The notes under the pieces were generated by a model. The model did not search any database. It was not told the origin of the DNA and saw only the letters and a list, made by a program, of their open reading frames with translations. Shown here in pieces: positions 1-44,340 of a stretch of DNA of 44,340 nucleotides; within the stretch, counting starts at the first letter, position 1; each line of letters begins with the position of its first letter. The stretch comes from Candidatus Fermentithermobacillaceae bacterium. GTDB lineage: Bacteria > Bacillota > Sulfobacillia > Fermentithermobacillales > Fermentithermobacillaceae. The stretch is taken from positions 1-44,340 of the forward strand of contig JAGPNG010000014.1 of the NCBI GenBank assembly GCA_018052475.1. The letters run 5' to 3'. The position numbers and the translations under genes were made by a program.

Positions 1-396
1 AAGCTATCGCCATTTGAAGATATCGACACTAAGGCTGAATACCTCCCACGATTAGTAGAGTTAGATCAAGCCGGATACATAGTAGGCTACAAGAACAACA
101 CATTTCAGCCTGAGAGGCCATTGACAAAAGGCGAGATGTTGATGATGAGCGTTACAAGGCAAGAAGCGTCATGTTACTATAAACAGGCAATGGACGATGA
201 AACGATGAAACGAAATATAAAGAAGCATCCCTATTACATTGCCTACCTGAAATATGGAATGCTTGACTGCATCTCGCAAAGTGATGATTTGGCGAGTTCT
301 GAGGATGTAAAAGAGTTCAACTATGAAAAACTAAAAAAAGAGATCAAAATAGACAACAGGAATTCTATTCTAAGAAGAGATTATATCCAAATCTAG
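1..396 (+). CDS. SLH-domain protein, C-terminal part (5' end outside window)
   Basis: The frame is open from base 1 to a TAG at 394-396, so this is the 3' end of a longer gene. Residues 5-48 resemble an S-layer homology repeat: FEDID, then a helix ending in LDQAGYIVGY, then NNTFQPERPLTKGEML. That matches the family pattern of F-x-D, ...G-x-x-x-G-Y, F-x-P, (I/L)T(R/K)-x-E. SLH domains bind secondary cell-wall polymers and anchor exported proteins in the S-layer. The tail after the repeat is charged and lysine-rich, with no further repeat visible. The motif is somewhat degenerate, so the domain call is good but not certain, and the function of the missing N-terminal part is unknown. A decayed reading frame follows directly. 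Confidence 0.6.
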   Translation, partial: KLSPFEDIDTKAEYLPRLVELDQAGYIVGYKNNTFQPERPLTKGEMLMMSVTRQEASCYYKQAMDDETMKRNIKKHPYYIAYLKYGMLDCISQSDDLASSEDVKEFNYEKLKKEIKIDNRNSILRRDYIQI

Positions 397-682
397 AGCC
401 GGTCTTCTTGTCAAATAGAAGCTCTCAACTGTAGGGCTGTAGGGCAGATGATTTTTTGTGTTTACTCTATAGCGGGAGGCTTTTCAAAGGAGCAGAGTCT
501 TTCTAAAACATCGGAGATTGAAGCTGCCTTTGGAAAAGAAACTAAGATAGATGTAAAGCCTGGCTCCCAGGCATTGTCTATTCAAGAGATTCTCCGGCGA
601 GAACCTGCCGGCTGAAATCGCGACTGTATATTGTTTTGGCTCTATCCTGATCCAAGCCCTTATCGAGTTTTGGGGTCATTAA
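397..682 (+). pseudogene. Decayed coding remnant with one apparent frameshift
   Basis: In the frame of the preceding SLH gene, sequence from the stop to about 600 is open and protein-like (ATG at 448, then IAGGFSKEQ, EIEAAFGKETKID, LSIQEILRR) before a TGA at 613. Moving to the next frame at about 599 gives a sensible continuation (ENLPAEIATVYCFG, then ILIQALIEFWGH) that ends at TAA 680-682. A single indel would join the two into one C-terminal segment. No family was recognised and no ribosome binding site precedes the ATG. The alternative is chance open frames in non-coding DNA. Confidence 0.35.
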
Positions 683-727
683 ATTGAACAAAGGGGACGT
701 TGAATTTGGTCCTAGAAGTTCTCTGCA

Positions 728-753
728 CTAATGTGATATAATTGTCACATTAG
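728..753 (+). promoter_or_regulatory. Perfect inverted repeat around a -10 box: likely XRE operator
   Basis: CTAATGTGA (728-736) and TCACATTAG (745-753) are perfect 9-bp inverted copies around an 8-nt spacer whose first six bases are TATAAT (737-742). A -10 hexamer framed by a palindrome is what a repressor site should look like. The XRE regulator encoded two genes downstream is the natural candidate (autoregulation, inferred). No good -35 hexamer sits 17 bp upstream. Confidence 0.6.
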
Positions 754-774
754 GTTACATCAGGGGGAGTCATT

Positions 775-1149
775 ATGTCGCGTCGCTGGAATCTGCTCCT
801 TGGCTTTTTCGGCATGTTTGGGCTATTTGGCTTCAAATACTTTACTACGCATAACCCATCATACCTCGCTTTTTTCGGTTTCTTTAGTTTCTTCGCCAAC
901 TTTTTTCTCGCTCGACTCGATTTGAGCCTGGCCGATGAACGCTATCTTGAGAACATTGAGAAGGCTAAAGCGTTTGCATTTGATATAGCGCTAGTCGAGA
1001 TAGTGGTTATGTTTTTGACTAGTCTCGTGTTTTCTCTCCTTTTTCCTATAGCTATCTTAGGCCGAATTTCGATCGGACTTGTCGCTATATGCTACGCATC
1101 CCTCATCATTGCATATGGGATGAAACTCTATGAACTAGAGGAACGTTGA
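775..1149 (+). CDS. DUF3796-type small membrane protein
   Basis: A 124-residue protein made almost wholly of four hydrophobic segments (about residues 5-25, 29-48, 67-92 and 95-117), with a charged loop DERYLENIEKAKA between the second and third. Size, topology and pairing with a short XRE regulator match the DUF3796 family of Firmicutes. Its biochemical role is unknown. The ATG follows CAGGGGGAGTC, a good ribosome binding site. It is separated by only 12 bases from the XRE gene, so the two form one transcription unit behind the palindromic promoter at 728-753. Confidence 0.65.
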   Translation: MSRRWNLLLGFFGMFGLFGFKYFTTHNPSYLAFFGFFSFFANFFLARLDLSLADERYLENIEKAKAFAFDIALVEIVVMFLTSLVFSLLFPIAILGRISIGLVAICYASLIIAYGMKLYELEER

Positions 1150-1161
1150 GAGGCGGTCGCT

Positions 1162-1377
1162 ATGTCTAAACTTGTGTGCAACTTGAAGAAGTATAGGCAG
1201 TTGGCTGGGTTGACCCAAGAAGAACTGGCGAACATGGTGTTCGTTCGCAGAGAAACTATAGTGCGCTTAGAGTCTGGGAAGTATTCGCCATCTCTTAAGC
1301 TTGCAATGGATATCGCAAAAGCGGTGAACACCCCGCTAAACGATATCTTTGTATTCGAAGAATCTCAAAAGCAATAA
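1162..1377 (+). CDS. XRE-family transcriptional regulator (single HTH)
   Basis: A 71-residue protein consisting of one Cro/CI-type helix-turn-helix: LKKYRQLAGLTQEELANMV, then RRETIVRLESGKYSPSL, then a closing helix and the NDIFVFEE tail. This is the compact regulator type (YozG-like) usually found next to DUF3796-type membrane proteins. It probably represses its own two-gene operon through the palindrome at 728-753 (inferred). The ATG at 1162 is preceded by GAGAGGCGG. It is not a toxin-antitoxin pair in any recognisable sense, because the partner is a polytopic membrane protein. The following 287 bases hold nothing I can name. Confidence 0.8.
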   Translation: MSKLVCNLKKYRQLAGLTQEELANMVFVRRETIVRLESGKYSPSLKLAMDIAKAVNTPLNDIFVFEESQKQ

Positions 1378-1664
1378 CAGGTGTCTGGCGGTATTCGGTT
1401 CTACGCCTGACTTTATTGTCAATCCTTTGTGTACCTAGAGGACTTAAAGAGTGAGCCGGGTGATTTCGGCTTGATTTGTTCAGCAACGGCGCTTCGTTGC
1501 GTATCTGCAAAAATTGGATATCCTAAGGTGCTGGAGTTGTAAAGACGCGGTGGCGCAATTGCTTTGTATGGAAATAGACCTTGCATGTGTTCATAGATAT
1601 TACGTTTAACCCGCATCAGCCGTAAGGGTGTTTCGCGATATGAAAGTGATAAAGGAGAGCGACG

Positions 1665-2546
1665 ATGGCTGACCTCAACTTCGTGAGTTACGATTCGATC
1701 AATAAGGGATGGTCAAGCGATAAAAAATACTGTGTTACAGATATACATGGCACACGGTATCTATTACGCATTTCACCTCCGGATCAATTCAGCAAGAAAG
1801 AATCAGAGTTCAAAATGATGCAACAAATATACCTCTTGGGTGTACCAATGTGTAGGCCCATTGAATTTGGCACCTGCAAGGGAAGCGTCTATTCTATACA
1901 AAGTTGGATCGAAGGCAAAGACGCAGAGGCCGTTATCCCAACTCTTTCTGATGCTAAGATCTATATGTACGGCCTCGAAGCTGGCCGGATTCTCAGACTC
2001 ATACATTCCATTCCTGCTCCCACAGGTTGGCAGGATTGGGAAACTCGCTTTAACAAAAAGATCGATCGCAACATAAAAGACTACGCCAATTGTCCGATCA
2101 AACACGATGCCGGCTATATATTTGTTGAATACATAGATTCCCACAGAGACTTGCTGAAGAACCGACCGCAAGTGTATCAGCATGGCGATTATCACATTGG
2201 CAATATGATGATAGACAATATGGGTCAGCTCAACATCATAGATTTTGATCGCAATGATTATGGCGATCCGTGGGAAGAGTTCAACCGTATCGTGTGGTCT
2301 GTACAGATCTCACCAATATTTGCTTCTGGAATTGTAAACGGCTATTTTGACGGAAATGTGCCGGTGATGTTTTGGAAGCTGCTCGCTCTTTATATATCAA
2401 GTAATGCTCTTTCTTCACTTCCATGGGCAATTCCATTCGGCCACAGCGAAATTGATGTGATGTTGAACCAGGCAAAACAAGTTCTTGAATGGTACGATTA
2501 TATGCAAAGCCCGATTCCTACGTGGTATCTGGATCCTTCTAGGTAA
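1665..2546 (+). CDS. Aminoglycoside phosphotransferase (APH)-like kinase
   Basis: A 293-residue protein with the APH/choline-kinase catalytic signature. The Brenner-type motif HGDYHIGN starts at H173, with D175 as catalytic base and N180 as metal ligand, and IDFD follows at about residue 192, with D193 as the second metal ligand. The N-terminal lobe (about 1-95) contains the RYLLRISPP strand and the IQSWIEG hinge. Family members phosphorylate hydroxyls on antibiotics, choline, homoserine or sugars, and the substrate cannot be told from the sequence. The start ATG follows AAAGGAGAGCGACG. It stands alone, convergent with the minus-strand cassette whose terminator lies just after it, so it may be a recent insertion next to the cassette. 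Confidence 0.8.
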   Translation: MADLNFVSYDSINKGWSSDKKYCVTDIHGTRYLLRISPPDQFSKKESEFKMMQQIYLLGVPMCRPIEFGTCKGSVYSIQSWIEGKDAEAVIPTLSDAKIYMYGLEAGRILRLIHSIPAPTGWQDWETRFNKKIDRNIKDYANCPIKHDAGYIFVEYIDSHRDLLKNRPQVYQHGDYHIGNMMIDNMGQLNIIDFDRNDYGDPWEEFNRIVWSVQISPIFASGIVNGYFDGNVPVMFWKLLALYISSNALSSLPWAIPFGHSEIDVMLNQAKQVLEWYDYMQSPIPTWYLDPSR

Positions 2547-2596
2547 GGGATAACTATCTATTTGGAGTAACACGCCGTGCCTTATGAGACGAAAAG

Positions 2597-2632
2597 GCTC
2601 ACCAGGCCCCATTTTTGGCGAACCTGGTGAGC
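2597..2632 (-). terminator. Rho-independent terminator of the minus-strand cassette
   Basis: GCTCACCAGG (2597-2606) and CCTGGTGAGC (2623-2632) form a perfect 10-bp stem. Read on the minus strand the stem is followed by CTTTTCG, giving a short U-tract. It lies 21 bases past the stop of the 2653-4164 gene. There is no T-run on the plus side, so it mainly serves the minus strand. Confidence 0.75.
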
Positions 2633-2652
2633 ACGATTTGCCTGTTCAGAAC

Positions 2653-4164
2653 CTATTCCGGTTCACGGTCAACGAAGCCGGTTTCCTTTCCCACCTTGTC
2701 CACCACAGCCTCTTTGACGGATTCCTCGATCTTACTCACGCCGCCCTCTCTTACAGTAGTGCGAACCACACCCTTGGTTAGAGGGTTATTGTTGAGTACC
2801 TTGCTAACAGAGTATTCGCCTAGTTCTGTGGATGAGCCTTTCGGCATTGGAATTGCGTCCTTCAGTGCATCTAATCTATTATCTGCGTAGGAACTGAATA
2901 CGCCTTTTGTAAGACCTTTCCCCATGGCATCGCGAATACCATCTGCATCTTTGCCTTTGATAGAGGCATCGAGACCTCCCTGTAATCCTTCGTTCAGGAT
3001 GTCTGCAGCTGCTGCATGCCAGGGCAGTTTTTCGTCTCCTCCGGTCAATTTCTCTTTAAGTACTTCAGTTCCGGCATTCAGAATACCTTTTGCAAGGTGT
3101 TTCGTAGCATTTTTGGGGTCAGCCATACCTTCGCCCATTCCCGAGGCGACGCTCTTTCCAGCGGTGTATGCAAGTTTGATCTGCTCGCCCGTTGGGCCAG
3201 TTACCGCAGCTAATCCTTCAATGGCGATGTCAGCGCCGAACTGAACGCCTTCGGCTGCTTTCTCCGCAATCTCGAAGCGGTCACCGCGTGCCATCTGTTC
3301 CTTGAATTCCTTAATATTCTGCTCCATCTGCGCGTCGAGCTCTTTGCGCTTCTCTTCATCTGCGGCTTTCTTTTCCGCCTCAATTCTCTTCTTTTCAGCT
3401 CGGATCTTCTCATTGAGTTCCTTGGCGTCCTGAGAAGGACCAATAGAGCCTCGATCGACTGGTTTGTACTCTATAGATGCGTTGTTCTCAGAAAGGATGT
3501 TTGCTATCTCTTTTTCTCTTTCTGAGAGCTGTTGGAGCCGCGTCTTGACAGCGGACGTATCGTAGCCAGGTAGGTTATAACCCTTGGCGACCGCTTCAAG
3601 CATTGCTTTTTCTTCTTTTACTGCTATTAGGTCGGTTTGTTGCTGTCTGATCCACTCATTCCTGCTCTCTATTTGGGCCTTAATTTGCGCCTGTTCATAC
3701 TCGACCATCTGTTTCTGATAATCAGCTTGTTGAATCTGGGTATTCAGATAGTTCATATAATCTTCGTACTGTTTTTTTAATTCAGCATATCCGGGATCTG
3801 TCTTATCAGCTGTCCTTTCGGATTCTTCCCATAACCGTTTAGTCTCTTCAAGTTCGTGCTCGAGTGTAGAATGGGCTTGGGCAAGGGCGTTTTCAGCTTC
3901 CGAATAGGCACCTTTTACGAACTCTTCCTGCCGCTTTGCATCTGCTTCAACCGCTGCTGCGATTTGTTGGGCCATTGCTGACGTGTCCACGATAGTGCTG
4001 TGAATTTGTTCTTTGGCGAGGACTTCGGTCTCGGCAGAGATCTGACAGCCCTCGAACAATGTCAATAGGCCTGCGAGAAGCAAACCTACAATTCCAGAGT
4101 CTTGTAACACTATTCCGAATATCTCGCTTGACGAATTCGTGACGTAATCAACCTTGATTTTCAT
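2653..4164 (-). CDS. VTNSSS-motif membrane-anchored coiled-coil protein
   Basis: From the ATG at 4164 the product is 503 residues and begins MKIKVDYVTNSSSE. I recall near-identical N-termini (DFVTNSSSSSF) on otherwise unrelated hypothetical bacterial proteins. A longer reading to 4224 is open, but AAAGGATGGCGG lies 6-12 bases before the 4164 ATG, and only that start places the motif at the N-terminus. Residues 16-38 are hydrophobic (one membrane segment, with a Cys just after it). About 55-285 is Glu/Lys/Gln-rich predicted coiled coil with long helices. From about 290 to the end lies a Gly/Ala-rich domain (AVTGPTGEQIKLAYTAGK, GMGEGMADP, LTKGVFSSYADN) resembling scaffold regions of secreted or polymorphic-toxin-like proteins. 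It is last in the cassette, 60 bases after the radical SAM gene. The function is unknown; it may be the substrate of that enzyme. Confidence 0.6.
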   Translation of the reverse strand: MKIKVDYVTNSSSEIFGIVLQDSGIVGLLLAGLLTLFEGCQISAETEVLAKEQIHSTIVDTSAMAQQIAAAVEADAKRQEEFVKGAYSEAENALAQAHSTLEHELEETKRLWEESERTADKTDPGYAELKKQYEDYMNYLNTQIQQADYQKQMVEYEQAQIKAQIESRNEWIRQQQTDLIAVKEEKAMLEAVAKGYNLPGYDTSAVKTRLQQLSEREKEIANILSENNASIEYKPVDRGSIGPSQDAKELNEKIRAEKKRIEAEKKAADEEKRKELDAQMEQNIKEFKEQMARGDRFEIAEKAAEGVQFGADIAIEGLAAVTGPTGEQIKLAYTAGKSVASGMGEGMADPKNATKHLAKGILNAGTEVLKEKLTGGDEKLPWHAAAADILNEGLQGGLDASIKGKDADGIRDAMGKGLTKGVFSSYADNRLDALKDAIPMPKGSSTELGEYSVSKVLNNNPLTKGVVRTTVREGGVSKIEESVKEAVVDKVGKETGFVDREPE

Positions 4165-4224
4165 ATCTACCGCCATCCTTTCACAGAATACGGGAAATCC
4201 TAACCGACTTGAAATTAGACGCAA

Positions 4225-5298
4225 CTAGACACTTCGATATCGGCTGTTACACAGGGTTATTTCAGGAGCCACTGGACAGCCCCCAAAACACGAAGCACGC
4301 CTGGGGCAGTCTGGACATCGTTCTGAAAGGCGGCTACGGAACGCATGGAATTGTCCGCTGTTCCATGCGCCCTCGATACCAAGGCCTCTGAGACTCACGC
4401 CGAAGTTAGGATCTTTTTCAAAGCTGCAAGGATACAATCGGAAATCTGGAGATATATAGGCAGAGAAACGTCCTGCCTCGCAGGCTTCCATGCACATTGG
4501 ATGTATGTTGCGAGAGAATTCTAGCAGGGCGGGGACGCTGCAACTGTCAAAACCAGCTTTATCGGCATTTTCAGGAAGGTTAAAGAGCGAAAAGAAATGC
4601 CTGACTCGCGGGTCATCGACTTGAAGGACCTGTTTTTGAGTTCCTAGGCCCACTGGCTTGTGAAGAAGAAAGATTATTCGGTTAATGCCCTGAGGGTATT
4701 TCTTTTCTTCTACCATCTCAATGGCTTCATCTATAGTTGCGTTAGACAGACAAAAATGGATATTTGTTCGTATGCCTGCGCTTAAGAACAAGTCTATTGC
4801 CCTATTGGTGTATTCACTACGGTACCAGCTTACCGCAACGGCGCCGCAATATTCCTTGATATAAGGCATGAGGCGCTCCTCTAGTCCAAAGCCGGAAGTA
4901 GTAAAATTCGGGACGACACCGTTATCTCTGGCATATTCGATAATTCGGAGGAAATCTTCATGCATTTCGGGGTCTCCACGGCCTCCGAGGGCAATTTGGA
5001 ATGTTCTTCCGCGACATTCGTCGATTATGGCTTGAAAATCTTCGAAAGGCATGTTCGGTTCGCTAAGGTTTAAGCCGTCTTGGTAACACTCAACACCCGA
5101 CTGAAGGCATAGTCCGGTTTGCCCGTGTATACAATGGCCCATGATCCCTATGTCAAGAAGTTCAGGGAAACTGCCCATAAACGGGTCTAGGCCTGTGTCT
5201 TTGCCATCTGCGTCATAGACGTTAGAGCGGATACCTCTCCCTGTATCCGGGTCAAATACCGACATATACCGATATTTCTCATCCCTTATGATTATCAT
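4225..5298 (-). CDS. Radical SAM/SPASM protein with CX7CX6C motif
   Basis: A 357-residue protein. The cluster region reads GHCIHGQTGLC then LQSGVECYQDG, with cysteines at 56, 64 and 71. The spacing is CX7CX6C instead of the usual CX3CX2C, although the final Cys-Tyr-Gln resembles the end of a normal motif. A glycine-rich ALGGRGDPEMHEDF segment (the SAM-binding GGE-like strand) and repeated beta/alpha units follow. The C-terminal 90 residues are SPASM-like: MCMEAC, then SPDFRLYPC, then CPDCPRRASCFGGC, giving auxiliary Fe-S ligands. SPASM enzymes usually modify peptides or proteins. The ATG overlaps the stop of the upstream membrane-protein gene (ATGA), so the two are translationally coupled, and the VTNSSS protein follows. 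The probable role is modification of that protein (inferred). Confidence 0.75.
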   Translation of the reverse strand: MIIIRDEKYRYMSVFDPDTGRGIRSNVYDADGKDTGLDPFMGSFPELLDIGIMGHCIHGQTGLCLQSGVECYQDGLNLSEPNMPFEDFQAIIDECRGRTFQIALGGRGDPEMHEDFLRIIEYARDNGVVPNFTTSGFGLEERLMPYIKEYCGAVAVSWYRSEYTNRAIDLFLSAGIRTNIHFCLSNATIDEAIEMVEEKKYPQGINRIIFLLHKPVGLGTQKQVLQVDDPRVRHFFSLFNLPENADKAGFDSCSVPALLEFSRNIHPMCMEACEAGRFSAYISPDFRLYPCSFEKDPNFGVSLRGLGIEGAWNSGQFHAFRSRLSERCPDCPRRASCFGGCPVAPEITLCNSRYRSV

Positions 5299-6128
5299 GT
5301 GCTTTCCAATCGCGCTCCTTGGGGTATGAAGAGAGTTACGATAGCGGCTACGATAAGAGCTACGCCTAATCCATATCCGCCATATTTAGAGTGCATCAGT
5401 ATCAGAGGAGCATCTAGTAGAAGACCTGCGACAAAACCAGACAGAAGGATGTAGAGAGAGTCGTCGGAGTAGTTGATTCTGATCTTGAACGTCCTTGAAA
5501 TGTCAGATGCGGCGAGACGGCTAAACTTGAAGATCCAGTGCTTGCGACCTTCTCCGAGTAGATAGGTGACTGTGAAAGAGATGAGTAGGCAAACGAAATA
5601 CTTATCGATTTTGTTCCTGGCCCCGGAAAACCTACTGTAACTGGCGAAATTGTTCGCGACGACCAGTCCTATGCCGCCACCTAAAAGGAGGTAGAAGTAT
5701 GCTTTCTTCGAAAGACGTTCAAAAGTGTGCTTAAATCCAGGAACAAAAGCCGTAATTGGCTCGAGGGCTTGGGTTAGGCCGACGTCGCTTATGCGTTGGA
5801 CTAGTTTCTTGCCAAAGGTGAAGATAATGACCCAGTAGATCGTCTTTGGAATCACGTCGTTGTACGTGGCTGTAAGGAAGATTACAGGCGTCTTGATGAA
5901 TTTCGGAATATACTTTGCGATGGTGTCCCACCAAAACACGAGTTGAATGAGAATCACGATGCCAATTTGCATCAAAAGGGTCGTAAGCATCTGCGGAAGG
6001 CTATGAGCGCCTGTTTTGCCAAGTTCAAGAAGCCATGAGAAAAGTGTTTCCTGGGGGAGTTCTTCCTTTTCGGGTAGTTGCTGTTCACCGGTCTCCGGGA
6101 CTTCTGCGAGAGCACTGTTGCTTGTCAT
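5295..6128 (-). CDS. Polytopic membrane protein of the rSAM/VTNSSS cassette
   Basis: A 277-residue protein with a polar, Glu/Pro-rich N-terminus (about 40 residues) followed by about six hydrophobic segments, including LMQIGIVILIQLVFWW, AYFYLLLGGGIGLVVANN, YFVCLLISFTVTYLLG and GVALIVAAIVTLFIP. No family was recognised. I chose ATG 6128, which has AGAGGTG eight bases upstream, over GTG 6137. It is the first gene of the minus-strand cassette and its stop overlaps the radical SAM start by four bases, so co-expression is strongly indicated. A role in membrane display or export of the cassette product is possible but is inference. No ATP-binding or peptidase motif is present. Confidence 0.6.
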   Translation of the reverse strand: MTSNSALAEVPETGEQQLPEKEELPQETLFSWLLELGKTGAHSLPQMLTTLLMQIGIVILIQLVFWWDTIAKYIPKFIKTPVIFLTATYNDVIPKTIYWVIIFTFGKKLVQRISDVGLTQALEPITAFVPGFKHTFERLSKKAYFYLLLGGGIGLVVANNFASYSRFSGARNKIDKYFVCLLISFTVTYLLGEGRKHWIFKFSRLAASDISRTFKIRINYSDDSLYILLSGFVAGLLLDAPLILMHSKYGGYGLGVALIVAAIVTLFIPQGARLEST

Positions 6129-6186
6129 GCTTTTCACCTCTACAAAAAGTGTTTTGGATCAAGAGGCTACCAATGAACCGGTTCTC

Positions 6187-6234
6187 GTGTGCTAATCAAC
6201 CAAATTCTAGATTGGTCCATATTCTCTAGCACAC
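6187..6234. repeat. Nested inverted repeat upstream of the cassette
   Basis: GTGTGCTA (6187-6194) pairs with TAGCACAC (6227-6234). Inside lies a second pair, ACCAA/TTGGT, around ATTCTAGA (6199-6216). The structure could be an operator for a dimeric regulator or an RNA hairpin in the leader of the minus-strand cassette. The divergent MerR regulator is a possible ligand, but nothing proves it. Confidence 0.45.
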
Positions 6235-6505
6235 TTAACAAAAGCATTCCTTGGTCCTCGCGAGAAATCGAAGACATCTATTCGAATATATCCATGGCAA
6301 CGAGCCTCCTTTCCGCGTTTTTCTTACCACAGCAATAATTCGAGGTCTAGCGTTCATCACCTTCTTTGGACACCAAGAAACGGAAGAAAAGTTATTTGTG
6401 TTAAACCGTTTTGTCAGGTTTCATAATCCTGTAATCAGGAATGTCCTACCTTACCGGCTTTCGGAGTTGGGGATACGCAGAAAGCACCGTTTTTTCAAAA
6501 TAGTG

Positions 6506-6536
6506 TTGACTATCACCTTAGGTTCTATCTTATGCT
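6506..6536 (+). promoter_or_regulatory. MerR-type promoter with 19-bp spacer
   Basis: TTGACT (6506-6511) and TATGCT (6531-6536) are separated by 19 bp, the over-long spacing typical of promoters that MerR-family proteins remodel. The spacer contains ACCTTAGGT, a near-palindrome. The predicted transcript would start close to 6543, so its 5' leader would hold little more than the GAGGTG ribosome binding site. Confidence 0.6.
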
Positions 6537-6554
6537 TCTTACGAGGTGATAGGC

Positions 6555-7430
6555 ATGCTGATAAGTGAGGTAAGCAAAGTCACAGGGTTGACCAAAAAGG
6601 CAATTGAATATTACGTAGAACAAAATTTAGTTTTTCCATCTGTTTTGGAAAACCGATATAGAGATTTTGACGAGGTTCAAGTTGAACGATTGAACCGGAT
6701 TTCTGTCCTAAGAAAGATTGGCTTAGGTACGGAAGAAATCAAGCGCGTGCTGGCTGATGAATCAGGAGATACTTTGCAAACCGTGGCCGTAAAGAAAGAG
6801 CTGGAGATCCGAGGCGAACAGGCAAAGAAAGCGATACTCGATAAACTTGCTAGTGGTAGCAGTTATTCTGATATTAGCGCAGAACTTTATGCGATTGAGG
6901 TTAGCAAGACAATTGCTGAAAAACTATTGGAAGCTTTCCCGGGATACTACGGTAGGTTCATCTGCCTGCATTTCGCTTCGTTTCTAAACGAACCTATCAA
7001 AACAGACAGGCAGCAATTGGCGTATAGCCAGATAACATCGTTCCTAGATGAAGCGCCGCCGCTTGACCTGCCAGAAGAATTACAAGAGTACTTGGTTGAG
7101 AACACAAAGACCTTGGGTACGAGCCAGATAACAGAAATTATTCACAATGTTAGGGCTTCTTTGGATGATCCTGAGGAGTTTCTGTCACACAATAAGGAGA
7201 TACTAGATCAATACTTAGCGTATAGACAATCGGAAGAATATAGGGCTTCACCTGCCTACAAACTGATGTCATACATGAAGCAGTTCAACAGTACAAGCGG
7301 GTACTATGATGTTTTTATTCCCGCGCTGAAAGAGCTGAGCCCATCTTATGCAGAGTATCATAGACAGATAGAAATGGCTAATGAGAAGATGCTTACCGAA
7401 TACCCTGACCTGGAGATATTGAAAGAATAA
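6555..7430 (+). CDS. MerR-family transcriptional regulator with large effector domain
   Basis: The N-terminal 70 residues form a MerR winged helix: LISEVSKVTGLTKKAIEYYVEQ, the NRYRDFDEVQVERLNRI wing and second helix, then LRKIGLGTEEIKRVL. A dimerisation helix (VAVKKELEIRGEQAKKAI) follows, then about 180 residues of mostly helical sequence with many aromatic residues and no metal-binding cysteines. That fits the TipAL-like, multidrug or small-molecule-sensing branch of MerR proteins better than the metal sensors. I chose ATG 6555, seven bases after GAGGTG, over GTG 6546. The promoter carries a 19-bp spacer, suggesting that the protein activates its own gene. The target could also be the divergent cassette (inferred). 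Confidence 0.8.
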   Translation: MLISEVSKVTGLTKKAIEYYVEQNLVFPSVLENRYRDFDEVQVERLNRISVLRKIGLGTEEIKRVLADESGDTLQTVAVKKELEIRGEQAKKAILDKLASGSSYSDISAELYAIEVSKTIAEKLLEAFPGYYGRFICLHFASFLNEPIKTDRQQLAYSQITSFLDEAPPLDLPEELQEYLVENTKTLGTSQITEIIHNVRASLDDPEEFLSHNKEILDQYLAYRQSEEYRASPAYKLMSYMKQFNSTSGYYDVFIPALKELSPSYAEYHRQIEMANEKMLTEYPDLEILKE

Positions 7431-7627
7431 GGGATAGAAATGAGTATCCGGGTCCAGTTTTGTTTGGCTATAAAGATAGCAGCTCATAGCATTCAATTTA
7501 CATGTACGGACCTTCCTTTCAAAAGCACTATAAAGTAGGCTATAGATAGTAGAGAGGAGATTCTCTTCTTCGGCAAAAATGTTCTAGGCGATAGAAATTC
7601 AGAGGAACTGATTAGGGGGTTAGAACC

Positions 7628-8020
7628 GTGGATACTAACGTTCAGAAAATTGCGGCCGTTTTCGATGACACCGGCATTTATTATTCAAACTCAAACGACA
7701 AGCACATAAAAGTGGAAGTAGGAGGCCCTTCTCCTACAGATCTATTGCTTATGGCTGTGGCTGGTTGTAGCGGTCTCACCCTTCGGTCCTTGCTCGAAAG
7801 AGATGGGTTTGTCCCTGAGAGAATGGAAGTATCTGTTGAGGGTGTAAAAAGCGAAAAACGACCCAGGAAATTCACTGAAGTTTTTGTCAAATACGACATA
7901 AAGTGCAAGGGTCTTACTGAGAAGGATATGGAGAAGTATCTGCAGATTACGGAATCTGTGTGTCCTGTGATTCAGTCGCTTAGCGCAAAGAGTCACTTGG
8001 ACTACGCTTTGGGCCAGTAG
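7628..8020 (+). CDS. OsmC-family peroxiredoxin-like protein
   Basis: A 130-residue OsmC/Ohr fold protein. It has the GGPSPTDLLLMAVAGCSG motif with the first redox Cys at the start of the central helix, and the second Cys in ESVCPVIQSL. These two thiols reduce organic or fatty-acid hydroperoxides in characterised members. The length and a short N-terminal strand (KIAAVFDDTGIYYSN) match the OsmC-like, non-Ohr subgroup. The GTG start is preceded by AGGGGG with eight bases spacing. It lies just before a REP-like element and an ArsC/Spx-type protein, a loose redox neighbourhood. The 197 bases upstream contain repeated CTATAAAG but no clear promoter. Confidence 0.85.
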   Translation: MDTNVQKIAAVFDDTGIYYSNSNDKHIKVEVGGPSPTDLLLMAVAGCSGLTLRSLLERDGFVPERMEVSVEGVKSEKRPRKFTEVFVKYDIKCKGLTEKDMEKYLQITESVCPVIQSLSAKSHLDYALGQ

Positions 8021-8063
8021 ATTGCGCGATAGATAGGCCGAACCCAAAACTGCAATCACTATA

Positions 8064-8137
8064 GAAGCAAGGGGGACGGTACTTTTTGCTTCCTAATCTT
8101 TGCCGATTGAAGCAAAAAGTACCGTCCCCCTTGCTCC
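8064..8137. repeat. REP-like element, paired inverted copies (perfect 27-bp stem)
   Basis: Bases 8066-8092 and 8109-8135 are exact reverse complements (27 bp) around a 16-base loop. Each arm has the form GAAGC, AAGGGGGACGGTA, CTTTTTGCTTC and is itself a weak hairpin (GAAGCAA/TTGCTTC). Related single or paired copies lie at 21856, 39923 and 44037. The element also explains why the open frame upstream of the ArsC-like gene extends to 8100. Confidence 0.9.
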
Positions 8138-8171
8138 AAAAGAAATAGAATGGAAGGGGAGGCGAGATAAG

Positions 8172-8537
8172 ATGGAGTTTATATGTTATCCAAGGTGCAA
8201 GACGTGTCAAAAGGCTCGGAAATGGCTGGATGAACACGGGATCGAGTATAGCTTTCGCGATATTCAAACTGACAATCCCAGCGCAGAGGAACTCAGGGAG
8301 TTTTATGTTAAGAGCGGTCTGCCGCTAAAGCGGTTTTGGAATACGAGCGGGCAGAAATACAGGGACCTATCTCTTAGCAAAAAGTTGCCAAATATGTCTG
8401 AGGAAGAGCAGATTGCTTTGCTTGCGACGGATGGAATGTTGGTGAAGCGTCCAATCTTGGTGGGTGAGGATTTTGTACTCATTGGCTTCAAGGAAGACGA
8501 GTGGGAGGAGACTTTGAGCCGGTATTTTCTGAAATAG
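8172..8537 (+). CDS. ArsC/Spx-family thioredoxin-fold protein
   Basis: A 121-residue protein starting MEFICYPRCKTCQKARKWL. CKTC is the N-terminal redox motif of Spx, YffB and related ArsC-like proteins. The family signatures KRFWNTSGQKYRDL and DGMLVKRPILVG follow, the latter holding the conserved LVKRP proline-arginine pair. True arsenate reductases need further residues, so glutathione/thiol-disulfide or regulatory function is equally likely. ATG 8172 follows GGGGAGGCGAGATAAG. An ATG-less extension to 8100 would translate the REP-like element and is rejected. A strong hairpin terminator ends the unit. Confidence 0.8.
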   Translation: MEFICYPRCKTCQKARKWLDEHGIEYSFRDIQTDNPSAEELREFYVKSGLPLKRFWNTSGQKYRDLSLSKKLPNMSEEEQIALLATDGMLVKRPILVGEDFVLIGFKEDEWEETLSRYFLK

Positions 8538-8551
8538 AACGTTTTAGGGTC

Positions 8552-8592
8552 GGATGTGAGCTCTGGTTTTGTCTCAAACCATGCTCACATCC
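8552..8592. terminator. Bidirectional hairpin between arsC-like gene and pdxS
   Basis: GGATGTGAGC (8552-8561) and GCTCACATCC (8583-8592) form a perfect 10-bp stem, with a further GGTTT/AAACC stem inside. It sits between two convergent genes. The flanking T-runs are short (GTTTTAGG on the left, AGTTTTATC on the right), so termination efficiency is uncertain. Confidence 0.6.
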
Positions 8593-8606
8593 AATTGACC
8601 AGAGTT

Positions 8607-9467
8607 TTATCTTTTTGCAAAAAGGTTTTCTTCAGGTATACTACTAATCTCAAGGCCGGGCATAGCTTCACCGAGGTTTTTGGATACCTGTTTTAACACT
8701 TCAGGATTATTGTAGTTCTTTACCGCTTCGACGATAGCCCGAGCGCGTTTTTCGGGGTTTTCGGATTTGAATATACCTGAACCGACGAAAACGCCATCGC
8801 ACCCCAATTGCATCATTAGAGCCGCATCTGCCGGGGTTGCGATCCCTCCGGCTGCGAAGTTGGGCACAGGCAGTTTTCCATTCTTCGCGACCCAGAGTAC
8901 CAGGTCGTATGGGGCGCCCATGTCTTTTGAAATCGTCATCAGTTCTTCTTGGGGGGCGCTAACAATTCGTCGGATCTCATCCATCACAGTTCTCATGTGC
9001 CTCACGGCTTCGACGACGTTGCCTGTACCTGCTTCGCCTTTGGTTCTTATCATACAAGCACCCTCTCCGATTCGCCTGAGGGCTTCACCCAAGTTTCTGG
9101 CACCGCAGACAAAAGGCGTCTTGAAGCGCTTCTTGTCTATGTGGTACTTATCGTCTGCAGGGGTTAGGACTTCACTTTCGTCTATATAGTCTACCCCTAA
9201 AGACTCCAGGATTTGGGCTTCGACGAAGTGACCTATCCTTACTTTAGCCATAACCGGAATGGACACGGTTTTCATGATTTGCTCTATAAGTTCGGGATCC
9301 GACATCCTTGCGATCCCACCTTCTTTTCTAATATCGGCGGGCACCCTTTCAAGAGCCATGACGGCAACGGCACCGCTTGCCTCAGCGATCCTTGCCTGCT
9401 CAGCGTTTACTACATCCATGATCACGCCGCCGACGAGTTCTTTGTTCAGCTTTGTTCCGTTTTCCAC
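8607..9467 (-). CDS. pdxS: Pyridoxal 5'-phosphate synthase lyase subunit PdxS
   Basis: A full-length PdxS (about 286 residues), the (beta/alpha)8 synthase that makes PLP from ribose 5-phosphate, glyceraldehyde 3-phosphate and ammonia. Diagnostic segments are [51 protein letters not shown] (the catalytic Lys), [19 protein letters not shown] (the second Lys and the phosphate-binding loop) and [14 protein letters not shown]. The N-terminus is slightly divergent ([10 protein letters not shown]). GTG 9467 lies seven bases after GGAGG; TTG 9470 is the alternative. The glutaminase partner pdxT, normally adjacent, is absent here: the downstream gene is convergent and unrelated. Confidence 0.95.
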
Positions 9468-9516
9468 CAAAAAACCTCCCTGTGTAGAGATAACAGTAGT
9501 CTACCAATACAAGTAT

Positions 9517-9546
9517 AAACTACCAGAACCCTACATGTGATGTCAA
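9517..9546 (-). promoter_or_regulatory. Possible pdxS promoter
   Basis: On the minus strand TTGACA (9546-9541) is followed after 18 bp by TAGTTT (9522-9517). TATACT (9517-9512) overlaps it but would need a 23-bp spacer. The -35 is perfect and the -10 is weak. Confidence 0.4.
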
Positions 9547-9721
9547 GCAGGCGTCGAAATGTTAAAATGCCTGAATTTCCTTGAGGTCTGAGGTGTGTAT
9601 ACGCGCAGACATTTTGCTTCGACCCAACCCATTTTCGGTGCCTTGTAGGTTAGGGATGAAGTATACTAGGAACAGAAGGGATTCCAAACACCTAGTTACA
9701 TAAAAAGGAGATTTGATCGCG

Positions 9722-10210
9722 TTGAAGCTAACCTTGCGAGATGTCGTGAGAACTGCGGTCGTTGCTGGTTTAGCTGTTGCCATTCAAGCGTTGAATATGA
9801 GCCAGGTGATTACTGGTCCTGCAATCAACGCCATACTTTACGTTGCCTCTATCTTCATAGGCCCTATAAGCGGCCTGATGGTAGGGCTCGTAACTCCATG
9901 GGTAGCGCTGCTTACCGGCATAATGAAAGTGGTTCCTGCGGTACCTGTCATTATGTTAGGAAATGCTGTTTTGTGTCTTGTTGCCGGATATCTAGATAGA
10001 TATAACCGCTATCTAGCAATGGGTTTGGCTGCAGTTTGTAAGTTCTTAGCAATGACCGCAGGTGTGAAGGTTCTTATCGGTCGAGGTACCAATATTCCTA
10101 CGCCCGTGTATTCCATGTTAACTGTAAATCAACTCGTTACGGCTCTTTTAGGTGGCGTATTGGCATCTGTCGTCTTGATAGCACTTGAGAGGTTCGATAG
10201 CAGGCAATGA
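9722..10210 (+). CDS. ECF transporter S component (substrate unknown)
   Basis: A 162-residue hydrophobic protein with about five or six membrane segments: VAGLAVAIQALNMSQ, ILYVASIFIGPISGLMVGLV, a central PAVPVIMLGNAVLCLVAGYL, and a final LLGGVLASVVLIAL. The pattern PISGLMVGLVTPWVALLTG is typical of substrate-binding S proteins of energy-coupling-factor vitamin transporters. No shared ECF module (EcfA/A'/T) is in the window, as expected for group II systems. It lies divergent from pdxS, so a vitamin B6 precursor is an attractive but unproven substrate. TTG 9722 was chosen because TTG 9713 is only two bases from the AAAAAGGAG. A hairpin terminator follows. Confidence 0.7.
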   Translation: MKLTLRDVVRTAVVAGLAVAIQALNMSQVITGPAINAILYVASIFIGPISGLMVGLVTPWVALLTGIMKVVPAVPVIMLGNAVLCLVAGYLDRYNRYLAMGLAAVCKFLAMTAGVKVLIGRGTNIPTPVYSMLTVNQLVTALLGGVLASVVLIALERFDSRQ

Positions 10211-10240
10211 GTTTCGAGGAGATCGTGTCGGAGAAAATGA

Positions 10241-10269
10241 AGGTGCCGCTAAGTCTAGCGGCACCTTTT
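10241..10269. terminator. Bidirectional terminator, ECF gene / MATE gene
   Basis: AGGTGCCGCTA (10241-10251) and TAGCGGCACCT (10256-10266) form a perfect 11-bp stem with a 4-base loop, followed by TTTT on the plus strand and by TTCATTTTC on the minus strand. It separates convergent genes. Confidence 0.85.
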
Positions 10270-10271
10270 CA

Positions 10272-11675
10272 TTATTCTGCCATAGCGCTGTATCTGATGA
10301 GGGATTTTTCCTTCCAAGTCCCTCTACGATACCAGAGATAGTTCAAAACAGCACCAGTGACCCAGCTTATCAGCAGAGAAAAGAACAGTGCATCCGGAGA
10401 TCCTGCGGGGTACTTGGGGCTCTTTGTGAAGTATGCCCAGAGATATGCTACCGGTACGCGCACGCAGACCGTAGTGACCATGGAGATCCACATCGACGGC
10501 ATCGTATCGCCGGCGCCTCGCATGATACCCGCAAAAACCTGTGATATTGCCATAGCTACGTATCCGAATGCGAGAATCCGAATCTGCCTTACGCCTAGGT
10601 TGATGATCTCTTCAGTGGATGTAAATAGTCTTATTAAGTTCTCGCCAAAAAGGAGAAGCAGAGTAACCAAAATCAGCGATGTGGTTAGGCTGATCTTGAC
10701 GACGTCTTTGCGTCCCTGTTCTATTCTGTCAAGTCTATTCGCGCCGATATTTTGCCCAACAAAAGTGGCGATTGCCATGCCGAAAGTGAAGTTAGGCATC
10801 ATGGCAAATCCGTCGATACGCATGACAGCCGTGGTACAGGTGACTACTTTGTAGCCCATACTGTTTGTAAGAGATTGCACAAACACCATAGACATCGAGA
10901 ATATGACTTGGGTTATTCCTGCGGGCAATCCAAGTCGCATCAACTGAGAGATTAAGTCCCTATTAGGGGTCAGCGTTGATTTATCTATGACCAGCGTATC
11001 TTTCATTCGAACTAGTTTGAACAGGCACAGGACTGCAGACACCGCCTGCGAGATAATAGTTGCAAGAGCCGCGCCTCCTACGCCCATCTCAAGACCAGCC
11101 ACGAACCAAATATCTAAGAAAATGTTAAGAACAGAGGCAATTAACAACACAAACAGAGGGTATACCGAGTTTCCCAATCCTCTCAATACGCCTGAGAGTA
11201 TATTGTAAAGACCGCTAAAAAACACACCTGCTAGTATGATTACGAGATAACTATGAGCCATATCAAAGGTCTCAACCGGAGTGTTTGTAAGCTCGAGCAA
11301 AGGACTAGACAATGGGATTCCGATTACCATTATGATGACCGAAGACAATAGGATTAGGGTTATTGCATTACCGACCGAATGGGACAGGAGCCTTTTCTCT
11401 CGTGCGCCAAAGTACTGGGCGACCATGATAGACGTACCAGTGGAAATCGCAATGAAAAGAACAAGCAGCAAGTTTATTATGGGCAGAGTAGTGCCGATTG
11501 CAGAGAGAGCTTTGTCTCCTACGTACTGCCCTACGACTATGGAGTCAACCGTGCTGTAGAGTTGCTGCGCGAGATTTCCGATTAGAAGAGGTATAGAAAA
11601 CCTCAGAAGGCACGTCATCGGATTACCAACCGTCATATCAGAAGAACTGAATAAGGCACTTAGTCTATCTATCAT
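10272..11675 (-). CDS. MATE-family multidrug/cation efflux transporter
   Basis: A 467-residue polytopic protein with twelve hydrophobic segments in two homologous halves. The MATE signatures are FSIPLLIGNLAQQLYSTVDS with VVGQYVGDKALSAIG in the N-half, and RLGLPAGITQVIFSMSM with MAIATFVGQNIGANRLDR in the C-half. Family members exchange Na+ or H+ for cationic drugs, flavins or metabolites; the substrate is not predictable. It belongs to the NorM/DinF-like bacterial group. ATG 11675 is preceded by AAAGGTGG with eight bases spacing; the GTG at 11687 is too close to that site. It is a single-gene unit, divergent from the baeRF gene, with its own terminator. Confidence 0.9.
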   Translation of the reverse strand: MIDRLSALFSSSDMTVGNPMTCLLRFSIPLLIGNLAQQLYSTVDSIVVGQYVGDKALSAIGTTLPIINLLLVLFIAISTGTSIMVAQYFGAREKRLLSHSVGNAITLILLSSVIIMVIGIPLSSPLLELTNTPVETFDMAHSYLVIILAGVFFSGLYNILSGVLRGLGNSVYPLFVLLIASVLNIFLDIWFVAGLEMGVGGAALATIISQAVSAVLCLFKLVRMKDTLVIDKSTLTPNRDLISQLMRLGLPAGITQVIFSMSMVFVQSLTNSMGYKVVTCTTAVMRIDGFAMMPNFTFGMAIATFVGQNIGANRLDRIEQGRKDVVKISLTTSLILVTLLLLFGENLIRLFTSTEEIINLGVRQIRILAFGYVAMAISQVFAGIMRGAGDTMPSMWISMVTTVCVRVPVAYLWAYFTKSPKYPAGSPDALFFSLLISWVTGAVLNYLWYRRGTWKEKSLIRYSAMAE

Positions 11676-11820
11676 ATTGCAAACCACCTTTTCTACTTCT
11701 GTTGATTATTCCATAAAACTTCGTGTTGCGCAATAATTTCGTCTTTCTGGATGCCTACATCTCGCGGGGTCTCTGCAGGTGAACACCCAGAGGCTGTCTT
11801 GTTCTCGACCATGTTTTTCT

Positions 11821-11849
11821 TTGTTAAGACATCAAACATTTGATAGACT
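11821..11849 (+). promoter_or_regulatory. Promoter with palindrome in the spacer (baeRF gene)
   Basis: TTGTTA (11821-11826) and TAGACT (11844-11849) are spaced 17 bp. The spacer holds ATCAAACATTTGAT (11831-11844), a perfect 6-bp inverted repeat around CA, placed where a repressor would block RNA polymerase. Confidence 0.5.
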
Positions 11850-11914
11850 AATAGTACAAATATGTTAAAGAGGCGACACACGTTGCACGAAAGCGAATAA
11901 TTGAGGGGGTGAGT

Positions 11915-13075
11915 ATGTTGTACGAAATCGTAACTAACTTTCCCGACAAGATCCTAGACACAAACAATCCACCATGCATTTCCCTTTATCAACCCACACA
12001 CCGCCATAGGCCTGAAAACAAGCAGGACCTTATTGTATTTAAGAATCTGGTCAGAAAAATCGAAAATTCACTCAAACTAAAATACCCGAGCCGGAAAATA
12101 CAGCCTCTGCTCGAGCCTTTTCGCGTTCTAGCGGAAGATAGGCCGTTTTGGGAGCATGCTCTTGACGGGTTGGCGGTACTTGCAAATGAGGATCGGTGCG
12201 TGGTGTATCGCCTACAGAGACCGGTTAAGGAAGTGGCTATAGTAGCCGATACGTTTCACATTAAGCCTTTGATTCGAGTCTTCCAGTCCGCAGACCGATA
12301 CCATCTTTTGGGCCTAAATAGAGAAACGTTTAACCTGTATGAAGGAAATAGATATGGTTTTGAGGAAATCAGTCTGCCACCTGATGTACCGCGGACAGCC
12401 AGGGAGGTCATAGGAGAAGAGGAATATGAGCGGCAAATATCCTTGGCGCCGCACAGTAGGTTCTCGGGTGCACCCATATTTTACGGACACACAGAGAAGA
12501 ACGAAGAAATAGACAAGAACACCGAGAAATTCTTCAGATTTGTGGATAAGTTTGTACTGGACAATTTCTCGCGGCCTTCTGGCCTACCCCTTATGTTAGT
12601 TGCCTTGCCCGAGTACCACGGACTTTTTCACAAGCTGAGTCGGAATCCTTTTCTGATGAAAGAGGGGCTCAAGGTCGCGCATTCGCCCGACACCACACCC
12701 CAGTTGAAAGAGGCGGTGTGGGAGATACTTGAACCTACCTATCTGGAGAAGACGAGAGTTTTGGTAGAAAAGTATGAGGAGGCGCGGGCAAAGTGGTTAG
12801 CTACAGATGACCTGTCGCAAATAGCTCGGGCCGCACTACAAAACAATGTAAAGCACCTTATGATAGAAGCCGATAGACAGATTCCTCTTACGATAAATCC
12901 AAACACTATGGAATTAGAGGAGTCAGACTTAGATAACCCTGAACACGATGATTTACTGGATGATTTGGCAGAGCTTGTCTTTAGAAGCAAAGGCGAAGTA
13001 GTTGTACTTCCTAAGGAGAGGATGCCCAGCGATACTGGGGCTGCTGCGATTTTCAGATTTCTGAGTGTTGTGTAA
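11915..13075 (+). CDS. baeRF family protein (archaeo-eukaryotic release factor homologue)
   Basis: A 386-residue protein. The N-terminal ISLYQPTHRHRPENKQD followed by IVFKNLVRKIENSL matches bacterial baeRF family 3-type proteins, homologues of the eRF1/Pelota fold. Later landmarks are RCVVYRLQRPV, the DTFHIKPLIRVFQSADRYHLL strand set, and a C-terminal eL30-like domain with VKHLMIEADRQIP and DDLAELVFRSKGEVVVLP, ending in AAAIFRFL. baeRFs have been proposed from comparative genomics to act in ribosome rescue or translational stress; no enzymatic role is demonstrated to my knowledge. I chose ATG 11915, which follows GAGGGGGTG, over GTG 11909. It stands alone between a palindrome-bearing promoter and a very strong hairpin, suggesting independent regulation. 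Confidence 0.75.
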   Translation: MLYEIVTNFPDKILDTNNPPCISLYQPTHRHRPENKQDLIVFKNLVRKIENSLKLKYPSRKIQPLLEPFRVLAEDRPFWEHALDGLAVLANEDRCVVYRLQRPVKEVAIVADTFHIKPLIRVFQSADRYHLLGLNRETFNLYEGNRYGFEEISLPPDVPRTAREVIGEEEYERQISLAPHSRFSGAPIFYGHTEKNEEIDKNTEKFFRFVDKFVLDNFSRPSGLPLMLVALPEYHGLFHKLSRNPFLMKEGLKVAHSPDTTPQLKEAVWEILEPTYLEKTRVLVEKYEEARAKWLATDDLSQIARAALQNNVKHLMIEADRQIPLTINPNTMELEESDLDNPEHDDLLDDLAELVFRSKGEVVVLPKERMPSDTGAAAIFRFLSVV

Positions 13076-13090
13076 TCTTAAGACCCGGTT

Positions 13091-13140
13091 ATACCGAGGT
13101 ACACTTGGCTTGCCGACAAAAGCCTTGTGTACCTCGGTAT
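13091..13140 (+). terminator. Long hairpin after the baeRF gene
   Basis: ATACCGAGGTACAC (13091-13104) and GTGTACCTCGGTAT (13127-13140) are a perfect 14-bp inverted repeat, with an inner GGCTT/AAGCC stem. No poly-T follows, so it may be a terminator of unusual type or an RNA-stability element. Confidence 0.6.
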
Positions 13141-13459
13141 GTGTGTTACCGCACAAAGAACGCCGATATGATTTGTGATCTGGTCACAAGGATTTTGGTC
13201 ACAAGTGACATGAAGACATCATCCAAGGCTACTTAAGGGACCTATGGGAACATTGCCTCCAGCCATAGGCTTGTGCTGGGGTTTCACGCGAACATACTCA
13301 CTTAGCAATACCTGTACTAGGTTTTTTTGTAGGGTCCACAATGCCTGCGTTCTTTGGTATACTCACATGGATTGCGATTCCCCACGATTAATGGTACACT
13401 AGGGGCGATAGTGCCCAACGTCACAAATTAAAAATAAATGCAGTTACGGGTGGGCAAAT
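13141..13459 (+). promoter_or_regulatory. Regulatory region of the hydrogenase operon
   Basis: A gene-free stretch. TTGTGA (13173-13178) and TCACAA (13184-13189) make a 17-bp palindrome one base shorter than a classical Rex site, and GGTCACAAG is repeated 15 bases later. CCTATGG/CCATAGG form a further 7-bp inverted repeat around 13241-13269. TTGCGA (13372-13377) and TACACT (13395-13400), spaced 17 bp, are the best promoter for the operon. A T7 run at about 13323 follows only a weak 4-bp stem. Confidence 0.4.
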
Positions 13460-13564
13460 ATGTTGGTACAGAGTGTGGTTGATTTGAAGTTTGTGCTTAT
13501 CCCGAATACTAGATTTGTGCATCCAGGTTGTTTCAGGTTTGGAGGGTTGAACCAGGCGAAATGA
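13460..13564 (+). CDS. Possible small leader ORF coupled to the hydrogenase-like gene
   Basis: A 34-codon frame beginning MLVQSVVDLKFVLIP, whose TGA overlaps the ATG of the next gene (ATGA at 13561-13564). Its first residues resemble the start of the DRTGG protein encoded at 15363 (MLVEDLVSKFDL), so it could be a truncated paralogue. GGGTGGG lies upstream as a weak ribosome binding site. It may equally be chance, or serve only for translational coupling. Confidence 0.3.
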   Translation: MLVQSVVDLKFVLIPNTRFVHPGCFRFGGLNQAK

Positions 13565-15348
13565 CCGTATTTGCACCCGGAAGGCTAGTATATGAATATG
13601 AAATAAAGCAGGGCGATTTCAGCGCCGTCGCTGAGGAAACTTCTAAATTGAAGAGGGCCTTGCTGCACATAGGTTTCCCCGCTGACGCTACTCGATCGGC
13701 ATTAATCGTTTGCTATGAGCTATCTATGAACGTTGTGATCCACGCCGTCAAAGGTATTTGCAAGGTTCTATGGAAAGACGGAAGTCTAGATATAATCGTT
13801 GACGATGAAGGCCCGGGCATTTCCGATGTGGAATTGGCCATGAAAGAAGGCTATTCCACAGCTCCTGCAAATGTTCGAGAATTAGGGTATGGAGCAGGTA
13901 TGGGATTGCCTAATGCTAGAGCATACTCAGACTCTATGCAGATAGACTCGGTACCAGGCAAAGGTACGCGTGTAGAGTGCAGAATACTCCCCGGTCCACA
14001 GGATATCGTTGGTCTGCCATATTTCCATTCGGTTAGGCTAAGGACAGAATACTGCAAGGGTTGCACGAATTGCATAAAGGGATGTCCTACTGAGGCCATC
14101 CGAGTCAGAAATGGAAAAGCATTTATCCTTGAGGACAGGTGTATTGACTGTGGTGAGTGCATAAGACAGTGCCCTAATCATGCTAAGGTCGCGATTGCCG
14201 ACGAGTGGAGCATCCTCAATAAGTTAGACTATAAAATAGCGTTAGTCGCACCTTCTTTCTACGGGCAGTTCTCAAGAGATATACCTCCTGGGAAAGTTAG
14301 AGCTGCTTTGTGCGTAGAAGGAGGATTTGACGAAGTATTCGATGTTGCAATTGCGGCAGATCTAGTTAGCTCAGTTACAAGAAAATATATTCAAGCAAAG
14401 CCTACCCCTAGACCCTTGATCTCTAGCGCCTGCCCTGCGGTCGTTAGGTTTGTTCAAGTTAAATATCCCTCTCTTATCAAAAACTTGATTCCATGCGAAG
14501 CTCCTATGGAAATTGCTGCGTGGTTAGCCAAAAACAAAGCGCGTGCTGAGCATCCAGAGAGAAGTCCTGCTGCCGTATTCATATCGCCTTGTCCTGCTAA
14601 GATCACTGCTGCGCGGCAACCTGTAGGTAGAAGCCGTTCTGTCGTTGACGGAGTCATATCCATGGTAGACGCCTATGCCTGGGTCCGCCGACATGTTTCA
14701 AGCGTCACAGAGGAAAGGGAGTTTCCTACGTCTACGGGGTATGGTATCGGGTGGGGAAGGTCAGGCGGGGAGATGATGGCTTCAGGACTCAAAGGCTTAG
14801 CTGTAGATGGCATCATGCAGGTTGCGTCGGTCCTTGAAGAAATTGAAAAGGGAGAACTCACGGATATCGATTTTATCGAGGCCCAAGCTTGCATAGGTGG
14901 TTGTGTGGGAGGAGCCCTTACCGTCTCAAACTCGTATGTGGCCAGAACACGGATTAGAGATATGGCCAATGCCTATATGCATCTACCTGTGAATCCAATA
15001 TTGCGCGACGTTTCGGAAGATAATCCAGCCATATGGATGAATTTCGAGATTCGGCCACGTCCCATTTTCAAACTGGATGAAGATGTTGAAGAAGCTCGAA
15101 ACAAACTGCAACTCCTAAAAGAAGTTGAGTCCTCACTTCCTGGGTTAGATTGCGGAGCATGTGGTGCGCCTACATGCAGAGCCCTTGCAGAAGACATAGT
15201 TCTTGGAAGGGGCACGATTTGGGACTGCACTTTTAAACTGAGAGAGAGGCTTGAGATCCTAGCCCAAGAGGTGAAAGATTTAGCAGGCAAAAAGCCTCCT
15301 GCAATGGGACAATCGAACGGGAATCGAATCAAGAAGGAAGAAAGCTAG
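13561..15348 (+). CDS. Anti-sigma-type ATPase fused to sensory [FeFe]-hydrogenase-like protein
   Basis: A 595-residue fusion. Residues 1-145 form an RsbW/SpoIIAB-like HATPase: N-box YELSMNVVIHA, G1 DDEGPGISD, G2 GYGAGMGLPNA. Two [4Fe-4S] ferredoxin motifs follow (YCKGCTNCIKGCP, RCIDCGECIRQCP). Then comes a hydrogenase H-cluster domain with SSACPAVVRF (C291), SPCPAKITA (C344) and ACIGGCVGG (C444, C448). All four cluster ligands are present, but the proton-transfer Cys before C291 is Ala, as reported for HydS-type sensory proteins. The C-terminus carries an Fe-S motif, DCGACGAPTCRALAED plus a later Cys. It is therefore predicted to sense H2 or redox state and act through the ATPase domain. ATG 13561 is chosen; GGAGGG is 15 bases away, so TTG 13528 remains possible. 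It heads the hydrogenase operon. Confidence 0.8.
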   Translation: MTVFAPGRLVYEYEIKQGDFSAVAEETSKLKRALLHIGFPADATRSALIVCYELSMNVVIHAVKGICKVLWKDGSLDIIVDDEGPGISDVELAMKEGYSTAPANVRELGYGAGMGLPNARAYSDSMQIDSVPGKGTRVECRILPGPQDIVGLPYFHSVRLRTEYCKGCTNCIKGCPTEAIRVRNGKAFILEDRCIDCGECIRQCPNHAKVAIADEWSILNKLDYKIALVAPSFYGQFSRDIPPGKVRAALCVEGGFDEVFDVAIAADLVSSVTRKYIQAKPTPRPLISSACPAVVRFVQVKYPSLIKNLIPCEAPMEIAAWLAKNKARAEHPERSPAAVFISPCPAKITAARQPVGRSRSVVDGVISMVDAYAWVRRHVSSVTEEREFPTSTGYGIGWGRSGGEMMASGLKGLAVDGIMQVASVLEEIEKGELTDIDFIEAQACIGGCVGGALTVSNSYVARTRIRDMANAYMHLPVNPILRDVSEDNPAIWMNFEIRPRPIFKLDEDVEEARNKLQLLKEVESSLPGLDCGACGAPTCRALAEDIVLGRGTIWDCTFKLRERLEILAQEVKDLAGKKPPAMGQSNGNRIKKEES

Positions 15349-15362
15349 AAAGGACAGATTCT

Positions 15363-15713
15363 ATGCTGGTAGAAGACTTAGTTTCCAAGTTTGACTTACA
15401 GGTGAAATCCCTGCCGAAAGAAAGTCGCTTTAGAGAGGTAAAGGGCGGGTATGCCGGGGACGTATTGTCCCAAGTGATGGCGAGCGCAAAGCCGGGTTAT
15501 GTTTGGGTTACTGTTCAAACCCATGAGAACATCGTTGCCATTGCAAGCCTTCTTGATTTGGCTTGCATCATCGTGTGCCAGCGAGGGTTGCCGGAGGAAA
15601 CCTGCGAAAGGGCAAGGAGGGAGGGGGTCGCGGTTCTATGGACTGACTGCGGAGTTTTTGAGATGTCGGGCCTTTTGTACCAGACTTTTCGTGAGGCAGG
15701 TTTGAAAGTGTAA
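15363..15713 (+). CDS. DRTGG-domain protein
   Basis: A 116-residue stand-alone DRTGG domain. The family's signature region is represented by FREVKGGYAGDVLSQVM, followed by GYVWVTVQTHENIVAIASL and IIVCQRGLPEETCERARREG, and closing with TDCGVFEMSGLLY. The domain occurs in phosphotransacetylases and CBS proteins, and as small proteins in clostridial hydrogenase operons, where a ligand-binding signalling role is assumed. ATG 15363 follows AAAGGACAGATTCT. It lies 14 bases after the sensory fusion, so it is certainly in the same operon. Its companions (an anti-sigma ATPase and an H-cluster sensor) suggest that it is part of a signalling module rather than of the catalytic enzyme. Confidence 0.75.
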   Translation: MLVEDLVSKFDLQVKSLPKESRFREVKGGYAGDVLSQVMASAKPGYVWVTVQTHENIVAIASLLDLACIIVCQRGLPEETCERARREGVAVLWTDCGVFEMSGLLYQTFREAGLKV

Positions 15714-15813
15714 CAATCTTGTGATGAATTGAGGTTATAATATCCAAGTAGTCCAGAAGGAGCAGATAGCAAAAATGGTCTTAAAGATGCAAGAAGTTGA
15801 GGGAGGCAGAACA

Positions 15814-16338
15814 ATGTCCGACAAAACTGAGCACAAGTGTGATTGTGCACAAGCTTATCAGGATATCGATCGTGTTATCCAGAATAACAAAGGTAACAAA
15901 GGGGCCCTGGTTCAGGTGCTTCACTATGTACAGGAGCGTCTTGGGTACGTACCCAAGGATGTCCAGGTACGAATTGCCGAAACCCTGGGAGTTTCTCTTT
16001 CGGAAGTCTACGGCGTTGTGACTTTTTATTCCTTGTTCAGAGAAAGGCCAAGAGGGAAGTACATTGTATCTTCATGCCAGGGAACTGCTTGTTATGTTCG
16101 TGGAGCTCCGGAGGTTCTAAAGAGATTCGAAGAAGAACTTGGGATAAGCGCCGGAGAATCTACAGATGACAACATGTTTACCGTGGAAGTTGTCAGATGC
16201 ATAGGCGCGTGCGGTTTGGCGCCGGTTGTGACTGTTAACAGCGATACGTATGGAAGGGTCAATCCCGACCAGGTTCCGGATATCTTGGATCTGTATAGAA
16301 AGAAAGATGCCGAGAGCGTAGGTGCGGCAGGTATATAA
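15814..16338 (+). CDS. hndA: NuoE-like [2Fe-2S] subunit of NAD(P)-linked hydrogenase
   Basis: A 174-residue thioredoxin-like ferredoxin of the complex I 24-kDa family. The helical N-domain (GALVQVLHYVQERLGYVP, VSLSEVYGVVTFYSLFRE) is followed by the cluster ligands SCQGTACYVRG and VRCIGACGLAPVV, four cysteines in the normal arrangement. It passes electrons between the flavin subunit and the hydrogenase module. GGGAGGCAGAACA before ATG 15814 decides the start; the open frame upstream to 15775 lacks a site. A TATAAT at 15736 has no matching -35. It has the order NuoE, HATPase, HndB, NuoF, HydA seen in clostridial trimeric and tetrameric hydrogenases. Confidence 0.9.
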   Translation: MSDKTEHKCDCAQAYQDIDRVIQNNKGNKGALVQVLHYVQERLGYVPKDVQVRIAETLGVSLSEVYGVVTFYSLFRERPRGKYIVSSCQGTACYVRGAPEVLKRFEEELGISAGESTDDNMFTVEVVRCIGACGLAPVVTVNSDTYGRVNPDQVPDILDLYRKKDAESVGAAGI

Positions 16339-16392
16339 GGGTAGGGTGAACAGGCTGTATAGTCTTTTGGCACATGGGCGGAGGTGCGTAAG

Positions 16393-16971
16393 GTGGTAGA
16401 CTTATCCTTGCATTTGCTCGATTTGCTCCAAAACAGCGCGCACGCAGGAGCTCGAAATGTAGAGGTGCTGATAGTGGAGAATCTGGAACAGGATCTTTTG
16501 GAGGTTACTGTTTCAGATGACGGCAAAGGCATCACGTCTGATGAGATAGAACGGGTTCTAGATCCGTTTTACACTACATCCACGAAGAAAAAAGTGGGGT
16601 TGGGTCTGCCTCTTGTTGCTCAAGCGGCTATGATGGCGGGTGGGTCACTTCATATCGACAAGAGCGATATGAATGGAACTCGTGTAGTCGTGAAATATAG
16701 GCTCAATCATCCGGATAGGCAGCCCCTAGGAGATATAGTAGCCACCCTCGTTTCATTTTCAGCAGGAAATCCTGAAGTACGTGTAGTGTTTACGTATCGC
16801 GGGCCACAAGGCGAATACAGTCTAGATACAAACAGCATATGGGATGATATCAGCGAGTATGGGCGAAACCAGATCATGTTTCTTTCAAAGTTTGAAGAAG
16901 AACTGACTGAAGGACTTAACTCAGCAGGATATCGTCCGGACAGAGGAGGTTTTGTCTTTGAAATCGATTGA
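16393..16971 (+). CDS. Stand-alone HATPase (histidine-kinase-like) in hydrogenase operon
   Basis: A 192-residue protein. Residues 1-110 carry a GHKL ATP-binding fold: N-box LLDLLQNSAHAGA, G1 VSDDGKGITSDE, an F-box-like DPFYTTSTKK and G2 KVGLGLPLVAQAA. No phospho-acceptor His domain or sensor domain is present. The remaining 80 residues (DIVATLVSFSAGNPEVRV onward) are characteristic of this hydrogenase-linked subfamily. The role is unknown; serine kinase or switch function by analogy to anti-sigma factors is inference. GTG 16393, eight bases after GGAGG, is preferred to GTG 16384. Its 3' end overlaps the next gene by 14 bases, so translation is coupled. Confidence 0.8.
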   Translation: MVDLSLHLLDLLQNSAHAGARNVEVLIVENLEQDLLEVTVSDDGKGITSDEIERVLDPFYTTSTKKKVGLGLPLVAQAAMMAGGSLHIDKSDMNGTRVVVKYRLNHPDRQPLGDIVATLVSFSAGNPEVRVVFTYRGPQGEYSLDTNSIWDDISEYGRNQIMFLSKFEEELTEGLNSAGYRPDRGGFVFEID

Positions 16972-17332
16972 AGAGCTCGAGCGGCTGAAGGACGAAACGC
17001 TTGAAGAAATTCGTCTTCGCTCATCGTCTGGCGGTCCTAGGGTCGTCGTCGGAATGGGGACCTGTGGTATAGCATCGGGTGCCAGGGACACAATGCTTGC
17101 TATAATCGATGAACTCAGAAAGAGAAAGAAGCTCGATGTTACTGTAACCGAGACCGGTTGTATAGGCCTTTGCTCACAAGAACCGATCGTCACAGTTGAG
17201 ATTCCAGGTGAGCCGGAGGTAGTATACGGAAAGGTAGATGCGAACAAAGCCAGGCAGATCGTACTATCGCACTTAATTAATCATCAACCCATAAACGAAT
17301 GGGTTATTAACGTAGAGGAAATGTTGTCATAG
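16958..17332 (+). CDS. hndB: HndB-like thioredoxin-fold ferredoxin
   Basis: A 124-residue protein. An N-terminal helix (KSIEELERLKDETLEEI) precedes VVVGMGTCGIASGARD, and ETGCIGLCSQEPIVTVE follows. Three of the four expected [2Fe-2S] cysteines are present, and the position of the second one reads Ser/Ala, which I recall as usual for HndB-type subunits, so cluster binding is uncertain. It closes with YGKVDANKARQIVLSHLI. It occurs with NuoE- and NuoF-type subunits of NADP-reducing or bifurcating hydrogenases. TTG 16958 is eight bases after GGAGG, and TTG 16952 is too close. The start lies inside the HATPase gene. Confidence 0.8.
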   Translation: MKSIEELERLKDETLEEIRLRSSSGGPRVVVGMGTCGIASGARDTMLAIIDELRKRKKLDVTVTETGCIGLCSQEPIVTVEIPGEPEVVYGKVDANKARQIVLSHLINHQPINEWVINVEEMLS

Positions 17333-17347
17333 GAGAGGAGAGGCCTG

Positions 17348-19138
17348 ATGGATTTTTATAGGAGTCACATTCTTGTGTGTTCAGGTACCGGATGCCATGC
17401 ATCGGGCAGTCTTGTCCTCAAGGAAGCCTTAGAAGCTGAGATAGCTCGCGTAGGACTGGATAAAGAAGTAAAGGTAATAGAGACCGGTTGTTTTGGTTTC
17501 TGCCGCTTGGGTCCTAACATGATGGTTTATCCTGAGGGAGTTTTCTATTGCCAGGTTCATGAGCAGGATGTTCCACAAATTGTAGAAGAACACCTGTTGA
17601 AAGGGCGCGTTGTTGAAAGGCTGCTTTACACAGAGCCTCAGACTGAAAAGTCCGTAGTGGATTTTGAAGATATTCCGTTTTTCCAGAAGCAGACCAGAAT
17701 CGTATTGGAGGATTGCGGGGTAATCAACCCTGAGTCTATAAGAGAGTATATCGCCAGGGATGGGTACTTTGGTCTGGCTAAGGCCCTTCAGATGAAGCCC
17801 GAAGAAGTAATAGATACAGTGAAGAAATCGGGGCTGAGAGGCCGCGGAGGCGCAGGGTTCCCGACAGGATTAAAGTGGGAGTTTGCCGCCAAGGCAGAGG
17901 GCTCTCCAAAATACATTGTCTGCAACGCTGACGAAGGAGACCCAGGTGCTTTTATGGATCGCTCCATTATTGAGGGAGATCCCCACCGGGTGCTCGAAGG
18001 GATTGCTATTGCCGGTTACGCCGTAGGTGCGTCTCAGGGCTATGTATACGTACGGGCAGAGTATCCACTCGCTGTAAGAAGGCTCTACAAAGCTATAGAC
18101 GATGCCCATGAGTTGGGTCTTCTTGGGAAGAACATTCTTAACTCAGGGTTTGATTTTGACATAGATCTTAGGTTGGGTGCCGGTGCTTTCGTTTGTGGTG
18201 AAGAGACTGCCCTTTTGAACTCTATGATGGGTAAAAGAGGAGAGCCTAGGCCCAGACCACCCTTCCCTGCCAACGAAGGGCTGTGGGGCAAACCCACCGT
18301 GATCAATAATGTAGAAACTTTTGCAAATGTTCCGGTCATAATGCGAAAGGGATATGAGTGGTTCAATTCCATTGGGACAGAGAAGTCCAAAGGTACCAAG
18401 GTGTTCGCTTTGGCAGGCAAAATCAACAACAATGGTTTGGCCGAAGTTCCGATGGGTACTACGATTAGAGAGATTGTTTTTGATATAGGCGGAGGACTGC
18501 CAGACGGCAAAGAGTTTAAGGCGGTTCAGACAGGCGGCCCGTCCGGTGGATGTATCCCAGCGCAGTGCCTAGATACCCCTGTTGATTACGAATCTCTTGC
18601 TCAGTTGGGAACTATTATGGGCTCAGGCGGTTTTGTGGTTATGGACCAAAATACCTGCATGGTAGACCTTGCCAAGTTCTTTTTGGAATTTGTTCAGTCT
18701 GAATCGTGCGGCAAATGTGCTCCATGCCGAATCGGCACCAGAAGGATGCTTGAAATACTCGACCGTATTACTAAAGGGGAAGGCAAGGAGGGGGATATCG
18801 AAACCCTCGAGGAACTTGGTCAGTCAATCAAGGAAACTGCGCTATGTGGGTTAGGGCAAACTGCTCCCAATCCTGTGCTTTCGACCATTAGATTCTTCAG
18901 AGACGAATACGAAGCTCATATACATGAAAAAAGGTGTCCTGCCGGTGTCTGTCAGGCCTTGCTTTCCTATCGTATTAACCCAGATAAGTGTAAAGGTTGC
19001 AGTCTGTGCGCTAAGAACTGCCCTGTCAATGCAATTAGCGGCGAAGCAAGGAAACCTTTCACGATTGACCCCGAAGCTTGCATAAAATGCGGCACCTGTT
19101 TTGAAAAGTGTCCATTTGGCGCAATAGAGAAGGTTTAA
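17348..19138 (+). CDS. hndC: NuoF-like flavin subunit of NAD(P)-linked hydrogenase
   Basis: A 596-residue protein. Residues 1-90 form a thioredoxin-like [2Fe-2S] domain (C11, C16, C48, C52). The complex I 51-kDa core follows: [16 protein letters not shown] (about 162-177) for [22 protein letters not shown] (about 192-206) for FMN and [20 protein letters not shown]. An SLBB domain precedes the N3-type [4Fe-4S] site [12 protein letters not shown] (C454, C457, C460, plus a later Cys in ALCGLGQ). Two C-terminal ferredoxin motifs close it ([24 protein letters not shown]). The subunit oxidises or reduces pyridine nucleotide, and in related enzymes it is the bifurcation site. ATG 17348 follows GGAGAGGAGAGGCCTG, 15 bases after the HndB stop. 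Confidence 0.93.
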
Positions 19139-19162
19139 CTTAGATTTGAGGTGGACAAAGAC

Positions 19163-20971
19163 ATGGACAAAGTAAAGGTAACCGTCGATGGCATCACATT
19201 GGAGGTTCCTTCTGACTATACGGTTCTAGAGGCAGCCAAAGAAGCCGGCATAGAGATACCTACGTTGTGTTATTTGAAAGATATTAATGAAATAGGAAGC
19301 TGCCGCGTATGTGTAGTTGAAATAGAAAGGGCAAAATCCCTTCAAGCTTCTTGCGTGACGCCCGTGTCTCCTGGCATGGTCGTTCACACCAACACGCCTA
19401 AAGTGCGTGCGGCGCGGAGGCTTGCAGTTGAGTTGATTCTGTCGGATCACCCGTATGAGTGCGTTACTTGCCCTAGAAATCTCAACTGTGAATTGCAGAG
19501 TCTTGCTGAGCGTCTTGGCATCAGGGAGATTAGATTCGAGAATCACAGGGAAGAAAAGCCTATCGATACATCGACTCCCGCTATAATTCGAGATCCTAAC
19601 AAATGCATACTGTGCAGAAGGTGCGTAGCGGTATGCGAGCAGAACCAGTCAGTGAACGCGATTGGACCATATGGGAGAGGGCTAAGTACACAAATAGGGC
19701 CGGCCTGGGGTGAAGATATGAACAATAGCCCCTGCGTGCAATGCGGCCAATGTACTTTGGTATGCCCGGTCGGTGCTCTTTATGAGAAAGACTACACCGA
19801 AGAGGTGTGGGATGCCTTGTATGATCCCGATAAGGTAGTCATAGTCCAGACGGCCCCTGCTACTAGAGTGTCGATTGGAGAGCCATTTGGACTTCCCCAG
19901 GGCAGCATAAGCACTGGGAAGATGGTTGCAGCTTTGAGGCAGCTTGGATTTGACAAGGTTTTCGATACTAACTTCGCAGCTGACGTTACCATAATGGAAG
20001 AAGGTTCCGAGCTCCTAGATAGGCTGGCAAATGGGGGAGACCTTCCTCTTATAACTTCTTGCAGTCCTGGATGGATCAAGTTCATGGAGGAGTTTTATCC
20101 TGAACTTTCCGGGAACGTGTCTTCCTGCAAATCCCCGCAGCAGATGTTTGGGGCACTAACAAAGACATATTATGCCGAGAAGACAGGCATCGATCCTGCC
20201 AATATGGTAGTAGTATCCATTATGCCTTGCACTGCTAAGAAGTTCGAGTGCCAGAGGCCTGAAATGACTGCATCCGGGTTTCAAGACGTAGATTATGTGC
20301 TTACTGTAAGAGAGCTTGCGAACATGATCAAACAGGCCGGGATAGATTTCAACGATCTTGCTGAAGAGGAGTATGATGATCCCCTAGGTATTTCTACAGG
20401 CGCCGCGGTGATCTTCGGAGCCACAGGCGGAGTCATGGAAGCAGCAGTTAGGACTGCGTATGAGCTTTATACAGGCAAGACTTTGGAGAAAATAGACTTT
20501 GAGATGGTACGCGGGCTTGATGGTGTCAAAGAGGCCTCAGTTGACCTAAATGGAACGGTATTGAACATTGCTGTAGCCAGCGGACTCGGCAATGCCAGGG
20601 TCATATTGGATAGGGTCAAGTCGGGAGAAGCCCAATATCACTTCATCGAGATTATGACCTGCCCAGGCGGGTGCATTGGAGGGGGCGGCCAACCCATTCC
20701 TACTGACCGTGATATTGTAAAGAAGCGTATGGAGGCTATCTACGAGGTAGATAGGAATATGCCTCTACGCAAGTCGCACGAGAATCCGGCAGTGAAAGAG
20801 CTCTATGAAACCTACTTGGGCAAACCGCTGAGCCAGAAGTCTCACCATCTGCTGCACACTACGTATTCGTGGCGTTCGCCGTTCGGAGCAATGGTCTACA
20901 AGGATGACCAAGGCGTTTGGGCTCTTGATAGAGCGGCTCAGGGTGGCAGTGGAAACAAAGGTGATTCCTAA
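19163..20971 (+). CDS. hndD: [FeFe] hydrogenase catalytic subunit
   Basis: A 602-residue HydA of the NAD(P)-linked type. The N-terminal plant-type [2Fe-2S] domain has C36, C47, C50 and C64. The His-ligated cluster uses H96, C100, C103 and C109. Two [4Fe-4S] motifs follow at 148-158 and 191-201. The H-cluster motifs are TSCSPGWIKF (298-307), IMPCTAKKFE (C356) and EIMTCPGGCIGGGGQP (C500, C504). The first motif reads TSCSP where the textbook form is TSCCP, a variant I believe recurs among Hnd-type enzymes. ATG 19163 is ten bases past GAGG; GTG 19151 is too close. It forms the enzyme with the NuoE- and NuoF-like subunits and probably couples NADH, with or without ferredoxin, to proton reduction. 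Confidence 0.93.
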   Translation: MDKVKVTVDGITLEVPSDYTVLEAAKEAGIEIPTLCYLKDINEIGSCRVCVVEIERAKSLQASCVTPVSPGMVVHTNTPKVRAARRLAVELILSDHPYECVTCPRNLNCELQSLAERLGIREIRFENHREEKPIDTSTPAIIRDPNKCILCRRCVAVCEQNQSVNAIGPYGRGLSTQIGPAWGEDMNNSPCVQCGQCTLVCPVGALYEKDYTEEVWDALYDPDKVVIVQTAPATRVSIGEPFGLPQGSISTGKMVAALRQLGFDKVFDTNFAADVTIMEEGSELLDRLANGGDLPLITSCSPGWIKFMEEFYPELSGNVSSCKSPQQMFGALTKTYYAEKTGIDPANMVVVSIMPCTAKKFECQRPEMTASGFQDVDYVLTVRELANMIKQAGIDFNDLAEEEYDDPLGISTGAAVIFGATGGVMEAAVRTAYELYTGKTLEKIDFEMVRGLDGVKEASVDLNGTVLNIAVASGLGNARVILDRVKSGEAQYHFIEIMTCPGGCIGGGGQPIPTDRDIVKKRMEAIYEVDRNMPLRKSHENPAVKELYETYLGKPLSQKSHHLLHTTYSWRSPFGAMVYKDDQGVWALDRAAQGGSGNKGDS

Positions 20972-20998
20972 GAAGAAAAGTTAAGAACATGATGCCAG

Positions 20999-21034
20999 GG
21001 TCCGGGTAGGTTATGAACCCGGACCTTCATTTTA
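20999..21034 (+). terminator. Terminator of the hydrogenase operon
   Basis: GGTCCGGGT (20999-21007) and ACCCGGACC (21017-21025) form a perfect 9-bp GC-rich stem followed by TTCATTTT. It lies 28 bases after the hydA stop. Confidence 0.8.
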
Positions 21035-21079
21035 CTCGCGGCGAGGCCATGAACATTTAGGTGTTAGGGGAGTGGAGAA

Positions 21080-21907
21080 ATGGAACCGATTTCTAAGAAT
21101 AGGCTCAAAGAACTGCGTTCTTTGAGAAACAAGAAATCCCGTGATGAAACCCAGAGTTACTTTGTTGAAGGGATTTCGCTGGTTCTAAGCGCTATTGAGC
21201 ACAATGCGCCCATTCGTTTTATCGTGTATAGTCCCGAGCTACTAGATAGTGAAGTTGCCTACGCCGCGCTTAGTGGAGTGAAGAATCGTATCCCGTGCTA
21301 TGAGGTCAAAGAAAAGGAGTTTCGCAGTATTTCAGCAAGAGATAATCCAATGGGGTTAGGTGCTGTTATTTCCTATCATGACGCAACAGTAGAATTCGTG
21401 CAGCCGTTTGCAGGTAAAGCTTTCGTAGCCCTAGATAGCGTTGGAAACCCCGGGAATCTGGGCACCATCATTCGAACTGCCGATTGTTTCGGGTTCTCAG
21501 GCGTGTTCATGTGCGGCGAATCTACAGATCAATATCATCCCGAATGTGTCAAAGCCAGCATGGGCTCAATTTTTGCCGTACCTGTGATACGTATCGATAC
21601 ATCCGATACCGTTATACAACTGTGTTTCCAACATGGAATATGCCTAGTAACCACTTCCAGCAGAGCCAGCCAGGACATCACTACGATAAACGAGTATCCT
21701 CGACCCCTCATCGTCCTTCTGGGTTCCGAAGCAAGAGGACTATCTCCAGATATGCTGACAGCGGGGCACATGCAGCTTCGCATCCCAATAAAGGGAACAG
21801 CCTCCTCACTGAACCTTTCAGTAGCAGCGGCGATCTTCATGTACGACATCGCGACGAAGCAAGGGGGACGGCACTTTTTGCTTCACTCTGTAGATCCCAA
21901 TCCTTGA
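21080..21907 (+). CDS. SpoU/TrmH-family rRNA or tRNA methyltransferase
   Basis: A 275-residue SPOUT enzyme transferring methyl groups from SAM to RNA ribose. The N-terminal substrate-binding domain (NRLKELRSLRNKKSRDE, FVEGISLVLSAI) is typical of 23S rRNA methyltransferases of the TsnR/RlmB type. SpoU motif 1 is NPGNLGTIIRTADCFGFSG, motif 2 VLLGSEARGLSPDM and motif 3 IPIKGTASSLNLSVAAAIF. The family normally ends soon after motif 3. Here the last 16 or so residues (KQGGRHFLLHS...) are translated from a REP-like repeat, so the natural C-terminus has been replaced. ATG 21080 follows AGGGGAGTGGAGAA. The promoter of the next gene begins inside its stop codon. Confidence 0.88.
   Translation: MEPISKNRLKELRSLRNKKSRDETQSYFVEGISLVLSAIEHNAPIRFIVYSPELLDSEVAYAALSGVKNRIPCYEVKEKEFRSISARDNPMGLGAVISYHDATVEFVQPFAGKAFVALDSVGNPGNLGTIIRTADCFGFSGVFMCGESTDQYHPECVKASMGSIFAVPVIRIDTSDTVIQLCFQHGICLVTTSSRASQDITTINEYPRPLIVLLGSEARGLSPDMLTAGHMQLRIPIKGTASSLNLSVAAAIFMYDIATKQGGRHFLLHSVDPNP
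21856..21884 (+). repeat. REP-like element, single copy inside a coding sequence
   Basis: The 29-base unit GAAGCAAGGGGGACGGCA followed by CTTTTTGCTTC differs from the 8064 copy at one position (A to G before CGG...CA). It lies within the last codons of the methyltransferase gene and supplies its C-terminal residues. Confidence 0.85.
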
Positions 21908-21932
21908 CATAGTCTTGTTCATTCATTATATC
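21904..21932 (+). promoter_or_regulatory. Probable promoter of the FmdB-type gene
   Basis: TTGACA (21904-21909) is followed after 17 bp by TATATC (21927-21932). A perfect TATAAT at 21933-21938 would need a 23-bp spacer. The -35 overlaps the TGA stop of the preceding gene. Confidence 0.5.
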
Positions 21933-21967
21933 TATAATGGAGGTTATCCAAAGGGAGGTTGTTGAGA

Positions 21968-22192
21968 GTGCCAATTTACGAATACAAGTGCGAAAAATGC
22001 GGTACTTTTGAACAGTTCCAGAAGATGTCAGATGCGCCTCTTACGACTTGTCCAACATGTGGTGGGCCTGTAAAGAAACTAATAAGCCGCAGCGTCGGAA
22101 TCATATTCAAAGGTCCTGGCTTTTATTGTACAGATAACAGATCTAGCGAGTACAAGGAAAAAGCCAAAGAGGATAATGCTGCAAATACCTAA
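21968..22192 (+). CDS. FmdB-family zinc-ribbon protein
   Basis: A 74-residue protein beginning MPIYEYKCEKCG, the near-invariant FmdB start, with a second pair TTCPTCGG, so four cysteines bind one zinc. GPGFYCTDNRSSEYKEK is the usual family tail; the C-terminus is hydrophilic. Members are putative regulatory proteins found next to many genes, and the function is not established. GTG 21968 is nine bases after GGGAGG; the upstream TTG codons would add residues before the conserved MPIYEY. It is a single-gene unit between its own promoter and a terminator. Confidence 0.9.
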   Translation: MPIYEYKCEKCGTFEQFQKMSDAPLTTCPTCGGPVKKLISRSVGIIFKGPGFYCTDNRSSEYKEKAKEDNAANT

Positions 22193-22196
22193 AAAA

Positions 22197-22222
22197 GAGC
22201 CCCTCGTCTAACCGGGGGGTTC
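22197..22222. terminator. Bidirectional terminator, fmdB-like / niaX
   Basis: GAGCCCCTCG (22197-22206) pairs with CGGGGGGTTC (22213-22222) including two G-U pairs. T-rich sequence follows on the plus side (TTTATATT) and TTTTTT on the minus side. The genes on either side converge. Confidence 0.75.
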
Positions 22223-22277
22223 TTTATATTCTTCGGCCCTTGTGCATCCTACGCAGATCTCGCCGTGTTTGCGTTAG

Positions 22278-22844
22278 CTACTTGGCAACTTGGTTTTTGC
22301 TGAAGTCTAGTTTCTGATTATTGGTGGGTTTGGCAAAAAGCCTAAGGACTTGCCAAGAAACCACAGATATGACTGAATCCATGGCGTGATGGATCAAAGT
22401 CCCTCCTGCAACCAGGGCGAAAAGCGACATGGCGTCCGATTTCCCGTACAAAGCTCCAGAACTCCCAAATGTGAGAAACGGAAGGACTATTAGTCCTTCT
22501 AAAAGTGCGTGGATCGGTGCAGTCACTCCAAGGACGACCGGAAAGGACAGTTTCTTCTTGAGCAAGATAGAGCCGATAATTGCTACAGGAATGTGCATGG
22601 CTGCTCGCATGGCAATCACAGGTCCAAGTTTTAGGAAAAACCCAATGGCAGAGCCCAAAGCGACAATGCTAGATACGAAAGGGCCATACATCATTGAGAT
22701 CATAACTGGTACGTGCGAAGCTAAAGTTGCAGAAAACGGGCCTATTACCACACCTAGTACTCCTCCGAAAGCCATCGGTATAACGAGAGACAAAGCTAGT
22801 AAAAGGGCCCCAATAGTTATAGTTTTGACATCGACAGATTGCAC
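22278..22844 (-). CDS. niaX: Niacin ECF transporter S component NiaX
   Basis: A 188-residue membrane protein with about six segments. ALLLALSLVIPMAFGG, GPFSATLASHVPVMISMMYG and IVALGSAIGFFLKLGP are close to the NiaX pattern. It binds niacin and would use a shared ECF energising module encoded elsewhere. The neighbouring niaR gene supports the substrate. The open frame extends to 22979, but GTG 22844 has AGGAG nine bases upstream, and a good promoter (22946-22918) lies between it and niaR, which makes the long form impossible from that transcript. It is likely repressed by NiaR when niacin is plentiful. Confidence 0.8.
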   Translation of the reverse strand: MQSVDVKTITIGALLLALSLVIPMAFGGVLGVVIGPFSATLASHVPVMISMMYGPFVSSIVALGSAIGFFLKLGPVIAMRAAMHIPVAIIGSILLKKKLSFPVVLGVTAPIHALLEGLIVLPFLTFGSSGALYGKSDAMSLFALVAGGTLIHHAMDSVISVVSWQVLRLFAKPTNNQKLDFSKNQVAK

Positions 22845-22917
22845 ACCGATCATCTCCTGCCGCTCACGATTTGCCTGCAAAAGGTAAGCGATTATTGAAG
22901 GTAGTTCTGATGTGGTC

Positions 22918-22946
22918 AGTATATCATCTGTCTTGTCAGCTGTAAA
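22918..22946 (-). promoter_or_regulatory. niaX promoter, possible NiaR site
   Basis: On the minus strand TTTACA (22946-22941) and TATACT (22923-22918) are spaced exactly 17 bp. The spacer contains GCTGACAAGACAGATG, with CTG/CAG and repeated GACA elements that could be a NiaR operator. I do not remember the NiaR consensus well enough to call it. Confidence 0.6.
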
Positions 22947-22975
22947 GGCAGTTGGGTCCCATTTGGTCAGAGATG

Positions 22976-23494
22976 TCAATCCTGGATAAGGAAACCTTCC
23001 TCTCCAAGGCGTTTCTCAAGTTCAGATAGTTGTTCAAAGTGTGATGCTTTGACAGTGTGTAGATGCACACCGTCGGTGAGGGATGACAAAAGACCAGCTT
23101 GAGTTTGTTCTATAGTCTGCATGAAGCTCTCTACGTCTTCTGGGGTGCAGATACTCAGCTGTCCCGTCAGCTGGCCATAGACGGGGTGTTCTACGATGAC
23201 GTCGATCACCTCGACACCGCATTTTACCATGGTGAGAAGTTCTTTTTTCGTCTGAGAGAAGTCATGTTTTACGGCCACAATCTTCAGTACCCCGGGTTTG
23301 CGAGGATCTGTCCAATAGGTATAGCCTCTTGGGGTTGCCACGATATTCTCACCTTTGGCGCGCAAAACTGCTATGTCTTGCACCACAACCTGCCTGGTTA
23401 CTCCGAGAGCGGATGCCAAGTTAGCCCCTTTTAGCGGTTCGGAGGAAGAAGACAGCATTTCAACGATCTTTCTTCGTCTTTCGGTTGCGTCCAT
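22976..23494 (-). CDS. niaR: NiaR niacin-responsive transcriptional repressor
   Basis: A 172-residue protein. The N-terminal HTH_11 winged helix (RRRKIVEMLSSSSEPLKG, LASALGVTRQVVVQDIAVL) is followed by a 3H domain with its histidines in VAVKHDF, IVEHPVYGQLTG and GVHLHTVKA, which bind metal and niacin. NiaR represses NAD-salvage and niacin-uptake genes in Firmicutes. The frame runs on to 23641, but ATG 23494 has GGTGATG six bases upstream and gives the usual length. It is followed by niaX behind its own promoter. The divergent dppA-like gene shares the upstream region, where I see no clear promoter. Confidence 0.9.
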   Translation of the reverse strand: MDATERRRKIVEMLSSSSEPLKGANLASALGVTRQVVVQDIAVLRAKGENIVATPRGYTYWTDPRKPGVLKIVAVKHDFSQTKKELLTMVKCGVEVIDVIVEHPVYGQLTGQLSICTPEDVESFMQTIEQTQAGLLSSLTDGVHLHTVKASHFEQLSELEKRLGEEGFLIQD

Positions 23495-23726
23495 GTTGTT
23501 CATCACCAGACAATCACATGAATAGTTTTTGGAACGGACTGATTGGAAGACAATATACATTTTCAACTGTATGAATAATGTTATATCTATCTTTCTACTA
23601 GGGCAAGTTCTGTGTCCGTGAATGTGGAAACTCACGTCCACACGAGGTCATTGTGCCATGAAAGAGGAAAAGCTACACCCGGTTGGCGAATAGTAACTAT
23701 AAAACCTAAGCGAGGGAGGGTTTAGA

Positions 23727-24542
23727 TTGAAAGTCTTTATATCATGCGATATTGAGGGCATCTCGGGAGTAGTGGCGAGTCGGGAACAAACTTCGGAAGA
23801 GGGAAAGGACTATTCAAGAGCAAGGGAGCTCATGACCGAGGAGTTAAACGCCGTGATCGAGGGAGCGGTCCAATCCGGCGCTAACGACATACTCGTAAAT
23901 GACTCCCACGGTTCGATGAGGAACATATTGATAGAAAGAATACATCCTGCAGCAACCCTGCTGACAGGCTCACCTAAGCGTCTTTCTATGATGCAAGGCA
24001 TAGGCCCGGAATTCAATGCATGTATATTCGTCGGATACCATTCTAGGATGGGCAGTCCGGGAGTGCTTAGTCACACTATATCCGGTGGTTCAGTGGCAAA
24101 TATATGGGTCAACGACATACTTGTAGGGGAGACCGGTATTAATGCAGGTATAGCTGGTTTCTACGGAGTGCCAGTGGTCTTAGTCTGTGGGGATAATATT
24201 GTGGCACAGGAGGCAAAACAGCTTCTGCCTAAAGTGCACACAGCTGTGGTAAAAGAAGCCGTGGGGCGCTATGCCGCTAAGTGCCTACCGCCTCAGAAGG
24301 TAAAGAGCTTGCTCGTTCAATCTACGAAAGATGCACTAACAAACCTATCCGAAGCGACCGTTTGGCTTCCGGAATCGCCGGTGACTTTCAAGATCGAGTT
24401 CAAGGATTCTGGATTGGCTGAAGGGGCAGCTCGTATGCCTTATACTCAGGTCTTGGATCCAAGAACAGTGTCTTTTACGGCTGATGACTATATAACAGCG
24501 TTTATGGGACTTAGATCTATGATTGCTCTATCAAGCGGTTAG
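23727..24542 (+). CDS. M55-family D-aminopeptidase (DppA-like)
   Basis: A 271-residue zinc peptidase of the DppA family, which removes D-amino acids (D-Ala-D-Ala, D-Ala-Gly-Gly in Bacillus subtilis). The metal ligands are visible in order: CDIEGISG (Asp, Glu), NDSHGSM (His), VGYHSRMG (His) and GETGINAG (Glu). The protein is soluble and expected to form a decamer. TTG 23727 follows GAGGGAGGG and opens directly into the conserved KVFISCDIEG strand. It is monocistronic, with a strong terminator shared with the convergent M20 peptidase gene; together they suggest peptide or cell-wall-fragment scavenging. Confidence 0.9.
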   Translation: MKVFISCDIEGISGVVASREQTSEEGKDYSRARELMTEELNAVIEGAVQSGANDILVNDSHGSMRNILIERIHPAATLLTGSPKRLSMMQGIGPEFNACIFVGYHSRMGSPGVLSHTISGGSVANIWVNDILVGETGINAGIAGFYGVPVVLVCGDNIVAQEAKQLLPKVHTAVVKEAVGRYAAKCLPPQKVKSLLVQSTKDALTNLSEATVWLPESPVTFKIEFKDSGLAEGAARMPYTQVLDPRTVSFTADDYITAFMGLRSMIALSSG

Positions 24543-24559
24543 GGCCAGATTTAAGCGAA

Positions 24560-24606
24560 ACAAACCCCGTAGTTCCAATGCCAAGAGAAGAACTTACGGG
24601 GTTTGT
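24560..24606. terminator. Bidirectional terminator, dppA-like / M20 peptidase
   Basis: ACAAACCCCGTAGTTC (24560-24575) pairs with GAACTTACGGGGTTTGT (24590-24606) with one bulged T, a long stable stem between converging genes. Confidence 0.8.
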
Positions 24607-24634
24607 CTGAGAATTCAATCTACGTTCGGAAAAA

Positions 24635-25783
24635 CTATATCTCTATCATCAATCCGGCAACGATAGCTGCTCTTTCAGGCAGACTTGAAAGAACCGTATA
24701 TTCGGTGATCGCGTGAGCATCGTCGCCTACGGCTCCGAGACCGTCGAGGGTTGGAATCCCAAGGGCCGATGTGAAATTCCCGTCACTGCCACCTCCGGTA
24801 CCAGACTCCTCAAGGCTAATCCCCATCTTCTTCCCTATGTCCTGTGCCAGGCGGAACAACCTCAGATTGCCCTCAGTCCTTTCCATGGGGGGTCTGTTAA
24901 GACCGCCTTCCACGTAAACCTTAGCAGACGGGTCGTATGGCTTGGTATCAAGAATTTCAGGCACAACCAATTCTGCCGCTCTCATCGTTTTCACTCGGAG
25001 ATCCACCTCGAGAACAGCAGTTTCAGCTACTACGTTGGGTCTGGTACCTCCCTTTACAACCCCCACGTTGACTGTGGTTCCTTTCTCCAAGTCAGTCATA
25101 CCGTGCAGACGCAGGATTTGGTGTGCAGCCTCCTTAATCGCCGAGATGCCCTTTTCGTAATCTGCACCGGCATGAGCGGCGCGGCCCTTGATAGTAAAAG
25201 TGAAATCGCCTACACCTTTTCGCCAAGTCTTCAGAGCTCCACCTCTTGCAGAAGGCTCGAGCACCAAAACGGCGGAGGAACGTTTTGCTTCTTCTTCAAT
25301 AATCCTTCTTGAAGACAAAGAACCTATCTCCTCATCGGAGTTGTGAAGCACTACTATCTTTTTGTCAGGGGATATGCCTAGATCAGCAAGGGTTTTCACT
25401 GCGAAGAGAGCCTCGACTATGCCTGCTTTCATATCGTAAACGCCTGGGCCGAAAGCTTTTCCATCTTCTATGCGAAATGGTCGATTCTTCGTCTCTCCTT
25501 TGTCCCAAACTGTATCCATGTGGCAGAGGATGAGTAAGGTTTCATTTCCTGAGCCCCACTCGACTCTCACATGGTTCCCGTAGCCTTCCTGCGGCAATAT
25601 GTCCACTTTTGCGCCAACTGATTTCCACAGGCCCGCAACTATTTCTGCGAACGCGTCCATGCATGCTTTATCAGTGCTAGGTGAATCGGTATTGACCAGG
25701 GTCTCCAAAACTTGTACCATTTCGTCTTGATAGGATTCCAGATGAGCCAAGATCTTCTTTGGATCAGTTTTTTCGCACGACAT
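24635..25783 (-). CDS. M20-family metallopeptidase (glutamate carboxypeptidase-like)
   Basis: A 382-residue di-zinc peptidase of the CPG2/ArgE group. Metal and catalytic residues are found in LCHMDTVW (His and Asp), GVYDMKAG (bridging Asp), NSDEEIGS (catalytic and ligand Glu), VLEPSARG (Glu) and AVGDDAHAITEY (His). The dimerisation lid carries GRAAHAGADYEKGISA, also typical. It probably removes C-terminal Glu or other residues from peptides or folate-like substrates. The start at 25783 follows AAGGAGGAACATTGG. It may be co-transcribed after the AEC transporter gene, 56 bases upstream, suggesting uptake or export of the product. Confidence 0.9.
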   Translation of the reverse strand: MSCEKTDPKKILAHLESYQDEMVQVLETLVNTDSPSTDKACMDAFAEIVAGLWKSVGAKVDILPQEGYGNHVRVEWGSGNETLLILCHMDTVWDKGETKNRPFRIEDGKAFGPGVYDMKAGIVEALFAVKTLADLGISPDKKIVVLHNSDEEIGSLSSRRIIEEEAKRSSAVLVLEPSARGGALKTWRKGVGDFTFTIKGRAAHAGADYEKGISAIKEAAHQILRLHGMTDLEKGTTVNVGVVKGGTRPNVVAETAVLEVDLRVKTMRAAELVVPEILDTKPYDPSAKVYVEGGLNRPPMERTEGNLRLFRLAQDIGKKMGISLEESGTGGGSDGNFTSALGIPTLDGLGAVGDDAHAITEYTVLSSLPERAAIVAGLMIEI

Positions 25784-25839
25784 CCAATGTTCCTCCTTGT
25801 CTTTTTGAAGTTTGTGAACCTAAGCCTAATGCTTGCAAA

Positions 25840-26754
25840 CTAAAAATAGTTGAGGATAAGTATCCATCCAGAGACAGTGATTAAACTTATAATGGTTGCG
25901 ATTAGCGTAGTATGAGAAACAACGTCTGGGTTGGCATCGAATTCTTGTGCCAATATCGTAGAATTAACAGGCGGAGGCATAGCTGCTTGAAGAACAAGTA
26001 CCTTCCATGCTAGCCCATCTAAGCCCAGGAGTTTGCCAAACACCGCAACTAATGTCGGCGCAACCACGAGGCGAAATATCGAAGCAATAACCGGGACTTG
26101 CCATTTGCCCCCGGGGCTGCTATTGAGAAGCTGAAGGCCTAATACAAGAAGGAAAACTGGTATTGCAGCCTGTGACAGAAGTCCAATTGGCCTTGCTAAA
26201 ACTTGAGGCACGCCAATGCCGAGAACTTTGACCAAAGCCCCAAGGACAGCCGCATATAGGCTGGGCATTCTAATCACTCTTCCTAATGCGTCTTTGACGC
26301 TCATTTGGCTGGACGCGGCTATGAACACTCCCAGGGTAGCTATCACGAAGGTCTGCACTACCATGTATATGACGCCAAGATCCATCCCTTCTTGGCCAAG
26401 TGCAAACAGACAAATTGGCAATCCGTAATTGCCTGTATTAGAAAAGATGGTTGGAAGCAACACTGAGTGACTTAGTTTTTTCTCCCAGCCCATGAGCTTA
26501 AATGACCAAAGAAACAATGGAGCCAAAGCTATTGGCACCAAGAAGGCTCCGAGAGCAAGCAACCAAACGCTACCAAGGTCCACCTCCGAAGTAGTTAAGG
26601 AGTTAAACGTCAAAGCCGGGGTCAGAATGTAGAGGCATATTTTGGATAGGGTCGACACATCAAGAGTCATCTTTCTGCCTGCCAAATATCCGACAGCTGC
26701 AATAAGAAACACAGGTAAAACTGCGCCTAAAGCTTCAAATGGCAAGTCATTCAC
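25840..26754 (-). CDS. AEC-family (auxin efflux carrier/malonate-type) permease
   Basis: A 304-residue permease with ten hydrophobic segments in two halves. AVGYLAGRKMTLDVSTLSK opens it, YILTPALTFNSL is the first conserved segment, and LPTIFSNTGNYGLP is the AEC hallmark (Asn-Thr-Gly-Asn-x-Gly). The C-half shows VLQAAMPPPVNSTILAQEF. Members transport malonate, malate or other anions, and the substrate is open. GTG 26754 has only a poor ribosome binding site. A TATAAT on the minus strand (26799-26794) lacks a convincing -35. It precedes the M20 peptidase in the same direction. Confidence 0.88.
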   Translation of the reverse strand: MNDLPFEALGAVLPVFLIAAVGYLAGRKMTLDVSTLSKICLYILTPALTFNSLTTSEVDLGSVWLLALGAFLVPIALAPLFLWSFKLMGWEKKLSHSVLLPTIFSNTGNYGLPICLFALGQEGMDLGVIYMVVQTFVIATLGVFIAASSQMSVKDALGRVIRMPSLYAAVLGALVKVLGIGVPQVLARPIGLLSQAAIPVFLLVLGLQLLNSSPGGKWQVPVIASIFRLVVAPTLVAVFGKLLGLDGLAWKVLVLQAAMPPPVNSTILAQEFDANPDVVSHTTLIATIISLITVSGWILILNYF

Positions 26755-26892
26755 CTACGCTCAGAAAAATGTTTGTGCACCGAACTAACCTTAATTATAC
26801 ATCAACCTGCGCTCATTTGTAGGGAATTAGAAATGAGAATCGAAGTATAGTAATATGGTTGAAATCCATTGAGTTAGTCTGAGGTGATGTTC

Positions 26893-27642
26893 GTGAGCAA
26901 GACAAAAACTATGGATCGAGTTCTCTTGTTCGATTTGGATGGGACGCTACTTCCTGTAGACTCGGAATTCTTTGTTAAAGACTATCCGAATGCCGCTGCT
27001 CCTTATTTTTCACATATAGTCGACGAGAGATATTTCAAAAAAGCTCTTTTCGAATCCACGTTTGATATGATCAAAAACACAGATAGAACCATCCTGAACA
27101 TAGAAGCTTTTGGTATGTCGTTTGCAAAGAAAATGGGCAGAACCTGGGCTGAGATCTGGGCAATCTTCGAGGATTTTTACAAACATGGATTTCCCAAGCT
27201 CAAGGCATCGGTAGCTGGGACTTCTATTGCTCGAGAAGTGGTGTCTGCTTGTCTGGACCAGGGGTGGCGCATAGTTCTTGCAACCAATCCCGTGTTTCCC
27301 GAAACTGCTATTAAAGAGAGAATGCGATGGTGCCATGTGGATCACTTCGACTGGCAGTTTATTACAACTATTGAGAATATGCACTTTTGTAAGCCTAATG
27401 CTGAGTACTACCTTGAGATCGTAGACATCCTTGGCCTTTTGCCTGAGAAATGCGTGATGATTGGTAACGATGTTAAGGAGGATATGGTAGCTAGTAAGGT
27501 TGGCATGAAAACCATTCTTGTGGAGGATTATTGTATTAATAGAGATGGTGAGGACCAAGGAGACGACGTGATCATATATGAGAGAGGTTTGTTACGCGAT
27601 GTCCCTCAGATTACCGGAAGGATTATTGGATGTCTCGACTGA
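26893..27642 (+). CDS. HAD-superfamily hydrolase
   Basis: A 249-residue phosphatase-like protein. HAD motif I is LLFDLDGTLLP (nucleophile and acid/base Asp), motif II IVLATNP (with Thr in place of the common Ser/Thr), motif III the Lys in HFCKPNAEYY and motif IV MIGNDVKEDMVASKVG. A helical cap lies between residues 15 and 105 (SEFFVKDYPNAAAPYFS). The substrate is unknown. GTG 26893 is nine bases after GAGG; GTG 26884 and ATG 26887 are too close. The last 44 bases overlap the DNA glycosylase gene in another frame, so the two are translationally coupled. Confidence 0.85.
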   Translation: MSKTKTMDRVLLFDLDGTLLPVDSEFFVKDYPNAAAPYFSHIVDERYFKKALFESTFDMIKNTDRTILNIEAFGMSFAKKMGRTWAEIWAIFEDFYKHGFPKLKASVAGTSIAREVVSACLDQGWRIVLATNPVFPETAIKERMRWCHVDHFDWQFITTIENMHFCKPNAEYYLEIVDILGLLPEKCVMIGNDVKEDMVASKVGMKTILVEDYCINRDGEDQGDDVIIYERGLLRDVPQITGRIIGCLD

Positions 27643-28567
27643 AACGTCAAAAGTCCCAATTGAAGGCTTTGAAATACACGTTGAAGGGCCTTTTGATATC
27701 GAAGCTACACTTGAGTGTGGCCAGACTTTTGGATGGAGCAGACTGGGATTAGATATTGGCAGCCCTTGGTACAAGGGAGTCATTGGTTCTTTCGGGGTAG
27801 TTGTAGGCTTTGACAGCACCTCATCTACCTTAAGCGTCGTATTCGATCCAAAAGACCTAGAGCACTATAGCCATACCGAAGAGCCAAACTGCGGTTTGCC
27901 TCAGATCGTCTCTGACTACTTCTCTCTGGATGATGATCTGGAGCTCATATGCGAGTCGTTGGCACGAGACCCTTCTATGCAGACAGTTCTATCCTATGCG
28001 CCGGGGCTCAGGATTCTTCGTCAAGATCCGTGGGAGTGCCTCGTTTCATACATAACTTCAGCGATGAATAACATTCCCGCTATATGCAAAATCACTGGGT
28101 ATTTCAGAAAGACTCTTGGGACACCTGTAGGATTCGGTCAGTATACTTTTCCTTCTCCCGAGAGGTTTAAAGACGCAGGTTACCTCAACGTTAAGGCCTC
28201 ACGGTGCGGGTTCAGGTCTGAGTATATCCTTGACGCAGCAGAAAAAGTAGTTACAGGGGAGGTTGATCTAAACCTTATAAATACCATGTCTTCCGAGGAT
28301 GCAAGAAAGGAATTACAGAAAATCAAGGGTGTAGGGCCTAAAGTAGCAGATTGTGTGCTGCTTTTTGCCTATCATCGACTAGATGTATTTCCCGTAGATA
28401 GATGGGTCGCGCGGGCCATGTCGCAACTATATTTCGCAGGGACTCCTGTTACGGAGAAGAAGGCGAGAGAAGAAGGCATTAGGCGATTTAGCCCTTTTTC
28501 CGGCTATGCACAAGAATACTTGTTCCACTATGTCAGAAATCACCCGCGTGTCTTAGGTGAAAGATGA
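27599..28567 (+). CDS. OGG1-type 8-oxoguanine DNA glycosylase/lyase
   Basis: A roughly 322-residue protein. The N-terminal domain contains PFDIEATLECGQTFGW, the OGG signature, and the catalytic domain the helix-hairpin-helix KIKGVGPKVADCVLLFAY. The Lys in GPKVADC is the Schiff-base nucleophile and the Asp in FPVDRWV the catalytic acid. It excises oxidised guanine and nicks the abasic site. It is longer than the archaeal-type Ogg2. The start is uncertain: ATG 27599 or ATG 27578 (both inside the HAD gene), or a later TTG 27626. Downstream genes follow after 44 bases, so it may belong to an operon with the lipid kinase and enoyl-CoA hydratase. Confidence 0.85.
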   Translation: MSLRLPEGLLDVSTETSKVPIEGFEIHVEGPFDIEATLECGQTFGWSRLGLDIGSPWYKGVIGSFGVVVGFDSTSSTLSVVFDPKDLEHYSHTEEPNCGLPQIVSDYFSLDDDLELICESLARDPSMQTVLSYAPGLRILRQDPWECLVSYITSAMNNIPAICKITGYFRKTLGTPVGFGQYTFPSPERFKDAGYLNVKASRCGFRSEYILDAAEKVVTGEVDLNLINTMSSEDARKELQKIKGVGPKVADCVLLFAYHRLDVFPVDRWVARAMSQLYFAGTPVTEKKAREEGIRRFSPFSGYAQEYLFHYVRNHPRVLGER

Positions 28568-28611
28568 CGTTCCTTATGTCTTAAAAGGTACAGATATAAG
28601 GGGACATAACT

Positions 28612-29553
28612 TTGACTAGGAAGGGAATACTCTTGGAAACACCGCAAAAAACATGCATAATATGCAATCCTGTAGCTGGAAGCGGTCGAGCAAGGAGAAT
28701 ACTGCCCGAAATCACAGCTCTTATGAAAGAAAAGGGACTTAATTTTGATGTTCTAACTACGTCAGCGCCAGGAGAAGCGGAAACATTAGCCAAGCAATTG
28801 CCTCGTGAGGAATACCGAGCAATTGCCGCAATGGGCGGAGATGGGACATTGAATGAAGTCGTTAACGGGGTGCTTACGTCCGACAGCGCATCCATTCCTG
28901 TGGTTGCCATACCAGTAGGCACAGGTAATGACTTTGTGAAAGGCAATCACCTGTTTTCCCATTGGTCAGAAGCGATAGAAGCACTCATGAAATTTACAAC
29001 AAAGAAAATGGATGTCATGTCGGTTAAGGATATGGTAGGTTGGTCCCGGTATGCAGTGAGTTCGGTAGGAATTGGAATTGATGCGTATGTTGCAAAGAGG
29101 GTGTCTGAGCTAGAAAGCAAAAAACTTGGCCGCCTGAGTTATGCTTTCGAAACAGTCAGAGGGTTGTTCTCGTTTGAACCCTTCGATATGCACGTAATAG
29201 CAGATGATATCCATACATATGTTGAAAAGGCGTGGCTCTGTGCCTGCATGAAATCAGAATATCTAGGCGGTGGACTAATCATATGTCCCGGGGCTTGTTC
29301 TTCTGATGGACTTCTCACTTTCGGATATCTTTCAGATGCCTCTAGGCCTTATCTACTTAGAGTGCTGCTTCATGTATTTAAAGGGACCCATGTGGGAATG
29401 AAAGGGGTTTGTATTAGCAATGCAAAGACGCTTTCGGTAGAAGCCTGCGAAGACGTACCTTGCCATCTAGATGGAGATATAAGGGATGTGAAGTACCCAA
29501 TAGATATTGAAGTGATCCCCAAAGCTATCGAGTTTGTAGTCAACTGCCCATAG
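28612..29553 (+). CDS. Diacylglycerol/lipid kinase (DagK/YegS family)
   Basis: A 313-residue soluble kinase. ICNPVAGSGRARR is the N-terminal nucleotide-binding loop, AAMGGDGTLNEVVNGV the GGDGT catalytic motif and PVGTGNDFVKG a further substrate loop. The C-terminal beta domain contains LHVFKGTHVGMKGV and the closing CHLDGDIRD. Members phosphorylate diacylglycerol or sphingoid-like lipids from ATP at the membrane. TTG 28612 follows AAGGGGACATAACT, a strong site. It lies between the glycosylase and an enoyl-CoA hydratase with short gaps. Confidence 0.9.
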   Translation: MTRKGILLETPQKTCIICNPVAGSGRARRILPEITALMKEKGLNFDVLTTSAPGEAETLAKQLPREEYRAIAAMGGDGTLNEVVNGVLTSDSASIPVVAIPVGTGNDFVKGNHLFSHWSEAIEALMKFTTKKMDVMSVKDMVGWSRYAVSSVGIGIDAYVAKRVSELESKKLGRLSYAFETVRGLFSFEPFDMHVIADDIHTYVEKAWLCACMKSEYLGGGLIICPGACSSDGLLTFGYLSDASRPYLLRVLLHVFKGTHVGMKGVCISNAKTLSVEACEDVPCHLDGDIRDVKYPIDIEVIPKAIEFVVNCP

Positions 29554-29581
29554 AAACCGAATATCTACAGGAGGGAGCAAT

Positions 29582-30385
29582 ATGGAAGGAATTAGGAACC
29601 CGAAATACTTGGTGGTCAAGTTAGACGAAGCAGCCACGATCATTTCAATCAATAGACCAAAGGCGCTCAATGCTCTTAACAAAGAGATTCTTGGTGAGTT
29701 AGACGACATCATTACGATGCTTGCACATGAACGTCCGAATGTACCTTTGATCATAACAGGCGAAGGGTCGAAAGCGTTCGTGGCAGGAGCCGACATTTCC
29801 GAAATGATGGAAATGAGTCCAAAAGAGGCGAAAGAGTTTGCTAATTATGGACATGATGTTTTTGCAAAGATCGAGGAATTCCCTTCTCCAACCATAGCTG
29901 CCATAAACGGATATGCTCTCGGAGGCGGAAATGAACTGGCTTTGGCTTGTGACATACGCATTGCCGCCGAGAATGCGAAATTCGGTCAGCCTGAGGTTGG
30001 TTTGGGCATAATCCCTGGGTTTGGAGGAACCCAGAGGTTATCGCAAGTTGTCGGTAGCGCAAATGCCCTGGATCTTGTTATTACGGGACGGTCTATCGAT
30101 GCGTCAGAGGCCCTAAGGATTGGTCTTGTGCATAAGGTGGTTCTTAGTGGAATGGCTCTTGACGAGGCCATATCTTACGCAAGAGCGCTAGGGCGGAACT
30201 CATCTTTTGCGATGAGTCAGGCGAAGAAAGCGATTTACCGACGCGGGTTAGAAGAAACCCAAACCGGGCGAAGTGGAATGGATATAGAGGCAGAACTGTT
30301 TAGCGAGTGTTTTTTACATCCGGATCAAAAAGAAGGTATGAAGGCGTTCGTAGAAAAACGTTCTCCTGCTTTTGAAAGAAAATAA
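29582..30385 (+). CDS. Enoyl-CoA hydratase/isomerase (crotonase family)
   Basis: A 267-residue crotonase. The oxyanion-hole strands are SKAFVAGADISEM and NGYALGGGNELALACDIRIA. The two catalytic glutamates are Glu in GGNELALA and Glu in FGQPEVGLGIIPGFGGTQRL, the pair typical of 3-hydroxybutyryl-CoA dehydratase-type enzymes. The C-terminus YDIEAELFSECFLHPDQKEGM-like region (residues 234-254) is the usual trimerisation end. It hydrates crotonyl-CoA in butyrate or fatty-acid metabolism; no partner thiolase or dehydrogenase is in the window. ATG 29582 follows AGGAGGGAGCAAT. It is likely the last gene of the run that begins with the HAD gene. Confidence 0.92.
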   Translation: MEGIRNPKYLVVKLDEAATIISINRPKALNALNKEILGELDDIITMLAHERPNVPLIITGEGSKAFVAGADISEMMEMSPKEAKEFANYGHDVFAKIEEFPSPTIAAINGYALGGGNELALACDIRIAAENAKFGQPEVGLGIIPGFGGTQRLSQVVGSANALDLVITGRSIDASEALRIGLVHKVVLSGMALDEAISYARALGRNSSFAMSQAKKAIYRRGLEETQTGRSGMDIEAELFSECFLHPDQKEGMKAFVEKRSPAFERK

Positions 30386-30398
30386 TGAGTTAACGTGT

Positions 30399-30420
30399 GA
30401 AGGATTTCCTTCGATATACT
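30399..30420 (+). promoter_or_regulatory. Palindrome abutting a -10 box upstream of the PEGA gene
   Basis: GAAGGATTTCCTTC (30399-30412) is a perfect 6-bp inverted repeat around TT, followed two bases later by TATACT (30415-30420). TTAACG (30390-30395) is a weak -35 at 19 bp. The start codon at 30437 would leave a leader of only about ten bases. Confidence 0.45.
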
Positions 30421-30436
30421 ATCTGGGGCTCATGCT

Positions 30437-33280
30437 GTGGCGAAAACCAAGGAAGAACAATCTGAAAAACCGAAAAGATCAAAGGGCAAGTCTTTACTAA
30501 AGACTGTTCTTGTAGTTGTTCTGGCGCTTGGTGCTTATTATGCTGGGACTACCTTGTTTAAGTTAAGGAATACTCATACCTTTACAAGCTTAGCGATGCC
30601 GCATGATGGCGGCATTCTCATATACAAGTACGAGATTTCTTCTGACGAAGGGTCGGAAACCAAGGTGTCTCATGGAAATTCAGAAGACCCAGAAGCCCCG
30701 TCGACGATGAAAGACTGGACATGGGTAGAGATAGGATCCGATGCTAAGGTTTTTGATAAAACGGGTACAGCATGTTCCCTAACAGACATATTTCCTGATG
30801 AAACCCAAAAGAAAGTAGTTGAAGTAAATATAGGCCCCGATGGGACAGTGTCTAAGATCCGTGAGATGCCGGAGGGTTTTTCTGTCCAAGGTGAAGTTGA
30901 GAAAAAAGAATCCGGCAAAGTGACTATAGATGGAAAAACATACACTTTAAAAACCGACGAGTATTTCCCTGCAGAGGAAGGTGATCTGGTCTGTGTACAC
31001 GGTGTTTCAGATGAGATCATTTTCTCAGAGATCTTAGAAAAAGCAGGTTCACTCGCTGTTTCTTCCAATGTGGAAGGTGCCAGGGTATTTGTAAACGGTT
31101 CATACAAAGGTAAGACTCCTTTGGAGTTTAAGACTGGACCCGGAACAAAAGAGATAATGCTAAAAGCGGATGATCACAAGACAACAAAGGTCTTAGTTCA
31201 AGTCGAACCGCAGGAAAACTGCGAGGCGTTTGTTGAGATGCCTCGAGTCGTAGGAATCTTGGAGGTCACGAGCGAGCCTTCAAATGCTCAAATATACGTA
31301 AATGACGATCTCCGGGGTGTTTCTCCGTTGAAACTGGAGCTTTCTCCTGGCAGCTACGAGATCGCAGCCAAACTTGACGGTTACTATTCCAAGAAAGTGA
31401 CAACGAAGCTTATGGCGGACGGGTTAGAATCAGTGCACTTCGAACTAGTCAAAGAGAAAGAGAAACTATCCCCTGGAATAGATGTGGCGCCGACAGATAC
31501 TGCTCCAGGCAGTAGTACAGGCACTATTGAAACATCGACCCAAAGAATCAAAGTTTTGGGTTTCACGCCATCTAGTCGTACCGTAGAAGGGGTGGATGAG
31601 TCAGGAAACCTTAGAAGCATTGTGATTCCCGGCGATATTCCACTAGAAAGCGGTTCAGCGCGCGTATCGTGGGACACCCTTCTGCCCGCCGAAGAGGTTT
31701 CGTTGACCCTGTCTGGTTCAGGAGAGGTTCTTAAGGCTGTCAAGGTATATTCGCACACGTTTACTCAAAAAGGCACTTTGGCATCTAAAGATAATCAAAC
31801 AATCATGTTCGCCGAAAAGTGGACAAAATGCGTTATGCGCCCGGATGCCCTTGTAGAACGTAGCGGGCAGAAAGGATTCTCGGCATCGGTTGAGGTCGGA
31901 GATGTGGTGACTGTCTACGGCTCATCGGCTGAGGACATAAGATACGTCAAAATCGAGAGTTCGCTCGGCGAAAAGTCTGTCTTCGACTGCTATTTGGTAA
32001 ATAGCAAAGATGGTCCGGTGGTCTTTGGCGAAAACTCGATTATGTCTATTAAACTTCAGGAGAATATGAATGTATTGGACATCTCGAACCGAAAGAACGA
32101 CAAAATCTCACAGGTCCCTTCAGGGTCTAAAATCAGGTTCTACCTGAATGATTCAGGCGATGTGGTTTGGGCAGAGTACCTATGGAAGGCGGAAGTCTCG
32201 TTGGAAGGCCAAGTCGCCGTTTTCTCGGGACCTGTTCTATCGATAAGCCCCGCATGGCAAGATCTTACTATCAGTCACAACACCGTGGTATTTTTGGGCC
32301 GCGACAAGAGGCCCTTCTATGATATAAAGGTGGGCGATACGGTTCTGGCTGCAGGGCCCTCAGGCTCTGATATACGGTTTGTGTGGATCCAAGGCAGGGC
32401 GTCATTTGAAAGCATTGCGGAAGGATTCATCGGGGCATCTAGCGGCAGCAAAGGACGAGTGTTTTATAAGATCGAAGGGCCAAAAGAAACCATACCTATC
32501 ATTATCCCAGCGGATCTTAGTTTGGTATATCCCGAGGGACGGGCGGTTTTGTCTCTCAAAGATCTCAAATGGGGTGACAAGGTCAAGTTGTGGCTGGATT
32601 CGAGCAATAAACCGGTGTGGTGCGAGATTCTTGAGAGAAACGAACTTGATCTGAAAGGGTATTACCTTGGAAAATCAGGAGACTTCTACTACTTTTCAGG
32701 GTTTGAGGGGCTAAAACCGGACAAAGACCTTACTGTGATAGGGTTATCCGGCCTAGACGAAATCGGCGAAGGGTCTTTGGTTTATGTGGGAGGTTATGGT
32801 CAAACCTTGAAATACGTAGAGGTCGACCAACTTGTCGAACCAAAATGGTGGCTCGACGGGGTCATCCTTAGCTGTGACAAGAATACACTGGTGGTTTTGA
32901 CTGCTCGTTATTCTGTGGTAACCTATACTTTGACAGGAGATATCTCCTATGTGGATTGGGGTTCAAAGGTAGACGGGAGCATTTCAGAACTCGGGTCCGG
33001 AGATGAGGTGAAAGTAGCCGTTGATGAAGATGGCGATGCAGTCTTTGTCGAAAGGGTCGCTTCACCCAGGTTTAGGATTGACGGAACCATAACGGACGTT
33101 TCGGATAGAACAGTCACTATATCCGGCGACTACGGGACTCTTAGAGTGACAGTTGACAAGAACGCCATGGTCTATAAAGGTGGGGACATAAGAGGCTACA
33201 CCGCGCTTGCCAAGGGCGATAAAGTTGTGGTTTCAGGATGGACGGCCAATAATATAGACTTAGTAGTATGTGATCAGTAA
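30437..33280 (+). CDS. PEGA-domain surface protein with eight-unit alternating repeat
   Basis: A 947-residue protein with a basic N-terminus, one membrane anchor (about residues 22-42) and the bulk outside the cell. Two PEGA domains lie at about 203-270 (VNGSYKGKTPLEF) and 272-340 (VNDDLRGVSPLKLELSPG). After a Thr/Ser/Pro linker (350-370), residues 415-947 hold eight units with conserved Gly-Asp turns near residues 419, 488, 563, 633, 713, 779, 855 and 927, an average period of about 72. Two types alternate: GDVVTVYGSSAEDIRYV-like and GDKVKLWLDSSNKPVW-like. The function is unknown; wall or polymer binding is plausible. GTG 30437 has a weak site. It is followed by typA with an independent promoter. 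Confidence 0.75.
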   Translation: MAKTKEEQSEKPKRSKGKSLLKTVLVVVLALGAYYAGTTLFKLRNTHTFTSLAMPHDGGILIYKYEISSDEGSETKVSHGNSEDPEAPSTMKDWTWVEIGSDAKVFDKTGTACSLTDIFPDETQKKVVEVNIGPDGTVSKIREMPEGFSVQGEVEKKESGKVTIDGKTYTLKTDEYFPAEEGDLVCVHGVSDEIIFSEILEKAGSLAVSSNVEGARVFVNGSYKGKTPLEFKTGPGTKEIMLKADDHKTTKVLVQVEPQENCEAFVEMPRVVGILEVTSEPSNAQIYVNDDLRGVSPLKLELSPGSYEIAAKLDGYYSKKVTTKLMADGLESVHFELVKEKEKLSPGIDVAPTDTAPGSSTGTIETSTQRIKVLGFTPSSRTVEGVDESGNLRSIVIPGDIPLESGSARVSWDTLLPAEEVSLTLSGSGEVLKAVKVYSHTFTQKGTLASKDNQTIMFAEKWTKCVMRPDALVERSGQKGFSASVEVGDVVTVYGSSAEDIRYVKIESSLGEKSVFDCYLVNSKDGPVVFGENSIMSIKLQENMNVLDISNRKNDKISQVPSGSKIRFYLNDSGDVVWAEYLWKAEVSLEGQVAVFSGPVLSISPAWQDLTISHNTVVFLGRDKRPFYDIKVGDTVLAAGPSGSDIRFVWIQGRASFESIAEGFIGASSGSKGRVFYKIEGPKETIPIIIPADLSLVYPEGRAVLSLKDLKWGDKVKLWLDSSNKPVWCEILERNELDLKGYYLGKSGDFYYFSGFEGLKPDKDLTVIGLSGLDEIGEGSLVYVGGYGQTLKYVEVDQLVEPKWWLDGVILSCDKNTLVVLTARYSVVTYTLTGDISYVDWGSKVDGSISELGSGDEVKVAVDEDGDAVFVERVASPRFRIDGTITDVSDRTVTISGDYGTLRVTVDKNAMVYKGGDIRGYTALAKGDKVVVSGWTANNIDLVVCDQ

Positions 33281-33334
33281 TCTCCTTCTCCTATCTCGCT
33301 TTCAAAAAAACCGAACTTAAATAGTGCTAAAAAG

Positions 33335-33343
33335 TGCTATAAT
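33335..33343 (+). promoter_or_regulatory. Extended -10 promoter element of typA
   Basis: TGCTATAAT (33335-33343) is a perfect extended -10 (TG-n-TATAAT). The -35 region is poor (CTTAAA). AGTGCTA is directly repeated just upstream. Confidence 0.55.
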
Positions 33344-33411
33344 TATCCGCTAGTGAGCTGTCATTTCAGCATGTCATAAGCAATCTTAGAGTTTTAAGTG
33401 GTGATGAAAAT

Positions 33412-35313
33412 ATGGGAACAAATGCCAACAATATGAATCATAACATAAGGAATGTAGCGGTAATTGCACACGTAGACCATGGAAAGACGACACTGGTCGA
33501 TGCGCTGCTAAAGCAAACTGGTGTGTTTCGCTCGAACCAGGTTGTCCAAGACAGAGTTCTTGATTCAAGCGATCTAGAGAAGGAACGTGGAATAACCATT
33601 CTCGCCAAGAACACCTCGATCACATACAAAAATGTAAAAATCAACATAGTCGATACACCAGGGCACTCGGATTTTGGAGGAGAGGTCGAACGTGTTCTTG
33701 GGATGGTTGACGGGGCATTGCTCTTAGTAGATGCATGTGACGGGCCCATGCCACAGACTCGATTTGTTGTGCAAAAGGCCCTGGAACACGGACTCAAGTT
33801 GGTCCTTGTCATAAACAAGATAGACAGACCTGATCAAAGGGTCGACGAAGTCTATGGCGAGGTGTTTGATCTTTTGGTCAATCTCGGCGCCAACGATGAT
33901 GATGTAGACTTTCCTGTAGTCTATACCGACGCTAGGCGGGGATTTGCAACTCAAGATGTTACCCTCGCTAGACAGTACCCCAAGATGGCAGACAAACTGG
34001 CCCTGCAGTGCGACATATCACCTGTGCTTGAAGCGATACTGGCGCGCATTCCCGCTCCTTACGGGGATTCAACGAAGCCTCTTCAAATGATGGTAAGCGC
34101 TGTAGTGCATGATGACTACGTGGGAAGGATCGCTATAGGTCGAATAGCGGCGGGTACACTCAAAAAAGGCACCACGGTTTGTGTCTGTCGTTCAGACGGA
34201 TCCAAGACGATGTCCGAAATTGCTACTTTGTGGGTATTTCAGGGCCTCAAGCGAATAGAAGTGTCTCAAGTCGAAGCGGGAGACATTGGTGCTGTTTCAG
34301 GGATAGAAAAGATCGATATAGGAGATACGATCGCAGACTCCGAAAAGCCTGTTCCGATCCCACCCATACACGTCGAAGAACCGACTGTCATGGTAACTTT
34401 CAGAGTAAATGATAGTCCGTTTGCAGGAGACGAAGGGCTATATGTTACGTCTAGACATCTCAGGGAAAGACTCTTGTATGAAGCCAAGAAAGATGTGAGC
34501 CTAAAGGTAGAACCTACATCTGAACCTGATGCGTTCAAGGTATCAGGCAGAGGAGAACTACATCTTTCGATTCTGATCGAAACAATGAGACGAGAAGGAT
34601 ACGAAATGGCAGTTTCTAAGCCGCAAGTTATTTTCAGGGTAGAAGGCGGGGTCCGGAAAGAACCTTTCGAGTATTTGACTGTGAACATACCAGGAGAATA
34701 TATGGGAAGAGTGATGGAAGAGTTAGGGCCCAGGAAAGCTGAGCTCATAGATATGCATCAAGAAGGAGATGGAAGGATAAGACTGAACTTCCTTATCCCT
34801 ACTAGGGGGATCTTTGGCTTGCGACAGGCCTTGCTCACTCTTAGCAAGGGCACCTCCATAATGCACCACGTATTTGACAGCTATCGCAACTACGTGGGCG
34901 ATATAGTCACCAGGCGTTCGGGAGCGATGGTTTCATGGGAGACGGGTATAGTTACCGCTTACGCAATAAGAAATGCAGAGGAGCGTGGCGAACTATTCGT
35001 AGGCCCTGGAGAAAGAGTATATGCAGGACAAGTGGTAGGGGAGAATTCTAGGCCCATGGATCTAGATATAAATGTGTGCAAGAAGCGTCATCTTTCTAAC
35101 GTGAGGGCTGCTGCCTCCGAAGAACTTGTGAAACTCACCCCGCCTAGGAAAATGAGTCTTGAAGAAGCTATGGTGTGGATTAACCACGACGAATTGTTGG
35201 AGATTACCCCCACATCTATACGGGTGAGAAAGGTTGTCTTGGATAGACAGGAACGCTATCGCATGAGAAAGCCGGACCAGTCTGCAGAATATAGACTGGA
35301 GAATGAGGCGTAA
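33412..35313 (+). CDS. typA: Ribosome-associated GTPase TypA/BipA
   Basis: A 633-residue translational GTPase. G1 AHVDHGKTTLVDALL, the G2 region with RGITI (residues 58-64), G3 DTPGHSDFGGEVERV and G4 NKIDRPDQR are all intact. The EF-G-like domains include GRGELHLSILIETMRREGYE and the BipA-specific C-terminal domain (FLIPTRGIFGLRQALLT, RRSGAMVSWETG, DINVCKKRHLSNVRAAASEE). It acts in 50S assembly and stress or low-temperature adaptation. The ATG at 33412 lies after AAGTGGTGATG. The protein is slightly longer than usual because of an Asn-rich N-terminal tail. Confidence 0.97.
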   Translation: MGTNANNMNHNIRNVAVIAHVDHGKTTLVDALLKQTGVFRSNQVVQDRVLDSSDLEKERGITILAKNTSITYKNVKINIVDTPGHSDFGGEVERVLGMVDGALLLVDACDGPMPQTRFVVQKALEHGLKLVLVINKIDRPDQRVDEVYGEVFDLLVNLGANDDDVDFPVVYTDARRGFATQDVTLARQYPKMADKLALQCDISPVLEAILARIPAPYGDSTKPLQMMVSAVVHDDYVGRIAIGRIAAGTLKKGTTVCVCRSDGSKTMSEIATLWVFQGLKRIEVSQVEAGDIGAVSGIEKIDIGDTIADSEKPVPIPPIHVEEPTVMVTFRVNDSPFAGDEGLYVTSRHLRERLLYEAKKDVSLKVEPTSEPDAFKVSGRGELHLSILIETMRREGYEMAVSKPQVIFRVEGGVRKEPFEYLTVNIPGEYMGRVMEELGPRKAELIDMHQEGDGRIRLNFLIPTRGIFGLRQALLTLSKGTSIMHHVFDSYRNYVGDIVTRRSGAMVSWETGIVTAYAIRNAEERGELFVGPGERVYAGQVVGENSRPMDLDINVCKKRHLSNVRAAASEELVKLTPPRKMSLEEAMVWINHDELLEITPTSIRVRKVVLDRQERYRMRKPDQSAEYRLENEA

Positions 35314-35425
35314 CGAGATATCGTCTTCAAACAATTTCATAGTGTATTTCCAAGGGTGCTCAGGTCCTGCTTTTTTATGTTATAAAGGTATTGAACGTTA
35401 TTGGTAATTAGAAGGAGAGGCCGCT

Positions 35426-35974
35426 ATGATGGAGACGAAGTATGTTTTGGATCCCATATACGAGTTTACGTGGGATGAGGTGATGGCTGCCTGTAAGTCG
35501 ATAGCTCTTGAGGCAGACTCCTCATTTGGCCCTAATGCAGTTGTAGGTATAGCCAAAGGCGGCTTGGTACCGGCTACCATTATTGCTTGTATCCTTCAGA
35601 TTGACATTTTCCCCTGTGTGGTTACTCGAAGAAGACGTGGTAGAGTGGTATATGATCGTCCTGAAGTCATAGTTTCGGTTAGCGAGAAAATAAAGGGGCA
35701 ACGCGTCCTCATAGTTGACGGTATCGTAATGACGGGAGAAACCATGCGCGTCGTTTCAGGCGAGTGCACCAAACTAGATGCCAAGGGTATCAAGACTGCC
35801 AGTATATGGGCGTGGTCGGAGAGTTGGAAGCCTAATTTCACCTACATGGAGAGTTCAGGGTACGTTATGTTCCCTTGGGACTATGAGGTGCTAGATGCCG
35901 GTCAATTCGTCTTGAACCCTGTATATCAGGAGTATATAGATTCTGTGGAGATGATCGACGATTGGAACGGATAA
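35426..35974 (+). CDS. Phosphoribosyltransferase-family protein
   Basis: A 182-residue type I PRTase fold protein of the xanthine/purine phosphoribosyltransferase-like COG2236 group. The strand VVGIAKGGLVPATIIA is the pyrophosphate loop, and VLIVDGIVMTGETM the PRPP loop. Most members have two acidic residues there (VDD...TG.T); here the second Asp is Gly, which may weaken catalysis. VTRRRRGRVVYDRPEV is a flexible loop. The C-terminus is acidic (IDDWNG). ATG 35426 or 35429 follows GAAGGAGAGGCCGCT. Its last bases overlap or nearly touch the HD-domain gene, indicating a two-gene unit for nucleotide metabolism. Confidence 0.75.
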   Translation: MMETKYVLDPIYEFTWDEVMAACKSIALEADSSFGPNAVVGIAKGGLVPATIIACILQIDIFPCVVTRRRRGRVVYDRPEVIVSVSEKIKGQRVLIVDGIVMTGETMRVVSGECTKLDAKGIKTASIWAWSESWKPNFTYMESSGYVMFPWDYEVLDAGQFVLNPVYQEYIDSVEMIDDWNG

Positions 35975-35979
35975 AAGCT

Positions 35980-36639
35980 GTGACCCTTGAAGAAGTTAAG
36001 CAGAACGAGATAATCCAATCTTACATAGTTTTGGGCAATGACCATCTTGGCGCATTGGGATATACTGACCACGGTTTGAGACACGCTTCACTAGTATCAG
36101 CCATAGCAAAAAATGTGCTGGAAAGGTTGCATTTTCCCCAGAGAGAGCAGGAACTCGCAGGTATAGCGGGCTATCTCCACGATATAGGCAATGTGATCTC
36201 TAGGTTCTATCATGCTCAAGTAGGTGCCGTGTTAGCCGAAAGAATTCTATCAGAGATGGGAATGGTACCTGAAGAAACAGCAGTTCTAATGGGTGCCATA
36301 GGTAGCCATGACCCGGAAGAAGATTGCCATGCAGTTTCATCAATATCGGCCGCGGTGATTCTGGCGGACAAGTCAGATGTGCATAGATCTCGAGTACGTA
36401 ACCCTGATGTTCACAGTTTTGATGTCCATGACAGGGTGAATTATGCAGCTACTCGATCTTTCCTTGAAGTGAAGAATGAGGACAAAGTCATCTCTTTGCA
36501 TCTTACCATCGACACCAGCATAGCTCCTGTCATGGAGTATTTTGAGATATTTCTAACCAGGATGATGGCTTGCAAAAGGGCCGCGGAGTATCTAGGGGCT
36601 ACGTTTGAACTAGACATAAACAAAACAAAATTGCTTTGA
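35980..36639 (+). CDS. HD-domain phosphohydrolase
   Basis: A 219-residue protein with the HD metal site: H in DHGLRHASLVSAIA, the HD pair in LAGIAGYLHDIGNVI, the His of FYHAQVGAV and the Asp in VILADKSDVH. This order matches the small clostridial/Thermotogae HD proteins that act on phosphates or nucleotides. GTG 35980, nine bases after GGAACGG, is preferred. TTG 35962 would overlap the upstream stop. The preceding phosphoribosyltransferase gene makes a nucleotide substrate plausible. It has no other output domain, so it is an enzyme rather than a signalling hybrid. Confidence 0.8.
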   Translation: MTLEEVKQNEIIQSYIVLGNDHLGALGYTDHGLRHASLVSAIAKNVLERLHFPQREQELAGIAGYLHDIGNVISRFYHAQVGAVLAERILSEMGMVPEETAVLMGAIGSHDPEEDCHAVSSISAAVILADKSDVHRSRVRNPDVHSFDVHDRVNYAATRSFLEVKNEDKVISLHLTIDTSIAPVMEYFEIFLTRMMACKRAAEYLGATFELDINKTKLL

Positions 36640-36769
36640 ACTCCCGCTTACTTCATTACTGGTTTTGTAGAGGCAAAAGGGAACGACTTCCTCGGATTTC
36701 CAGTCCAAACGAATATGGATGGTTTCGAGAAAGAGTGGTTTTTACTAGGTTGAGGGGAGTGGATAGAGT

Positions 36770-37279
36770 TTGAAAGTGTTGGATGAAAAGGGTCGTTTGT
36801 TCGGCAAGATTAGCATAATTGATCTTCTCGTGATTGTTGTCATAGTCGGTGCGGTGGCCTGGTTTGGTTATTCGATGTTTGGAAAAAATCTCAGGACCGA
36901 AGTATCTCAGCGGGAAGAAGAGACCGAGATAGTAGTTGTAGCTTCGGGCATGAGGCCAACCACGGCGGAGGCTATAGCAAAAGGCGGCAAGATATTTGAG
37001 TTTAAGACGGGTGCTTGTGTTGGTGAAGTGGTAGGTGTTGAGACTGAGCCGGCAGTAGTATGGCTGTTAGAAGGGGACGGAAGATGGGTTCAGACGCAAT
37101 CAGACGATAAGGTTGATGCATTCGTGACCATACGCGGGACCGCCAGAGTTGGAGAGAATGTAATCACGATGAACGGTGTTGAGATAAGGGTTGGGGGAAG
37201 CATCGGGCTCAAGACGAAATTTGCAACATTTCAGGGATACATAATGAATATGGACCTTGATTTGGGAGGTACGCCATAG
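36770..37279 (+). CDS. DUF4330-family membrane-anchored protein
   Basis: A 169-residue protein with the sequence DEKGRLFGKISIIDLLVIV at the start, the conserved DUF4330 N-terminus with one membrane segment (about 16-36). The extracytoplasmic part contains paired ASGMRPTTAEAIAKGGKIFE and VGGSIGLKTKFATFQGYIM strands, typical of the family. The function is unknown; the family is found near polysaccharide genes. TTG 36770 is supported by GAGGGGAGTGGATAGAG. Its stop codon shares one base with the GTG start of the O-antigen-ligase gene, so the two are co-translated. Confidence 0.8.
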   Translation: MKVLDEKGRLFGKISIIDLLVIVVIVGAVAWFGYSMFGKNLRTEVSQREEETEIVVVASGMRPTTAEAIAKGGKIFEFKTGACVGEVVGVETEPAVVWLLEGDGRWVQTQSDDKVDAFVTIRGTARVGENVITMNGVEIRVGGSIGLKTKFATFQGYIMNMDLDLGGTP

Positions 37280-38787
37280 TGAGTAACACAGTGGCTGTAG
37301 CCGAAAAAACCGGTCCGCCGACTTTCCGTTCGAATCAAGTTCTTGAGAACAGTTCGGTGTTTGACGTTTTAAGGTCTGCCCATGTTCGAGTAGAGAAGGC
37401 TGTGATCGGGTTCTTTCTGTGGTTTGACACGGCCTTTAGGAATAGCATTGTGGGAAGAGTATTGTTGGCTGTCTGGGAAACGTGTCGGTCTTGGGCGCAG
37501 TCGAGTACTGCAGTAACCGTTTTTGGATGGGTCATGCACCTGTGTCTTGTTCCTTCAGGAGGCGTTTTTGAGGAAGGTACCTTTCTTGGAATAGTGTTGA
37601 TGCTAGGCGTCCTCCTGCCTACTGAGATCCAAATACTCGCATTTTTGCTTTTCCTTTTTGCTGTGCTCTGGCGACGATCAGTGAAACAGGATAGAATCCA
37701 TGTCCTTCCCGCTCTTCCGTTTCATCTTCAACTTCCGTTTATTATATTGTTCTTGTTTGTCATAGGTGCTGCGATTTCCTCGGTAGTACCTCAAGAGAGC
37801 ATGAAAAATCTAATATTCTGGTGTATTGGCGGAGTGGCCTTTCTGTTTGCGTTTGATACGTCAGCAAAAGGTGGCGCGGAGAGCATTGTCTGGCCTGTGC
37901 TTGCGGGTGCGGCACTTTCGAGTCTGGTAGGAATATACCAGTATTTTTCCGGTTGGCAGACGCCTTCAGCGTGGGTAGATATCAAATTCGAAGATGAGTT
38001 AGTAAGGATCGTAGGGACCTTTACCAATCCGAACTATTTCGCAGAAATGCTTGGGCTTGCCTTACCTTTGGCGCTTGCCCTCTTAGTGAGGAACAAAAGT
38101 CTGAGAGACAAGAGCATACTGCTGCTTTATTCGGGTCTTGAGGCTATAGCTTTGGTTCTTACTTGGTCACGAGGGGCCTGGCTTGGCTTTTTGGCTTCTT
38201 TTGCGCTCATGGCGATTTTTTTCGATAAGAGACTGTTGGTTTTAGGTTTGATCGTGGGAGTTGCTGTCTTAGCTTTCGCACCCTCGATCGTTATTGAGAG
38301 GTTTTTGTCTTCATTTTCTTTTGAAGACAGTTCTAACGCTTATAGGGTTTCTGTGTGGCGTGGTTCTTTGGCATTGCTGCGAGACCATCTATTTAGGGGT
38401 ATTGGATTAGGCGCAATGGCGTTTTCTGAGATATATCCTGAGTACATGATAATCCAGACGCCGTCCCTCCATTCTCATAGTCTTTACATTCAAATGCTTA
38501 TTGAATTGGGGTTTCTGGGATTTGTCACACTAGCCTGGTTTTTGCTTGCGAGTATCTGGTACTCTCTCGGTTCCCTGAGAGTGGTAAAGGGCAAAGGAAT
38601 TGAGAGGTGGACATATACCGGAATCTTGGTCGCGTGTATGTCTGCACTTGCAGGTCACCTGATTCAGGGTGTAATTGAATATACTTGGTATAACCCGCAG
38701 GTGATGGTGATCTTCTGGGTATGGCTTGGTATCTCTGCCGGAATTGCGGCACACCTCAAGGAGACACATGCCGATGCAATACAATAG
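37279..38787 (+). CDS. O-antigen ligase/polymerase-type membrane protein
   Basis: A 502-residue polytopic protein with about eleven or twelve membrane segments. The Wzy_C/WaaL signature is seen in GTFTNPNYFAEMLGLALPLAL, LVLTWSRGAWLGFLASFAL and, after a large loop, FRGIGLGAMAFSEIYPEY with SLHSHSLYIQMLIELGF. The conserved TWSRGAW and the SLYIQ-L-E segment are characteristic. It polymerises or transfers lipid-linked polysaccharide at the outer face of the membrane. It starts with GTG overlapping the DUF4330 stop. The glycosyltransferase gene follows after 30 bases. Three adjacent genes thus form a surface-glycan unit. Confidence 0.85.
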   Translation: MSNTVAVAEKTGPPTFRSNQVLENSSVFDVLRSAHVRVEKAVIGFFLWFDTAFRNSIVGRVLLAVWETCRSWAQSSTAVTVFGWVMHLCLVPSGGVFEEGTFLGIVLMLGVLLPTEIQILAFLLFLFAVLWRRSVKQDRIHVLPALPFHLQLPFIILFLFVIGAAISSVVPQESMKNLIFWCIGGVAFLFAFDTSAKGGAESIVWPVLAGAALSSLVGIYQYFSGWQTPSAWVDIKFEDELVRIVGTFTNPNYFAEMLGLALPLALALLVRNKSLRDKSILLLYSGLEAIALVLTWSRGAWLGFLASFALMAIFFDKRLLVLGLIVGVAVLAFAPSIVIERFLSSFSFEDSSNAYRVSVWRGSLALLRDHLFRGIGLGAMAFSEIYPEYMIIQTPSLHSHSLYIQMLIELGFLGFVTLAWFLLASIWYSLGSLRVVKGKGIERWTYTGILVACMSALAGHLIQGVIEYTWYNPQVMVIFWVWLGISAGIAAHLKETHADAIQ

Positions 38788-38817
38788 AATTGTAAGGTGA
38801 TGGGCGGTATTTCTTTT

Positions 38818-39924
38818 ATGAGAGTTCTTCATGTAATAACGGATACTAACATAGGTGGGGCAGGCCGTTACTTAGAAAATCTCGTTACCCAACCTGCCTT
38901 TTCGGATCTAGATGTTTCTGTTGCTTGTCCTGACGGTTCTCTTGGAGATGTTCTTGATTCTATCGGAATTGAGAGGGTGCCCATAAGCGGCAGAGATGTG
39001 TCCTTTTCTTTTCCTCTTACTATGGAATTGACTAGATTGTTTAAGCGCATTAAGCCGGATGTAGTTCATACACATTCATGTTTATCCGGACGGTTAGCGG
39101 CAAAAAGCCTTAAGATCCCCGTCGTTTACACAAAGCACGGGGAAGTTTTGGGCTTACATTCTATGGCTTTTCCGAAGAAACTGCTGAACAAGTGGGTGTC
39201 CAGTCTGTTTTCGGACAAGATCATTGCAGTATCGAATCATGTAGGTAGACAACTCATCAATTCCGGAGTGGATCCGGAAAAGATAGTGGTAATCCATAAC
39301 GGAATTGAGATTTCAAAGTTCCAACCAAAGAATATCGATTACCTACGGAGTAGAGAGGAACGCGACCAGCTTCTAGTCGGCACTCTCGCAAGGTTTGATC
39401 CGGTTAAACGACTAGACGTTTTGATAGAGGCAGCTAGAATCGTGGTTAACTCTCTACCAGAAGCCAGATTTGTCTTGGGCGGTACAGGTCCTATGGAAGA
39501 GGCCATGCGCAGGAAAATAGAGGATCTGAGACTGGAGCCGTATGTCCGTATCGCAGGGTTCGTAGAAGATGTCCCTGCTTTTTTGTCTGAGTTAGATCTT
39601 TTTGCCTTATCGTCTGATTCGGAAGGCCTGGGACTTGCGGTTATTGAAGCTATGGCTCAAGGGCTTCCGGTTGTAGCTACTGCCGTAGGCGGGGTTACTG
39701 AAGTTGTAATGGACAACGAAACAGGTTTCCTGGTACCACCCGGAAATCCTCGTGCCATGGCTCAGTGTCTTGTGCGGTTGGCTATAGACCCGGAGATGGC
39801 AGCTCGCATGGGGCGTGCGGGCAGAAAAAGGGCGGAAGAACTCTTCGATGCACGAGTGATGGCACGAAAAACTGTGGAAGTATATGAAGAGGTTTTGAGA
39901 GATTCCGTGAAACGAAAGGATTGA
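38818..39924 (+). CDS. Family 4 glycosyltransferase
   Basis: A 368-residue GT-B enzyme. The N-terminal domain starts MRVLHVITDTNIGGAGRYL, the usual GT4 start, with the acceptor motif DVVHTHSCLSGRLAAKSL. The C-terminal domain has VGTLARFDPVKRLDVLIEA, the donor-binding SDSEGLGLAVIEAMAQGLPV (E-x7-E) and ATAVGGVTEVV. It transfers a sugar from a nucleotide donor to a growing glycan, consistent with the neighbouring O-antigen ligase. ATG 38818 fits family start position; ATG 38800 is also possible, and the frame opens at GTG 38797. The TGA stop lies within a REP-like repeat. Confidence 0.9.
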   Translation: MRVLHVITDTNIGGAGRYLENLVTQPAFSDLDVSVACPDGSLGDVLDSIGIERVPISGRDVSFSFPLTMELTRLFKRIKPDVVHTHSCLSGRLAAKSLKIPVVYTKHGEVLGLHSMAFPKKLLNKWVSSLFSDKIIAVSNHVGRQLINSGVDPEKIVVIHNGIEISKFQPKNIDYLRSREERDQLLVGTLARFDPVKRLDVLIEAARIVVNSLPEARFVLGGTGPMEEAMRRKIEDLRLEPYVRIAGFVEDVPAFLSELDLFALSSDSEGLGLAVIEAMAQGLPVVATAVGGVTEVVMDNETGFLVPPGNPRAMAQCLVRLAIDPEMAARMGRAGRKRAEELFDARVMARKTVEVYEEVLRDSVKRKD

Positions 39925-39966
39925 AGCAAAAAGTCCCGAAGCACAGGGGACGGGACTTTTTGCTTC
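39923..39966. repeat. REP-like element overlapping a stop codon, probable terminator
   Basis: GAAGCAAAAAGTCCCG (39923-39938) and CGGGACTTTTTGCTTC (39951-39966) are perfect 16-bp inverted copies; the right part contains GGGGACGGGA like the other copies. It begins inside the TGA of the glycosyltransferase gene and ends seven bases before the converging ABC gene, so it may terminate both. Confidence 0.85.
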
Positions 39967-39972
39967 TCGACT

Positions 39973-41868
39973 TTATGACTGTTTGAATTGGGCCTGGTAA
40001 AGGTTGGCGTATTGTCCTCCTAGAGCTAGCAGTTCCTCGTGGGTGCCTGTTTCAGTTATCTGCCCTTCTTCGACTACCATTATTCGAGTAGCCCACCTTA
40101 CAGTAGACAATCTGTGAGCTACGATGAAAGATGTTCGGCCTTGAAGCAGGGTCTTTAGAGCAGTCTGTATTAGTTTCTCCGTTTCAGGGTCGATATTGGA
40201 CGTGGCTTCGTCTAGAATCAGTATGCGTGGATCGGCCAGTATCGCCCTAGCAAATGCAAGTAGTTGCCGCTGTCCCGCAGAAAGGTTTGCGCCTCTTTCG
40301 AATAGTTGAGAATCAAACCCGTTGGGCATGCTCTCTATAAGCCCATCAATGCATGCAGATCTGGCCGCCTGTTCCAATTCTTCTATTGTGGCGTCAGGTT
40401 TGCCCACCATTAGGTTCTCTCTTATCGTCCCAGAAAAAATCAGTGTATCCTGAAGTACGATGCCCAACTGGCGTCTATACGACAAGAGTGCTACGTTCGC
40501 TAGATCATACCCGTCTACATACACTTTTCCTGCGGATGGCAAGTAGAATCTGGCTAGCAAGTTAATGATCGTGGTTTTCCCTGCTCCAGTAGGGCCGACC
40601 AATGCTACACTCTCGCCGGGTTCAACCTTGAAACTTACGTTTTTCAAAACAGGCTCCTCAGGTTTGTAGCCGAACGATACGTTATCAAAGACCACTTCTC
40701 CTTTTAGGGTAGGAAGATAGATGCTGCCGTACGGCTTAGGTTCTGATTTTGGAAACCTTGCAGCGCGGTTTTCGACTGAAACCAGAGTCGTATCAAGATT
40801 CCCGTCCAAAAGGGCCTCACCAAAGGGGTCCTTCAGCTCAGATACATCCAAAGCCCCTATCTCCGGCTCCAAGTCAAGTATGGTGAATACCCGTTCTGCC
40901 GAGGCCATTGCGGAAAGGATTTGGCTCCAAAACCTAGAAAGCGTACTTATCGGTGCCCAAAACTTGCCCAGGTAGTTTACAAACGCCCAGATAAGCCCGA
41001 TTGTCATTGTACCTTTCAGTACACCGTTGGCGCCGTACCAGATTACGATAGCCGTTCCCACCGCGCCGATAACATCGGTAAGTGGCCAAAAGGCTTGGTC
41101 AAGGCGTATGGCTCTCATATAGGAGTTTAGATAATGTTGGTTATACTTCCTGAACGACTCCGTGTTTGCCTCTTCGAAACCATAGGCTTGGATTACAGCC
41201 AACCCTTGTACTGTCTCATTCAAGTGAGCATTGATGCTTCCGGTTGCTTTTCTAGTTTCTCCCCACGCGTCTTCGAGTACCCATCGCACCTTTGTTAACA
41301 CCAAGGCCAGCAATGGGACGGTGATGAAGGACATAAGTGCCATCTTCCAATCCAGATAAACCATGATGCCTACAATTCCGAAAAGAGAAATCACTTGCGT
41401 TATCATGTTTACCATTCCCGAAGCCGCCAAGTTGCCAATGTGATTCACGTCGTTTGTGATTCGCGAAACTACCTTGCCTACCGGCCTGTGATCAAAGAAA
41501 GAAAAAGGTAAGGTTTCAATATGCGCGAACAAGTTCTGGCGCAGGTCATAAAGGACTTTTTGCCCTAGGAAATTCAGTCTCTTTATCTGAATCCTTGATG
41601 CAAAGAGTTGAAGTGTACGCAGCACCACAAGGGTAGAGAGCACTGCCACTAAAGTTGTGGCATCCCTATTTGCGACGCCTTCATCAATGGCTTTTTTCAA
41701 TAGGAGCGGCTCAACAAGGCCGACCACAATGCCTGTCAAGGTGAGCAACGACACTGTAACAACAGTTTTCTTGTATGGAGCAGCATAGGCAAGGATCCTT
41801 TTCAGATATTCAAAGTTAAAAGGGCGCTCTTCGGCATCTTCGATTAGGTCAAAATCGTATTCTGACAT
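39973..41868 (-). CDS. ABC exporter (TMD-NBD), second gene of pair
   Basis: A 631-residue half-transporter with a six-helix domain (about 35-330) and a C-terminal ATPase domain. Walker A is GPTGAGKTT, the Q-loop LGIVLQDTLIF, the signature LSAGQRQLLAFARAIL, Walker B ILILDEATSNID and the H-loop VAHRLSTV. The ligands are complete. The linker between the membrane and ATPase domains is about 40 residues longer than in its partner. It follows the 43751 gene after 62 bases and resembles the MsbA/YheI group of heterodimeric lipid or drug exporters. No good ribosome binding site precedes ATG 41868. It ends at a REP-like terminator. Confidence 0.93.
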   Translation of the reverse strand: MSEYDFDLIEDAEERPFNFEYLKRILAYAAPYKKTVVTVSLLTLTGIVVGLVEPLLLKKAIDEGVANRDATTLVAVLSTLVVLRTLQLFASRIQIKRLNFLGQKVLYDLRQNLFAHIETLPFSFFDHRPVGKVVSRITNDVNHIGNLAASGMVNMITQVISLFGIVGIMVYLDWKMALMSFITVPLLALVLTKVRWVLEDAWGETRKATGSINAHLNETVQGLAVIQAYGFEEANTESFRKYNQHYLNSYMRAIRLDQAFWPLTDVIGAVGTAIVIWYGANGVLKGTMTIGLIWAFVNYLGKFWAPISTLSRFWSQILSAMASAERVFTILDLEPEIGALDVSELKDPFGEALLDGNLDTTLVSVENRAARFPKSEPKPYGSIYLPTLKGEVVFDNVSFGYKPEEPVLKNVSFKVEPGESVALVGPTGAGKTTIINLLARFYLPSAGKVYVDGYDLANVALLSYRRQLGIVLQDTLIFSGTIRENLMVGKPDATIEELEQAARSACIDGLIESMPNGFDSQLFERGANLSAGQRQLLAFARAILADPRILILDEATSNIDPETEKLIQTALKTLLQGRTSFIVAHRLSTVRWATRIMVVEEGQITETGTHEELLALGGQYANLYQAQFKQS

Positions 41869-41930
41869 GTTGTCGCGAATGGGCCAAAGCGATTAGCACG
41901 TTGCCGCGGGCTAACATCTCCGCCTTTCGC

Positions 41931-43751
41931 TTAGCATCTCCCTTCTGAATTGGCTTCTCTCAGTTGAATTTCCAAAGGTTCACTTTGTGCGTCTGTCAGT
42001 TCGAGGTTGAGAGCACGCTCAATATCTTCTTCCACAAACTGGCTTTCAAATAGGTTCCGGTAGAATCCAGGCTGGGATAAAAGTTCCAGATGAGTCCCAA
42101 TCTGGGCAACTCGCCCTTTGTCTAGGATCACGATCTTGTCTGCTCCCCTTATGGTGGACAACCTCTTAGCTATTATTATTGAAGTTCGTCCTTGCATGAC
42201 CTCGGTAAGGTCTTCTTGGATGCGAGATTCGGTTTCTGTGTCGACGCTCGAGGTGGCCTCGTCCAAGATGAGTATTTTTGGATTCATCAACAGAGCTCTG
42301 GCTAGGGCAACCCGCTGTTTTTGACCTCCTGAAAGGCCGATACCTCTTTCCCCCAGCTCAGTGTCGTATCCTTTTGGGAAGTCCGTTATAAACGGATGGG
42401 CTTGAGCAAGTTTGGCTGCTTCTATGACCTCTTCCAACGAGGCGTCGGGCTTCCCAAGCGAAATGTTCTCCCTCACGGTTGCAGAGAACAGGAAGTTTTC
42501 TTGAAACACGATGCCTATGTTTTTCCGCAGCGATTTCAAGGAAACTTCTCTTAAGTCATGGCCATCTAGGATTACTCGGCCACCGGTAGGGTCTACAAAC
42601 CTAGGTATCATATTTGCCAGAGTGGATTTGCCTGAACCTGTGCCTCCCACGATGGCAACAGTTTCGCCGGGCATTATCTCGAAACTTACATTGTCCAGAG
42701 TCATTCTATTGTCTCCCGGAAATGAGAAAGACACGTTTTCAAATATCAGGTGACCGTCAACATCTTGAAGGTCAATGGCAGATGCACAGTCGCGGATCTG
42801 AGGTTCTTCGTCCAGGATCTCAAAAAGCCGGGGCGCTGCTGCTAAGGCCTGTTCTGCCATGTTCACGAGCCATCCAAGCGTGCGTACGGGATAGATCAAG
42901 CTCCATATAAGCGAGTAGAAAGCAAATAGCGTTCCCATGCTCATCTGGTCTGTGAGCACTAGGTAACCTCCATATCCGATCATGATGACTACAGACAGGT
43001 CACTCAGAAAGTCGAGCATGGGCTGGGCTTTTGCCTCGACGTTGGCGCGTTCCATATTTGCCATGTAGTGTTCCGAGTTCTTCCTTGCGAATTTCTGGAT
43101 CTCGCCAGGTTCATGGGCAAAGGCTTTTACAACTCTTATCCCGGCTATGTTCTCTTGCAGCGTTTCAGTAAGTTCGCCCATTCTTTCCCTGACATGTTTC
43201 CATGCAGGCCTAATTGCTTTGTCGAACTGCATGACAGTCCTGAAAAGAAGAGGGAACGTCACGACGCTTGCTATCATGAGGCGCCAGTTCAAATAGGCCA
43301 AATACGTGCTTACTCCGAGAGTCATGGCTATCATGTTTGCCAAGAGCAAGGCTCCCCAACCGACGAAGTTCTGAACAGAGTCAATATCACTGGTAAGTCT
43401 AGCCATTACCTGACCAGTGCCCATAGTTGAGAAATATGATGGGGGAAGGGTCTGAAGGTGATCATGGACGTCTTGCCTTATCCGGAATATCACTTTCTGA
43501 CCAACCAGTTCAGACAGATACCATTGCACGTAAAGAACTATGCCCTTTACAAACGCGACTTCTACGAAACCCAATGCCAAAGCAGAAAGCAACTTAAGGT
43601 CCCGATTGGGTATGGCAGTGTCGATTATCCTTCTTAGCAGCACAGCTGGCGACATCTCCAGAAATGTAGATGCTAACATCGCCAGAGCCACAATAGCCAA
43701 AAGGAGCCAGTGTGGCTTCAGATATCCAAGAAGTCTTCTTAGATTTGACAT
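41931..43751 (-). CDS. ABC exporter (TMD-NBD), first gene of pair, H-loop Lys
   Basis: A 606-residue half-transporter. Six membrane helices (about 10-310) include LLGYLKPHWLLLAIVALAML and the coupling segment MGELTETLQENIAGIRVVKA. The ATPase domain has Walker A GGTGSGKST, Q-loop IGIVFQENFLF, signature LSGGQKQRVALARALL, Walker B ILILDEATSSVD and D-loop. The switch His is replaced: IIIAKRLSTI where families have IAHRLST. That points to a degenerate nucleotide site in a heterodimer with the 41868 product, in which the other subunit's His is kept. ATG 43751 follows GGAGCAATTTTACC. The upstream gap carries no recognised promoter. Confidence 0.93.
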   Translation of the reverse strand: MSNLRRLLGYLKPHWLLLAIVALAMLASTFLEMSPAVLLRRIIDTAIPNRDLKLLSALALGFVEVAFVKGIVLYVQWYLSELVGQKVIFRIRQDVHDHLQTLPPSYFSTMGTGQVMARLTSDIDSVQNFVGWGALLLANMIAMTLGVSTYLAYLNWRLMIASVVTFPLLFRTVMQFDKAIRPAWKHVRERMGELTETLQENIAGIRVVKAFAHEPGEIQKFARKNSEHYMANMERANVEAKAQPMLDFLSDLSVVIMIGYGGYLVLTDQMSMGTLFAFYSLIWSLIYPVRTLGWLVNMAEQALAAAPRLFEILDEEPQIRDCASAIDLQDVDGHLIFENVSFSFPGDNRMTLDNVSFEIMPGETVAIVGGTGSGKSTLANMIPRFVDPTGGRVILDGHDLREVSLKSLRKNIGIVFQENFLFSATVRENISLGKPDASLEEVIEAAKLAQAHPFITDFPKGYDTELGERGIGLSGGQKQRVALARALLMNPKILILDEATSSVDTETESRIQEDLTEVMQGRTSIIIAKRLSTIRGADKIVILDKGRVAQIGTHLELLSQPGFYRNLFESQFVEEDIERALNLELTDAQSEPLEIQLREANSEGRC

Positions 43752-44036
43752 GGTAAAATTGCTCCTTTAACTGCTTAAATTCGAGTCCGTGAACCGGCGC
43801 AACAGACAGCACCAGGTATTATTTAGAAAACTCAAGTAAGTTGATTTGCTTCTTTCCGGCGCATTAAACAGCCACAAGAGCACACAAAAAAGAAGGGTCT
43901 TAACGATGCAGGCCCAAGCCAATCGGGCGATGATAAGAAGATGCTACTTGAAGATTAGCACTGTTTCAACTCCTCAAACCAAATGATACGTGAATGACAA
44001 GACATACATATCATGTAATACCATATATTGCAATAG

Positions 44037-44065
44037 GAAGCGTCGGGGACGGTCCTTTTTGCTTC
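44037..44065 (+). repeat. REP-like element, degenerate single copy
   Basis: GAAGCGTCGGGGACGGTC followed by CTTTTTGCTTC, 29 bases like the 8064 unit, with changes at the two bases after GAAGC, one G and the A before CTTTTT. Confidence 0.8.
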
Positions 44066-44136
44066 AGGGGAGTCTTTTCCGTGACACATCAAGAACTGGG
44101 TGGGAGGTTCAGCGCTTAAAAGTATGGGTGTTACAA

Positions 44137-44175
44137 AGAACCTCCGGAGACCTATTGGCGGAGTCCGGAGGTTCT
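44137..44175 (-). terminator. Terminator of the edge pntB gene
   Basis: AGAACCTCCGGA (44137-44148) and TCCGGAGGTTCT (44164-44175) are a perfect 12-bp stem with a 15-base loop. On the minus strand the stem is followed by TTTGTAA, and it lies 18 bases past the stop of the gene at 44194. Confidence 0.75.
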
Positions 44176-44193
44176 AAAATAGATGATAATTTG

Positions 44194-44340
44194 TTAGGTA
44201 CTCAGGGATTGCACCTCTTTAATGAGCGAATCCAAAGTCTGTTTGGCATCTCCTAAGAGTAGGTACACATGGTCCATTTCATATAGAGGGTTATCTACTC
44301 CCGAGTAACCGGGATTGGTATCTAAGTTGCACACGATGAC
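44194..44340 (-). CDS. pntB: NAD(P) transhydrogenase subunit beta, C-terminal fragment
   Basis: The last 48 codons of a minus-strand gene whose remainder lies outside the window. The frame reads VIVCNLDTNPGYSGVDNPLY, then YLLLGDAKQTLDSLIKEV and a TAA. NPGYSG(V/I)DNPL and LLGDAK are hallmarks of the NADP(H)-binding domain III end of PntB, the proton-pumping transhydrogenase subunit that exchanges hydride between NADH and NADP+. This fits an anaerobe balancing NADH and NADPH, as the hydrogenase operon also does. The downstream hairpin terminates the gene. Confidence 0.85.
   Translation of the reverse strand, partial: VIVCNLDTNPGYSGVDNPLYEMDHVYLLLGDAKQTLDSLIKEVQSLST

Follow-up and report, generated by a model that had tools for sequence, protein, structure and literature searches.

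A radical-SAM enzyme and a short N-terminal tag as a probable two-part protein modification system of bacteria and phages

We describe a three-gene cassette whose radical-SAM (rSAM) enzyme and VTNSSS-tagged protein quite probably belong to a two-part system, in which the enzyme would modify the Asn-Ser-Ser-Ser (NSSS) core of a tag at the start of its partner proteins; the cassette itself would be a membrane version of this system. Beyond the cassette, it appears likely that the two components constitute a general protein-tagging system of bacteria and phages, in which one rSAM enzyme places the same modification on the VTNSSS tag of dozens of unrelated proteins and thereby confers on all of them one property, for example anchoring, protection or the binding of a partner. 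Such a tagging system is apparently undescribed, and no described family for the combination of rSAM enzyme and tag was found among Pfam, NCBIfam, PHROG functions and the open literature. If this reading is correct, a radical-SAM family and many 'hypothetical' proteins of phages, Avs-like defence operons and plasmid STAND loci would gain a testable role, and a portable short tag with its own enzyme would represent a new protein modification, as opposed to the maturation of peptide natural products, and potentially a tool.

The ORF list and a check of the sequence place the genes for the membrane protein, the rSAM enzyme and the tagged coiled-coil protein in series on the minus strand of the window, i.e. 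the whole stretch of 44,340 nucleotides that was analysed, with the following features:

5295-6128, minus strand: polytopic membrane protein of no known family (ORF with its ATG at 6128)
4225-5298, minus strand: SPASM radical-SAM enzyme of the tag-associated family (Pfam SPASM above cut-off)
5086-5133, minus strand: SAM-cluster motif C56-x7-C64-x6-C71 (CX7CX6C) of this enzyme, from an alignment of 37 relatives
4249-4482, minus strand: SPASM domain, C273 to C350, from cysteine conservation in 37 family members
2653-4164, minus strand: tagged coiled-coil protein of 503 amino acids, starting MKIKVDYVTNSSSEIFG (start set by the Shine-Dalgarno sequence; aligned with class A proteins)
4111-4164, minus strand: N-terminal tag MKIKVDYVTNSSSEIFGI, residues 1-18 (consensus from 73 proteins)
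4054-4098, minus strand: hydrophobic segment after the tag, residues 23-37 (mean Kyte-Doolittle value 2.2)
3040-3342, minus strand: C-terminal VTGPxG domain of the coiled-coil protein, also present in large untagged Bacillota proteins
about 2588-2632, minus strand: terminator-like stem-loop past the end of the cassette (predicted 13-bp stem followed by CTTTTC, a weak T run)

The genes for the membrane protein and the rSAM enzyme have an ATGA at 5295-5298 in common, and the tagged gene begins with an ATG at 4164, 60 bases beyond the end of the rSAM gene at 4225. An AAAGGA Shine-Dalgarno sequence is located about 10 nt upstream of this ATG and places the start at the methionine of MKIK, so that the longer starts offered by the ORF are unlikely; the same start arrangement is found in relatives. 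The first-pass annotation had described three genes on one strand, an overlapping ATGA and a third gene 60 bases further on, together with a CX7CX6C motif in the rSAM enzyme and a VTNSSS start of the third product, all of which agrees with the coordinates and the sequence. Past the downstream end of the cassette, the opposite strand carries a phosphotransferase gene of the APH family (window 1665-2546).

The tag comprises about 18 residues of the form MKxRxDFVTNSSSxSF, with the consensus MK[IV][RK]x[DGSC][FYH][VI][TS]NSSSxS[FY][IV] derived from 73 distinct proteins of about 100-510 amino acids. When 22 residues were removed from their N-termini, these proteins fell into 34 body clusters; the tag is the element that they have in common, and the bodies are unrelated. 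Tag positions 7-13 had served as the search pattern by which the 73 proteins were found, and outside of this pattern position 16 is phenylalanine or tyrosine in 73/73, position 4 arginine or lysine in 71/73 and position 1 methionine in 64/73. In an unbiased check, 61 of 83 ORFs that were picked by their first eight residues alone continued with [TS]NSS[ST]. The pattern read backwards, used as a chance control, matched at most one of 398 genomes; this control, the unbiased check and the co-occurrence across genomes given below led us to reject VTNSSS as a chance serine-rich start. A conservation of the tag for reasons of RNA or translation was rejected as well, as synonymous codons vary freely within it: serine codons of the AGY and TCN classes are mixed, and selection therefore acts on the protein. 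No relevant description of the motif was found in the open literature, a scope outside of which bioRxiv and most subscription papers lie.

The tag occurs in 'dialects': the tagged proteins of one record agree at positions 4, 5, 6 and 9 although their bodies differ, and at position 6 the observed homogeneity is 0.95 vs 0.29 after shuffling (reached in 0/2000 shuffles). These dialects fit a single resident enzyme that sets the accepted sequence; common descent of the tag segment or duplication of the tagged genes could contribute in part.

In a sample of 398 Bacillota genomes from all parts of the phylum, ten contain the tag, and all ten carry the rSAM gene nearby. The rSAM profile matched 11 of the 398, namely the ten tag-bearing genomes and, weakly, G351, which we rejected as an exception since its match is a different radical-SAM protein that does not possess the signature residues of the family. 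In a set of 101 relatives, nine genomes possess the rSAM enzyme, and a separate search for the tag returned eight genomes, all of them rSAM-positive; in these eight a protein starting with MKxRx[D/G]F[VI]TNSSS is encoded next to the rSAM gene, and in the ninth, G020, the rSAM gene is divided between contig ends. The lack of a conserved neighbourhood in other genomes had been put forward earlier as a refutation of the proposal; such a neighbourhood is present in both samples (10/10 and 8/8). Altogether, this rSAM family is found in 17 of 17 distinct tag-bearing genomes (Fisher p = 4e-19 for the Bacillota and 4e-11 for the relatives). Similarly, the seven alphaproteobacterial plasmid records with the rSAM gene are the same seven that encode a tagged protein, which in the records inspected adjoins a SMEK-NACHT STAND protein.

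The viral contigs yielded 41 rSAM loci once an alignment-based profile was used, a single-sequence scan having matched nothing, and in 22 of them the fetched stretch encodes tagged proteins. Tandem arrays of tagged proteins occur beside one rSAM gene, with six members in L060, at least four in L064, L087 and L088, and three in L063 and L078; further tags were found by whole-record scans in L079 and L096. At the 28 loci that were parsed, all tagged genes printed lie on the strand of the rSAM gene. About a dozen rSAM-bearing viral fragments have no tag; these are mostly short, but L086, of a divergent branch, is 131 kb long. The T4-like phage Miller encodes two tagged proteins, with the rSAM gene about 20 kb away (whole-record scan), and among T4-like phages the rSAM gene is present in 172 records and the two different Miller-type tagged proteins in 175 and 174 records, respectively; rSAM and tagged-protein records have near-identical host lists, a comparison that is confined to one phage clade in which tag and rSAM genes are about 20 kb apart. 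Carriers of the tag thus include proteins of more than 170 sequenced T4-like phages of Klebsiella, Enterobacter, Citrobacter and E. coli. PHROG 7293 corresponds to the T4-like phage branch of the rSAM enzyme and PHROG 7397 to one tagged phage protein, which other tagged proteins match mostly across its first 17-35 residues; PHROG assigns neither a function nor a link between the two. In L097, the body of a tagged phage protein (1071-1538) matches PHROG 132, a head-tail adaptor (E 1e-10), and its gene is close to one for a von Willebrand A protein.

That unrelated phage proteins have an N-terminus in common, and that the class A proteins, to which the window protein belongs, are hydrophobic past the tag, would also be expected if the tag were a localisation or packaging signal, comparable to the N-termini that direct T4 internal proteins to the capsid, with the rSAM enzyme as an unrelated neighbour or other regulator. 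We regard this as very improbable: the tag also occurs in contexts other than phages, and the presence of the rSAM family in every distinct tag-bearing genome would not arise if the functions of tag and enzyme were unlinked.

The enzyme of the window scores above the cut-offs for the SPASM domain (PF13186, 24.6 bits vs 21.5; TIGR04085, 31.1 vs 27), and among the rSAM maturase families named in NCBIfam (mycofactocin, PqqE, NirJ, tungsten maturase and others) the highest score was 39.6 bits, with cut-offs at 265-380. Its SAM-cluster motif is CX7CX6C instead of the canonical CX3CX2C, which is found in 16 of 37 family members. The three cysteines are kept in 37/37, with spacings of CX3CX2C, CX7CX6C, CX7CX8C and CX19CX2C; on the basis of this alignment, the window enzyme is taken to be a spacing variant within a family in which the canonical form also occurs. 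Such variable spacing inside one family is unusual. Further cysteines are conserved at C253, C273, C291 and C331 in 37/37 members, at C328 in 31/37 and at C337, C341 and C350 in 27-28/37, and the clade of the window enzyme is strongly supported in the tree. The structure model (pLDDT 94) has a radical-SAM/SPASM fold, with Z scores of 20-25 to SuiB, SkfB, PqqE and anSME; the nearest solved structures are those of SuiB, SkfB, PqqE, CteB and anSME, so that, by the model, most of the solved enzymes closest to it are SPASM enzymes that modify peptides or proteins.

Like SuiB, SkfB, CteB and PqqE, which it resembles in predicted fold (Z 25 to SuiB, 24 to SkfB, 21 to PqqE), the window enzyme possesses auxiliary-cluster cysteines and is encoded next to its putative substrate, and as in RiPP loci this putative precursor has a conserved N-terminus. 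Unlike in these systems, the putative substrates are whole proteins with a common N-terminal tag, the spacing is CX7CX6C, and none of the curated family models reaches its cut-off. The top Foldseek match to the model is anSME, likewise a SPASM enzyme, which modifies a serine or cysteine of a large protein; its target is an internal sulfatase motif of the CxPxR type, whereas here an N-terminal NSSS tag without CxPxR is concerned. One maturase serving several tandem precursors with a common N-terminal sequence is also familiar from the Nif11, nitrile-hydratase leader and prochlorosin systems, but in the present case conservation is limited to a short stretch that itself resembles the site of modification, and the bodies are full proteins.

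Alternatively, the tag could be a docking leader only, as in RiPPs, with the rSAM enzyme modifying residues of the body and the tag perhaps being removed later. Many SPASM enzymes use N-terminal leaders, and the alignment of the rSAM model with SuiB, the N-terminus of which is a leader-binding domain, begins at residue 1. Past the tag, however, the unrelated bodies offer no conserved site, the NSSS core is conserved far beyond what a leader would need, and no recurrent protease family occurs among the neighbours; we therefore consider a mere docking function improbable. As the bodies are unrelated, the modified site is rather expected inside the tag. The proposal of the first-pass annotation that the VTNSSS protein, or its N-terminus, is the substrate of the rSAM enzyme receives strong, sequence-based support from co-occurrence, adjacency, tandem arrays and dialects, and the tag is very probably the substrate of the enzyme, while the NSSS core would be its probable site of modification. 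In the proposed mechanism, a newly made tagged protein would be recognised by its start MKxRx[D/G]F, which is basic and beta-prone, and the enzyme would direct 5'-deoxyadenosyl-radical chemistry at the Asn-Ser-Ser-Ser core, which is invariant and flanked by two conserved aromatic residues. Either a cross-link to one of these rings (F7 or F16) or the oxidation of a serine could result. In the window cassette, the modified coiled-coil protein would then be retained or displayed at the membrane by its hydrophobic segment and the polytopic protein.

Several associations point to such a membrane sub-type. The eleven highest post-tag hydrophobicities among the 73 tagged proteins are exactly those of the class A proteins, nine of which were aligned and are 26-74% identical to the window protein, and in class A genomes the membrane gene co-occurs with the hydrophobic segment. 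Strong matches to the membrane protein family were obtained in five of 398 Bacillota genomes, which are all five class A genomes with rSAM enzyme and tag; two further, weak matches lie in larger multidomain proteins, and the membrane protein of G028 is divergent yet detectable. The AlphaFold model of the window membrane protein is all-helical (pLDDT 70) and matches no PDB fold at E<=0.001; for this protein and the coiled-coil body, no known family or fold was found in Pfam, PDB sequences and PDB folds. Other Bacillota encode large proteins that contain the VTGP domain but no tag, and G259 encodes a natural fusion of 773 amino acids (L141:1249-3567) in which the membrane and VTGP domains are combined with a double zinc ribbon. 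Since this protein joins both domains, it suggests that the products of the first and third genes work together. It is thus fairly probable that class A proteins are held at the membrane with the polytopic partner, a role that is deduced from association and one fusion. A function of the polytopic protein in display or export, as proposed earlier, is indirectly supported by its restriction to class A, the hydrophobic segment and the fusion; as a general partner of the system it was rejected, being absent from class B bacterial loci and phages.

With respect to purpose, the cassette might also be a secretion module, in which the coiled-coil protein would be exported by an EspG-like chaperone together with the membrane protein, with modification by the rSAM enzyme as a licensing step. 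This reading overlaps with that of an rSAM-modified tag. It draws on a fourth gene beside the tagged gene in six relatives (G041, G061, G271, G282, G376 and G379), the product of which is EspG-like in L041 (E 9e-6; 25.9 bits, slightly short of the Pfam cut-off of 27), and on PAAR motifs in one tagged body. In contrast, no match to the fourth gene was obtained beside the cassette in the window genome and four close relatives, a search run without a positive control, the gene that follows the tagged gene in L019 (12328-13284) did not match EspG, and none of the genes found next to the cassette encodes a secretion ATPase. We thus view a secretion module as possible but rather unlikely.

In two class B Bacillota loci other than the window (L036:5489-11343 and L037:5552-11548), genes for an MBL protein and a trypsin-STAND NTPase are followed by those for a small protein, a tagged protein and the rSAM enzyme; with LmuA/Avs1a-like and Avs2/Avs1b-like matches, they resemble Avs-type STAND defence operons to which a radical-SAM enzyme has been joined. 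In several plasmids and viral contigs (L004, L005, L007, L074, L080 and L095), a SMEK-domain NACHT/STAND-type protein adjoins a VSNSSS-tagged protein of 131-132 amino acids and the rSAM enzyme. Judged by eye, tag and rSAM genes lie among genes resembling those of periplasmic-binding-protein ABC transporters in L035, L038 and L039, and in the latter two the tagged protein ends in a cysteine-containing tail, CERGGCKV. As the tag system is found with both Avs-like loci and ABC transporter-like genes, it is reused in different settings. Elsewhere in the window, positions 13528-20971 harbor, as judged by eye, a gene set resembling that of an electron-bifurcating [FeFe] hydrogenase, with an anti-sigma-like ATPase.
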